From contig CP070803.1 in the NCBI GenBank assembly GCA_020343615.1, positions 328,325 through 369,087 on the forward strand: a stretch of 40,763 nt of DNA, in the 5' to 3' direction. Position numbers and translations under genes: made by a program. Every line of letters begins with the position of its first letter. Within the stretch, counting starts at the first letter, position 1. The notes under the pieces were generated by a model, which saw only the letters and a list, made by a program, of their open reading frames with translations, did no database searches and was not told where the DNA came from. This document shows, in pieces, positions 1 through 40,763 of the stretch. Origin of the DNA: Candidatus Woesearchaeota archaeon. Lineage in GTDB: Archaea; Nanobdellota; Nanobdellia; UBA10117; GCA-020343615.

Positions 1-313
1 TACTATAACGTAATTTATTCCTAGTCATACTATCAATAGATAAACTGTGAGTGACTTTTTTCTTAATTTTATTTTTATCTAGATAATGCTCAAAGAAATC
101 TATTCGAATACATCCCTTATCAAAATCAGGATAAATAAATACCCCTTCAACTAAGTTTTTATTTTCTCTTTTAATATGGCCTTCTATTATACAGCCTTCT
201 ATATGGTGAACTAAAAGCGTAAAATCTTCTGAAGATATAGGTTCACTCTTAACGTATCTATCACCTATATCCTTTACTTTATTCTGTACTGCTTTCATTA
301 ATTCTCTACCCAT
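1..313 (-). CDS. hypothetical protein, partial (C-terminus outside window)
   Basis: An open minus-strand frame begins at an ATG at 311-313 and runs off the left edge, giving about 104 residues. It starts MGRELMKAVQNKV and has a mixed alpha/beta, soluble character with no membrane segment or cysteine motif. Its start overlaps the last 8 nt of the 46-residue gene upstream in the form ATGGGTAG, the usual sign of translational coupling, so the two are probably one operon. I do not recognise the family, and the fold and function cannot be judged from a fragment. Confidence 0.6.
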   Translation of the reverse strand, partial: MGRELMKAVQNKVKDIGDRYVKSEPISSEDFTLLVHHIEGCIIEGHIKRENKNLVEGVFIYPDFDKGCIRIDFFEHYLDKNKIKKKVTHSLSIDSMTRNKLRYS

Positions 314-446
314 TTTCAAGAGGAGCGTAAAGATCATTTACAATTTCTTCAGGAGTCTTTCCAGTAGCTAGATCTGCTTCATTAAACTTATCAGATAATT
401 CCTCTACTTTCTTAGCTCTTTCTTGAAGTTTTTCTTTAGTTACCAT
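306..446 (-). CDS. small hypothetical protein, 46 aa
   Basis: An ATG at 444-446 opens a 46-codon frame ending in TAG at 306-308. The product is charged and largely helical (it starts MVTKEKLQERAKKVEELSDK). A TATA element at 475-484 lies about 33 nt upstream, right for a leaderless or very short-leader archaeal mRNA, and the stop overlaps the next gene. Those two facts support a real gene despite its size. It could be a small partner protein of the downstream product, but neither member of the pair matches a toxin or antitoxin family I know. Function unknown. Confidence 0.5.
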   Translation of the reverse strand: MVTKEKLQERAKKVEELSDKFNEADLATGKTPEEIVNDLYAPLENG

Positions 447-474
447 TTTATTTAATATTACTACTTTATAGTTA

Positions 475-484
475 ATTTATAAAG
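475..484 (-). promoter_or_regulatory. TATA box for the 46-aa gene
   Basis: The minus strand reads CTTTATAAAT here, centred about 33 nt before the ATG at 446. This matches the archaeal TBP site and predicts a leader of only a few nucleotides. Confidence 0.5.
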
Positions 485-501
485 CTTTTGTTATAGTAAA
501 A

Positions 502-1287
502 TTAGCCAATATAACTCATATCATCCCTAGGGAATTGTTTTCTTAACTCATCAATTAATCTTTCTTCCATATCTGTATCATACAGTCTAGTTTCCCTTTC
601 CAGTTCTTTCATTTCAGACTCGAACTTACTAATATTTATTTTCAAATCAAATGCTTCTACAAGTATTTTGAGTAAAAGTTTTGCTTCCTTAAGAGCAATA
701 TGATCAAGATTTGAGGCAGTTTCTACGAGTAAACCCAAACCACTTATTCCATGCATTGGTGCTAATCCTAAAAGTAACCCAGTTGCTCCGAAAATAGCAC
801 CCACTTTACCACTTATGTTGAAATTGACATTTGAAAGCTTTCTGTATTTATCCAAAGTCTTTTCATCAGTAGCAGTCCCGAATATCTTTATTTTCTTAGG
901 AGACTCACTTAAGCCGATACCACCTAAAGTTATTATCTCCAGGCAGCCTATTTTTTTAGCAAGGCTAAGCACTTCTTCAGAAAAATGATAGCTAGCTTCT
1001 TCCTGTAAAGGCTGGAAATCTCCAGTTAAAAATAAAAGATCCTTATCCTCTAATTTTAGTCTGTATATAGATACACAAGGAAGAGAAATGAGATTATTTT
1101 CTTTTACTAAGACTGAAGGTGGAAAATTAAACGAGTGTATCTTATAGATTAATTCAGGTTCTAGTTCTTCTATTATAAAATCAACAGCAAGTTTTCCTAC
1201 GTTACCTATTCCTGGTAAGCCTTCGATTAATATAGGATTTTTTAATGTTACATCTTTCTTACAGTCCTGAATTATCCAGTTGCTCAT
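502..1287 (-). CDS. PAC2 family protein (proteasome-assembly-chaperone-like)
   Basis: This 261-residue protein has the PAC2/DUF75 signature: an N-terminal LIEGLPGIGNVGKLA segment (about residues 21-35), a central ITLGGIG block (about 119-125) and GATGLLLG (about 167-174) before a helical acidic C-terminus. Eukaryotic PAC2 helps assemble proteasome alpha rings; the archaeal members resemble it but their substrate is not established. Its ATG overlaps the stop of the aIF2-alpha gene as ATGA, so it is the last gene of the translation operon. In many archaea nop10 sits between these two genes; here there is no room for it. Family assignment is firm, the biochemical role is inference. Confidence 0.88.
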   Translation of the reverse strand: MSNWIIQDCKKDVTLKNPILIEGLPGIGNVGKLAVDFIIEELEPELIYKIHSFNFPPSVLVKENNLISLPCVSIYRLKLEDKDLLFLTGDFQPLQEEASYHFSEEVLSLAKKIGCLEIITLGGIGLSESPKKIKIFGTATDEKTLDKYRKLSNVNFNISGKVGAIFGATGLLLGLAPMHGISGLGLLVETASNLDHIALKEAKLLLKILVEAFDLKINISKFESEMKELERETRLYDTDMEERLIDELRKQFPRDDMSYIG

Positions 1288-2066
1288 TTTTTATTCAACT
1301 CAAAAGTTCCTTGGTTTGACTCCAGTAACTTTTCACCATTTTCTTCCATGATATTTAAAACTTTTTCACATTTCTTATAATCAGATGAGATTATCTTTAC
1401 CTTGTATTCAGGAGAACCAAGATAACTTATTTTAACTTCTGAATTCTCCTTTTCAGCTTCATTTTCAACCATCTTAAAGAATTTCTTTATTATTTCCAAA
1501 CCATTAGGAGCATCAGATTTCATATTTAATTTTACATCTAGTTTTACTTTAGGAACAGGTATTCTAGTTTTTATTAATTTTAATAAATTACTAGATAACT
1601 TCTTATCCAATTTAAGTTCTTTAAGTCTAGACTCACCCTCACTAGCTACGCTCATCAAGAACGGATAAATTAATCCGTATTTTTCTAGAATCTGATTTCC
1701 AAATTTTTTATATATTTCATCCGTACTCATCTTTAATTGCTTGGCTGAAACAGATAAAATACTATGAGCTTTTTTCTCAAGTCTCCACTCTTCTTGCTTA
1801 TTTCTAGCTTGGCTTGGACCAACCCTTCTTACGGAAAGAGAAATGCAGTCTTCCGTACAAGACATTACCTTGCATACTAGTTTTCTCCCTTTCTTTAGGT
1901 AACTTTTTCGGTTTCTAGTCCATTTTCTACTTAATTCAGAATCATGAACCATTCCTTCTTTATTATCATATTCTTCTAATACAACAAAAGCAGAATGAGG
2001 CAATACTCTATCTATCGTGCAAATTACAAGATCTCCTTTTTCAGGTAAACCCTTTCTTTTATACAT
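1284..2066 (-). CDS. eif2a: translation initiation factor aIF2 subunit alpha
   Basis: The 260-residue product is the alpha subunit of the heterotrimer that brings initiator Met-tRNA to the ribosome. Residues 8-85 form an S1/OB RNA-binding domain (GDLVICTIDRVLPHSAFV, then SLSVRRV), followed by a helical domain (about 90-170) and a C-terminal alpha/beta domain that binds the gamma subunit. Length is normal for archaea. The ATG overlaps the S27e stop (TAATG) and the stop overlaps the PAC2 start (ATGA), so translation is coupled along the operon. The loop around residue 48 (ELSRKW) occupies the place of the eukaryotic regulatory serine loop; nothing here shows that it is phosphorylated. Confidence 0.95.
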   Translation of the reverse strand: MYKRKGLPEKGDLVICTIDRVLPHSAFVVLEEYDNKEGMVHDSELSRKWTRNRKSYLKKGRKLVCKVMSCTEDCISLSVRRVGPSQARNKQEEWRLEKKAHSILSVSAKQLKMSTDEIYKKFGNQILEKYGLIYPFLMSVASEGESRLKELKLDKKLSSNLLKLIKTRIPVPKVKLDVKLNMKSDAPNGLEIIKKFFKMVENEAEKENSEVKISYLGSPEYKVKIISSDYKKCEKVLNIMEENGEKLLESNQGTFELNKK

Positions 2067-2245
2067 TAGCTTAATACCTCTAGAATCTGGCCGTCTATTT
2101 CAGCTTTTCCGCCTTTGGCTTTGGACAATATCTTTCCACATACCAAACACTTGACGTCAGTTGATGGTTTACCGAATATTATTTGCTCGTTCTTGCATTT
2201 ATTACACTTGACTTTAATGAATCTTGATGTTGGACCTTTTTTCAT
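2066..2245 (-). CDS. rps27e: small ribosomal subunit protein eS27 (S27e)
   Basis: A 59-residue zinc-ribbon ribosomal protein with two CxxC pairs (CNKC near residue 15 and CLVC near residue 33). I start it at the ATG at 2243-2245 rather than the in-frame GTG three codons earlier, because the ATG lies one base after the L44e stop and is preceded at 6 nt by a Shine-Dalgarno-like AGGTG. It belongs to the L44e-S27e-aIF2-alpha operon, a conserved archaeal arrangement. Confidence 0.93.
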   Translation of the reverse strand: MKKGPTSRFIKVKCNKCKNEQIIFGKPSTDVKCLVCGKILSKAKGGKAEIDGQILEVLS

Positions 2246-2246
2246 T

Positions 2247-2540
2247 TTATACACCTTGTTTTATTTTTTTGGCTCTTACTTGATGTAGCTTGTACTGTTT
2301 CTTTCCGCATTCAGCACATTCAAATATGATATTCACTTTCTTGCTTGTTTTTACTGGTTTTACTTTAGGACTTGTAGAACCGTGGTATCCAGATGTCTTC
2401 CTAGCGTGTCTTCTTACCCCTAATTTTAATGCGTTTTTCTTTGTCTTAGGTCTAGGTTTAGATTTGACTTGGAGTATGTTGTGTTCTGTATGTTTCTTAC
2501 AGTATGGGCAATATCTCTTTGTTTTTTTTGGTATGTTCAT
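2247..2540 (-). CDS. rpl44e: large ribosomal subunit protein eL42 (L44e)
   Basis: The 97-residue product is a basic zinc-ribbon protein of the 50S E-site region. It has CPYC near residues 11-14 and CAEC near residues 75-78 flanking a very basic middle segment with the family motif KLGVRRHARKTSGY. Length is typical. The start overlaps the GINS stop as ATGA and the stop lies one base before S27e, so it is translated as part of the operon. Confidence 0.96.
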   Translation of the reverse strand: MNIPKKTKRYCPYCKKHTEHNILQVKSKPRPKTKKNALKLGVRRHARKTSGYHGSTSPKVKPVKTSKKVNIIFECAECGKKQYKLHQVRAKKIKQGV

Positions 2541-3175
2541 TTTATTTCACGACCTTTTCCTTTATTTATTATTAATACAGCAAGTTCTGATGGAAGTTCA
2601 GCAACATCTCCTTTTTTATATGGTCCATAGTTCTTTAGATCAGGACCAGTTAGTTCAGGAATGTCTTCCAGCACTCTTATTTCCTTTAACTTACTGTCTG
2701 TTTTAGTTTCCTCTTTTTCCTTGCTTTTTAACTCTTTCGTTTCCTTTTTTATAGGTTTGCTCTTTTCTATTAATTTAATTTCGTCTATTGTAGAGAAGAA
2801 TTTAGTTTCATTTTTCTCTAAGTCCTTTATTAGTTTGTTGTATAATTCTTCTTCAAAAGGGAGCATATTGCTAGTGTCTTTAGCCTTAGACTCGCTTCTT
2901 ATGGTAAAAATAGCACTATCTATTACTTTTTTAGTTCTTTTTTGATTAATCTTTATGAGTATTTGACTAGCATTTTCTAGTTCCTCTGAGATTCGTTTTG
3001 TTTCCTTAGAAAATTTACTAGTAACCGCCTTTTTTACTAACTCTTCCTTAGTGTTCATATAGCTCTTTATCTTTTTCAGAGTCTTTATTTCTAGAGGCTG
3101 TAACTCTTTTGACGATAATTCTTCTCTTAATAATTCGTACAAGTCATCATAAGTAAATAACTCTTCATCAACCAT
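2537..3175 (-). CDS. GINS complex subunit, Gins51-like
   Basis: The 212-residue protein has an N-terminal helical A-domain (about 1-110), a charged linker rich in Lys and Glu (about 135-165) and a C-terminal small beta B-domain (about 165-212) with the family pattern LTGPDLKNYGPYKKGDVAEL followed by LPSELAVLI. This A-then-B order is that of Gins51 (Sld5/Psf1 type). GINS bridges MCM and the replisome in archaea. A TATA-like TTTTTTAAAC near 3203 gives it its own promoter about 28 nt upstream. The neighbouring L44e gene overlaps it as ATGA, a linkage common in archaea. No second GINS gene is visible in the window. Confidence 0.85.
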   Translation of the reverse strand: MVDEELFTYDDLYELLREELSSKELQPLEIKTLKKIKSYMNTKEELVKKAVTSKFSKETKRISEELENASQILIKINQKRTKKVIDSAIFTIRSESKAKDTSNMLPFEEELYNKLIKDLEKNETKFFSTIDEIKLIEKSKPIKKETKELKSKEKEETKTDSKLKEIRVLEDIPELTGPDLKNYGPYKKGDVAELPSELAVLIINKGKGREIK

Positions 3176-3210
3176 ATGAAATAGTATCTTCAGAAGAGTT
3201 TAAAAAATTT

Positions 3211-3627
3211 TCAATTATTTTCTGATAAAATATATTCTGAAGGGTTCTTCTTAAGACCACCAGAACATACATCACTAGTTTTTATCTTTACAAGCCTTGA
3301 ATCCTCAAATTTATTTTCTTTAAAACCATCATATATATTTTCATCCATTATTCTTTGATATTTAATTAACTTAAATAGGAGAAGCTTATACTCTTTTAAA
3401 TCAGAATATAGTTTGCTACTTTTGTATAGTTTTTGCTCCCAGTGTAGTTCATACTTACTTTCCTCACCCGCCAGAGCTTTTTCAGCTTCTTGGTCTTCAC
3501 GCATGAGGTATTCTATTTCGTTAGTTTTTTTTAAAAACTCAACAGTAAAAGGGATGTCATCTAGAACTGCATAACCTACATCCTTATTTTTTGTTTTATC
3601 TCTGAACACATAAAATTTGTCTTCCAT
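3211..3627 (-). CDS. hypothetical protein, 138 aa
   Basis: A continuous minus-strand frame from an ATG at 3627, 16 nt after the stop of the preceding gene and 35 nt before GINS. The product is charged and mostly helical in the middle (about residues 25-105), with a short beta-like N-terminus (KFYVFRDKTK) and no signal peptide or membrane span. A weak Shine-Dalgarno-like AAGGA sits before the ATG. I do not recognise it. The position suggests expression with the gene at 3644-3949. Confidence 0.6.
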   Translation of the reverse strand: MEDKFYVFRDKTKNKDVGYAVLDDIPFTVEFLKKTNEIEYLMREDQEAEKALAGEESKYELHWEQKLYKSSKLYSDLKEYKLLLFKLIKYQRIMDENIYDGFKENKFEDSRLVKIKTSDVCSGGLKKNPSEYILSENN

Positions 3628-3643
3628 TTTAGTCCTTAGAATT

Positions 3644-3949
3644 TTATTTAATCATTCGCAATATCTCATGTTGTTTTTTCCAAAATTCTTTTTCCCCCTT
3701 TGATGGCTTGGAATACGGAAAAATGCATTTTAAAAAAATTTCGGATTCCTTTACTTCAAGATTTTTAAACAACGCACTTAATCGCTCTTCAACTGTAAAT
3801 ATTTCTATTCTTTTAACAGGAGAGTATGTTATTTCTTCTTGAATATTCGTTTGAACTAATGATTCTATGAAAGGACTACAGGAGATAATATTGTCCGGGC
3901 TCCTATTTCCTCGAATAATCTCACCTCGCCATGCAATATTGCAAGGCAA
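3644..3949 (-). CDS. hypothetical protein, 101 aa, TTG start
   Basis: The frame is bounded upstream by an in-frame TAG, and its only early start is a TTG at 3947-3949. The palindromic TATA at 3969-3978 is centred about 25 nt before that TTG, as expected of a leaderless mRNA, so a TTG start is plausible. The N-terminus NIAWRGEII closely resembles SIAWDGEII in the small gene at 5146-5334. The rest is an unrecognised charged domain with two cysteines. Function unknown. Confidence 0.5.
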   Translation of the reverse strand: MPCNIAWRGEIIRGNRSPDNIISCSPFIESLVQTNIQEEITYSPVKRIEIFTVEERLSALFKNLEVKESEIFLKCIFPYSKPSKGEKEFWKKQHEILRMIK

Positions 3950-3968
3950 TACTCGCTATAAAAAGTTC

Positions 3969-3978
3969 TTATATATAA
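3969..3978. promoter_or_regulatory. palindromic TATA box, possibly bidirectional
   Basis: TTATATATAA is a perfect palindrome centred at 3973.5. It lies about 25 nt from the TTG of the minus gene (3949) and about 30 nt from the TTG of the plus gene (4004), so one TBP site could serve both divergent genes. Confidence 0.45.
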
Positions 3979-4003
3979 ATCTTTTGTTTATGGCACATCA
4001 TAA

Positions 4004-4984
4004 TTGATAATCAAAAAGAAAAATTTATTAGTATTACTCAATACAAAATTAGATATGGAAGAATATCAAAAGGAATTTCTACGTGTTAAAGATACTCTCA
4101 AAGCTAATCCAAATGGTTTAACAATTACAGAGATTGCTAAAAAAATCAATATTAATAGAAATTCAGTTGCAAAATACTTGGATATTATGTTAATATCTGG
4201 TTATGTAGAAAGAAGATATATTGGTCCTGCAAAGTTATTCTTCCTGTCACAAAGAACTCCTTTGTCTGCTTTATTAAATTTCTCTTCAGATTACATTGCA
4301 GTATTAAATAAAAACCTTGAAGTGATACAGCTAAATGAAAATCTATTAAAACTTATAAGTGTTAAAAAAGAATCTTATGTTGGCAAGAATATAAAAGATA
4401 TACCTTGTCCTTTTTTTACCAATAAAAATATGCTGTTAAATTTTAAAAAAGCTCTCAATGGAAAAGAAATAAAGAGTGAGATACACCTCCCAATAAGAAA
4501 GAAAGAGTTCTATTTTAGTTTTAAATTAGTTCCAACAACTTTTGAAGATGGAGATATTGGAGTAACAATAATTGCAGAGGATATTACTAAAGATAAGCAA
4601 GCAGATAAATCTTTACGAGAAAGTGAAGAGAAGTTTAAGAGCATTATTAATTTTTCCCCTAATGCTATCACTGTCTCTGATTTAAATGTAAATATAATTG
4701 AGTGTAACCCAGAAACTTTGAAAATGCATGGTTTTTCTTCAAAGGAAGAAGTAATCGGTAAAAATGCGTTGGAATTAATTGCCCCTGAAGATCGTGATAG
4801 AGCAATAGAAAACGCAAAGAAAACATTAGAAAAAGGATCCTTAAAGAACATAAAATATACTTTCTTGAGAAAAGATGGTAGCAAATTTCAAGGAGAACTT
4901 TCTGCGAGTGTTATTAGAGATATCTCCGGAAAACCAATATTATTTGTAGCTATAACAAAAGATATTACTGGACTTAAAAAGTAA
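4004..4984 (+). CDS. HTH-PAS-PAS one-component sensor/regulator
   Basis: A 326-residue soluble protein with a winged-helix DNA-binding domain (about 25-90; TITEIAKKININRNSVAKYL is the helix-turn-helix), a first PAS domain (about 85-195) and a second, more typical PAS domain (about 205-326; it starts ESEEKFKSIINFSP and ends in a PAC segment with FLRKDGS). There is no histidine kinase, receiver or transmembrane segment, so it probably senses a small molecule or redox state in the cytosol and regulates transcription directly. The start is uncertain: TTG at 4004, about 30 nt after the TATA palindrome, or ATG at 4055 (residue 18). Ligand and targets unknown. Confidence 0.75.
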   Translation: MIIKKKNLLVLLNTKLDMEEYQKEFLRVKDTLKANPNGLTITEIAKKININRNSVAKYLDIMLISGYVERRYIGPAKLFFLSQRTPLSALLNFSSDYIAVLNKNLEVIQLNENLLKLISVKKESYVGKNIKDIPCPFFTNKNMLLNFKKALNGKEIKSEIHLPIRKKEFYFSFKLVPTTFEDGDIGVTIIAEDITKDKQADKSLRESEEKFKSIINFSPNAITVSDLNVNIIECNPETLKMHGFSSKEEVIGKNALELIAPEDRDRAIENAKKTLEKGSLKNIKYTFLRKDGSKFQGELSASVIRDISGKPILFVAITKDITGLKK

Positions 4985-4988
4985 TAAT

Positions 4989-5141
4989 TTACTTTGCATC
5001 ATTTACTAAATGTTTTTTTAATTGCTTTGCTAAGTTTATTCTTCTGATCGGTTCATCTAAGATATCTTCTCCTTTTTTATATAATAAATAAATAGCATCA
5101 AGTCCTAGTCCGCCAGCTGCACCAATACTAGCTCCTATCAA
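4989..5141 (-). CDS. small hypothetical protein, 50 aa (candidate)
   Basis: A minus-strand frame with protein-like composition follows the 62-residue gene and ends in TAA at 4989-4991. It opens with a glycine/alanine-rich hydrophobic segment (GASIGAAGGLGLDAIYLLY, about residues 3-21) that could be one membrane helix, followed by a basic helical tail. No ATG exists; the best start is a TTG at 5139-5141, with a GAGG about 11 nt upstream overlapping the previous gene's end. It may be translated by coupling to that gene. Support is compositional only. Confidence 0.35.
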   Translation of the reverse strand: MIGASIGAAGGLGLDAIYLLYKKGEDILDEPIRRINLAKQLKKHLVNDAK

Positions 5142-5145
5142 ACCA

Positions 5146-5334
5146 TTAATTATCCTCGTTTAAACGATATAATATTTTTTTAGATAAACTTGGCTTACTA
5201 TCTATAATTTCCCCATCCCAAGCGATAGAAATCTGTTCAATTCTTTTGTCTCTAGAAAAATCCCTTATTTGAGAAGGTTGATCTCTAAAGTATTTTCTAG
5301 TGATAGTATCATCACATGTTACAGTTCTTACCAT
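5146..5334 (-). CDS. small hypothetical protein, 62 aa
   Basis: The frame opens at an ATG (5332-5334) about 31 nt below a TATA-like CTTATAAAT inside the end of the primase gene. The product is basic and contains SIAWDGEII at about residues 35-43, a block nearly identical to NIAWRGEII at the start of the 101-residue protein at 3644-3949. That similarity between two small nearby genes supports both being real. Family and function unknown. Confidence 0.5.
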   Translation of the reverse strand: MVRTVTCDDTITRKYFRDQPSQIRDFSRDKRIEQISIAWDGEIIDSKPSLSKKILYRLNEDN

Positions 5335-5357
5335 GATACTACCTTAAAATTATAAAT

Positions 5358-6647
5358 CTATTTATAAGTCTTTCTTTTACTTCTAATAGCAGCGTATGTC
5401 AATGGATTTTTTATTTTTTTACATAGATTATCTGGCTTACAGATTCCAATATCTAAGTAATAATTAGGGACATTACAGTTTGGAGGAGGTATAGTAGAAC
5501 CTTGCTTCTTATACCAGTTTATCTGGCTTCGAATATACCCTTCTTTTAATGGCTCTGCATTCTTTTTATTCCATTCTTTTACTCTTTTTTCTATTTCTTC
5601 CCAACTCCAGTTTAATCTCTTGAGGAAATTTATTAGAATAAACAGGCTTCTTTTCCTTCCGTCTTCAAGCCCTTTAAGTATGTTCTTTAAGCATGGAGGG
5701 AACTTATCTTCACTTATTTTCCCTTCCAAAGGAATAATAACTTTCGGTTTTTCTTCAGCCTTAGTTTCCTTTTCTTTCCAATCCCATGCCTGGACCAATA
5801 GTTGAGTAGCATCTTCACTTTCCACTTTTTCAGAATTCAAGAAATAGTCTCTAACAGGAGCATTTTCAGGTTTAGCCCAATCTAATTTGAAATTTTGAAA
5901 ATCTTTTTTGTTTATAGTCAGACTAACTAATCCGGTTTTTTCATGGAGAGAATAAGGCATTCGTATAAGATGCCTCTGACTTATTAGCAAAGTATCTATT
6001 TCTAGGAACGTATAGGGACTGAATTCTTCACCCTTGTTTGTTTTTATTAGCAGTTCTTTTGCAGTTTTACCTACCTTTTCTCCGATTTTTTTCAAATCTT
6101 CATCTTTTTCTAGAATTTGCTGAGCCAAATTAGTGGAAATAAACTCTTTAAGATATTCTGCTACAATTCTAGGCATTTCAGGGAACATATCTTTAGTATT
6201 ATTACCTCTTACTTGTTTAGGTAAGGCTTCGAAAGGAACTCCTATGTGAAAACCAGTTCCTCCTGAGAACTTTATAGAAGTGCTCTTAACGTCATGATAT
6301 TCTAGAGCATCCAATAGCAATTGAGCACAGATTCTGGAGTATTCTAATTCCTTACAATCTACATCCAATACTAGATCCCATCCTTCTCTTAATTTATCCA
6401 ATTCTACTCTTCTCATGTCTGTTTTAATCTGCATAGGATTGGACCAATGTTCTTCAGAAGCATGAAAAGAAAAAGCACCATCTTTAGCTAAACTAATAAC
6501 ATCCCTCGGAAATTGAATAGTGTCAGGTCTTTTTCCAAAAGAACCTTCTCTAAATTTAGCAGCGACTTCTCTGTTCTTTGCAAATCTTACCAGCTCATTG
6601 CCTATTTCTTTTCTAGAATAATACTTGATAACTTCAGATTGTCTCAT
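5358..6647 (-). CDS. fused DNA primase (PriS catalytic domain plus PriL iron-sulphur domain)
   Basis: One 429-residue chain makes RNA/DNA primers. The N-terminal PriS-like part has the archaeo-eukaryotic primase features: the DVDCKE metal-binding acidic pair, SGGTGFHIGVP (the usual SGxxGxH), and RHLIRMPYSLHEKTG near the end of the catalytic core. The C-terminal third resembles PriL-CTD, with four cysteines (FPPC, PNC, GIC, NLC) set to hold a 4Fe-4S cluster and a closing IKNPLTYA. Separate PriS (about 350 aa) and PriL (about 400 aa) are the archaeal norm; a single short chain is known from Nanoarchaeum and relatives. I choose ATG 6647 over the in-frame ATG 6704 because it lies about 28 nt from the TTTATAAA at 6672-6679. 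Confidence 0.9.
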   Translation of the reverse strand: MRQSEVIKYYSRKEIGNELVRFAKNREVAAKFREGSFGKRPDTIQFPRDVISLAKDGAFSFHASEEHWSNPMQIKTDMRRVELDKLREGWDLVLDVDCKELEYSRICAQLLLDALEYHDVKSTSIKFSGGTGFHIGVPFEALPKQVRGNNTKDMFPEMPRIVAEYLKEFISTNLAQQILEKDEDLKKIGEKVGKTAKELLIKTNKGEEFSPYTFLEIDTLLISQRHLIRMPYSLHEKTGLVSLTINKKDFQNFKLDWAKPENAPVRDYFLNSEKVESEDATQLLVQAWDWKEKETKAEEKPKVIIPLEGKISEDKFPPCLKNILKGLEDGRKRSLFILINFLKRLNWSWEEIEKRVKEWNKKNAEPLKEGYIRSQINWYKKQGSTIPPPNCNVPNYYLDIGICKPDNLCKKIKNPLTYAAIRSKRKTYK

Positions 6648-6671
6648 ATTTTCAATATTTATTAAGAAATG

Positions 6672-6679
6672 TTTATAAA
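6672..6679. promoter_or_regulatory. palindromic TATA box shared by primase and the 6703 gene
   Basis: TTTATAAA is a perfect palindrome centred at 6675.5. The ATG of the primase is 28.5 nt to the left and the ATG of the plus-strand gene is 27.5 nt to the right, so a single TBP site probably drives two divergent leaderless transcripts. Confidence 0.6.
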
Positions 6680-6702
6680 TTAAACGTAATATTATACTAC
6701 TC

Positions 6703-6984
6703 ATGAAAGAAAAAGAAGATTATGAAGAACCTTGGCAAACCCCAGGATTTGCTTGGAGAATAGGCATATCAATGCTTGCAGGTATTGGTTGGTTATGCTT
6801 CCTTATTATATGGTTCTTTTTCTTTGCTTCAAATTTTACAGTATACCAAAACATTGCTATATTGTTAGTCTCCATTTTAATTTTAGTAGCAATACTAGGC
6901 TCTAGTTGGGTATCATGGGGAATAAAATACGGTTATAAATTTGAAGAATGCAAGACAAAAGGCCATAGAAAAAGATCTAGATAA
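6703..6984 (+). CDS. small membrane protein, two transmembrane helices
   Basis: The 93-residue product has a charged N-terminus, two hydrophobic helices (about 17-42 and 48-72) and a basic tail ending HRKRSR. The positive tail and acidic head suggest an N-out/C-in or hairpin topology, but this is only inference. The ATG lies about 27 nt after the shared TATA palindrome, so the mRNA should be leaderless. I recognise no family. Confidence 0.7.
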   Translation: MKEKEDYEEPWQTPGFAWRIGISMLAGIGWLCFLIIWFFFFASNFTVYQNIAILLVSILILVAILGSSWVSWGIKYGYKFEECKTKGHRKRSR

Positions 6985-7133
6985 TAATTAATTATTAAGG
7001 ATGCCCTCTAGTATCGAAGTTAAATCAACATTAGCTCCTCTCTTGTCTATAGTATTTCCTAAGTATAATTTATCGAACTTAACTAGCCTATTAGAAATTT
7101 TTATATATTTATTCCTGTTTAGTACAGTATAAG

Positions 7134-7526
7134 ATGGCTAATAGAGCTCTTAACTATACTCCTGATGCAGACTTTAAATTTCTAGTCGAACCTAAAAAGC
7201 ATAGTATATATTCGAATGACCCAGTAGATGTGCAAAGAGAATTATTTAGTATTATCCATCAAAAAATAATTGATAATGGATTTACTGCAACTGATGGAGG
7301 TACAGGTTATTCTAGACTCACTGGTTGTTATGGTAATTATTATTCCGATAATGCCACACTTGAAGTACGTACTGGAAAAGTTTCAAAGAAAATAAAAAAA
7401 GAAGGTGGCAATCTTAACTTTTCATTTAATCTATACTTAGAAAAAACTAAGAGCGATACAATTCACAAAGATTTAATAGATTTAGTAGATAGCTTGATAG
7501 ATACTGTTGAAAATTATAATAAGTAG
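7134..7526 (+). CDS. hypothetical protein, first member of a tandem paralogous pair
   Basis: A 130-residue soluble protein whose ATG lies about 30 nt after a TATA-like TTTTATATATTTA. Its core pattern of IIxNGF, GYSRLTG, NYYSDN and NFSFNLYL (about residues 45-105) recurs in the next gene, which begins six bases after this stop. The pattern suggests a small alpha/beta domain with a strand pair followed by a C-terminal helix. No catalytic or metal motif is evident. I do not recognise the family. Confidence 0.65.
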   Translation: MANRALNYTPDADFKFLVEPKKHSIYSNDPVDVQRELFSIIHQKIIDNGFTATDGGTGYSRLTGCYGNYYSDNATLEVRTGKVSKKIKKEGGNLNFSFNLYLEKTKSDTIHKDLIDLVDSLIDTVENYNK

Positions 7527-7532
7527 TTTAAA

Positions 7533-7904
7533 ATGAGACATTTAAATACAGTAGAAGTGCCGTATAATAAAGGATCAGACTTAAAATCTATTCAAGAGAG
7601 TTTACCTGATAAGATAGATGAAGCTATTCGAGCTAATGGTTATAAACAAGAAAAAAATAGTGGTTGTTCGCGATTATCTGGATACTTTATTAATTATTCC
7701 AATAATCAAGTTGAGTTTCATGTAGATTCAAAACGAAGTCTTATAAAACCGAGAATTAAGTTCAATTTTTGCCTTAATTGCTATAATCCAAAAAATAAAA
7801 ACCAAAACAATATTTTTCAGAAATCTAAGAAGATGATGAAGAATTTAAAAAGTTTAATTAATAACTATTCTATAGAAGACCAAGTTAAACAAAAAACTTT
7901 ATAA
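7533..7904 (+). CDS. hypothetical protein, second member of the paralogous pair
   Basis: The 123-residue product aligns by eye with the upstream protein: IRANGY, GCSRLSG, INYSNN, EFHV and IKFNFCLN occur in the same order and spacing. It is more basic, with a Lys/Asn-rich tail (about 90-123). The genes are separated by only 6 nt and must be co-transcribed. They look like a tandem duplication that has diverged substantially, perhaps forming a heterodimer. Function unknown. A TTTATAAA at 7898-7905, overlapping the end of this gene, is the likely promoter of what follows. Confidence 0.6.
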   Translation: MRHLNTVEVPYNKGSDLKSIQESLPDKIDEAIRANGYKQEKNSGCSRLSGYFINYSNNQVEFHVDSKRSLIKPRIKFNFCLNCYNPKNKNQNNIFQKSKKMMKNLKSLINNYSIEDQVKQKTL

Positions 7905-7936
7905 ATGGCTTATTCTAGGTTATTTTTGTGATTAAA

Positions 7937-8036
7937 ATGAAAGGTGGTTGCCTTCATCCAGGTCAATAAGAGACTTAAAGGTAGCCGAAGGTTTTTTAAA
8001 AATATTAATAAACAATCTATGAGTAAAAGTAATTAT
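7937..8036 (+). other. interrupted small ORF leading to tRNA-His
   Basis: An ATG at 7937, preceded by GTGAT at 4-5 nt and by the TATA at 7898-7905, opens a frame that stops after ten codons (MKGGCLHPGQ). If the 13-nt repeat at 7944-7956 is left out, the frame continues as MKVQVNKRLKGSRRFFKN up to the tRNA-His gene. The stretch may be a leader peptide, a decayed gene or a leader of the tRNA transcript. I see no other feature in it. Confidence 0.3.
7944..7956 (+). repeat. 13-nt direct repeat, copy 1
   Basis: GTGGTTGCCTTCA occurs here and again at 8186-8198, 242 nt apart, with tRNA-His between. It follows an ATG by 7 nt and shifts the frame by +1. I found no further copy on either strand of the window by eye. 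Confidence 0.7.
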
Positions 8037-8108
8037 GGCGGTAATGGTGTAGTGGTATCATCTGAGACTGTGGATCTCTGGACCTGGGTTCGAATCCCAG
8101 TTACCGCC
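8037..8108 (+). tRNA. tRNA-His (GTG)
   Basis: The acceptor stem GCGGTAA/TTACCGC (8038-8044/8101-8107) is extended by an encoded G-1 at 8037 facing C73 at 8108, the identity pair of histidine tRNA. The anticodon loop CTGTGGA carries GTG, the T-loop is TTCGAAT, and the variable loop is four bases. The top pair of the anticodon stem is a U-U mismatch. It sits directly upstream of a HisRS-like gene and near full HisRS. No CCA is encoded. Confidence 0.93.
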
Positions 8109-8117
8109 CTTATTCTC

Positions 8118-8124
8118 GAGGTAA
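8118..8124 (+). promoter_or_regulatory. Shine-Dalgarno site pointing to ATG 8131
   Basis: GAGGTAA ends six bases before an ATG at 8131. This strong site fixes translation to that ATG, whose frame is one base out of phase with the HisRS-like body downstream. Confidence 0.6.
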
Positions 8125-8185
8125 TTTAAAATGGGAAAAAATAAATCTGAATTAGGAGACACTGAAATAGTGAGTGTAGAACCAC

Positions 8186-8198
8186 GTGGTTGCCTTCA
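8186..8198 (+). repeat. 13-nt direct repeat, copy 2
   Basis: This is the second GTGGTTGCCTTCA. It lies between the ATG at 8131 and the body of the HisRS-like gene. Omitting exactly these 13 nt joins the two frames as ...VEPPVLEPVIGFSDNYG, with no stop. Confidence 0.7.
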
Positions 8199-9313
8199 CA
8201 GTACTAGAGCCTGTAATAGGATTTAGTGATAACTATGGAGATCAGTTACTTAAACGTAGATATTTAGAAGCACTATTTAGTACATTTGCACAGAAAAATA
8301 AATATAATGAGATAGAAACGCCAATAATTGAGAGAGCTGAGTTATTTGATCCCAAGTTTTTTTCGAATTGGAATCCAGAAGCTTTCTTCAGAATCAATAT
8401 CAACGATTACAACGAAGACTATGAACTATTAAAAGAAAATATCGGTATTCTAAGGCCAGAAGGGACAATACCTGTTTGTAGGTTTATAGCAAAGAAGATT
8501 AATGAAGGACTAGATTTACCGATAAAATTAGCGTACGATATAGTATGTTATCGGAATGAACCAATAACAGAAGTTGATGGATTTAAGAGAAGAGAGTATA
8601 AACAACTAGGCGCTGAATACATTGGTGATAAAAGTTTAAATGCCGACGCAGAAGTCATATCTTTTGCCTATAATTTCTTAAAGAATCTAGGATTTAATGA
8701 AGAGAATATAAATGTAAGACTCAATGACGTAAGTATATTTAACAACTTAACCGAACAAAGTGGATTGGAGCGTAAAGTTAAAAATTCTCTTCAGAACGAA
8801 TTAGACACGTTCTCTAAGAATAGAGCTATTTCTCGTAATGATCGGGGAGAAAAAACAACAATAGCGGAGAATGACAGAGAATTAGGAAGACGAAGAATAT
8901 TGAGGATTGTTAGCGATAATTTAGAGGACTATGAACTAAAGGATAAATGGGAAAGACTCCTTATAGAAGAGGGAATAGAAGACTTAGTAGAATGTATTCC
9001 TGAATATAAGAAGTTAACTCCATTAGTAAGTAGGTTAAATAAAAAGGGAGTAAATGTTACTATAGATCCTACTGTTGTTAGGGGTTTTAACTATTATACT
9101 GGTCCTGTTTTTCAAATAGATTATGATAAAAACGTAGAAATTGCAGGCGGAGGACGTTATGATAATATAATTGGAGATTATTTAAAATTTCTAGGAATAG
9201 ATAAAAAGGTTCCCGCAACAGGATTTGCTTTTGGTTTGGAGAGAATAGTAAACTCAGTAAAAGATGGTAAGAAAACAGTGACATTTGATCTAGGAGGTAG
9301 CAATGAAAACTGA
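8186..9313 (+). CDS. HisRS-family paralogue lacking anticodon-binding domain
   Basis: The 375-residue frame is a class II synthetase core of the HisRS family: motif 1 region IETPIIERAELF, motif 2 CYRNEP...KRREYKQLGAEYIG, the histidine-specific RGFNYYTGPVF and AGGGRYD, and motif 3 ATGFAFGLERI. It ends right after motif 3, so the tRNA-anticodon domain of true HisRS is missing, as in HisZ-type regulatory proteins. No histidine-biosynthesis gene is nearby. The continuous frame starts at GTG 8186, but the strong Shine-Dalgarno points to ATG 8131 in another frame; the 13-nt repeat accounts for the shift. The last 11 nt overlap the next gene. It could be an editing, amidation or adenylation enzyme; the exact role is unknown. 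Confidence 0.8.
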   Translation: MVAFTVLEPVIGFSDNYGDQLLKRRYLEALFSTFAQKNKYNEIETPIIERAELFDPKFFSNWNPEAFFRININDYNEDYELLKENIGILRPEGTIPVCRFIAKKINEGLDLPIKLAYDIVCYRNEPITEVDGFKRREYKQLGAEYIGDKSLNADAEVISFAYNFLKNLGFNEENINVRLNDVSIFNNLTEQSGLERKVKNSLQNELDTFSKNRAISRNDRGEKTTIAENDRELGRRRILRIVSDNLEDYELKDKWERLLIEEGIEDLVECIPEYKKLTPLVSRLNKKGVNVTIDPTVVRGFNYYTGPVFQIDYDKNVEIAGGGRYDNIIGDYLKFLGIDKKVPATGFAFGLERIVNSVKDGKKTVTFDLGGSNEN

Positions 9314-10010
9314 AAATATGAGTTGGGATGAAATAAGAGATTATAGAAATAAGCCAATAATTATTCCTATTGGTGCTATAGAACAACATGGTCCTATGGC
9401 ACCAGTAGCTACAGATTCAATAGTTGCCGAATATCTAGCGAACAAATTGGGTGAAAAACTGAACTTTCCAGTAGCTACTTGCATAAATTTTGGATGTGTA
9501 GACCCTTCTTTCAGAAGATTTACAGGAAGTATATGTATCAAGCCAGAGACATTTATCAACTTATTGAGAGATATCATAGAATCTTATAAATTCCAAGGAT
9601 TTTCAAAATTTATAATAGTAAATGCACATGAGACTAATACAAAACTCATAGAGAGAGTTTTACAAGACATAGAAGGAATAAAAGCGGTGTCATTTGAATA
9701 TTGGAAGGTAGATAATAGAATCAACGATATTGTAGAATCAGAATTAATACATGTGTGCGAAGATGAAATAGCCATTATGCTTGCTATTAAACCAGAGCTA
9801 ATAAAAAAAGAGAAAGTAGTAGATGAATTGCCAAAGGAAGCAGAATTAGAATATACGTTGATCCCTCTTCCAGAGGAGTATAAGACAAAGACCGGAGTAA
9901 TGGGAAAACCTAGCAAAGCGACTGCTGAAAAGGGAAGAAAAATAATTGATTTAGTGATAAATAAGGTATTAGAAATCATTAGAAAAGAATTAATAAATAA
10001 TGAGGTGTAA
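9303..10010 (+). CDS. creatininase-family amidohydrolase
   Basis: A 235-residue metal-dependent hydrolase. The family metal ligands are visible: E and H in IGAIEQHGP (about residues 22-30), D in VATDS, and E in the CEDEIAIML segment. The usual NGHGGN motif appears as NAHETN. Archaeal members include formamidopyrimidine deformylase ArfB of flavin/deazaflavin synthesis, but this protein is too diverged to assign that activity. Its ATG has a good AGGAGGT site inside the upstream gene and overlaps it by 11 nt; HisRS follows after 9 nt. The fixed position between two HisRS-family genes suggests co-expression, perhaps a joint pathway. Confidence 0.82.
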   Translation: MKTENMSWDEIRDYRNKPIIIPIGAIEQHGPMAPVATDSIVAEYLANKLGEKLNFPVATCINFGCVDPSFRRFTGSICIKPETFINLLRDIIESYKFQGFSKFIIVNAHETNTKLIERVLQDIEGIKAVSFEYWKVDNRINDIVESELIHVCEDEIAIMLAIKPELIKKEKVVDELPKEAELEYTLIPLPEEYKTKTGVMGKPSKATAEKGRKIIDLVINKVLEIIRKELINNEV

Positions 10011-10019
10011 TTAATAAAA

Positions 10020-11321
10020 ATGGTGAATCTAGATATTCCAAAAGGAACAAGAGACTTTTTGCCTAAGGAAAAGATAATTAGGCAAAAAATAGTAGACGTG
10101 TTTAGGGAGACCTTTGAAGAATTCGGCTATAATCCATTAGAAACACCCTCCTTAGAATTACTTAAAGTGGCCACATATAAAGGCGGAACTCAGGCTGGAA
10201 CAGACACCTACAAAGAGATTTACAAACTAAAAGATCAAGCAAAGAGAAAATTATCGTTGAGATACGAATTAACCTTTCCTTTAGCTAGAGTTGTTTCCAT
10301 GTATAAACAACTTCCTATTCCTTTCAAGAGATATCAAATTGGTAGGACTTGGAGAGACGGTCCAATTAAAACTGGAAGATATAGGGAATTTTGGCAATGC
10401 GATGTTGATATTGTTGGAACAGATTCAATAGAAGCTGACGCTGAAATTCTAGCACTCTATACTAAAGTTTTTGAAAAACTCAAACTTAAAGTAGTCATTA
10501 AAATAAGCAACAGAAAACTTTTAGACGGGATTCTAGAATTTGCAGGAGTTCCCAAGAATAAAAAAGACGCAGCAATGATTTCTATAGATAAGTTAGAAAA
10601 AATCGGAAGAGACGCTGTTCTTGATGATGCAAAAGAAAGAGGACTAGATGAGGATTCAATGATAAAAGCTCTAGATATGTTAGAACAAGAAGGTTCTAAT
10701 TCAGAGATTATAAAGAATCTAAGCAAGTTCGTCAGCAATGAAAAAGCAAAAGAAGGCTTAGAGGAAATAAAAGAGTTACTAAAATTAGCTAAAAATTTTG
10801 GAGCAAAGAATGTGGAGTTCGTTCCTTCTTTAGCGAGAGGACTATCTTATTACACTGGTCCTGTTTTTGAGGTATTTTTGAAAAGCAGAAAGTTGAAATC
10901 TTCATTAGCAGCTGGTGGACGATGGGATGATATGATTGGAAATTTCTCAGGATCCAAAGAAAAAATACCTGCTACAGGAACATCTTTTGGTTTAGATACA
11001 ATATATGATGCATTGATTCTAGAAAAGAAAGCAGATCTAAAGACGTCATTAGTTCAAGTATATGTAATTCCTGTTGGAAACACTAGAAAAGAAGCAGCTA
11101 AAGTAGCTTCTGAATTAAGAGAGTCAGGAATAAATACAGACTTAGATCTAGTTGTAAGAGGGATTTCTAAGAATTTGACCTACGTAAACAAACAAGATAT
11201 TCCCTATGTTATATTCATAGGTGAGAAGGAACTAAAACAAAAGAAGATAAAGTTAAGAGACATGAAAACAGGAAAAGAAAAACTAATTACTATAAAGCAA
11301 GTTATTAAAGAATTATCTTAA
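10020..11321 (+). CDS. hisS: histidyl-tRNA synthetase
   Basis: The 433-residue enzyme charges tRNA-His. It begins with the HisRS signature IPKGTRDFLP, has motif 2 YQIGRTWRDGP...GRYREFWQCDVDIVG, the histidine-binding RGLSYYTGPVFE and AAGGRWD, motif 3 GTSFGLD, and a C-terminal anticodon-binding domain (about 340-433; VQVYVIPVGN...). Length is normal. GAGGTG lies 12 nt before the ATG. It ends the plus-strand histidine block and overlaps the convergent FttA-type gene by 9 nt at the 3' ends. Confidence 0.95.
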   Translation: MVNLDIPKGTRDFLPKEKIIRQKIVDVFRETFEEFGYNPLETPSLELLKVATYKGGTQAGTDTYKEIYKLKDQAKRKLSLRYELTFPLARVVSMYKQLPIPFKRYQIGRTWRDGPIKTGRYREFWQCDVDIVGTDSIEADAEILALYTKVFEKLKLKVVIKISNRKLLDGILEFAGVPKNKKDAAMISIDKLEKIGRDAVLDDAKERGLDEDSMIKALDMLEQEGSNSEIIKNLSKFVSNEKAKEGLEEIKELLKLAKNFGAKNVEFVPSLARGLSYYTGPVFEVFLKSRKLKSSLAAGGRWDDMIGNFSGSKEKIPATGTSFGLDTIYDALILEKKADLKTSLVQVYVIPVGNTRKEAAKVASELRESGINTDLDLVVRGISKNLTYVNKQDIPYVIFIGEKELKQKKIKLRDMKTGKEKLITIKQVIKELS

Positions 11322-13193
11322 TCTGAAAGATTCCATATTTCTAGGGACAGTAGTTTCTACTTTGAATGCCTTGTGCAAAGAGCTAGCCAAATCCAAACAC
11401 TTGCTCTTTTCTCCATGATTTATTATGATTCTTCTAGGAGAAGGATCTATTTTTTTAACGTATTCTATTAGCTCTTTTCTGTCAGCATGACCACTTAAAC
11501 CCGGAATAGTGTTTATTTTCATATTCAAAGGAATAGTCTGATTACCATTAAAAGTAAGCTCTTTCAATCCAGATTGTATTTTTCTACCCAGAGAACCTGC
11601 ACCTTGATAGCTTACGAATATCAATTGATTGTTCTTATTTGCAGCAAATTCTCTTAGATACTCCACAGAAGGACCTCCTGTAAGCATTCCAGAAGTAGCA
11701 AGAACAACACAAGGACCGCCATCTATTACTTGCCTTCTTTCCTTACCACCTGCAACTTCCTTAAATGTGTCAGCTAAGAAAGGATTATCATCTTTGTAGA
11801 ATACTTTTTCCTTAACGTCCTTACTTAAGAATCTAGGATATATACAAGCTATAGCATTTACATCCCAAAGCATGCCTTCTACATATATTGGTATCTTTAA
11901 TTTCTTCTTTTCAAAATAGTCCTTTAAAACTAACATAACCTCTTGTGCTCTTCCTACGCCTAAAACAGGTATTAGTACTTTACCTTTTTTCTTTATTGTT
12001 TTTTCAACCAGATCAGTTAGTTCTTTCTCAGATGTCTTTCTAGGAGGCATTTCATCATCCTTGCATCCATATGTAGATTCTATGAGTAATGTTTCAACTC
12101 TCGGGAATTTGGTGTGAGCAGGATTTAGTAAATTAGTAGCCTTTGTTTTAAAGTCTCCAGTATAAAGCAAGTTATGCCAACCTTCTCCTATGTGTAAATG
12201 AACCAAAGAGCTTCCAATAATATGTCCAGCATTGTATAGTGTAACTCTTACATCTGGAGAGATATCTGTAACTTCTCCAAGTTCAAGGACAATGGTATGC
12301 TTAATCATTTCTTTAATATCATTAGTAGCGTATATTGCGTCCCCTCCCTGTCCATGACTTACTTGTATGTAATCTAACTGTAGTAAAGCCATTATATCCC
12401 TAGTAGGAGCAGTACAGTATACCGGGCCTCTATATCCGTACTTAAATAATAGTGGAACAAGGCCACAATGATCTAAGTGAGCATGGCTTACTATAACTGC
12501 ATCTAAGTCTTGAATATTAAATTCAGGAGCTTCAAGATGAGGGAACGAATGACTAGTAGAAGCAATATCTACACCGCAATCTAACAATATCTTAGATTCA
12601 GGAGTTTGTAAGAACAAACAACTTCTTCCCACTTGTCTAGCTCCTCCAAGATAGCTAATCTTAGCCCACTTAGTTTTAGCAGAACTTTTAGTTACTTCGT
12701 AGATTCTTTTACCTACATCATCTAAAAATTTCTTACGTTCAGCACTGTCTTCATATAGGACATTCCTTATGTTCTGAATTAGAGCAGAACGTATTTCAGG
12801 CTTTCTTTGTATTACAGGAATCCACAAAGTCTCATTCTTAATCTCCTTTAGTTTCTCCCCGTTTTTGCCTATAGCAACTCCTGGTTTTCTAGCTTCTATG
12901 ATTACCAGTCCTCTTGTTGATATCATACCTATTTTAGAGATTTCAGCCTCTTTAGGTATTATTTTCTTGATCGTACTTAGAGTTTTTTCTTCACTAACTC
13001 TTATAGATGGGTCTGCACGTAACTCTATTCTCTTTTTAAAATCCTCTACTAATTTGTAGATAATATCTCCACCGTACTTGAAGAATTGTTTAGATTTAGT
13101 GTATAGAACTATATTTGCTCCTTCATACTTTGTACAGGAGATTTTCGCGTCATGTGGTATTTTGCTTAGAATTTCCTCAATAATTGTTGCCAT
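11313..13193 (-). CDS. KH-domain beta-CASP RNase, FttA/aCPSF1 type
   Basis: The 626-residue protein matches the archaeal transcription-termination ribonuclease FttA (aCPSF1). Two N-terminal KH domains (about 1-145; GKNGEKL near 109) bind RNA. The metallo-beta-lactamase domain has HAHLDH at 237-242, NAGHIIGSS and GDFKT; the beta-CASP insert and C-terminal histidine motifs (LSGHADR, INHGEK) follow. Known family members cleave pre-mRNA 3' ends at U-rich sites and eject RNA polymerase. Length is typical. The gene reads toward hisS and overlaps its end by 9 nt. The proteasome beta gene lies upstream on the same strand. Confidence 0.95.
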   Translation of the reverse strand: MATIIEEILSKIPHDAKISCTKYEGANIVLYTKSKQFFKYGGDIIYKLVEDFKKRIELRADPSIRVSEEKTLSTIKKIIPKEAEISKIGMISTRGLVIIEARKPGVAIGKNGEKLKEIKNETLWIPVIQRKPEIRSALIQNIRNVLYEDSAERKKFLDDVGKRIYEVTKSSAKTKWAKISYLGGARQVGRSCLFLQTPESKILLDCGVDIASTSHSFPHLEAPEFNIQDLDAVIVSHAHLDHCGLVPLLFKYGYRGPVYCTAPTRDIMALLQLDYIQVSHGQGGDAIYATNDIKEMIKHTIVLELGEVTDISPDVRVTLYNAGHIIGSSLVHLHIGEGWHNLLYTGDFKTKATNLLNPAHTKFPRVETLLIESTYGCKDDEMPPRKTSEKELTDLVEKTIKKKGKVLIPVLGVGRAQEVMLVLKDYFEKKKLKIPIYVEGMLWDVNAIACIYPRFLSKDVKEKVFYKDDNPFLADTFKEVAGGKERRQVIDGGPCVVLATSGMLTGGPSVEYLREFAANKNNQLIFVSYQGAGSLGRKIQSGLKELTFNGNQTIPLNMKINTIPGLSGHADRKELIEYVKKIDPSPRRIIINHGEKSKCLDLASSLHKAFKVETTVPRNMESFRLR

Positions 13194-13227
13194 TGTATAA
13201 TCTTATGGTTAAAAAGATATTACCTCA

Positions 13228-13869
13228 TTATTTTCCTAATAGTTTACTAATTTCCCCTTCTTTGATTTTTTGATATCCTTTATTATCTATTACTACTACA
13301 TCTATTCCATCTCCACTAAAGACATCTCTTCGAAGAGCAGAATTTATAGCCTTAGCAGCTAATACTTTTCCTTCACTAACTGAAAGTCCCTCTTTATATC
13401 CAGAATCTAGAACCCCGTAAGCTAGTTCCATTCCGGATCCCGAGCATACATATTTATCGAGTATTGAAGAACCTCCACTATCTAAAGAGAATACTTTAAA
13501 GCCTCCATCCTCGCTTTTTCCTCCTAAAAGGAACATACTCAGATATGGAAGAAAACTTTTTCTTCCTTCGTATAATATATTTGATAATAATTTTGAAGCA
13601 ACTTCGACAGCAGGATCCTCTTCTCTTTCTAGAAGATATAATTGCAATTCAGCTTTTAGATAATCATATAATTTTTGAGCGTCCCCTACCATACCAGCAG
13701 TAGTTATTCCAATAAAGTCAGTTACTTTCAGTATTTTATCTACTTTCTTATGCATGGCCAAGTGGCCCAATGATCCCCTTTTGTCTGCAGCTAGTACAAT
13801 TCCATCCTTGCATACTAAGCCTACAGTTGTTGTTCCTTTCTTATATTCCATTTTTTCCAACTTAATCAC
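13228..13869 (-). CDS. psmB: proteasome subunit beta
   Basis: The 213-residue subunit forms the catalytic inner rings of the 20S proteasome. A 12-residue propeptide ends in KKG and is followed by the catalytic Thr13 (TTTVG). Counting from it, Asp17 (D29) and Lys33 (K45) are in place, and the SGSGMELAYG segment near residues 142-151 is conserved. It should therefore self-process and be active. No alpha subunit or PAN ATPase is in the window, but the PAC2-family gene at 502-1287 belongs to a proteasome-chaperone-related family. Confidence 0.96.
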   Translation of the reverse strand: MIKLEKMEYKKGTTTVGLVCKDGIVLAADKRGSLGHLAMHKKVDKILKVTDFIGITTAGMVGDAQKLYDYLKAELQLYLLEREEDPAVEVASKLLSNILYEGRKSFLPYLSMFLLGGKSEDGGFKVFSLDSGGSSILDKYVCSGSGMELAYGVLDSGYKEGLSVSEGKVLAAKAINSALRRDVFSGDGIDVVVIDNKGYQKIKEGEISKLLGK

Positions 13870-13965
13870 CAGTTAAAAATGCTTAAATACGTAATGTAAT
13901 GAAATAAATCCTATTTAAAAAATTTTCCATTTACATGATTTGAATATAAATTAAAAGAAGGTTAA

Positions 13966-14580
13966 TTATTTTAGTAATTTATCACAAACTTTTTTACCTT
14001 CATTATAAGAATCTTCACCATACAAGACTATTCCAATTCTATCAACTAGTGATTTGCCTTCTAAGTGTTTTTTAGATTCAGTAACTATTGCTTCTACAGA
14101 ATCTTCTATTGGAACTTTGTATACTCCTGCACCTAATGCCGGGATTCCTATAGATTTGATTCCTTCTTCTTCTGCTTTTTTTAAGATATTTTCAACACTT
14201 TTTTCAACTATTTCTTTGTTACAATACGCGCACCTTTTTTTTGGATCATAACTTAAAGCCACGGAATGAATTATTTTTTGAGATATCTTTCCACCATCTG
14301 TAACATGTGCGGAAAACAATGGAACTCTAACTTCTATATCGCCAACATTTGTGAATCCGTGTTCTTTAGCATAGTTTTTTGCTAAATCTACTGCTTTTTT
14401 AAAAGGTTCCATTCCAGATTTTCTCAAAATTGCAGCAGAAACACCTTGAGGTTCGATCTCTAAATGAGCATTAGCAGGAGTAACTATGGCATCAGCTATA
14501 TAATCTACAATATTCCCCTGTTGAATTTCTATAGCTTTATTTTTTCCAATGGTATACTCGTTTCTTAAAATAGTTGACAT
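13966..14580 (-). CDS. macro-domain protein (ADP-ribose binding/hydrolysing type)
   Basis: The 204-residue protein is a single macro domain: QQGNIVDYIADAIVTPANAHL (about 20-40) gives the adenine-contacting Asp and the PAN motif in place of the usual VNAAN, and GIPALGAGVYKVP (about 145-157) is the diphosphate loop. Family members bind or remove ADP-ribose and related metabolites. The domain carries an unusual CAYC at about residues 118-121 between the central strands, possibly a metal site or disulfide. Its start lies opposite the small basic gene at 14678, so the genes are divergent. Confidence 0.85.
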   Translation of the reverse strand: MSTILRNEYTIGKNKAIEIQQGNIVDYIADAIVTPANAHLEIEPQGVSAAILRKSGMEPFKKAVDLAKNYAKEHGFTNVGDIEVRVPLFSAHVTDGGKISQKIIHSVALSYDPKKRCAYCNKEIVEKSVENILKKAEEEGIKSIGIPALGAGVYKVPIEDSVEAIVTESKKHLEGKSLVDRIGIVLYGEDSYNEGKKVCDKLLK

Positions 14581-14677
14581 TTTTTGCCTCTTTAATCACT
14601 ATTATTAAGTTACAACATTATTTATAAACCTTTCGGTATAAGAAAATTTTAAATATATATTTGCGGATAGTGATTAC

Positions 14678-14854
14678 ATGAGCCGTAAAAAAAGCTTAGA
14701 GAAAAGACTAAAATTCGTAGATCCCCTGACGAAAGGTATTCTACCAATTGTTAAAACAGCCAAAGTAGACAAGAACAATTATTGCGCTAAGTTTAGTAAT
14801 AATAACAATCACTATAAGCAAGCTCCTAAAAGGAATTATAAAAGAAAATTATAA
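14678..14854 (+). CDS. small basic hypothetical protein, 58 aa
   Basis: An ATG at 14678 opens a 58-codon frame. The TATA-like AAATATATATTT is centred about 24 nt upstream, so a leaderless mRNA is likely. The product begins MSRKKSLEKRLKF and ends in a run of Asn and basic residues; it has one cysteine and no membrane segment. Its high pI suggests RNA or ribosome binding, but that is only inference. No family recognised. Confidence 0.5.
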   Translation: MSRKKSLEKRLKFVDPLTKGILPIVKTAKVDKNNYCAKFSNNNNHYKQAPKRNYKRKL

Positions 14855-14908
14855 ATACTTATTTAAACCCTAGTAAAAGATTTAAATAAAGAATACACTA
14901 CAAATTAT

Positions 14909-15682
14909 GTGAAACGTCTTAATAAAAAACAAATAGAATCGATAAGAACTCTTGCTAATAAGGGCGTTAGTCTTAATCATATTGCTAATGAGCTTAATTT
15001 ATCAAAATCTGTAGTCTATTATTGGTTTAGAAAAACGGTTGGAAGAAAGATAAAAAGAGTTATTATCAATGATAACTTAAGAGAAGAAATAGGAGAAATA
15101 GCAGGAGCCTTTGCAGGAGACGGAAATTTTTATCTAAGTTCTAATTTTGGTTATAGGATTAGATTTTATTTTAGTAAAGATGATATAAACTATGCAAACC
15201 GATTAAATAGAATTATTAAAAGAGTATATGGTAAATCAGCAAATATTATTATTTACAAAAATGTTAGAATTGTCGATATTTTTGGTAAGGATATAATAAA
15301 TCACATTAAAAAATATCTAAATTGGACAGGTAAAAAAGTGTATACTGTAAGGTTAAAAAACGAACCATCAGCTTATTCTAGAGAATTTTTAATAGGGTTT
15401 TGTAGGGGACTGATTCAATCAGAAGGTTGGATTCTTAAGAATAATCTTATGATATCTTGCGCTTCTAAAGACATAATTGACAACTTATCTGAAAGTTTAG
15501 ACATTCTTGAAGTACCTCATTTGAAGAAAATTTGGAAATCTAAATGTAATAATAAACTGCGATATTCTTTATTCTTTAATAGAGCGAATACTATTCTATT
15601 TATTAAAAAAATAGGAATAAATATTAAAAATATGCCCCCGTCGGGATTTGAACCCGAGTCCCAAGCTTTCCCCAAACTTTAG
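14909..15682 (+). CDS. LAGLIDADG homing endonuclease with N-terminal HTH
   Basis: The 257-residue frame starts at GTG 14909 about 25 nt after a TTTAAATAAA box. An N-terminal helix-turn-helix (about 8-45; SLNHIANELNLSKSVVYYWF) precedes two degenerate dodecapeptide motifs, IAGAFAGDGNF (about 69-79) and FLIGFCRGLIQSEGW (about 160-174), giving the two acidic metal ligands of a monomeric enzyme. The last 16 or so codons (from PPSGFEPES) are simply the antisense of the tRNA-Glu T-arm, so the coding region invades the tRNA gene on the other strand. It is free-standing, not within an intron. Target site unknown; association with the tRNA introns is inference. Confidence 0.78.
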   Translation: MKRLNKKQIESIRTLANKGVSLNHIANELNLSKSVVYYWFRKTVGRKIKRVIINDNLREEIGEIAGAFAGDGNFYLSSNFGYRIRFYFSKDDINYANRLNRIIKRVYGKSANIIIYKNVRIVDIFGKDIINHIKKYLNWTGKKVYTVRLKNEPSAYSREFLIGFCRGLIQSEGWILKNNLMISCASKDIIDNLSESLDILEVPHLKKIWKSKCNNKLRYSLFFNRANTILFIKKIGINIKNMPPSGFEPESQAFPKL

Positions 15683-15689
15683 AAGTCCA
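15668..15689 (-). other. canonical 37/38 intron of tRNA-Glu (22 nt)
   Basis: The insert lies between G37 and A38. Anticodon-loop bases UCUC can pair with GGGG near the intron 3' end, flanked by bulges near the 5' site and AAA at the 3' site, and the intron closes as a short ACTT/AAGT hairpin: a bulge-helix-bulge substrate for the archaeal splicing endonuclease. Confidence 0.75.
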
Positions 15690-15709
15690 CGAGAGGCTCA
15701 GATGAATTG

Positions 15710-15741
15710 CCCTCTTTTCAATTTCTCGAAAAAGAGTTTAG
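15710..15741 (-). other. probable D-loop intron of tRNA-Glu (32 nt)
   Basis: The insert follows GTCCGG of the D-loop and precedes CAATTCAT. It contains a 7-bp hairpin, CTCTTTT/AAAAGAG, around an 11-nt loop. Removing it leaves a 13-base D-loop. A non-canonical position of this kind is known in some archaeal tRNAs. A full bulge-helix-bulge is not obvious, so the splice form may be relaxed. Confidence 0.65.
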
Positions 15742-15765
15742 CCGGACTACACTACAGGGGCATGA

Positions 15766-16104
15766 TTATTTCTTATAAGATTTCTTTTTAAAAACTTTCT
15801 TTAATCTTTCAAAATGAGTAAGACTAAATATACCTAATAAGCCATATACTAATAACATGAATAATCCAGTAAGACTGTTTGCTTCACTATAAATAACTGA
15901 CAAGGGAGTAAATATAAAAATAGGAGTAAGTATCAAGTATAAAATATAGAATCCGAAGTGTTTTCTAATTTCTTCATTACTTTTGTTGTCTTTTAGTAAT
16001 TTCCTTTCAAATATTTCCAGATAAATAATTGAACCAATAAAAAGAACCATTGCTAGATTTGCGAGAGTACTGAAATATACCAAACAGTTTCCAACACATT
16101 CCAT
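15766..16104 (-). CDS. hypothetical membrane protein, about three transmembrane helices
   Basis: A 112-residue protein with hydrophobic helices at about 10-28, 50-70 and 78-97 and a strongly basic tail (LKKVFKKKSYKK). The N-terminus has two cysteines (MECVGNC). Its ATG is only 5 nt from the 3' end of tRNA-Arg and its stop is close to the 5' end of tRNA-Glu, so all three may lie on one precursor transcript processed by tRNA maturation enzymes. Family unknown. Confidence 0.65.
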   Translation of the reverse strand: MECVGNCLVYFSTLANLAMVLFIGSIIYLEIFERKLLKDNKSNEEIRKHFGFYILYLILTPIFIFTPLSVIYSEANSLTGLFMLLVYGLLGIFSLTHFERLKKVFKKKSYKK

Positions 16105-16109
16105 TTTAG

Positions 16110-16183
16110 TGGGCCTGACCGGATTCGAACCGGCGTATAGTGGTCCGAAGCCACCCAGGATATCCAGACTACCTCACAGGCCC
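16110..16183 (-). tRNA. tRNA-Arg (TCG)
   Basis: A 74-nt cloverleaf: acceptor GGGCCTG/CAGGCCC with A73, D-stem AGG/CCT, anticodon stem GGTGG/CCACT with loop CTTCGGA (anticodon TCG), variable loop ATAC and T-arm GCCGG-TTCGAAT-CCGGT. No intron and no encoded CCA. Confidence 0.95.
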
Positions 16184-16214
16184 GAATAGAAATGGTAAAA
16201 ATCCACTTAAAAAG

Positions 16215-16655
16215 TTATGGTTTTCCAGAATAAGGGAATTCAAAGTAACTTACATCTGCTGGTTGTCCAGGAATTTCAAAAAGAAACTTTTTACAAGTAC
16301 CAAATGAAAGACTTTGAACATTAAAATCTTTCTTTTTCAGTATTTGCTCTAACTTCTTAACAAACCCTAGAGCTTTTTTTGGAGTTGCAATTTTATTAGA
16401 TAGATGAACAAAAGGTATAACTAAAATTTTATTTAATTTATAGAATTGGTTGTTAAGTTCTTCAATCCTCTTAACCAATTGTTCCAAGTACTCCTCTTTA
16501 TCGCCCTTTTCAATACAAATCTATACCCCGATTATATCATTAAATTTTTTTATTCCTCTATTAAATTCCCTATAATCACGTATTCCCTTGGGCCGCGTTG
16601 ACTTTTTAGTATCTTTATTCTCAACTCTCTTAAAACGCCAAATTATCCCTTTCAT
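16215..16655 (-). pseudogene. threonyl-tRNA-editing-domain protein with in-frame amber codon
   Basis: The ATG at 16655 overlaps the asnS stop as ATGA, and one frame runs 146 codons to 16215, the usual length of the archaeal ThrRS editing domain (DTD-like fold), interrupted only by TAG at 16521-16523 (codon 45). Matching blocks lie on both sides of the stop: IIGV before it, then ICIEKGDKEE, LVIPFVHLSNKIATP (catalytic-region His kept) and SFGTCKKFLFEIPGQP (Lys kept; the usual Tyr before it is Cys). The stop falls where relatives have a hydrophobic residue. A TTG at 16487 could start a 90-residue remainder. Either a recent nonsense mutation, suppressed UAG or a base error; family members hydrolyse Ser-tRNA-Thr. 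Confidence 0.7.
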
Positions 16656-17932
16656 GGTTTTATCCTATCTGGGGTCCTAGGGAAAGCAATGGTGTCTCTT
16701 ATATTATCTATCCCAGTTAACCATTGTACTACTCTTTCTACACCTAATCCAAATCCAGAATGAGGTATGGAACCATATCTTCTCGTGTCAAGATAGAATT
16801 CATAATCCTTAGGATTCTCTCCCTGAGCTTTTAATCTCTCAACTATTTTTTTAATATCTGGCTCTCGAGTACTTGCTCCAATTAATTCAAGTCCATCCCC
16901 AAGCATATCATATCCTTGAACTGTCTCTTTATCCTCAGGATCCTCTTTCATGTAAAATGCTTTAACTTTTTTAGGATAATGAGTCACTATCACTGGTTTT
17001 TTGTAGTGAGAACATATTTTCTTTTCTTCAATTGTTCTTAGATCCTTACCAAAAGGAACCTTCATCCCATCCTTTTTCAATAATTCTAGAGCCTTCCTGT
17101 AAGTTATTCTTGGAAAAGGAGGCTTTATAGCAGCTATTTCTTTAGGATCTTTTCCTAAAAATTGCAACTCTTTCTTACAATCCTTTGCTACTTTTTGAGC
17201 AACATATGAGATTAATTCTTCACCCAGTTTCTGTAATCCTTCAAAATCCTGCCAAGCTGTCTCAACTTCTGCATGCCAATACTCAGTTAAGTGCCTAGAA
17301 GTTATTGATTTTTCAGCCCTGAATGACGGAGCTATGCAATATATTTTTTCCAATGCAAAGATGCCAGCTTCAGCATAAAGTTGCCAGGTCTGAGCTAAAA
17401 ATGCTTTTTCTTTGAAGTATTTAACTTCAAATTGTGTTGACCCACTCTCTCCTGCAGCACATGTGAGTATTGGAGATTGATATTCATAGTATCCGTTCTT
17501 CCTGAAGTACTCATGTATGGCTTCAAAAACCTTAGAACGGACTTTTAATATGCTAGTAATCTCTCTGCTTCTAATCCACAAATGTCTTACATCTCTTAGA
17601 AATTCAGCACTTTTATCTCTTGTAATTGGGAATACTTCAGATAAACCAATTATCTTAAGATTAGAGATTCTAATCTCATAACCAGTAGGAGCTCTTTTGT
17701 CTTTATGAACCGTTCCTGTTAATTCACAAGAACTTTCAATGGTTATTTTTTGAGCTTCTTTCCACGATTTAGAGTCAGCTTTGATAACTCCTTGTATTAT
17801 GTTAGAGTAATCTCTCAATATAATAAATATAAGCTTCTTCTGCTCTCTCTTTCTGTAAACCCATCCACGTAAGTTTACTTTTTCCCCTTCAAACTTAGTG
17901 TTCAGTACAGAATCGATATTTTTAAATATCAT
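16652..17932 (-). CDS. asnS: asparaginyl-tRNA synthetase
   Basis: The 426-residue class IIb enzyme has an N-terminal OB-fold for the anticodon (about 15-105; VNLRGWVYRKREQKKLIFIILRD) and a catalytic domain. AsnRS rather than AspRS is indicated by SFRAEKSITSRHLTEYWHAEVE (motif 2 region) and PHSGFGLGVERVVQWL (motif 3). Length matches the family. A TATA-like TTTATATTA lies about 30 nt before the ATG, so the mRNA should be leaderless. The editing-domain gene overlaps its stop. With AsnRS present, Asn-tRNA need not be made by transamidation, while the Gln route uses GatDE. Confidence 0.92.
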   Translation of the reverse strand: MIFKNIDSVLNTKFEGEKVNLRGWVYRKREQKKLIFIILRDYSNIIQGVIKADSKSWKEAQKITIESSCELTGTVHKDKRAPTGYEIRISNLKIIGLSEVFPITRDKSAEFLRDVRHLWIRSREITSILKVRSKVFEAIHEYFRKNGYYEYQSPILTCAAGESGSTQFEVKYFKEKAFLAQTWQLYAEAGIFALEKIYCIAPSFRAEKSITSRHLTEYWHAEVETAWQDFEGLQKLGEELISYVAQKVAKDCKKELQFLGKDPKEIAAIKPPFPRITYRKALELLKKDGMKVPFGKDLRTIEEKKICSHYKKPVIVTHYPKKVKAFYMKEDPEDKETVQGYDMLGDGLELIGASTREPDIKKIVERLKAQGENPKDYEFYLDTRRYGSIPHSGFGLGVERVVQWLTGIDNIRDTIAFPRTPDRIKP

Positions 17933-18035
17933 AAGTATTATTTTTAGGCATGTATAATATAAATTTTTTTAGCAAAAAACCAGTGAAAAGTAAAGGTTTA
18001 TATATAAGTTTTGCATCGTTATAGAGTAGTTACAA

Positions 18036-18581
18036 ATGAGAAACATTCAGTTGCTAGAGGAAATAGGCTTCGAACTAGATCCTGAGACAAAGAGAGTTCT
18101 TGAGATTTTAGAAAAGGAGCCTGAAGTGAATGAGAAGTTTCTAGCGCAAGCTTTAGGTACAAAGATTAATACTGTGCGTAAAGCGTTGTATAAACTAATG
18201 CATTCTGGTTTTGTGTCTTACAAGAAGAAGAGAGACAAAGATAAACAGTGGTGGTATCTTTATTACTGGACATTGAATCCTAGAAGGATTAAGGACGTAT
18301 GGGTTCAACACAAGAAAAGAGAGCTAAAAAAGAGAGAGACTGAACTAAAAACAGAACAAGGAAATGAATTTGAATGTGAAAGAGGCTGTAAGAAATTTGA
18401 TTACAATGAAGCCCTAGAAAGTGAATTTAAGTGCCCTTATTGTGATTCTGGAATGGTTGAAGTTGATACTAGTGAAGAGGTAGAGACTCTAAAGAAAGAA
18501 ATTGAAGAGATAGAAGAAGAACTTAAACAAAAAGCAAAAGATGCAGAAGATACTGAAAAGACCGAACCCGAGAATTCTTAA
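18036..18581 (+). CDS. tfe: transcription factor E, alpha subunit (TFE)
   Basis: The 181-residue factor stabilises the open promoter complex with RNA polymerase. An extended winged helix (about 10-100; KFLAQALGTKINTVRKALYKLMHSGFV) is followed by a zinc ribbon (about 114-142; CERGC and CPYC) and an acidic coiled-coil tail (about 148-181). Archaeal TFE-alpha is about 180 aa, so this is complete. A TATA element TTTATATATAAG at about 17997-18008 lies the right distance upstream. Confidence 0.94.
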   Translation: MRNIQLLEEIGFELDPETKRVLEILEKEPEVNEKFLAQALGTKINTVRKALYKLMHSGFVSYKKKRDKDKQWWYLYYWTLNPRRIKDVWVQHKKRELKKRETELKTEQGNEFECERGCKKFDYNEALESEFKCPYCDSGMVEVDTSEEVETLKKEIEEIEEELKQKAKDAEDTEKTEPENS

Positions 18582-18619
18582 TAACTTTTATAAAACTTCA
18601 TTTAGTAATACTAATATAT

Positions 18620-19186
18620 ATGAAAGTGAAACTTATACTCATATTAGTAATAATTATATTTGCGATCTCTAGTGTTTTTATTTATATACGCTTTAATCAA
18701 GATAAATATAATCTTCCTGCAGGAATAGCTGAACTGAGACAGGGATTAAAAACGGGAGACTATAGTTACTGTGATGAAGCTAAGGATTACAGGTATCGAT
18801 GTATAGCTGAAATAGAACTGGAAAAAAAACTTGAAGTTGAATATAATTGCTGTTCAGCAGATAATTGCAATAGACCAGAATGTTTTAAATATATAGCCTG
18901 TGGGTCTGGTAGTTCTTCATTAGCAGGATGTCCGATAGAAGAATATTGTGCAGTAGATCAAATTTGGTTATGTGAAGCTACTGGAGGAGTATCAAATGTT
19001 AGTACGAATGAATCTCAATATCTTTATTCAGAACATGTTCCTAGAGGTTTCTGCAATTGTTCTGATAGTAGACAATTTATTCAGAATTATGGATGTGCAG
19101 ACTGCGATTCTTTTGAACACGAAGAAACAAGAGAATATTGTAGAAAATCAAATTGGGGTTATTTTAGAAAATACTGTGATTATTAA
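18620..19186 (+). CDS. cysteine-rich extracytoplasmic protein
   Basis: A 188-residue protein with an N-terminal hydrophobic anchor or signal (about 4-24) followed by a domain containing 16 cysteines in some 140 residues (for example NCC, CNCS, CADC). The cysteine density and export signal suggest a disulfide-bonded surface protein; zinc or cluster binding is less likely outside the cell. The TATA box CTTTTATAAAA lies about 30 nt upstream. It ends 3 nt before the 3' end of the convergent tRNA-Gln. I recognise no family. Confidence 0.6.
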   Translation: MKVKLILILVIIIFAISSVFIYIRFNQDKYNLPAGIAELRQGLKTGDYSYCDEAKDYRYRCIAEIELEKKLEVEYNCCSADNCNRPECFKYIACGSGSSSLAGCPIEEYCAVDQIWLCEATGGVSNVSTNESQYLYSEHVPRGFCNCSDSRQFIQNYGCADCDSFEHEETREYCRKSNWGYFRKYCDY

Positions 19187-19189
19187 GTA

Positions 19190-19262
19190 TAGCCCCGCCA
19201 GGATTCGAACCTAGGTCATCGGCTCCAAAGGCCGATATGATTGGCCACTACACCACGGGGCT
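19190..19262 (-). tRNA. tRNA-Gln (TTG)
   Basis: A 73-nt cloverleaf: acceptor AGCCCCG/CGGGGCT with A73, D-arm GTG/CAT, anticodon stem TCGGC/GCCGA with loop CTTTGGA (anticodon TTG), variable loop TGAC and T-arm CTAGG-TTCGAAT-CCTGG. The first pair is A1-U72, unlike the G1-C72 of tRNA-Glu. With GatD and GatE present it is presumably charged with Glu and then amidated. Confidence 0.95.
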
Positions 19263-19356
19263 GTAAGAATTAATCGTTGATTCTTAATTTATAAGGTTTA
19301 TTATCTAAGAAATAGAACAAATATTTTTATATCTTTACTATCAAGTAGCTAAAAAA

Positions 19357-19884
19357 ATGCTCTCAGTTATTGAAGTTACACCGAACACTAGTCTAGAAGG
19401 CATAATTGATGCCTCTGCGAAAGATATTGAAAAGAAGGCCGAAGATTACCTTGATTTGGATATTAGCAATGTTAAGAGATATCACAGATACACTATTGAT
19501 GCGGAATTAGAAGACAAAGAAGTAGAGTTAGTAGAAGATAAGATTTTCAAAAAGAATAGCAGAAAAACTTCTTTGAATAAACCTATTGCAGAAAGATACT
19601 GTATTGATTTTGATTCAGCCACGCCACCTCATCCGGTATTTGAACTTATTCAAGAAAAAGGTAAAGTTTCAACAAAAGAAATGTATGAAGATTTTAACAT
19701 GGGTTTTGGAATGTATGTAATCGTAACACCTAAAGAAGTATATAAAACTTTGAAAACACTTAAGGGATATAAAGTAGGAGATCAAGAAATTAAAGCAGAA
19801 GTAATAGGAAAAATAACTAACGATCATACAGATATTAATATAATTGCTTATGACGATTCGGAAATTACTTACCCAACAACTTAG
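19357..19884 (+). CDS. PurS-like / PurM C-terminal domain fusion
   Basis: The 175-residue protein has two parts. Residues 1-85 resemble PurS (or the PurS-like start of PurL), with VTPNTSLEG, a helix, and the closing SLNKPIAERYCIDF. Residues 88-160 match the C-terminal domain of AIR synthetase PurM: PVFELIQEKGKVSTKEMYED followed by FNMGFGMYVIV and a final strand-helix-strand. The N-terminal ATP-binding domain of PurM is absent, so it cannot be a complete AIR synthetase alone. It lies 79 nt before purD. It could be a scaffold subunit for a separate PurL or PurM, or a remnant kept for a new role. Confidence 0.65.
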   Translation: MLSVIEVTPNTSLEGIIDASAKDIEKKAEDYLDLDISNVKRYHRYTIDAELEDKEVELVEDKIFKKNSRKTSLNKPIAERYCIDFDSATPPHPVFELIQEKGKVSTKEMYEDFNMGFGMYVIVTPKEVYKTLKTLKGYKVGDQEIKAEVIGKITNDHTDINIIAYDDSEITYPTT

Positions 19885-19963
19885 TTTATTCCTTAATTAT
19901 ATTTTTTACTACGTAAAAGTTTAAAAAATGAAACATTCTCAAATAAAAGAAAGGTGATAGAAA

Positions 19964-21334
19964 ATGTCTGATCCTAAAGTTTTAATATTAGGTAGTAGCG
20001 CCAGAGAAGAAGCCTTGAAACAGGCATTAGAAAGAGACCAAGATGTTAAATCAGTTTATGTTGCTCCGGGAAATGGAGCTACAAAAAAAGATGGAAAGAA
20101 TCTATTTTTAGAATCCTATGACCCTCTTTATATTGCTCAGTATGTTTCTCAATATAACTCTATAACACCAGATCTTAATTTAATTATTGTAGGATCTGAA
20201 AATGACTTAAAAAAAGGAATTACAAATGAGTTTCAAGCAGATGAAAAATTACCGCCAGTATTTGGACCAACAAAAGAAGCAGCAATAATTGAAACAGACA
20301 AAGGTTTTTCATCAGAATTAATGTTTTATAATATGATACCTACCCCAATACCTGAAACTTTTCATACTGCTGAAGGTGCTAGGAGTCACATAAAAATGGA
20401 GTATCCTGATGGAAGAGTTGTAATTAAAGCAGTAGGTCCGGCATCAGGTAAAGGAGTCAGAGTTTGTGATAATTGGGAGGATGTAAATAAAGCACTTGAT
20501 GATATCTTAATAAAAAAGATGTATGGTTCTGCAGGAGACAGAGTTGTAGTCCAAGAACGACTTGATGGCTTGGAGGCATCTGTTGTTGCAGTTACTAATG
20601 GGAGAGATTTTGTTACTTTTCCCGTAACCCAGGATCACAAAAATTTACTTCCAGGAGACAAAGGCGAAATGACTGGAGGAATGGGAGCATATGGTCCTGC
20701 ACCAATTGCTAAAGGGCAAGAAGAAATATTCGAAGAGCAATTTATTCGCCCAACTATTACAACATTAAAAAAAGAAGGTATAGAGTACAGAGGAACATTA
20801 TATTTCGCATTAATGAATACAACAGCGGGCTGGAAATGTTTGGAGATAAATGCAAGATTCCCGAATCCAGAAACAATACCAATTGTTATGTTATTGGATG
20901 AAGGTTCTAAACTCTATGACTTGTTCTATAAAGCTGCTAAAGGAGAGCAAATTAGTCAAAATATGTTGAAATTCAAGGAAGGAGCAGTTTGCGATATAGT
21001 AATTGCTACAGATGGATATTCACAGCCTGAAAGAAAAGCTGAATACAGGGCAAATTTAAATTCAAAAATTCTTGGTTTAAAAGAAGCATCCGAAGTACCC
21101 GAAGTACAAATATTTCATGCTGGAACTAGCTATACACATCCGAATTTCTATAATTCTGGGGGAAGGGTTCTTAATGTGGCAGCATGGGCTCCTAATTTAG
21201 ACGAAGCTATGCAACATGCAAATGAAGCAGCTAGCAAGATAAGATTTGAGAACGGTAAGCAGATTTACCGTCCAGATATTGGCTGGAAAGCTAATTTAAC
21301 CTTAGATGCATACCTTAAAGATATTGGGAAATAA
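19964..21334 (+). CDS. purD: phosphoribosylamine-glycine ligase (GAR synthetase)
   Basis: The 456-residue ATP-grasp enzyme joins glycine to phosphoribosylamine in purine synthesis. The N-terminal domain begins VLILGSSAREEAL with the APGNGAT motif (about 34-40); the ATP-grasp core has VVIKAVGPASGKGV (about 152-165), MTGGMGAYGP (about 240-249) and the metal-binding CLEINARFPNPET (about 302-314). The C-terminal domain contains GGRVLNV. A strong AGGTGAT site precedes the ATG. The stop overlaps the ATG of the decayed PRTase gene as TAATG, so they were an operon. Confidence 0.92.
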   Translation: MSDPKVLILGSSAREEALKQALERDQDVKSVYVAPGNGATKKDGKNLFLESYDPLYIAQYVSQYNSITPDLNLIIVGSENDLKKGITNEFQADEKLPPVFGPTKEAAIIETDKGFSSELMFYNMIPTPIPETFHTAEGARSHIKMEYPDGRVVIKAVGPASGKGVRVCDNWEDVNKALDDILIKKMYGSAGDRVVVQERLDGLEASVVAVTNGRDFVTFPVTQDHKNLLPGDKGEMTGGMGAYGPAPIAKGQEEIFEEQFIRPTITTLKKEGIEYRGTLYFALMNTTAGWKCLEINARFPNPETIPIVMLLDEGSKLYDLFYKAAKGEQISQNMLKFKEGAVCDIVIATDGYSQPERKAEYRANLNSKILGLKEASEVPEVQIFHAGTSYTHPNFYNSGGRVLNVAAWAPNLDEAMQHANEAASKIRFENGKQIYRPDIGWKANLTLDAYLKDIGK

Positions 21335-21607
21335 TGGGATTCCAAGCAACAAGTAACTACTACGTGGATTTGATTAGACAATCAACAAGAAGGATATTAA
21401 AAAATCTTTCAGCATATGAAATACAACAAAAACAATTGGATTTTATATAAGATAGCGGCTTAAGAGCTAAATTAATTGTCAGAGGATAAACCTTTAGTGT
21501 TTTTTACAGATCGTAAGTTCCAGATTGAGAAATCAAGTAGATTTAGAATTATAAAACCCAAAGGAAGAGATGTAAAAATAATAGATGATTATATCATGAG
21601 ACTATAA
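21334..21607 (+). pseudogene. orotate-phosphoribosyltransferase-like remnant
   Basis: Two protein-like pieces lie in different frames between purD and elp3. The first, from ATG 21334 to a stop at 21450, contains SNYYVDLIRQSTR, like the SxYYVD segment at the start of OPRT (PyrE). The second, 21476-21607, contains KPLVFFTDRK and GRDVKIIDDYI, like the KP...VRK and PRPP-binding VxIIDD segments of the same family. The middle of the gene is missing and stops separate the pieces. I infer a decayed pyrE-like gene formerly coupled to purD. The rest of the 334-nt gap up to elp3 holds nothing I can identify. Confidence 0.5.
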
Positions 21608-21668
21608 CATAAAAAGATACACTCTGAAAGATATAGACACCGCTTGGATCTGAATTAAGTTATTCAGG

Positions 21669-23171
21669 TTAAACCTTTTTCCACATATAAGGACCTTTTA
21701 ATTTGTAGCCTAATTTTCTATAATATTCTCGAACGCCAACTCCAGAAATAATAATCATCTTAGATTTGCCTTCTTTTTTAGCAATTTCTTCAGCTTTCTT
21801 CAGCAATTTCCTACCCCAACCTTTATGCTGAATTATACCTAATTTTCCAATAGGAGCCACGCTTCCATAAACATGGAGTTCTCTTATTAGAGCAGTATTT
21901 CCTGGAATAATTCGTAATCTACAAAAGCCTAAAAGAATATCTTCTTTTGTATCTTCAGCTGAGATAAAGTATTCAGTTCCTTCAGATGCTTTATACTTCT
22001 CAACTAACAATTCTACATTTTTAGGTTCTTTCTTTCTTTTAATTAAACTATGCCCCACTTCCCTGAACCTAATTTCTTTAGTCTTTACTCCGCTTTGTTC
22101 TATTACTTCACGTAGATTACTTGTCTTAGGACCAGCTTGAATGAATCTTGCAGGAATATCCCTTTGAACCCTCATAATTCTAAGCCATTTTGGAGCTATA
22201 TCATATATCTCAATCAAGAGTTCTTTCATATATTCCTCATTTATAGCAGTATAATGTCCATTTTCCCACATGTCATACAATTTTGTACCCTTTATGACAA
22301 GTGTGGGGTAGATCTTTAACATGTCTGGCTTGAAGTCAGGATTCTTAAAGAGCTCTTTAAACATTTTTACATCTCTTTTAAAATTAGAACCTGGCAATCC
22401 TGGCATCACTTGATACAGTACCTTGAATGCAGCATTCTTTAAGTTCTGAGTAGAATCAACAGTAGCCTTTAGCTCATGACCTCTTTCTATTTTTTTTAGA
22501 ATATCTGGAAATATTGATTGAACTCCTAATTCTATTCTTGTGGCTCCGAGTTCTAGGAATCTGTCTATATTCACGTAATCAGGCCTTGTTTCTATAGTTA
22601 AACCTGTAACCCTATTCTTAGCTTTTTCATTTATCTTTTGAGCTTCTTTTAATGTACGTGACTTTTTTCCATTAAAAGCATCAAATGCTCTTTTGACAAA
22701 ATTCTTCTGATAACTCCAAGGTAAATCTGGGAAAGTTCCACCCATTATAATTAGTTCATTCTTATCTGTAGAATGTCCAACATCCTGTAGCTGTTTTAAC
22801 CTGTTTTTAACTTGTTTATAAGGATCATATTTGTTTAACCTGGCTCTCAAAGCAGCAGGTTCATAGCCAGTATAGCTCTGTGGAGCCTCAGAGCCTTTAG
22901 GGCAGTAAATGCATTCTCCAGGACAAGGAGAAGGTTTTGCCATTATAGCCACAACAGAAACCCCAGAAATAGTTCTAGTAGGTTTGGTGATTAGCAACTT
23001 TCTCACTTTAGGATTAGAAGAATATTCTAATATCTTAGAGTTCAAAGGAAGGTCAGCAAGCTTGTATTTCTTAGCTAACTTCTTCTTTAATGCTTCAATT
23101 TCTCTACGATTAGTTACTCTACCAGATTCAATTTCTTTTACGACTTCCTTACAAAATTTCTCTAATGTCAT
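21669..23171 (-). CDS. elp3: Elp3: tRNA uridine-34 carboxymethyltransferase (radical SAM/GNAT)
   Basis: About 500 residues: a radical-SAM domain with the CPGECIYCPKG cluster motif (cysteines about 83, 87 and 90), GGTFPDLPW and TGLTIETRPDYV, and a C-terminal GNAT domain (about 380-500; GWGRKLLKKAEEIAKKEG binds acetyl-CoA, ending YYRKLGYKLKGPYMWK). Archaeal Elp3 acts alone to make carboxymethyl-uridine at wobble position 34. I choose ATG 23171 rather than 23180 because it lies 24.5 nt from the TATA palindrome at 23191-23200. Confidence 0.94.
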   Translation of the reverse strand: MTLEKFCKEVVKEIESGRVTNRREIEALKKKLAKKYKLADLPLNSKILEYSSNPKVRKLLITKPTRTISGVSVVAIMAKPSPCPGECIYCPKGSEAPQSYTGYEPAALRARLNKYDPYKQVKNRLKQLQDVGHSTDKNELIIMGGTFPDLPWSYQKNFVKRAFDAFNGKKSRTLKEAQKINEKAKNRVTGLTIETRPDYVNIDRFLELGATRIELGVQSIFPDILKKIERGHELKATVDSTQNLKNAAFKVLYQVMPGLPGSNFKRDVKMFKELFKNPDFKPDMLKIYPTLVIKGTKLYDMWENGHYTAINEEYMKELLIEIYDIAPKWLRIMRVQRDIPARFIQAGPKTSNLREVIEQSGVKTKEIRFREVGHSLIKRKKEPKNVELLVEKYKASEGTEYFISAEDTKEDILLGFCRLRIIPGNTALIRELHVYGSVAPIGKLGIIQHKGWGRKLLKKAEEIAKKEGKSKMIIISGVGVREYYRKLGYKLKGPYMWKKV

Positions 23172-23190
23172 GATTTTCATTTAATAAGTC

Positions 23191-23200
23191 TTTTATATAA
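23191..23200. promoter_or_regulatory. TATA box shared by elp3 and the M23-like gene
   Basis: TTTTATATAA is centred at 23195.5, exactly 24.5 nt from the elp3 ATG (23171) on one side and 24.5 nt from the ATG at 23220 on the other. Its TTATATAA core is palindromic. Confidence 0.55.
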
Positions 23201-23219
23201 CCTTTTTGAATCTAATATT

Positions 23220-23729
23220 ATGAAAACTAAAAACAAATACCAATATCCAATTGATAAAAAGAATATTCAAATAATTCTAACTAGAGAGTCACCAGCACAT
23301 AAAATATCTAGAAAGGGGGAAATTAGTTGGGATCTAAGAAATTCTATAGATTTTCTTTGTAAAGAAGGAACACCCATTAGAGCAGCACAAAATGGAATTA
23401 TAGCTAAGATTAGAGATACTCAAAAAGAAACTTACAATGGTTCTAAGGAACCCTCCGAAGAAATTTTACCTCAAGAAAAACAAGATGGTAATTACATAGT
23501 TATAAGACATCATAATGATGAGTTTTCATTTTATGGTCATTTAAAATATAAGGGAATTGTTGTTAAGAAAGAACAAAAAGTAAAAGCTGGTGAAGTGATT
23601 GGTTACAGCGGACATACGGGATGGTCCATTAAGCCACATCTTCATTTTATGGTTTTTAAATTTCTAGGTAAAATCTTAGACGAACATGAAGGTTTGGAAA
23701 GTTTAGAAATTAATTGGAAACAATCATAA
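23220..23729 (+). CDS. M23 (LytM/lysostaphin-fold) peptidase-like protein
   Basis: The 169-residue protein has the M23 beta-fold: IDFLCKEGTPIRAAQNGIIA (about 43-62), FYGHLKYKGIVVKKEQKVKAGEVIGYSG and the closing PHLHF with the HxH zinc pair (about 142-144). The first zinc His of the HxxxD motif is absent: the segment reads LRNSIDF, keeping only the Asp. No signal peptide or membrane anchor is present, although family members normally act on the cell wall. It may be an inactive or altered-ligand relative, or exported by another route. Confidence 0.72.
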   Translation: MKTKNKYQYPIDKKNIQIILTRESPAHKISRKGEISWDLRNSIDFLCKEGTPIRAAQNGIIAKIRDTQKETYNGSKEPSEEILPQEKQDGNYIVIRHHNDEFSFYGHLKYKGIVVKKEQKVKAGEVIGYSGHTGWSIKPHLHFMVFKFLGKILDEHEGLESLEINWKQS

Positions 23730-23773
23730 AATATAAAAATAGAATGTAACATAATTTTGATTATTAGATTTTT

Positions 23774-23781
23774 GAGGTGAT
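23774..23781 (+). promoter_or_regulatory. Shine-Dalgarno site that fixes the rubrerythrin start
   Basis: GAGGTGAT is fully complementary to the 16S 3' end and lies four bases before ATG 23786. It excludes the in-frame GTG 23777, which is part of the site. Confidence 0.75.
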
Positions 23782-23785
23782 AAAA

Positions 23786-24370
23786 ATGAATGATACAATT
23801 CAAAATTTAACAAAAGCGTTTATAGGGGAAAGTATGGCGAGGAATCGGTATACCTTTTATGCTAAAGTAGCTAAAAAAGAGGGTTTTGAACAGATATCAG
23901 AGATTTTTTTGCTTACAGCTGAAAATGAAAGAGAACATGCTAAATGGCTATTTAGACTAATAAATGATCTAAAGAAAAAAGCAAATGAACCCTTAGATGA
24001 AATAAAAGTTGAAGCAGTTGCTCCAACAATCCTAGCAGATACAAGAGAGAATTTAAAAGCAGCTATTGCAGGAGAACACTACGAATACACTGAAATGTAT
24101 CCTGAATTTGCAAATGTAGCTGAAAAGGAAGGATTCAAGGAAATAGCTGATAGATTAAGAGCTATAGCAGTAGCTGAAAAACACCACGAAGAGAGATATA
24201 AGAAATTATTAGCAGAAGTTGAAGGGAAAACTGTGTTCAAAAAAAGTAAGAAAGTTTACTGGGTTTGTAGAAAATGCGGATATGTTCATGAAGGTACAGA
24301 ACCACCATGTGAATGTACATCATGCAGTCATCCAAGTAGCTATTTTGAAGTAAAATGCGAGGGATATTAA
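23786..24370 (+). CDS. rbr: rubrerythrin
   Basis: The 194-residue protein reduces hydrogen peroxide. The four-helix ferritin-like domain carries the di-iron ligands in [29 protein letters not shown] and [11 protein letters not shown], and the C-terminal rubredoxin-type ribbon has CRKCG and CECTSC. It heads an operon with DUF3795, glutaredoxin, a rubredoxin-like protein, an FTR-like reductase and Ogg2, all on the plus strand with very short gaps; this points to oxidative-stress defence in an anaerobe. Confidence 0.95.
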
Positions 24371-24371
24371 A

Positions 24372-24686
24372 ATGGATGGAAAAATAGCAATTTGTGGGTT
24401 AGATTGCTCCTCATGTCCTGCTTTTATTGCAACACAAACTAACGATAATGAACTAAGAAAAATTACAGCAGAAAAATGGAGTGAAGAATTTGGACATAAC
24501 GACCCTCCTCTCAAACCAGAAGATGTTAATTGTAGAGGTTGTTTGTCACAAAGACTACCATTGTTTATGCATTGTGATATTTGTGAAGTAAGAGCATGTG
24601 GGATAGAAAGAGGAATTAAGAACTGCAAAGAATGTGAAGATTATAAATGCGATGCTTTCAAAAAGCTAGAAGAACAGTTAAAATGA
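24372..24686 (+). CDS. DUF3795 family cysteine-rich protein
   Basis: A 104-residue protein starting one base after the rubrerythrin stop. Its cysteines fall in the DUF3795 pattern: CGLDCSSCPAF at the N-terminus, then NCRGC, CDIC, AC and NCKECEDYKC. They probably bind zinc or an iron-sulphur cluster. The function of the family is unknown; the position inside a peroxide/thiol operon suggests a redox or metal-sensing role. Confidence 0.8.
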   Translation: MDGKIAICGLDCSSCPAFIATQTNDNELRKITAEKWSEEFGHNDPPLKPEDVNCRGCLSQRLPLFMHCDICEVRACGIERGIKNCKECEDYKCDAFKKLEEQLK

Positions 24687-24697
24687 GGTAAAATAAA

Positions 24698-24940
24698 ATG
24701 GCAAAAATAACGGTTTATTCAACTGCAATGTGCCCTTTTTGTATTGGTTTAAAGAAGTATCTTGAAGAAAAGCATATTGAATTTGAGGATTTTGATGTTG
24801 CTGAAGATGAAAATGCAAGAGAAGAAATGATTGAAAAGTCCGGACAAATGGGAGTTCCAGTTATAGAAATTAATGAAAAAATTATAGTTGGTTTTGATAA
24901 AGAAAAATTAGAGGCTGAATTGAAGGCTTCTAATGAATAA
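24698..24940 (+). CDS. glutaredoxin-like protein
   Basis: An 80-residue thioredoxin-fold protein with the active site CPFC (about 12-15), the cis-Pro loop GVPVI (about 52-56) and a C-terminal GFDKEKLE segment. It is the size of NrdH/glutaredoxin-like electron carriers. GAGGTAA precedes the ATG. Because an FTR-like reductase is encoded two genes later, it may be reduced by ferredoxin instead of glutathione or NADPH; that is inference. Confidence 0.88.
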   Translation: MAKITVYSTAMCPFCIGLKKYLEEKHIEFEDFDVAEDENAREEMIEKSGQMGVPVIEINEKIIVGFDKEKLEAELKASNE

Positions 24941-24943
24941 AAA

Positions 24944-25087
24944 ATGGAAAAAAAGTTTTGGAGATGTACTGTATGTAATGACATACACTACGGAATAGCG
25001 GGGCCTGAGATATGTCCGACATGCCAGGCCAAGAATGCTTATGTAGAGATCGATGAACAGGAAGCCAAAAAGGTGATGAATTTATGA
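24944..25087 (+). CDS. rubredoxin-like zinc/iron ribbon protein, 47 aa
   Basis: An ATG at 24944 opens a 47-codon frame of the rubrerythrin C-terminal type: WRCTVCNDIHYG, then CPTC (cysteines at 8, 11, 24 and 27), and an acidic tail. It starts 3 nt after the glutaredoxin stop, and its stop overlaps the next ATG as ATGA, so it is a real operon member although very short. It likely passes electrons to rubrerythrin or the disulfide system. Confidence 0.82.
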   Translation: MEKKFWRCTVCNDIHYGIAGPEICPTCQAKNAYVEIDEQEAKKVMNL

Positions 25088-25350
25088 ATAAAGAGGAATT
25101 ACTAAAAATTTGGCAAAGATTCGCCGATAATAATGATTTTATTTTAAACCCTGATAAAAATCATGTGGATCTTGCTGCTAAGGGTGTTCTAGAAAATGAA
25201 AAGAAATGCGGTCTTAAACTTTGTCCTTGTAGATTAAGAGACGGGACAAGAGAGCGAGATCTAGAATTAATCTGCCCCTGTAATTTTAAATCTCAGGATA
25301 TCTGGAGAGAAAAAGGCAGATGCTGGTGCGGTTTATTTGTTAAAAAATAA
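25084..25350 (+). CDS. ferredoxin-thioredoxin/disulfide reductase catalytic subunit-like
   Basis: The 88-residue protein has the FTR beta pattern of three CxC motifs: CPC (about 47-49), CPC (about 64-66) and CWC (about 80-82; CHC in the plant enzyme). Four of these cysteines hold a 4Fe-4S cluster and two form the active disulfide, allowing ferredoxin to reduce thioredoxin- or glutaredoxin-like partners. No variable alpha subunit is present, as in archaeal ferredoxin:disulfide reductases. The adjacent glutaredoxin is the obvious partner. Confidence 0.88.
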   Translation: MNKEELLKIWQRFADNNDFILNPDKNHVDLAAKGVLENEKKCGLKLCPCRLRDGTRERDLELICPCNFKSQDIWREKGRCWCGLFVKK

Positions 25351-25352
25351 TT

Positions 25353-25973
25353 ATGGATTTATTAAAGCAAGTTGGTAATCTTAAGCAAGGTAAGATAAAA
25401 GAAACTATAGATAAAAGAATACAGGAATTTAAAGAATTAGGTAAAAAATCCAATGAAGAATTATTCAAAGAACTCTGTTTTTGTATCTTAACTGCTAACT
25501 TCAATGCAGAAAGAAGTATCTTAATTCAGAGTAAGATAGGAAATGATTTTATCACATTATCTCGAGAAGGATTAGCAAAGAAACTAGAAAAACTAGGACA
25601 CAGGTTTCCTAATGCTAGAGCAAAATATATAGTAGAAGCAAGAGAGCATATTGATTGCCTAAAAGATTTGATTACAGATTGCAACGAGATCGAAGTAAGA
25701 GAGTGGCTTGTAAAGAATGTTAAGGGTCTTGGCTATAAGGAAGCCAGCCATTTTTTGAGAAACATAGGATTTGATAATGTAGCAATTATTGATTTTCACA
25801 TAGTAGGTCTATTGAATAATAGCGGATTATTTGAATGCAAGAGACCTTCTTGTAAGGCTAAATATTTTGAAATTGAAGGAGTTCTTAGAAAATTAGCCAA
25901 GAAGCTAGATTTCACCCTAGCAGAGCTTGATTTGTATTTATGGTATATTGAAACAGGCAAGGTTTTGAAGTGA
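25353..25973 (+). CDS. ogg: 8-oxoguanine DNA glycosylase/AP lyase, Ogg2 type
   Basis: The 206-residue HhH-GPD enzyme excises 8-oxoguanine and nicks the backbone. The helix-hairpin-helix segment VKGLGYKEASHFLRNIG holds the catalytic Lys129, and AIIDFHI holds the catalytic Asp147. The N-terminal LCFCILTANFNAE and the C-terminal LDLYLWYIETG are family-typical. It starts 2 nt after the FTR-like gene, linking DNA repair to the peroxide operon. Confidence 0.9.
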   Translation: MDLLKQVGNLKQGKIKETIDKRIQEFKELGKKSNEELFKELCFCILTANFNAERSILIQSKIGNDFITLSREGLAKKLEKLGHRFPNARAKYIVEAREHIDCLKDLITDCNEIEVREWLVKNVKGLGYKEASHFLRNIGFDNVAIIDFHIVGLLNNSGLFECKRPSCKAKYFEIEGVLRKLAKKLDFTLAELDLYLWYIETGKVLK

Positions 25974-26031
25974 TTTATTTACTGGATAATACATAATAAG
26001 ATTTATATTAAGTATATAATAGAATAAACAT

Positions 26032-26967
26032 ATGAAGAAAAAAAAGATATTTAATAAAGAGTATGATAAAGGCAACACATTATTCCTGTCATTTATTGTG
26101 TTTATAGTAATTGTTTTTATAGGGATACTTATTATTAATTTTTCAACTGAAGTAACAAGCAATAAGATAGCTTTAATTAAAATTAAAGGAGATATTTCTC
26201 TCTATGATTCTGAAGGATTTTTCTTTTCTGGTGGAGCTTCAGCAGAATCTACTATTAAAAGAATAGAGAGAGCAGAATCAGATCCGTTAGTCAAAGCCAT
26301 AATTCTAGAGATTAATTCTGGAGGAGGTACAGTAGTAGCTACAAAGGAAATAGTAACTGCCATCAAAAAAGCAGAAAAGCCAATTGTAGCTTGGATAAGA
26401 GAAGTAGGAGCTTCAGGAGCATATTGGATAGCTTCTGCAGCAGATTTAATAGTAGCAGATTATGCCTCCATGACTGGATCTGTAGGAGTTAGGGGTTCTT
26501 ATCTAGAGTTTTCTGAATTATTTGAGAAGTATCCAATAACTAATCAAGAAATTTCTTCAGGTAAATATAAAGAAGTTGGTTCTCCTTTTAGAAATTTAAC
26601 TGAAAGTGAACGTCAATTACTGTTAAATAAAATAAACATAATTCAGGAATTGTTTTTGGAAGAAGTAAAAACCAACAGAGGATTATCAGAAGAAGCTCTA
26701 GAAAGATTATCTACTGCGGAAATATTCTTGGGTGTAGAGGCTAAAGAACTTGGATTAGTAGATGTCCTTGGGAGTAAAGAAGAAGCCATAGATTCTGCAG
26801 AGGAATTAGCAAATATCCCTTCGTCCGTTATTGTAGCTTATGTTAAAGAGAAATCCTTTATTGAGAAGATGATAAACACAGTTGTGCAATCATCATATTT
26901 TGTTGGTAGAGGGATAGGTGATTCTTTTATTTCTATAAGCAATGAGGAAGTATTTTTAGCAAAATAA
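26032..26967 (+). CDS. sppA: signal peptide peptidase SppA (membrane S49 protease)
   Basis: The 311-residue protease has one N-terminal transmembrane helix (about 18-37) and a single S49 domain. The nucleophile Ser128 lies in GASGAYW and the general-base Lys in SGKYKEVGSPFR (about 176-187); LEINSGGGT (about 92-100) is the oxyanion strand. Archaeal SppA is a single-domain enzyme that forms multimers and clears signal peptides. It has its own TATA-like box and reads toward the TrmB-type gene. Confidence 0.92.
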   Translation: MKKKKIFNKEYDKGNTLFLSFIVFIVIVFIGILIINFSTEVTSNKIALIKIKGDISLYDSEGFFFSGGASAESTIKRIERAESDPLVKAIILEINSGGGTVVATKEIVTAIKKAEKPIVAWIREVGASGAYWIASAADLIVADYASMTGSVGVRGSYLEFSELFEKYPITNQEISSGKYKEVGSPFRNLTESERQLLLNKINIIQELFLEEVKTNRGLSEEALERLSTAEIFLGVEAKELGLVDVLGSKEEAIDSAEELANIPSSVIVAYVKEKSFIEKMINTVVQSSYFVGRGIGDSFISISNEEVFLAK

Positions 26968-26977
26968 AAAAGAAAAA

Positions 26978-27772
26978 TTAACTAGCAGCCCACGTAGCTT
27001 CAAACATTTGTTGTAGAGCGCCAGCGAAGAATGGAGAATTTACCCACATTGCTGTATCATAACTTGGGTGAACTTCTTTATCATGGGTTAACATAAACAC
27101 TGTTTGTTTTCCATCAGCAATGCAGAATCTTGCTTCAACGTCCTTTACATTCTTAATTTCTGCGATACCTTCAATTCTGCTAACGATGTCTTTTGTTTTT
27201 TCTGTTAACGGAGCACCAATCTTTATTTTTACACCTCTACCTTTAGCTTTTTCAAGTAGCGGTTTAAGTGATCTCACCTTTCGTATCAAACCTTCTTCTG
27301 TAGTTAATATAGATATGTTATCTTTAGCTTCTTTTACTAATAGTCCTAAATGATCGTAAATGTTATGTCGTCCCTTTAAAGCTCCCGAAAACTCTGTAGG
27401 ATCCATAGGTTCTATACTTTGTTTGTATAGTATGCTCAACTCTTCTAGTATGTCAGAATTATGTAAGTCATCTAATTTCTTTCTGCTTCTCTCTGCTTTT
27501 TCCTCAACTCTCTTCCTTACCCTATCAACGACTTCATGCGGAGATATAGCCATATATTTTATTGGTTTTTCCGGCTTTACTACCACAAAACCTCTCCTCT
27601 CCAAACTCTCTAATACATCATAAGTTCTACTTCTGGGAACAGCAGCCATATCACTCAATTCACCAGCTGTTGAGATTCCTCTAGAAAGTAAAGCAGTCCA
27701 TAACTTGACTTCGTATAGATTTAGATTAAATGACCTTCTCAACTTACTTAAAAATTCTTCATCAACAATCAT
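26978..27772 (-). CDS. TrmB family transcriptional regulator
   Basis: The 264-residue protein has an N-terminal winged helix (about 10-80; AGELSDMAAVPRSRTYDVLESLERRGFV), a dimerising helix (about 85-115) and a C-terminal PLD-like/effector domain (about 125-264; NISILTTEEGLIRKV, ending in an Asp/Trp-rich segment). TrmB proteins usually respond to sugars. There is no sugar-transport gene nearby, so its regulon is unknown. Confidence 0.82.
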   Translation of the reverse strand: MIVDEEFLSKLRRSFNLNLYEVKLWTALLSRGISTAGELSDMAAVPRSRTYDVLESLERRGFVVVKPEKPIKYMAISPHEVVDRVRKRVEEKAERSRKKLDDLHNSDILEELSILYKQSIEPMDPTEFSGALKGRHNIYDHLGLLVKEAKDNISILTTEEGLIRKVRSLKPLLEKAKGRGVKIKIGAPLTEKTKDIVSRIEGIAEIKNVKDVEARFCIADGKQTVFMLTHDKEVHPSYDTAMWVNSPFFAGALQQMFEATWAAS

Positions 27773-27888
27773 ATTCTTTCGCCCCCGATTGATTAGTTCG
27801 GATACTTACTACTATTATTATGTAAGGATGATTAATAAACTTTTCCTTTTTTCCAGTTGTAGTTGTAACTATATCCATTTTCTTAAGT

Positions 27889-27911
27889 TTTAGTAACTAT
27901 TTACTACTAAA
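27889..27911. promoter_or_regulatory. inverted repeat, candidate operator
   Basis: TTTAGTA and TACTAAA form a perfect 7-bp inverted repeat with a 9-nt spacer in the 163-nt gap between two regulator genes, upstream of the TrmB-type gene. A regulator dimer site is plausible; no other support. Confidence 0.3.
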
Positions 27912-27935
27912 CGATGACTATAAAAATCTTTCTCT

Positions 27936-28439
27936 TTATAGATAAGTTCCATCTTTAATCAAACCCATTTCTTTCATTCTCTTAAATTGCTCAGGGTCGA
28001 CTTTAAGGATACTTAATCTAACTCCCGTGCTTCTTTCTATGTCTTTAGATATGTCACTTATGTCTCCAATATCCTTTCCTATTAAGAATAATTTTTTGTC
28101 TTGGGTGTTAAATATCGTAAAAGAGGAGCCATACTTATTTTCAATCTTAGTCTTAAATAACTTTATAGGATCTACTTCTTCTCCAGAAATTAGAGCATAT
28201 ACTTCGTTATACTTCTCACCTTTTTTTATTCTATATTGAATGAACTTACCAACCTTTTCTTTTTCAACCATACCTAGATTTACTAGTCTTTGCATGATTC
28301 TATAAGTAGTAGCTAAGCTTACTCCTGTCCTCTTCGACACGTCTCTTAGATAGAAAATATCACTAACAGTGATTAGTTCTCGAAGTATCTTAACTGTTTT
28401 ATCGTCGAATATCTTCTCCAACAACTCTATCCTTTTCAT
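27936..28439 (-). CDS. winged-helix transcriptional regulator
   Basis: I start the protein at ATG 28439 (167 residues, MKRIELLEKIFDD) because it lies about 29 nt after TTTATAAA at 28465-28472; the longer frame to 28544 would begin upstream of the promoter and has an unnatural Phe/Lys-rich start. Residues 10-75 form a winged helix (FYLRDVSKRTGVSLATTYRIMQRL is the helix-turn-helix), followed by an alpha/beta domain (about 95-160; FLIGKDIGDISDISKDIE) of unknown ligand. Palindromes upstream suggest self-regulation. Confidence 0.7.
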   Translation of the reverse strand: MKRIELLEKIFDDKTVKILRELITVSDIFYLRDVSKRTGVSLATTYRIMQRLVNLGMVEKEKVGKFIQYRIKKGEKYNEVYALISGEEVDPIKLFKTKIENKYGSSFTIFNTQDKKLFLIGKDIGDISDISKDIERSTGVRLSILKVDPEQFKRMKEMGLIKDGTYL

Positions 28440-28464
28440 GCCATGTTTCAAAAATGAATATGTA

Positions 28465-28472
28465 TTTATAAA
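28465..28472 (-). promoter_or_regulatory. TATA box of the winged-helix regulator
   Basis: TTTATAAA is centred 29.5 nt before ATG 28439 and supports the shorter, leaderless start. Confidence 0.6.
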
Positions 28473-28484
28473 TATTTCGAAAAT

Positions 28485-28530
28485 GAAACTAGTTTTCAAA
28501 AACCTGTTACTTTTTATGAAACTCTGTTTC
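28485..28530. promoter_or_regulatory. pair of GAAAC-N3-GTTTC palindromes upstream of the regulator
   Basis: GAAACTCTGTTTC (28518-28530) is a perfect 5-3-5 palindrome, and GAAACTAGTTTTC (28485-28497) matches it except for one base; their centres are 33 nt apart, about three helical turns, and both follow AT. They lie just upstream of the TATA box, as expected for sites of an activator or autoregulator. Confidence 0.5.
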
Positions 28531-28601
28531 TTTAATGAAATCAATTAATATAATTAATAAAATAAAGAAATTTTAAAAATTATAAAAATTAATCAAATAT
28601 T

Positions 28602-28883
28602 TTAACCGAAATAACTAGAATCCTTAATTCCCTTCTTTTTAGTATCTACTAACTTTTTATTTCTTTTTCGTATGTCTTTTACAGTTTCATCTAAAATCTT
28701 CTTTAATTTAGGATGCTTGTCTATGTATTTTTGATCCACTATTGTAAAACCTTTTTTATGCGCGTAAAATAAAGGAACATTATGCGTCATAAACCAACTT
28801 CCTATTTCTTCATATTTCATCTGTATCAAGGCCCTTTTTATCACAGCATCTATAGGAACAAACTTCTTTTCTTCTTCTTTCAT
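28602..28883 (-). CDS. hypothetical protein, 93 aa, coupled to DNA ligase
   Basis: A basic soluble protein whose ATG overlaps the DNA ligase stop (ATGA form, 4 nt). It has a helical N-terminal half (VIKRALIQMKYEEIGSWF) and a Lys-rich tail. The tight coupling suggests a DNA-associated or ligase-associated role, but this is inference. I recognise no family. Confidence 0.65.
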   Translation of the reverse strand: MKEEEKKFVPIDAVIKRALIQMKYEEIGSWFMTHNVPLFYAHKKGFTIVDQKYIDKHPKLKKILDETVKDIRKRNKKLVDTKKKGIKDSSYFG

Positions 28884-30562
28884 TTTCTACCTCTTTGGTC
28901 TTCATAGAGTTTTTTAACTCTTTCTATTATATCTATTTCCTCAGGAGATCTATCTTCTCTCAACCTTGATAATCTAGGAAAACGTAACGCATAGCCTGAT
29001 TTATAAGTAGGAGATTTCTGTATTTCTTCATACTTAATTTCGAGTACAATTTTAGGTTTTACCCTAACTTCTCTATCTTTTTGACTAATTATCAACGGTT
29101 CCAATTTCTTAGTTAATTCCTTAAATGATACACCTTCTTCTTCCTTTTCCTTAACTCCAGTACCCATTTTTCCAATGGGTAAGTATTCCTCAGTTTTAGG
29201 ATCCCTACAAGCTAATATGAATGAACTGAGCCATTTTGCTCTTTTACCAGTACCCCATTCAGCTCCTACTATAACTACATCAAGACTTTCCATTATTGGC
29301 TTTAATTTGACCATATATCCTACCCTAGATCCAGGTTTATATGGTGCTTTTAGATTTTTTATCATAACTCCTTCATGTCCTAATCCTAAAGATCTATCAT
29401 AGAATTCTTTAGCAACTTTATCGTCAGAAGTTACTATTTTAGTAGATAATAATACCCTATTCGAGACTTCTTTTATTGTTTTTTCTAAAACATCTCTTCT
29501 TTTTTTGAAATCTTCAGAAATCAAATTCTTACCATTTATATAGATAATATCAAATAAGTTTAATACAACTGGAATTTCATGAGCCATTTTTTCTATATGA
29601 TATTTTCTTTTTATTCTCTCACTGATATTCTGGAAAGGTAAACCTTTGCCTGTTTTTTTATCATAACCAACAGCTTCACCTTCAACAATTGCTTTTTTTG
29701 CTTTTATTGCCTTTTTAGCAGCGTTGGCAATAATAGGAAATTGTTTAGTAACGTCTTCCAATCTTCTAGTAAATATGATTATCTTATTGTTGTTTTTATG
29801 AATCTGCATACGGAAACCATCATATTTGTACTCATATTGAGCAGGTTTCCCGCACCTATCAAAACCTTCGTTAATATCAGCTACTCTCTGAGCAAGCATA
29901 ACTTTTATTGGATTTCCAATAATTATGCTTACCTTGCTTAGCTCCTTTTCACCTTTAATTGACTTTTCTGCAACAAGACCAAAATCAGTAGTTAAATCAT
30001 AAGCATGTTGCACTGTTTCTTTACTTACATTAAAGGCTTGGGATATAGAATCTCTAACAATTCCTTCTCCAACCCCTATCCTAAGTTCTTCTAAACAGGT
30101 TCTAATGATGTACTTAGCAGATTTGGGCTCATGTAATAGCTCCTTCAAGTAAGAAATCTTTCTATCTACTGTTCCAGGACCCTCTAAGACCGCTATTTTT
30201 CGCAAATTTTCCAACACTTTTTTAGTATAAACATCCTCCTTGAACAAGGTAGACTGAGTACGATTTTTAGCTAGCTTTTCAGTAACTTCTCCAAGATCTC
30301 CGATGTTCCTCCACTCTTTTATTACTTTATCCTTAGAGACCCCATAAGCAGAAGACATAGCTTTAATTGCTAGTTGAGCACCAATGCCTATTTCCCTAGT
30401 ATCCCATTCAGGAAAAACCCTTCCTCTTAATAAAAGTATAATTTCCTTTATTTCCTTAGGCTTTACTGTTTTTAAGAAATCAGCAATTATATCTGTCTTT
30501 TCTAAGGTTTTAGTTGTACTATTTATCTTGTCGTATATTTCCACTAGTTTAGAATATTTCAT
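28880..30562 (-). CDS. lig: ATP-dependent DNA ligase
   Basis: The 560-residue replicative ligase has an N-terminal DNA-binding domain (about 1-210), the adenylation domain with the nucleophilic Lys246 in EYKYDGFRMQIHK, further nucleotidyltransferase motifs (AIVEGEAVGYD, LFDIIYI, GVMIKNL, YMVKLKP) and a C-terminal OB fold (about 430-555) ending with the PCNA-independent RFPRLSRLREDR signature. Length and order are those of archaeal Lig. It leads an operon with the 93-residue protein. Confidence 0.96.
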   Translation of the reverse strand: MKYSKLVEIYDKINSTTKTLEKTDIIADFLKTVKPKEIKEIILLLRGRVFPEWDTREIGIGAQLAIKAMSSAYGVSKDKVIKEWRNIGDLGEVTEKLAKNRTQSTLFKEDVYTKKVLENLRKIAVLEGPGTVDRKISYLKELLHEPKSAKYIIRTCLEELRIGVGEGIVRDSISQAFNVSKETVQHAYDLTTDFGLVAEKSIKGEKELSKVSIIIGNPIKVMLAQRVADINEGFDRCGKPAQYEYKYDGFRMQIHKNNNKIIIFTRRLEDVTKQFPIIANAAKKAIKAKKAIVEGEAVGYDKKTGKGLPFQNISERIKRKYHIEKMAHEIPVVLNLFDIIYINGKNLISEDFKKRRDVLEKTIKEVSNRVLLSTKIVTSDDKVAKEFYDRSLGLGHEGVMIKNLKAPYKPGSRVGYMVKLKPIMESLDVVIVGAEWGTGKRAKWLSSFILACRDPKTEEYLPIGKMGTGVKEKEEEGVSFKELTKKLEPLIISQKDREVRVKPKIVLEIKYEEIQKSPTYKSGYALRFPRLSRLREDRSPEEIDIIERVKKLYEDQRGRK

Positions 30563-30623
30563 AATTTCTTAATACTTAGACCAGAATAAAAGTGTTTTGT
30601 TAAATCTAAGAAGAAATAAGCTC

Positions 30624-31055
30624 TTAGTTTATTGGAGGAAAGAGATTGGTATATTCCTCTAGAAATCGTTCAAGAAAAGTTCCGTCAATTTTATACCTAG
30701 CTTCTTGTATACTTTTGGATTTTTCAACAAATCTTTTCTCATTTTGATGTTCTTTATCAATTTCTAAGGATTTATCTAGATATTCGAGCGCTTTTTTATC
30801 ATTTTTACTTGAAACTTTAGTACACGCAAGCCCTAAATTACTATAAAAAGTGCTTTTTAACCACGGATCTTTACTTTTTTCTATTTCAGGTAATAATACT
30901 TCTCCAATTTCAACTACAGCTCCATAATTCTTTTTAAGTAACTGATTTTCAAATGCTACTATCTTTTCTTCAATCGTTGGAAATAAATTGATTTTATCTT
31001 TCCATTGCAGGCATAGCCCATCTTTTATTGCTGAATTTATTGCTGAAATTATCAT
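30624..31055 (-). CDS. TPR-like helical repeat protein
   Basis: A 143-residue all-helical protein. Residues 38-100 have the spacing of two tetratricopeptide-type hairpins (NYGAVVEIGEVLLPEIEKS; STFYSNLGLACTKVS; ALEYLDKSLEIDKEH), so it is likely a protein-binding adaptor. GGGTGA lies 9 nt before the ATG. A TATA element near 31101 lies between it and the divergent gene at 31132. Partner unknown. Confidence 0.6.
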   Translation of the reverse strand: MIISAINSAIKDGLCLQWKDKINLFPTIEEKIVAFENQLLKKNYGAVVEIGEVLLPEIEKSKDPWLKSTFYSNLGLACTKVSSKNDKKALEYLDKSLEIDKEHQNEKRFVEKSKSIQEARYKIDGTFLERFLEEYTNLFPPIN

Positions 31056-31131
31056 TTTCTTTCACCCATTTACAAATCACCACGATCTAACAATAAGTAT
31101 ATAAAGATTTCTTTAGTTAAAAAATAAAAAA

Positions 31132-31464
31132 ATGGTAAACTTTGTAAAAAGAACAATACTTACTAATGTTCATACGGATATTAAGGAGCCAGACGCTGAG
31201 CTTGAATTATCAGACATAATAATTAAAGAAGGCGTTACTTTTGGAGAAATAAAAAAAGCAATAGGTGCTGAATCTATAGAGTTATTATATACATTAAGTC
31301 TGTGTCCCAAAGAGGTGGATTATTCACAAGATGCTTATGAGAAATTAGAACATGATCACGTGTCTCTGGAAGCATTTTTTCCAAAATCTTTAAGCCCTCC
31401 AGAATTTAGAGAACGTATTACTAAATACAATAAAAGTACCGGGATAGACGATACAAATAACTAA
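31132..31464 (+). CDS. hypothetical protein, 110 aa
   Basis: The ATG lies about 31 nt after AAGTATATAAAG, so the transcript is nearly leaderless. The product is acidic and soluble (TDIKEPDAELELSDIIIKEG near the N-terminus, KSLSPPEFRERITKY near the C-terminus) with no obvious motif. Its last 4 nt overlap the convergent P-type ATPase gene. Family unknown. Confidence 0.55.
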   Translation: MVNFVKRTILTNVHTDIKEPDAELELSDIIIKEGVTFGEIKKAIGAESIELLYTLSLCPKEVDYSQDAYEKLEHDHVSLEAFFPKSLSPPEFRERITKYNKSTGIDDTNN

Positions 31465-34127
31465 AGAGTAATCATATTTTTTCTTATGGCTAGCTTAATT
31501 ATTTCATCTATAATTATTATCATAATCGCAAATGGGATAGCTAACCACAGGTAACTTAGGGGTACAGGGTTAGTTCCAAATAACCTGTTTCCAATAGGTA
31601 CGTATAGTATAAATGCTGTGATTAATATTTCACTTAATATTCCTAATAAAACGAATTTATTCTTTAGTAATCCTGTCTTATATATAGGATTTCTAGTAGT
31701 TCTACATACAAGTATGTTGGCTATCTGACAGATTATAATGCTTGCAAAGAAGCCAGCTACAGCTGTCATGTATAAAGGATTATTATACGCTAATTGCTGA
31801 CCCCATCTCCAACCTCCATTGTATAACACAGAGAAATATACAATAAAGCCAGCTAGTGCTTCTATAGGACCAACTAATCCATATGATCTAGCTAGCATCT
31901 TCCACGTAAGTAATCTCTCATCTCTTGAACGAGGAGGACGGCTCATAGTCCCCTCTTCTGTGGGTTCTGTACCTAAAGCTATACCTGGCAACATATCTGT
32001 TCCTAAGTCAATGGATAGTATTAATATAACAGTTAGAGGTAGAGGTATACCTAGGAGAACAAATGCAATAAAAGGGATTATTTCAGGGATATTACTAGTC
32101 AGTATATACCTAATGAATCTCTTGATGTTGTCCCATACAGTCCTACCTTCTTCAATTGCATTTACTATAGAAGCAAAATTATCATCAACAAGAACCATAT
32201 CTGCAGCCTCTCTAGCTACATCTGTTCCAGATTTACCCATAGCCACACCAATATCTGCCTTTCTTAATGCCGGAGCGTCATTAACTCCGTCTCCAGTAAC
32301 TGCCACTACTTCGCCCATTTCTTGTAAGAGTTCTGCTACTCTTATCTTTTCTGCTGGAGAGCTTCTAGCAAATAGAACCTCTGATCTTAATGCCGACTCT
32401 AGCTCACTTTTTGACATCTTTTTAAGCTCATCACCAGTAATAACCCGTACATTATCACTTACTATTCCTAGGTCTTTGGCTATTGACTTGGTAGTATTAG
32501 GATGATCTCCAGAGAAAACGATTATCTTAATACCTGCTTTTTTACATTTTTTAACTGCATTAGTAACTTCTTCTCTAGGAGGATCGAAAAGACTAACTAA
32601 TCCGAGGAAAGTATAATTTTTCATCTCAGATTCTTTTTCCAGATCTTTACCCCTAACTTTTTTATAAGCAACAGCTAGAACTCTGTCTCCACGAGAAGAA
32701 TACTCCTCTTGTTTTTTACTTATTTCTATAATATGCTCTTTTCTTAATATTAAGTTTTTATCATCTATCATTATTTTATCACAGTCATTTAGAATAACTT
32801 CAGGAGCACCCTTGATAAAAGCAAGTTTACCGTGCTCAAACTGATTTATAGTGTTCATTTTTTTACGTTTAGAGTCAAAAGGAATTTCCAACAACCTCTC
32901 GTACTTCTTTCTTATGTACTCATAATCCATTAACTTATCAGAAAAAGACAGCAATGATCCTTCTGTAGGGTCACCGATAATATCTCCCTTGTCTAAATAA
33001 GAGTTATTACATAATATAAAGCCATAAACTAATTTCCTCATTCCTTGAATTCTCAAAACATCTTTCTTTGGCTCTATATCTTTTAAATTCATGAATATGT
33101 TCTTAACCCCCATCTTATTTTGAGTTAGAGTTCCTGTTTTATCTGTACATATTACAGTAGTAGAGCCCAATGTTTCTACTGATTCTATTGACTTTATGAG
33201 AGCGTTCCGTTTAGCCATTTTTTGAGAGGCTATAGATAATGTTAGAGTTATTGTGGGCAGCAAGCCTTCAGGAACATTGGCAACGATTATCCCTATAGCA
33301 AAAACTAGATTTACCCAGAAGATTTGATTAAGAAAATACCCAATAAAGAAGAATACAACACCAATTATTATTGCAAGAATAGACATAAACTCAGTAAATT
33401 TCTTTATCTCCTTATGAATAGGAGTTTCTACTGTTCCAGTACTTATAGTCAAATTAGCAATCTTACCTAATTCAGTGTCCATCCCTGTTGCGTAAATAAC
33501 AGCCTTTCCAGAGCCAGACTCTACTATTGTACCGGAAAACACCAAGTTTCTGCTTTCAAGAGGGTTGTCATGAGTAGCTCTTAAGCTTCTTAATTGAGGT
33601 TCAGATTCACCAGTTAAAGATGCGTTATTAACCTTGAGATTATTTACTTCAATTAGCCTTGCATCCGCTGGAATCTTATCACCTTCCTTTAAAAGTAAAA
33701 CATCTCCAGGAACTAGATGGCTAGCTAATATCTGTTCAACTTTATCGTCTCTTAGGACTTCAGCCTTTTGAGGCATCATTCTTTCAAAAGAGGCCATAGC
33801 TCTTTCAGCTTTATACTCTTGATAGAACGTAAAAGAAGCATTGATTATAACAACAATAAATAAAGCAATGCTTATACCAAACATCCCTTCTCTAGGAGAC
33901 AGGTGGTTACCTATAAATGCAAGGATGGAGCCTACTAATAACAACAACGCAAAAGGGTTAGTCATATTTTGTAAAAATTTCACTATAGGAGACTTTTTCT
34001 TTCTTTTTTTAATTATATTACGACCATATTTAGAAAGTCTTCTTTTAGCTTCCGCCTCGCCTAATCCCTTAGGACTAGTATCGACTCGAGTTAGAAATTC
34101 CTCGATAGGAATATTATAAATGGACAT
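31461..34127 (-). CDS. P-type cation ATPase, P2C (Na,K-ATPase)-like
   Basis: The 888-residue pump has the P2 layout: cation ATPase N-terminal domain (about 1-70), actuator with LTGES (171-175), M4 with NVPEGLLPT (about 284-292), phosphorylation site DKTGT (Asp329), nucleotide-binding domain, hinge TGDGVNDAP, and six C-terminal membrane helices. PEGLL, rather than the PEGLP of SERCA pumps, is the mark of the Na,K/H,K-ATPase group, so monovalent cation transport (Na+ or K+) is likely, though ion specificity is not proven. There is no beta subunit. A TATA centred near 34154 suits a leaderless start at 34127. Confidence 0.92.
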   Translation of the reverse strand: MSIYNIPIEEFLTRVDTSPKGLGEAEAKRRLSKYGRNIIKKRKKKSPIVKFLQNMTNPFALLLLVGSILAFIGNHLSPREGMFGISIALFIVVIINASFTFYQEYKAERAMASFERMMPQKAEVLRDDKVEQILASHLVPGDVLLLKEGDKIPADARLIEVNNLKVNNASLTGESEPQLRSLRATHDNPLESRNLVFSGTIVESGSGKAVIYATGMDTELGKIANLTISTGTVETPIHKEIKKFTEFMSILAIIIGVVFFFIGYFLNQIFWVNLVFAIGIIVANVPEGLLPTITLTLSIASQKMAKRNALIKSIESVETLGSTTVICTDKTGTLTQNKMGVKNIFMNLKDIEPKKDVLRIQGMRKLVYGFILCNNSYLDKGDIIGDPTEGSLLSFSDKLMDYEYIRKKYERLLEIPFDSKRKKMNTINQFEHGKLAFIKGAPEVILNDCDKIMIDDKNLILRKEHIIEISKKQEEYSSRGDRVLAVAYKKVRGKDLEKESEMKNYTFLGLVSLFDPPREEVTNAVKKCKKAGIKIIVFSGDHPNTTKSIAKDLGIVSDNVRVITGDELKKMSKSELESALRSEVLFARSSPAEKIRVAELLQEMGEVVAVTGDGVNDAPALRKADIGVAMGKSGTDVAREAADMVLVDDNFASIVNAIEEGRTVWDNIKRFIRYILTSNIPEIIPFIAFVLLGIPLPLTVILILSIDLGTDMLPGIALGTEPTEEGTMSRPPRSRDERLLTWKMLARSYGLVGPIEALAGFIVYFSVLYNGGWRWGQQLAYNNPLYMTAVAGFFASIIICQIANILVCRTTRNPIYKTGLLKNKFVLLGILSEILITAFILYVPIGNRLFGTNPVPLSYLWLAIPFAIMIIIIDEIIKLAIRKNMITL

Positions 34128-34202
34128 ATGTTATTTTAGTCGATGTATGAGTATATAAAATTTATAGTAAATTATTTAATAAGGAATTTTAAAAAAAATA
34201 TC

Positions 34203-34787
34203 ATGGAAATATTAGATATTATAAAAAGTAGGAGAACTATAAGGAATTTTAAAGACGAAGACATATCTGATGCAGACTTAGGAAAGATCTTAGAAGCAGG
34301 CAATTCTGCTCCATGTGCAGGGAAATTATCAAATTGGAGATTCATAGTTGTTAAGTATCAAAAAGACAAGGAAAGGCTAGCTGAAGCATGTTTTAATCAA
34401 GAATGGGTAGCCAATGCTTCAGTTTTAGTAGTAATTTGTTCAGACGGCGGAAGGATAAAGGGAATATACGGCAAGAGAGGAGAGATGTATGCTATTCAAA
34501 ATACTGCTGCCGCTATTGAAAACATGTTGATAGAAGCTACAGCTTTAGGAATAGGTAGTGCATGGGTTGGTGCTTTTGATCCTGATGGAATTGTAAGAGT
34601 ACTAGAAATACCTAACTACGTAGAGATTCACGCAGTAGTAGCCTTAGGTTATCCTAATGAAAAACCAAGAGTAGCTAAATTAAAACTACCTGATGTGGTA
34701 TTCTTTGACAAATGGGGTAAACCTGAAAAAGGCAGAAAGAAAAATAGACCTGTAGCAAATTGGTTAATACTTGGTGGAAAACCATAA
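34203..34787 (+). CDS. nitroreductase-family FMN oxidoreductase
   Basis: About 194 residues from ATG 34203; the in-frame ATG 34143 gives 20 more residues rich in Tyr, Phe and Ile that do not match the family, so I prefer the later start. It begins MEILDIIKSRRTIRNFKDED, has SAPCAGKLSNWRFIVV (FMN-binding), AAAIENMLIEATALGIGSAWVGAF and the closing ALGYPNEKP. Members reduce flavins, quinones or nitro compounds with NAD(P)H. C-terminal extension with two basic stretches is unusual. Substrate unknown. Confidence 0.88.
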   Translation: MEILDIIKSRRTIRNFKDEDISDADLGKILEAGNSAPCAGKLSNWRFIVVKYQKDKERLAEACFNQEWVANASVLVVICSDGGRIKGIYGKRGEMYAIQNTAAAIENMLIEATALGIGSAWVGAFDPDGIVRVLEIPNYVEIHAVVALGYPNEKPRVAKLKLPDVVFFDKWGKPEKGRKKNRPVANWLILGGKP

Positions 34788-34797
34788 TGATTTTTTA

Positions 34798-34878
34798 AAA
34801 TAAAAGGCACGCCTGAAACAGACGTGCCCGAAGAACTCCGGAAGCAACTTTGGAGGTGCTTACGGGAATATTACGTTT
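34798..34878 (-). ncRNA. structured GC-rich spacer: ftsZ terminator and/or small RNA
   Basis: The gap between convergent nitroreductase and ftsZ is much richer in GC than its surroundings. A 6-bp hairpin GGCACG/CGTGCC (34806-34811 with 34823-34828) is followed on the minus strand by TTTTATTTT, like a terminator for ftsZ. Beside it lie two alternative stems, CTCC/GGAG (34836-34839 with 34852-34855) and AAGCA/TGCTT (34842-34846 with 34857-34861), inside an outer CCCG/CGGG. The amount of structure exceeds that of a simple terminator. Confidence 0.45.
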
Positions 34879-35952
34879 TTATCTAACCGTGTCTATACCT
34901 AATTCTTCGTTTAATTCAACGGTTTCGATACTGGGTTTGGAAACTTCGTATTTTCCAAGTACGTAAGGTGAGCTAACGCCTGTTATGATGGTCATAACCC
35001 TTATTTTGCCTTCCATATCTTTATTTACTCTAGCTCCCCATATTACGTTCGCGTCTGCATCTAAGGAATTTGTAACCATCTCTCCGACTTTATTTACTTC
35101 TTCTAGAGTTAAGTCAGATCCACCACATATATGTATTAGAGCGCCGTCTGAGCCGGTGTATTTTACATCTAATAATGGATTTGATAATGCTCTATTTACG
35201 GCTTCATCTACTCTATTTTCTGTGTCGGATTCCCCAATGCCTATTACGGAAACTCCACCGTTAGTCATAATTGCTTTTACATCCGCATAATCTAGGTTTA
35301 CTAAACTTGGTACAGCAATTGTTTCTACAATTCCCTTAATCATTGTAGATATTAACTCATTGGCTACTGCGAATGCTTGGCCGATGGGTAAATTTCCAGC
35401 TATATCTACTAATCTGTTATTGTCTATTACAATAACAGTATCGCATGCCTTTCTTAGTTGTTTTAATCCAAATTCAGCTTTATCGATTCTTGCTCTTTCT
35501 ATGTTGAAAGGCATAGTTACTACGCCAATTACTATTGCTCCAGTTTCTTTTCCTACCTCTGCTACAACTGGTCCTGCACCGCTTCCGGTTCCGCCACCCA
35601 TACCAGCTGTGACGAATATCATATCGGTACCTTGGACACATTCTTTTAAGTCTTGGATGCTTTCTCTTGCAGATTCCCTACCTTTTTCAGGATAACCGCC
35701 TGCTCCAAGACCTCTAGTCAGATCCGCACCGATGAGAATTTTTCTATCAGCTTCTCGAGCTTCAAGATGTTGAGCATCTGTATTTATGCTAATTATCTTA
35801 GCACCTTGTATCCCTTTTTCGTAGAGCCAGTCACACATATTGTTTCCTGCTCCACCTATACCTACTACTTTTATGTTAGCTTGTCCAGTTACTAATTCAT
35901 TTTTAGACTTCTCGGTTTGCTTTTTTATGGCGTTTTCCATTATAAATTCCAT
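34879..35952 (-). CDS. ftsZ: cell division protein FtsZ
   Basis: The 357-residue tubulin homologue forms the division ring. The GTP-binding start IKVVGIGGAGNNMCDW (about 27-42), tubulin signature GMGGGTGSGAGPV (about 116-128), NNRLVDIAGNLP and the T7-loop NLDYADVKAIM are present, so it should bind and hydrolyse GTP. GGAGGTG lies 8 nt before ATG 35952. The gene stands alone, with structured RNA downstream. No second ftsZ is in the window. Confidence 0.96.
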   Translation of the reverse strand: MEFIMENAIKKQTEKSKNELVTGQANIKVVGIGGAGNNMCDWLYEKGIQGAKIISINTDAQHLEAREADRKILIGADLTRGLGAGGYPEKGRESARESIQDLKECVQGTDMIFVTAGMGGGTGSGAGPVVAEVGKETGAIVIGVVTMPFNIERARIDKAEFGLKQLRKACDTVIVIDNNRLVDIAGNLPIGQAFAVANELISTMIKGIVETIAVPSLVNLDYADVKAIMTNGGVSVIGIGESDTENRVDEAVNRALSNPLLDVKYTGSDGALIHICGGSDLTLEEVNKVGEMVTNSLDADANVIWGARVNKDMEGKIRVMTIITGVSSPYVLGKYEVSKPSIETVELNEELGIDTVR

Positions 35953-36091
35953 CGAATCTACACCTCCAATGACCCATTAAAGATCATGTACTTTTTATAA
36001 ATGAAACAATGTTTTATATATATTTCTCTTCTGAAGTAAATAATTTCTCTATCAATTAATTTTATAAAACCAAGATACCTTAAAGTAACAT

Positions 36092-37381
36092 ATGAGTTCA
36101 ATTAATAGTGTAAAAGAAGGGGATTTAGTTGAAGTTAAAACAAGTAAATCGGAGCTCTCAGGCATGATTATATCTAGTCCGAACCCTAAAATTATATCAC
36201 TTAAACTTGATTCAGGCTATAATGTAGGAATTCCTAAGAATGGAATAAAGAAGATAAAGAAAATATCATCAAAAAAACATAAAATCGATCCACCTAGATT
36301 GAAAATGAAAAAGTCTAAATTACCGCAGATATCTATAATTACTACAGGTGGAACCATTACTTCTAGAGTAGATTATAGAACTGGTGCTGTTTATGCATTA
36401 TCAAAGCCAGAAGAACTGTTAGCTAGCATTCCCGAAGTATCTGATATTGCCAATTTAAGGATCCTGAATCCCTTTAGTATGATGAGTGAGGATATGGGAG
36501 TCAAGGAATGGCAGACTCTAGCTCAGGAAACTGCTAAAGAATTAAACAAGAAAGAAGTTAAGGGAGTTATTATTACTCATGGGACAGACACTTTACACTT
36601 TACTGCAGCCATTTTATCCTTCATGCTCAAGGATTTGAATAAACCCATTGCTTTAGTTGGAGGACAACGAAGTTCAGACAGAGGCAGCTTCGATGGTGCT
36701 CAGAATCTAATATGCGCAACTCATTATTGTCTCTCTGATATTGCTGAAGTTGCTATAGTAATGCATGGTTCTACTGAAGATTACTACTGTATTGCTAATT
36801 TAGGTACTAAAGTAAGGAAATTTCACACTAGTAGGAGAGACGCATTTAGACCGATTAATATACTCCCTATAGCTAAAATATGGCCAAATGGAAAAATCAA
36901 AGTAAATAGCAAAAAATACAGAAAAAGAAGTAAAGGCAAAGTTGTCGCAGATACTAAATTCGAGAGTAAGGTTGCTCTATTGAAGTTTGCTCCTAACATG
37001 GACCCCTCAGTTATTGACTTCTATATCAAATCAGGCTACAAAGGGATAATACTAGAAGGAACAGGATTAGGTCATGTAGCTGTCCAATCCAAGAAAAGCT
37101 GGCTACCTGCGATTAAAAAAGCAATTAATAAGGGAATATTTGTTGGAATGACTTCACAGTGTGAATATGGAAGAGTTGATCCCTATGTTTATACTAACAT
37201 GAGGTTATTAATGGGCGCAGGAGTAACCTATCTTGAGGATATACTACCAGAAACAGCATACGTTAAATTAGGTTGGGTTTTAGGCCAGACTAAGAAATTA
37301 GATAAAGTCAAAGAATTAATGTTAGAAAACATAGCAGGAGAGATTAATAAACGAATTCCTTCAAAGGCGTTTCTTTATTAG
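36092..37381 (+). CDS. gatD: Glu-tRNA(Gln) amidotransferase subunit D
   Basis: The 429-residue asparaginase-like subunit releases ammonia from glutamine for GatE. An N-terminal SH3-like domain (about 5-55) precedes the L-asparaginase core with IITTGGTITSR (about 82-92; catalytic Thr88), IITHGTDTLHFTA and GGQRSSDRGSFDGAQNL. Length is typical for GatD. GatE lies 2.4 kb downstream on the same strand, not adjacent. tRNA-Gln and tRNA-Glu are also in the window. Confidence 0.96.
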   Translation: MSSINSVKEGDLVEVKTSKSELSGMIISSPNPKIISLKLDSGYNVGIPKNGIKKIKKISSKKHKIDPPRLKMKKSKLPQISIITTGGTITSRVDYRTGAVYALSKPEELLASIPEVSDIANLRILNPFSMMSEDMGVKEWQTLAQETAKELNKKEVKGVIITHGTDTLHFTAAILSFMLKDLNKPIALVGGQRSSDRGSFDGAQNLICATHYCLSDIAEVAIVMHGSTEDYYCIANLGTKVRKFHTSRRDAFRPINILPIAKIWPNGKIKVNSKKYRKRSKGKVVADTKFESKVALLKFAPNMDPSVIDFYIKSGYKGIILEGTGLGHVAVQSKKSWLPAIKKAINKGIFVGMTSQCEYGRVDPYVYTNMRLLMGAGVTYLEDILPETAYVKLGWVLGQTKKLDKVKELMLENIAGEINKRIPSKAFLY

Positions 37382-37417
37382 TAAAATTTATAATCCACTC
37401 CAAAGGAGTATTGTTAT

Positions 37418-38197
37418 ATGGCACTTAGAGATAAAGCTAGTTATGCTAAAAATCAGGACGATGTCTCTAGCAATTCTTATATTGCAAAACATACAGCTTC
37501 TTTCTTAGGAAAGGCGTATATAGCTACATATATGCTTAATGTAGTAGGTCGTGCAATTCACCCAGACCATACCCAGATTATACCCTCAATTGTTGAGGAT
37601 GGTAATATAGACAAGTTAATATTTGCAATAGGAGCCACTGTTCCTTATACTACAGGTTTGTATCTTTCAAAATTTAATGATAAATTAAAAAATTTCATAA
37701 TAGATATCAAATATCACGCAAGTAGAAATAAAGTCACAGACTTCCTTGTCAACAACGAGAGTGTAAATAGAGGTTTTTCAACGTTTACAGTGTCTTTTTT
37801 AGGACTATTAGGTTTAAATCAAATGATAGAGTGGGTACCCGCTCTTGAGGGTAATACTGCAGCACTAGGCAATAGAACCCCAGATATACTACATTTCTCT
37901 GCAGGAGTAGGCATTGGTGGATATTTTTCAGATCCTAAGGACAAGTTATCTAAAAGAATAGGCAAGAGTTTAGCAGGAGGACTTATACTTAGTGGTTTAT
38001 GGGAAGGTTTTGAACACCTAGGAGAAAGGGTTTTTGGATTTCTATCTTCAGATATTCCGGGAGGAATGACTAGCGATACCTTACAAGATATGGTTAATGT
38101 TGAAATAGGCGCAGGAGTTAGTCCAATATCACATCCTATATATAATAAAATAAAAGATAAAATTTTCAAAAAGAAAGACTTAGAAGAAATTTTATAA
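37418..38197 (+). CDS. polytopic membrane protein, YjdF/DUF2238-like
   Basis: The 259-residue protein has several hydrophobic segments (about 27-46, 68-86, 125-140, 160-175 and 185-200). The segment DILHFSAGVGIGGYF, a WEGFEHLGERVFG helix and DTLQDMVNVEIGAGVS recall the DxxHfxxG ... EixE ... DTxxDMxxxxiGa pattern of YjdF/DUF2238-like membrane proteins. Function of that family is unknown. A small hairpin ACTCC-AAA-GGAGT sits before the ATG, covering its Shine-Dalgarno; a TATA-like TTTATAA 30 nt upstream may instead give a leaderless mRNA. Confidence 0.6.
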   Translation: MALRDKASYAKNQDDVSSNSYIAKHTASFLGKAYIATYMLNVVGRAIHPDHTQIIPSIVEDGNIDKLIFAIGATVPYTTGLYLSKFNDKLKNFIIDIKYHASRNKVTDFLVNNESVNRGFSTFTVSFLGLLGLNQMIEWVPALEGNTAALGNRTPDILHFSAGVGIGGYFSDPKDKLSKRIGKSLAGGLILSGLWEGFEHLGERVFGFLSSDIPGGMTSDTLQDMVNVEIGAGVSPISHPIYNKIKDKIFKKKDLEEIL

Positions 38198-38239
38198 AAC
38201 AAAAACAGTTAGTATAAAGAACATCTATTATGTGACTGA

Positions 38240-38761
38240 TTAAATAAAGTCGCTGATTTTATGTTTGTATTCTTCGTGCCATAACCAAAGCAATAGAATT
38301 ATTCCGTCAATTGCAGATGGAATTCCAACTACTCCCACCATTTTTAATAAATGAATTTTAAAAGTAGCAGTACTTATTGGCCAAAATAACATTATACCTT
38401 CATAAGCCCCACCACCTAATATTAGATCTAGAGATATATGGAACAATACTCCAAAGGTTAGGACAAAGAAGTAAGTAGCATATCTGTGTTTCCCTTTATA
38501 CCATAAAATAAGCCCAGGTATCAAGAAAATCAAGCCAAATAGAGGAGTATGAGTAAAACCTCCATGAAATGAGGTATTAGTTCCAGTGATTAATGAATAT
38601 AACCAACCTAAGGCTATGTCAATATCTGGCAGAATTCCACCTATACCTGCTATGAATAAGGTGTGTAAAGTAATATACCTCTTATGTTTTTTTATTACAT
38701 AGTCTCTGAGTAAGTCTACTATAATTATTGTCAAAATCACATGCGTAACAGCTAAAGGCAT
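38240..38761 (-). CDS. membrane-bound metal-dependent hydrolase, YdjM/DUF457 type
   Basis: A 173-residue integral membrane protein with four or five hydrophobic helices. Near the first helix it has AVTH and GGILPDIDIALG; the FHGGFTHTPLFG motif and the HISLDLILGGG segment provide the His/Asp set of the DUF457 (LexA-regulated membrane hydrolase-like) family. Family members are thought to be metal-dependent phospholipid or phosphatase-type enzymes, but the substrate is not known. The TATA-like CTTAAATTTG lies about 28 nt upstream. Confidence 0.85.
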   Translation of the reverse strand: MPLAVTHVILTIIIVDLLRDYVIKKHKRYITLHTLFIAGIGGILPDIDIALGWLYSLITGTNTSFHGGFTHTPLFGLIFLIPGLILWYKGKHRYATYFFVLTFGVLFHISLDLILGGGAYEGIMLFWPISTATFKIHLLKMVGVVGIPSAIDGIILLLWLWHEEYKHKISDFI

Positions 38762-38836
38762 ACTATAAATTAATACCTAGTCAAATTTAAGCTTTTCTTA
38801 GTAAATTTTATAAAGTAACTACCTATAATCAACACC

Positions 38837-39733
38837 ATGGGAAATATACCATCCTTATTTAAGGTATCATTACACACTCATACTATAAGAGGATTCTACA
38901 AAGGCACTACTATCTCTAAATATACCATACCATCTCTAGATGAATATATTCATTTGCTTTATAAGAATGATATAAGTATTGCAGCAATTACAGATCATAG
39001 TTATGACGGAGGTTTTGATGATTTAGTTAAGAAAGTTAGTCATGAAAAAAAATATCATGGAAAAATCAGATATTATGATGATCAAGGTATTAATCTTACT
39101 GATCTAGAAGATAGTAAAAAAGATTTACACATTCTCAGAGGAGTAGAAATAACTCGTCCGTTCCATATATTAGCAATAGGGTATAAAGGTAGTTTAAATA
39201 TAACTCCTAAATCAATGCCTGAATCTATGGAAGAGCTAACAGATCTTCTTTCAGAAGTCGATAAAAAAGAAGGTATTCGTATTGTTGCTCATCCTTTTGG
39301 TATAAGTGGAGCCAATAGAGATCAATTAAATTACTTAGTATATAATAAATTAATAGAGGCTATTGAGGTATTTAACCCTCAGAATGTTTTCCCAATATTT
39401 CATAAAAAGAATAATGATAGTTTGAACTACTCTATAGAGAAAAACATAGCAGGAGTAGCAAGTCCAGATAATCACACAATAAGAGATTTCTCTAAGGCTT
39501 ATATTAAAATACCTGAAAATCTTTTAGATTTTTCAAATATTAATCTTCTTGTAAAATCTTTGAAAGAAAATATAATTAATCGTAAATTTGATAGACATGA
39601 AGGAAGAGTTAATCTACTTTCTACTTTAGTATTTTATCAAGCTCCACCATATTTAGCCTATAGAAAAGGTAGAGAACAAATGAAAGAGACTATCAGAAAA
39701 ATTCCAAATCTAATAAAACCAAAAACATTTTAA
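38837..39733 (+). CDS. PHP-domain metal-dependent phosphoesterase
   Basis: The 298-residue protein has the PHP motifs in order: SLHTHT (about 11-16), AITDHSYDG (about 54-62), GVEITR (about 106-111), VAHPFG (about 150-155) and SPDNHT (about 212-217), providing the three-metal site. Archaeal PHP proteins hydrolyse phosphoesters such as histidinol phosphate or nucleotides; the substrate here is unknown. TTTTATAAAG lies about 26 nt before the ATG. Its stop is part of a long inverted repeat before gatE. Confidence 0.85.
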   Translation: MGNIPSLFKVSLHTHTIRGFYKGTTISKYTIPSLDEYIHLLYKNDISIAAITDHSYDGGFDDLVKKVSHEKKYHGKIRYYDDQGINLTDLEDSKKDLHILRGVEITRPFHILAIGYKGSLNITPKSMPESMEELTDLLSEVDKKEGIRIVAHPFGISGANRDQLNYLVYNKLIEAIEVFNPQNVFPIFHKKNNDSLNYSIEKNIAGVASPDNHTIRDFSKAYIKIPENLLDFSNINLLVKSLKENIINRKFDRHEGRVNLLSTLVFYQAPPYLAYRKGREQMKETIRKIPNLIKPKTF

Positions 39734-39757
39734 TTATATTTTCTAAAAATATAATTA
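39731..39757. repeat. 12-bp inverted repeat abutting gatE start
   Basis: TAATTATATTTT and AAAATATAATTA form a perfect inverted repeat around CTA. It starts at the stop codon of the PHP gene and ends on the base before the ATG of gatE. It could act as a terminator hairpin, hold the gatE TATA (about 26 nt upstream) or both. Confidence 0.5.
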
Positions 39758-40763
39758 ATGGATTATAAAAAACTAAGTTTTAAGTCAGGACTTGAAATAC
39801 ACGCTCAAATAGACAGTCACAAGTTGTTCTGTAATTGCCCGTCAATATTGCGACAGGATCCACCTGACGGGAGTATTAGACGGGAACTACGTCCGCTTGC
39901 AGGGGAAACAGGTGAAATAGATATAGCTGCACTTTACGAAAGGAAGAAATATAAGAAATATATATATGAATATTATTCGGATACTAATTGTGAATTAGAA
40001 ATTGACGAATGCCCCCCATATCCTATAAATCAAGAAGCATTAACAGTAGCTCTAACAGTTGCTAAATTACTTCATTGTAATTTTCCAGACACCATTCAAG
40101 TTATGAGAAAAACAGTCATTGACGGATCTAATACTTCAGGATTTCAGCGTACTGTTTTAGTCGGAATGGACGGTTGGCTGGAGACTACTTTCGGTAAAGT
40201 TGGAATCAACTACCTTATTCTTGAAGAAGATGCAGGAAGAAGAGTAGCAGAGGACAAAAAGTCAGTTACTTATAGATTAGATAGATTAGGCATTCCTATG
40301 CTGGAAATTGTAACTGCTCCAGATATGAAGACACCAGAGCAAGTTGTCGAAGTTGCTAGGAAAATCGGTTTATTAGTGCGTGCAACTGGAAAAGCAATGA
40401 GAGGCATAGGTACAGTTCGTCAGGATGTTAATGTTTCAATCAAAGGTCATTGTAGAGTTGAAATGAAAGGAGTACAGGACTTAAGATTAATGCAAAAATA
40501 CATCGACACAGAAATTAAAAGGCAACAAACGAGTAAGGATGAAGTACCTCATGTTAGAAACGTAAAACCGGACTTCACTTCAAAATATCTTAGGCCTCTT
40601 CCAGGAGCAGCTAGAATGTACCCTGAAACAGACATACCTCTAATTCATGTTACTAAGGAAAGATTAGCTAAATTAAAATTACCAGAAACCCATGAGGAAA
40701 AACTAAGTAAATTCAAGAAATTAGGATTGTCAGATAATCTAGCAAAGCAATTAGTTACGCATA
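39758..40763 (+). CDS. gatE: Glu-tRNA(Gln) amidotransferase subunit E, partial
   Basis: The frame starts at ATG 39758 and is open to the right edge (335 codons). GatE binds Glu-tRNA-Gln, phosphorylates the glutamyl group with ATP and amidates it using ammonia from GatD. The cradle-domain features of the GatB/GatE family are visible: SGLEIHAQIDSHKLFCNC (about 9-26) and CPPYPINQEAL (about 86-96), IDGSNTSGFQRT, EEDAGR, YRLDRLGIPMLEIVTAPDM and GIGTVRQDVNVSI. The C-terminal helical and YqeY domains lie outside the window. Confidence 0.96.
   Translation, partial: MDYKKLSFKSGLEIHAQIDSHKLFCNCPSILRQDPPDGSIRRELRPLAGETGEIDIAALYERKKYKKYIYEYYSDTNCELEIDECPPYPINQEALTVALTVAKLLHCNFPDTIQVMRKTVIDGSNTSGFQRTVLVGMDGWLETTFGKVGINYLILEEDAGRRVAEDKKSVTYRLDRLGIPMLEIVTAPDMKTPEQVVEVARKIGLLVRATGKAMRGIGTVRQDVNVSIKGHCRVEMKGVQDLRLMQKYIDTEIKRQQTSKDEVPHVRNVKPDFTSKYLRPLPGAARMYPETDIPLIHVTKERLAKLKLPETHEEKLSKFKKLGLSDNLAKQLVTH

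Follow-up and report, generated by a model that had tools for sequence, protein, structure and literature searches.

A reading frame in front of purD in a woesearchaeotal genome joins a purL-like start to a purM-like end

The locus upstream of purD

The locus lies in a stretch of 40,763 nucleotides (the window) from the genome of a Candidatus Woesearchaeota archaeon (assembly GCA_020343615.1, contig CP070803.1, positions 328,325 to 369,087). Its features, numbered from the first letter of the window, are listed below.

19190..19262, minus strand: tRNA-Gln (TTG), the upstream boundary of the ORF
19326..19332, plus strand: TATA-like TTTATAT (pattern match), with 24 bases between the motif and the ATG of the ORF
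19357..19884, plus strand: chimeric ORF P0001, 175 aa, in which a purL start runs in frame into a purM end (open reading frame, codon score)
19357..19599, plus strand: residues 1-81 of the ORF, PurS-like N-terminal repeat of long-form PurL, mdPurL type (profile, phmmer, hhalign)
19600..19881, plus strand: residues 82-175 of the ORF, C-terminal ~94 aa of PurM with roughly the second half of AIRS_C (AIRS_C, TIGR00878 and PDB matches)
19964..21334, plus strand: intact purD, 456 aa, downstream of the ORF on the same strand (TIGR00877)

The reading frame of the ORF is unbroken from ATG to TAG. Read in frame, it scores 0.354 bits per codon, which is coding-like beside the mean of 0.370 (sd 0.048) for the 18 ORFs in the window that reach 250 aa; the two halves score 0.388 (N half) and 0.326 (C half). 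The purD gene begins 79 bases after the ORF and matches TIGR00877 with 329.6 bits (cut-off 288), in agreement with an earlier note, written from the sequence alone, which had placed an intact purD beside the ORF. The TTTATAT motif is a possible promoter of a leaderless transcript; the TATA-like pattern has 154 matches in the window against 168.9 expected, and so is not commoner than chance. That the ORF is a piece of a frameshifted full-length purM, which the note had given as an observation that would tell against it, is excluded because the space is too small, the tRNA-Gln ending at 19262 and purD starting at 19964.

The two halves of the reading frame

Residues 1-88 of the ORF match no Pfam or NCBIfam model, PurS included. 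The N half was judged by a profile of 16 PurL N-terminal regions, the ORF itself being left out; among its rows, L128 is not a PurL start but a 169-aa ORF that stands by itself before a shorter purL. This profile gave 32.9 bits with residues 1-84, and the best of 5000 shuffles gave 13.4 bits. When it was run on the 121 window frames of at least 60 aa, the frame of the ORF scored 28.4 and the next frame 4.3. An earlier profile of nine sequences had given 22.4 bits for the ORF against at most 11.5 in 1000 shuffles, and hhalign gave 94.9% for residues 1-61. In a search of the PDB with the 16-sequence profile, the first seven of ten rows were either PurS chains or PurS-like proteins from archaea (E from 2.5e-4 to 0.1). 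By its sequence profile the ORF thus begins with a PurS-like repeat, as had been proposed, though Pfam and NCBIfam leave it unnamed.

The same region was also matched by phmmer to the PurL starts of L127 (7.2e-9), L130 (6.8e-6) and L131 (1.7e-4), which are three of the eight PurL ORFs within the 12 loci searched. Against all frames of all loci the three gave 4.7e-7, 5.7e-4 and 0.02 respectively, and the PurL start of the own genome, which is 25% identical to the N half, was not matched by residues 1-84 in this search. A structure model whose alignment included PurL rows suggests that the N half may take the PurS fold: the top eight Foldseek rows were PurS, but the best E was 0.021 and the confidence of the model is low (block pLDDT 45-66, residues 1-80). 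As described in excerpts of PMC3261824, mdPurL is an archaeal form of PurL that is extended at its N terminus by about 200 residues. The N half resembles its PurS-like start, but the ORF has the first repeat only and lacks the linker, AIRS and AIRS_C core of PurL. No match to the linker or AIRS of the PurL core was obtained in the ORF, and its sole AIRS_C match is the partial one in the PurM part.

The C half was identified as the end of PurM. AIRS_C matches the ORF at model positions 93-149 of 156 (6.7e-5, 23.5 bits, cut-off 23.1), and TIGR00878 (PurM) matches it at model positions 254-330 of 332 (1.6e-13). The TIGR00878 score of 50.6 bits is under the cut-off of 236.35, but the full-length PurM of the same genome is also under it (205.4), and the score alone is not decisive for the ORF. 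In the PDB, 19 of the 20 sequences matching the ORF at E up to 0.1 are PurM/AIR synthases, the exception being a Cas5 (0.023); the best are PurM chains, e.g. 2z01 and 2btu (1.8e-5), and E. coli PurM is aligned from residue 277 onward. Among the PurM columns conserved in at least 75% of 48 other rows (one of which, L046, is a second copy of the ORF and was dropped from later trees), the ORF keeps 11 of 12, the single change being I to V at residue 94. The conserved C-terminal segment NMGxG (FNMGxGM) is present. A fold search of the C-half model against the PDB gave no row at E <=0.001, with PurM at rank 3 (E 0.89). The whole-ORF models have mean pLDDT 61.5 and 52.2; in the first, for which PurM relatives were in the alignment, the block values are 64-90 from residue 91 on.

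The earlier note had described the C half as an isolated PurM C-terminal domain without the ATP-binding half. Its PurM origin holds, but the domain is not whole, since only AIRS_C positions 93-149 of 156 are represented. The ATP-binding half is indeed missing, with no match to PF00586, the N-terminal AIRS domain, in the ORF. Compared with PurM as modelled by TIGR00878, the ORF shares the last ~94 residues, the FNMGxGM segment included, but is without the first ~253 of 332 model positions, active-site residues included. Judged from its sequence, the product cannot be an AIR synthetase, because the active-site residues named for PurM in excerpts of PMC3261824 (Asp65, Asp94, His190 and His247, E. 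coli numbering) precede the retained part.

The border between the halves was placed by alignment at about residue 81/82. The PurL-like stretch ends with SLNKPIAERY, aligned to SVDHPIAHDF and SVKEPLAKDF in PurLs. From about residue 82 onward the sequence is PurM-like (CIDFDSATPPHPVFELIQ in the ORF, FLDFRAVEPPHTIFQLIQ in G234). It can be seen that the PurM part starts in the middle of a domain, away from any domain border. The halves were aligned and folded separately; a joint MAFFT alignment placed PurL starts, whole or partly, on the PurM part. What each half is, and the order in which the two stand, are shown by these data.

Purine genes in the same genome and in related genomes

The genome is a single contig of 919,375 bases with a stated completeness of 83.84%. 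It carries, at about 68-75 kb, a second purine cluster of the order purL-purQ-purC/purE fusion-purM, the products of which are PurL of 979 aa, PurQ of 267 aa, a PurC-PurE fusion of 496 aa and PurM of 375 aa. PurL passes TIGR01736 and PurQ passes TIGR01737, so that a check of the genome for purL and purQ, which had been proposed, found both present and intact. PurM is matched over residues 4-352 with 205.4 bits (cut-off 236.35). The PurL is of the mdPurL type and carries its own N-terminal PurS-like region. In the fused ORF (L021, 7606-9096), the PurC-like and PurE-like parts of one 496-aa archaeal protein are both under the model cut-offs.

Four AIRS_C matches were found in the genome, two in one PurL, one in PurM and one in the ORF, and AIRS (PF00586) occurs in the full PurL and PurM only. 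A split purM with its N-terminal part elsewhere was accordingly rejected, and the N-terminal purM fragment for which a search had been suggested was not found in the genome. AICARFT lies elsewhere in the genome, and a PurO-like ORF and guaB were recognized by eye. With TIGR01134 (PurF), the only matches were two ORFs under the cut-off that resemble GlmS and AsnB; for PurN, nothing in the genome passed the cut-off, and PF00156 and PF00551 yielded nothing over their cut-offs. Masked stretches or divergence could account for the apparent lack of PurF and PurN. The reduced pathway suggested by the earlier note is therefore seen in part only: PurF and PurN were not found, but purL, purQ, purC/E, purM, purD and AICARFT are present.

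In a survey of the order and class, 14 of 188 genomes matched the ORF, and in the phylum 78 of 371, own genome included in both; the two sets overlap. Among the matches listed for the 371 phylum genomes, both halves were matched only in the own genome, and no conserved fusion was found in either set. The nearest genomes among these matches belong to the same order, none to the same genus or family, and no undeleted counterpart of the site was seen among them. The search of genome_contigs gave 10 loci, with every match in PurM-like ORFs and no fusion; that of viral_contigs gave no relative of the ORF. No report of this purL-purM fusion was found in the open-licence PMC literature. Weak phylum rows were inspected by eye: G024, G352, G060 and G109 (match before residue 60, non-PurL frames) and G370 are unrelated, and G335 is a PurM cut by the contig end.

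The order of purL and purM was examined in loci fetched through a purine query match, which are not a random sample. In all 13 loci of at least 9 kb holding both genes, the two share a strand. The order expected of a deletion between them, purL then purM, was found in 8 of the 13 (L021, which is the own genome's cluster, L077, L078, L084, L085, L086, L126 and L130), and purM is upstream in the other five (L091, L128, L135, L136 and L137). The shorter loci L012-L014 also have purM upstream, giving purL upstream in 8 of 16 overall. In L078 the order is purL, purQ, purM, purD, and the window purD has its best match, the own one aside, in this locus (36%, 4.7e-74); the purD tree has a support of 0.18 at the relevant node, too weak for use. 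In G234, one of the two nearest PurM relatives, purM lies downstream of purL-purQ on one strand.

Several other gene forms were noted in these loci. In L128 (G282), the 169-aa ORF at 9798-10304, which resembles the PurS-like N-terminal region of PurL, stands between purM and a shorter purL, so that mdPurL may be present here in split form. Directly after purL-purQ, L084 (11386-12849) and L130 (8354-9835) encode unusually long PurM-like proteins (488 and 494 aa), which are weakly similar to PurM and may contain an extra N-terminal module. In L089 (G064, 8265-9196), purM is present as two overlapping ORFs of 264 and 58 aa, split near EMYKTFN, apparently a frameshift or a decaying gene; no PurL match was found in the G064 genome. 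L022 (8954-10294; G188/G213, a Woesearchaeota MAG) encodes a 446-aa PurM-like protein, with AIRS_C once in the genome, in which a search with the own PurL, run without a positive control, found nothing.

In trees, the PurM part of the ORF clusters with G234, G213 and G282 (support 0.85). The PurM of the own cluster falls into another clade, with G171, G162, G128 and G045. This indicates that the chimera was not derived from the present purM. The N half clusters with G053 and G230 (0.84 and 0.86), apart from the neighbours of the C half. The trees of the two halves, which are weak (about 80-95 residues each), appear to give no single donor operon. The C half has a tip branch of 0.72 (median 0.39; rank 12 of 48, counted from the longest) and a root-to-tip distance of 1.48 (rank 39, median 1.73); for the N half the values are 0.85 (rank 10 of 17, median 0.87) and 1.60 (rank 5, median 1.54). 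Clear acceleration was seen in neither half. The C-half trees omit L004 and L007 (both the ORF itself) and L018, L031 and L118 (partial or masked), as well as matches at E >=1e-3 and rows sharing the first 60 residues.

Origin of the chimera

The ORF, which lies upstream of purD, is probably an in-frame deletion scar that runs from the early part of purL into the late part of purM. We read it so because a purL start is followed by a purM end, the cut falls in mid-domain, as a random break would give, the order is one that occurs in related operons, the position is before purD, and full copies of both genes lie elsewhere. In an ancestral operon, purL would have stood upstream of purM and purD. 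The DNA between about codon 81 of purL and a point some 94 codons short of the purM end would have been lost, and the join would have kept the frame by chance, leaving a promoter-proximal chimeric ORF before the retained purD. FGAM and AIR synthetase activity would now be supplied by the intact purL-purQ-purCE-purM cluster, and the chimera would have no catalytic role, being at most the translated leader of a purD transcript. The deletion, its extent and the lack of function are what we infer here. Among the options of the earlier note, a relic is the likeliest, but for the purine-sensing part of that proposal no supporting evidence was found. As a scar, the ORF would be a readable record of the loss of one purine operon while another purL-purM cluster is present, and it would caution that domain matches alone may mimic a new enzyme architecture where two gene ends have been joined. 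Excerpts of PMC12892359 place many purine genes in the inferred last common ancestor of DPANN-like archaea, with later loss in one branch.

Several observations speak against a scar. The ORF is unbroken, has normal codon usage, keeps 11 of 12 conserved PurM columns and is not clearly accelerated, whereas decay would be expected unless the join is recent or the product is used. In addition, the halves point to no one donor operon, and purM is upstream in 8 of 16 loci. The unbroken frame and the kept residues imply that the join is recent or the protein useful, and the data fit either.

The unbroken frame, the lack of clear acceleration in either half, the coding-like composition, the retained NMGxG segment and the block pLDDT of 64-90 from residue 91 on would suit a working small protein, whose PurS-like unit, bearing a PurM tail, would dock onto PurL or PurM. 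It might serve, for instance, as a scaffold between FGAM and AIR synthetase or, before purD, as a regulator. We consider this unlikely, as the fusion occurs in one genome only among the matches listed, its PurM part is half a domain, the own PurL already bears a PurS-like region, and the whole-ORF models average pLDDT 61.5 and 52.2. An assembly subunit for FGAM or AIR synthetase, one of the earlier suggestions, is likewise unsupported, the own PurL having its PurS-like region and PurM being full length. Somewhat more doubtful is a lineage-specific small protein, itself born of an operon deletion, whose PurS-like docking unit and PurM tail would tether or regulate the two synthetases, or regulate the expression of purD, in a genome where no PurF was recognised. 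If functional, the ORF would be a rare new small protein built from two enzymes of one pathway.

It is improbable that two sites were misjoined in the assembly and that the chimera is absent from the cell. The ORF is known from the assembly alone, which is of incomplete stated completeness (83.84%), but both halves share the codon usage of the window and the join is in frame. Collapse of the own purL and purM copies offers no explanation, because neither half copies them (25% identity to PurL; PurM of another clade). Least probable of all is the fusion of a stand-alone purS, instead of purL, to the end of purM: PurS and the N-terminal repeat of PurL are alike in sequence and fold, but when the PDB was searched with the ORF by phmmer, no PurS chain came up at E up to 10, and the same method does match PurL starts in the fetched loci (a much smaller set, with E-values that are not comparable), and SLNKPIAERY aligns with the PurL segment that follows the first repeat.

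A deletion scar of this kind may be compared with Memar_1841, a fractional purQ of Methanoculleus marisnigri that is clustered with purS and purC. In the excerpts of PMC3261824 that describe it, the authors suspect that this shortened extra purQ arose by duplication or transfer, followed by decay. Here too an additional purine gene is shortened and its full form lies elsewhere, but Memar_1841, as described there, is one truncated gene, whereas the ORF in front of purD is a chimera of two.
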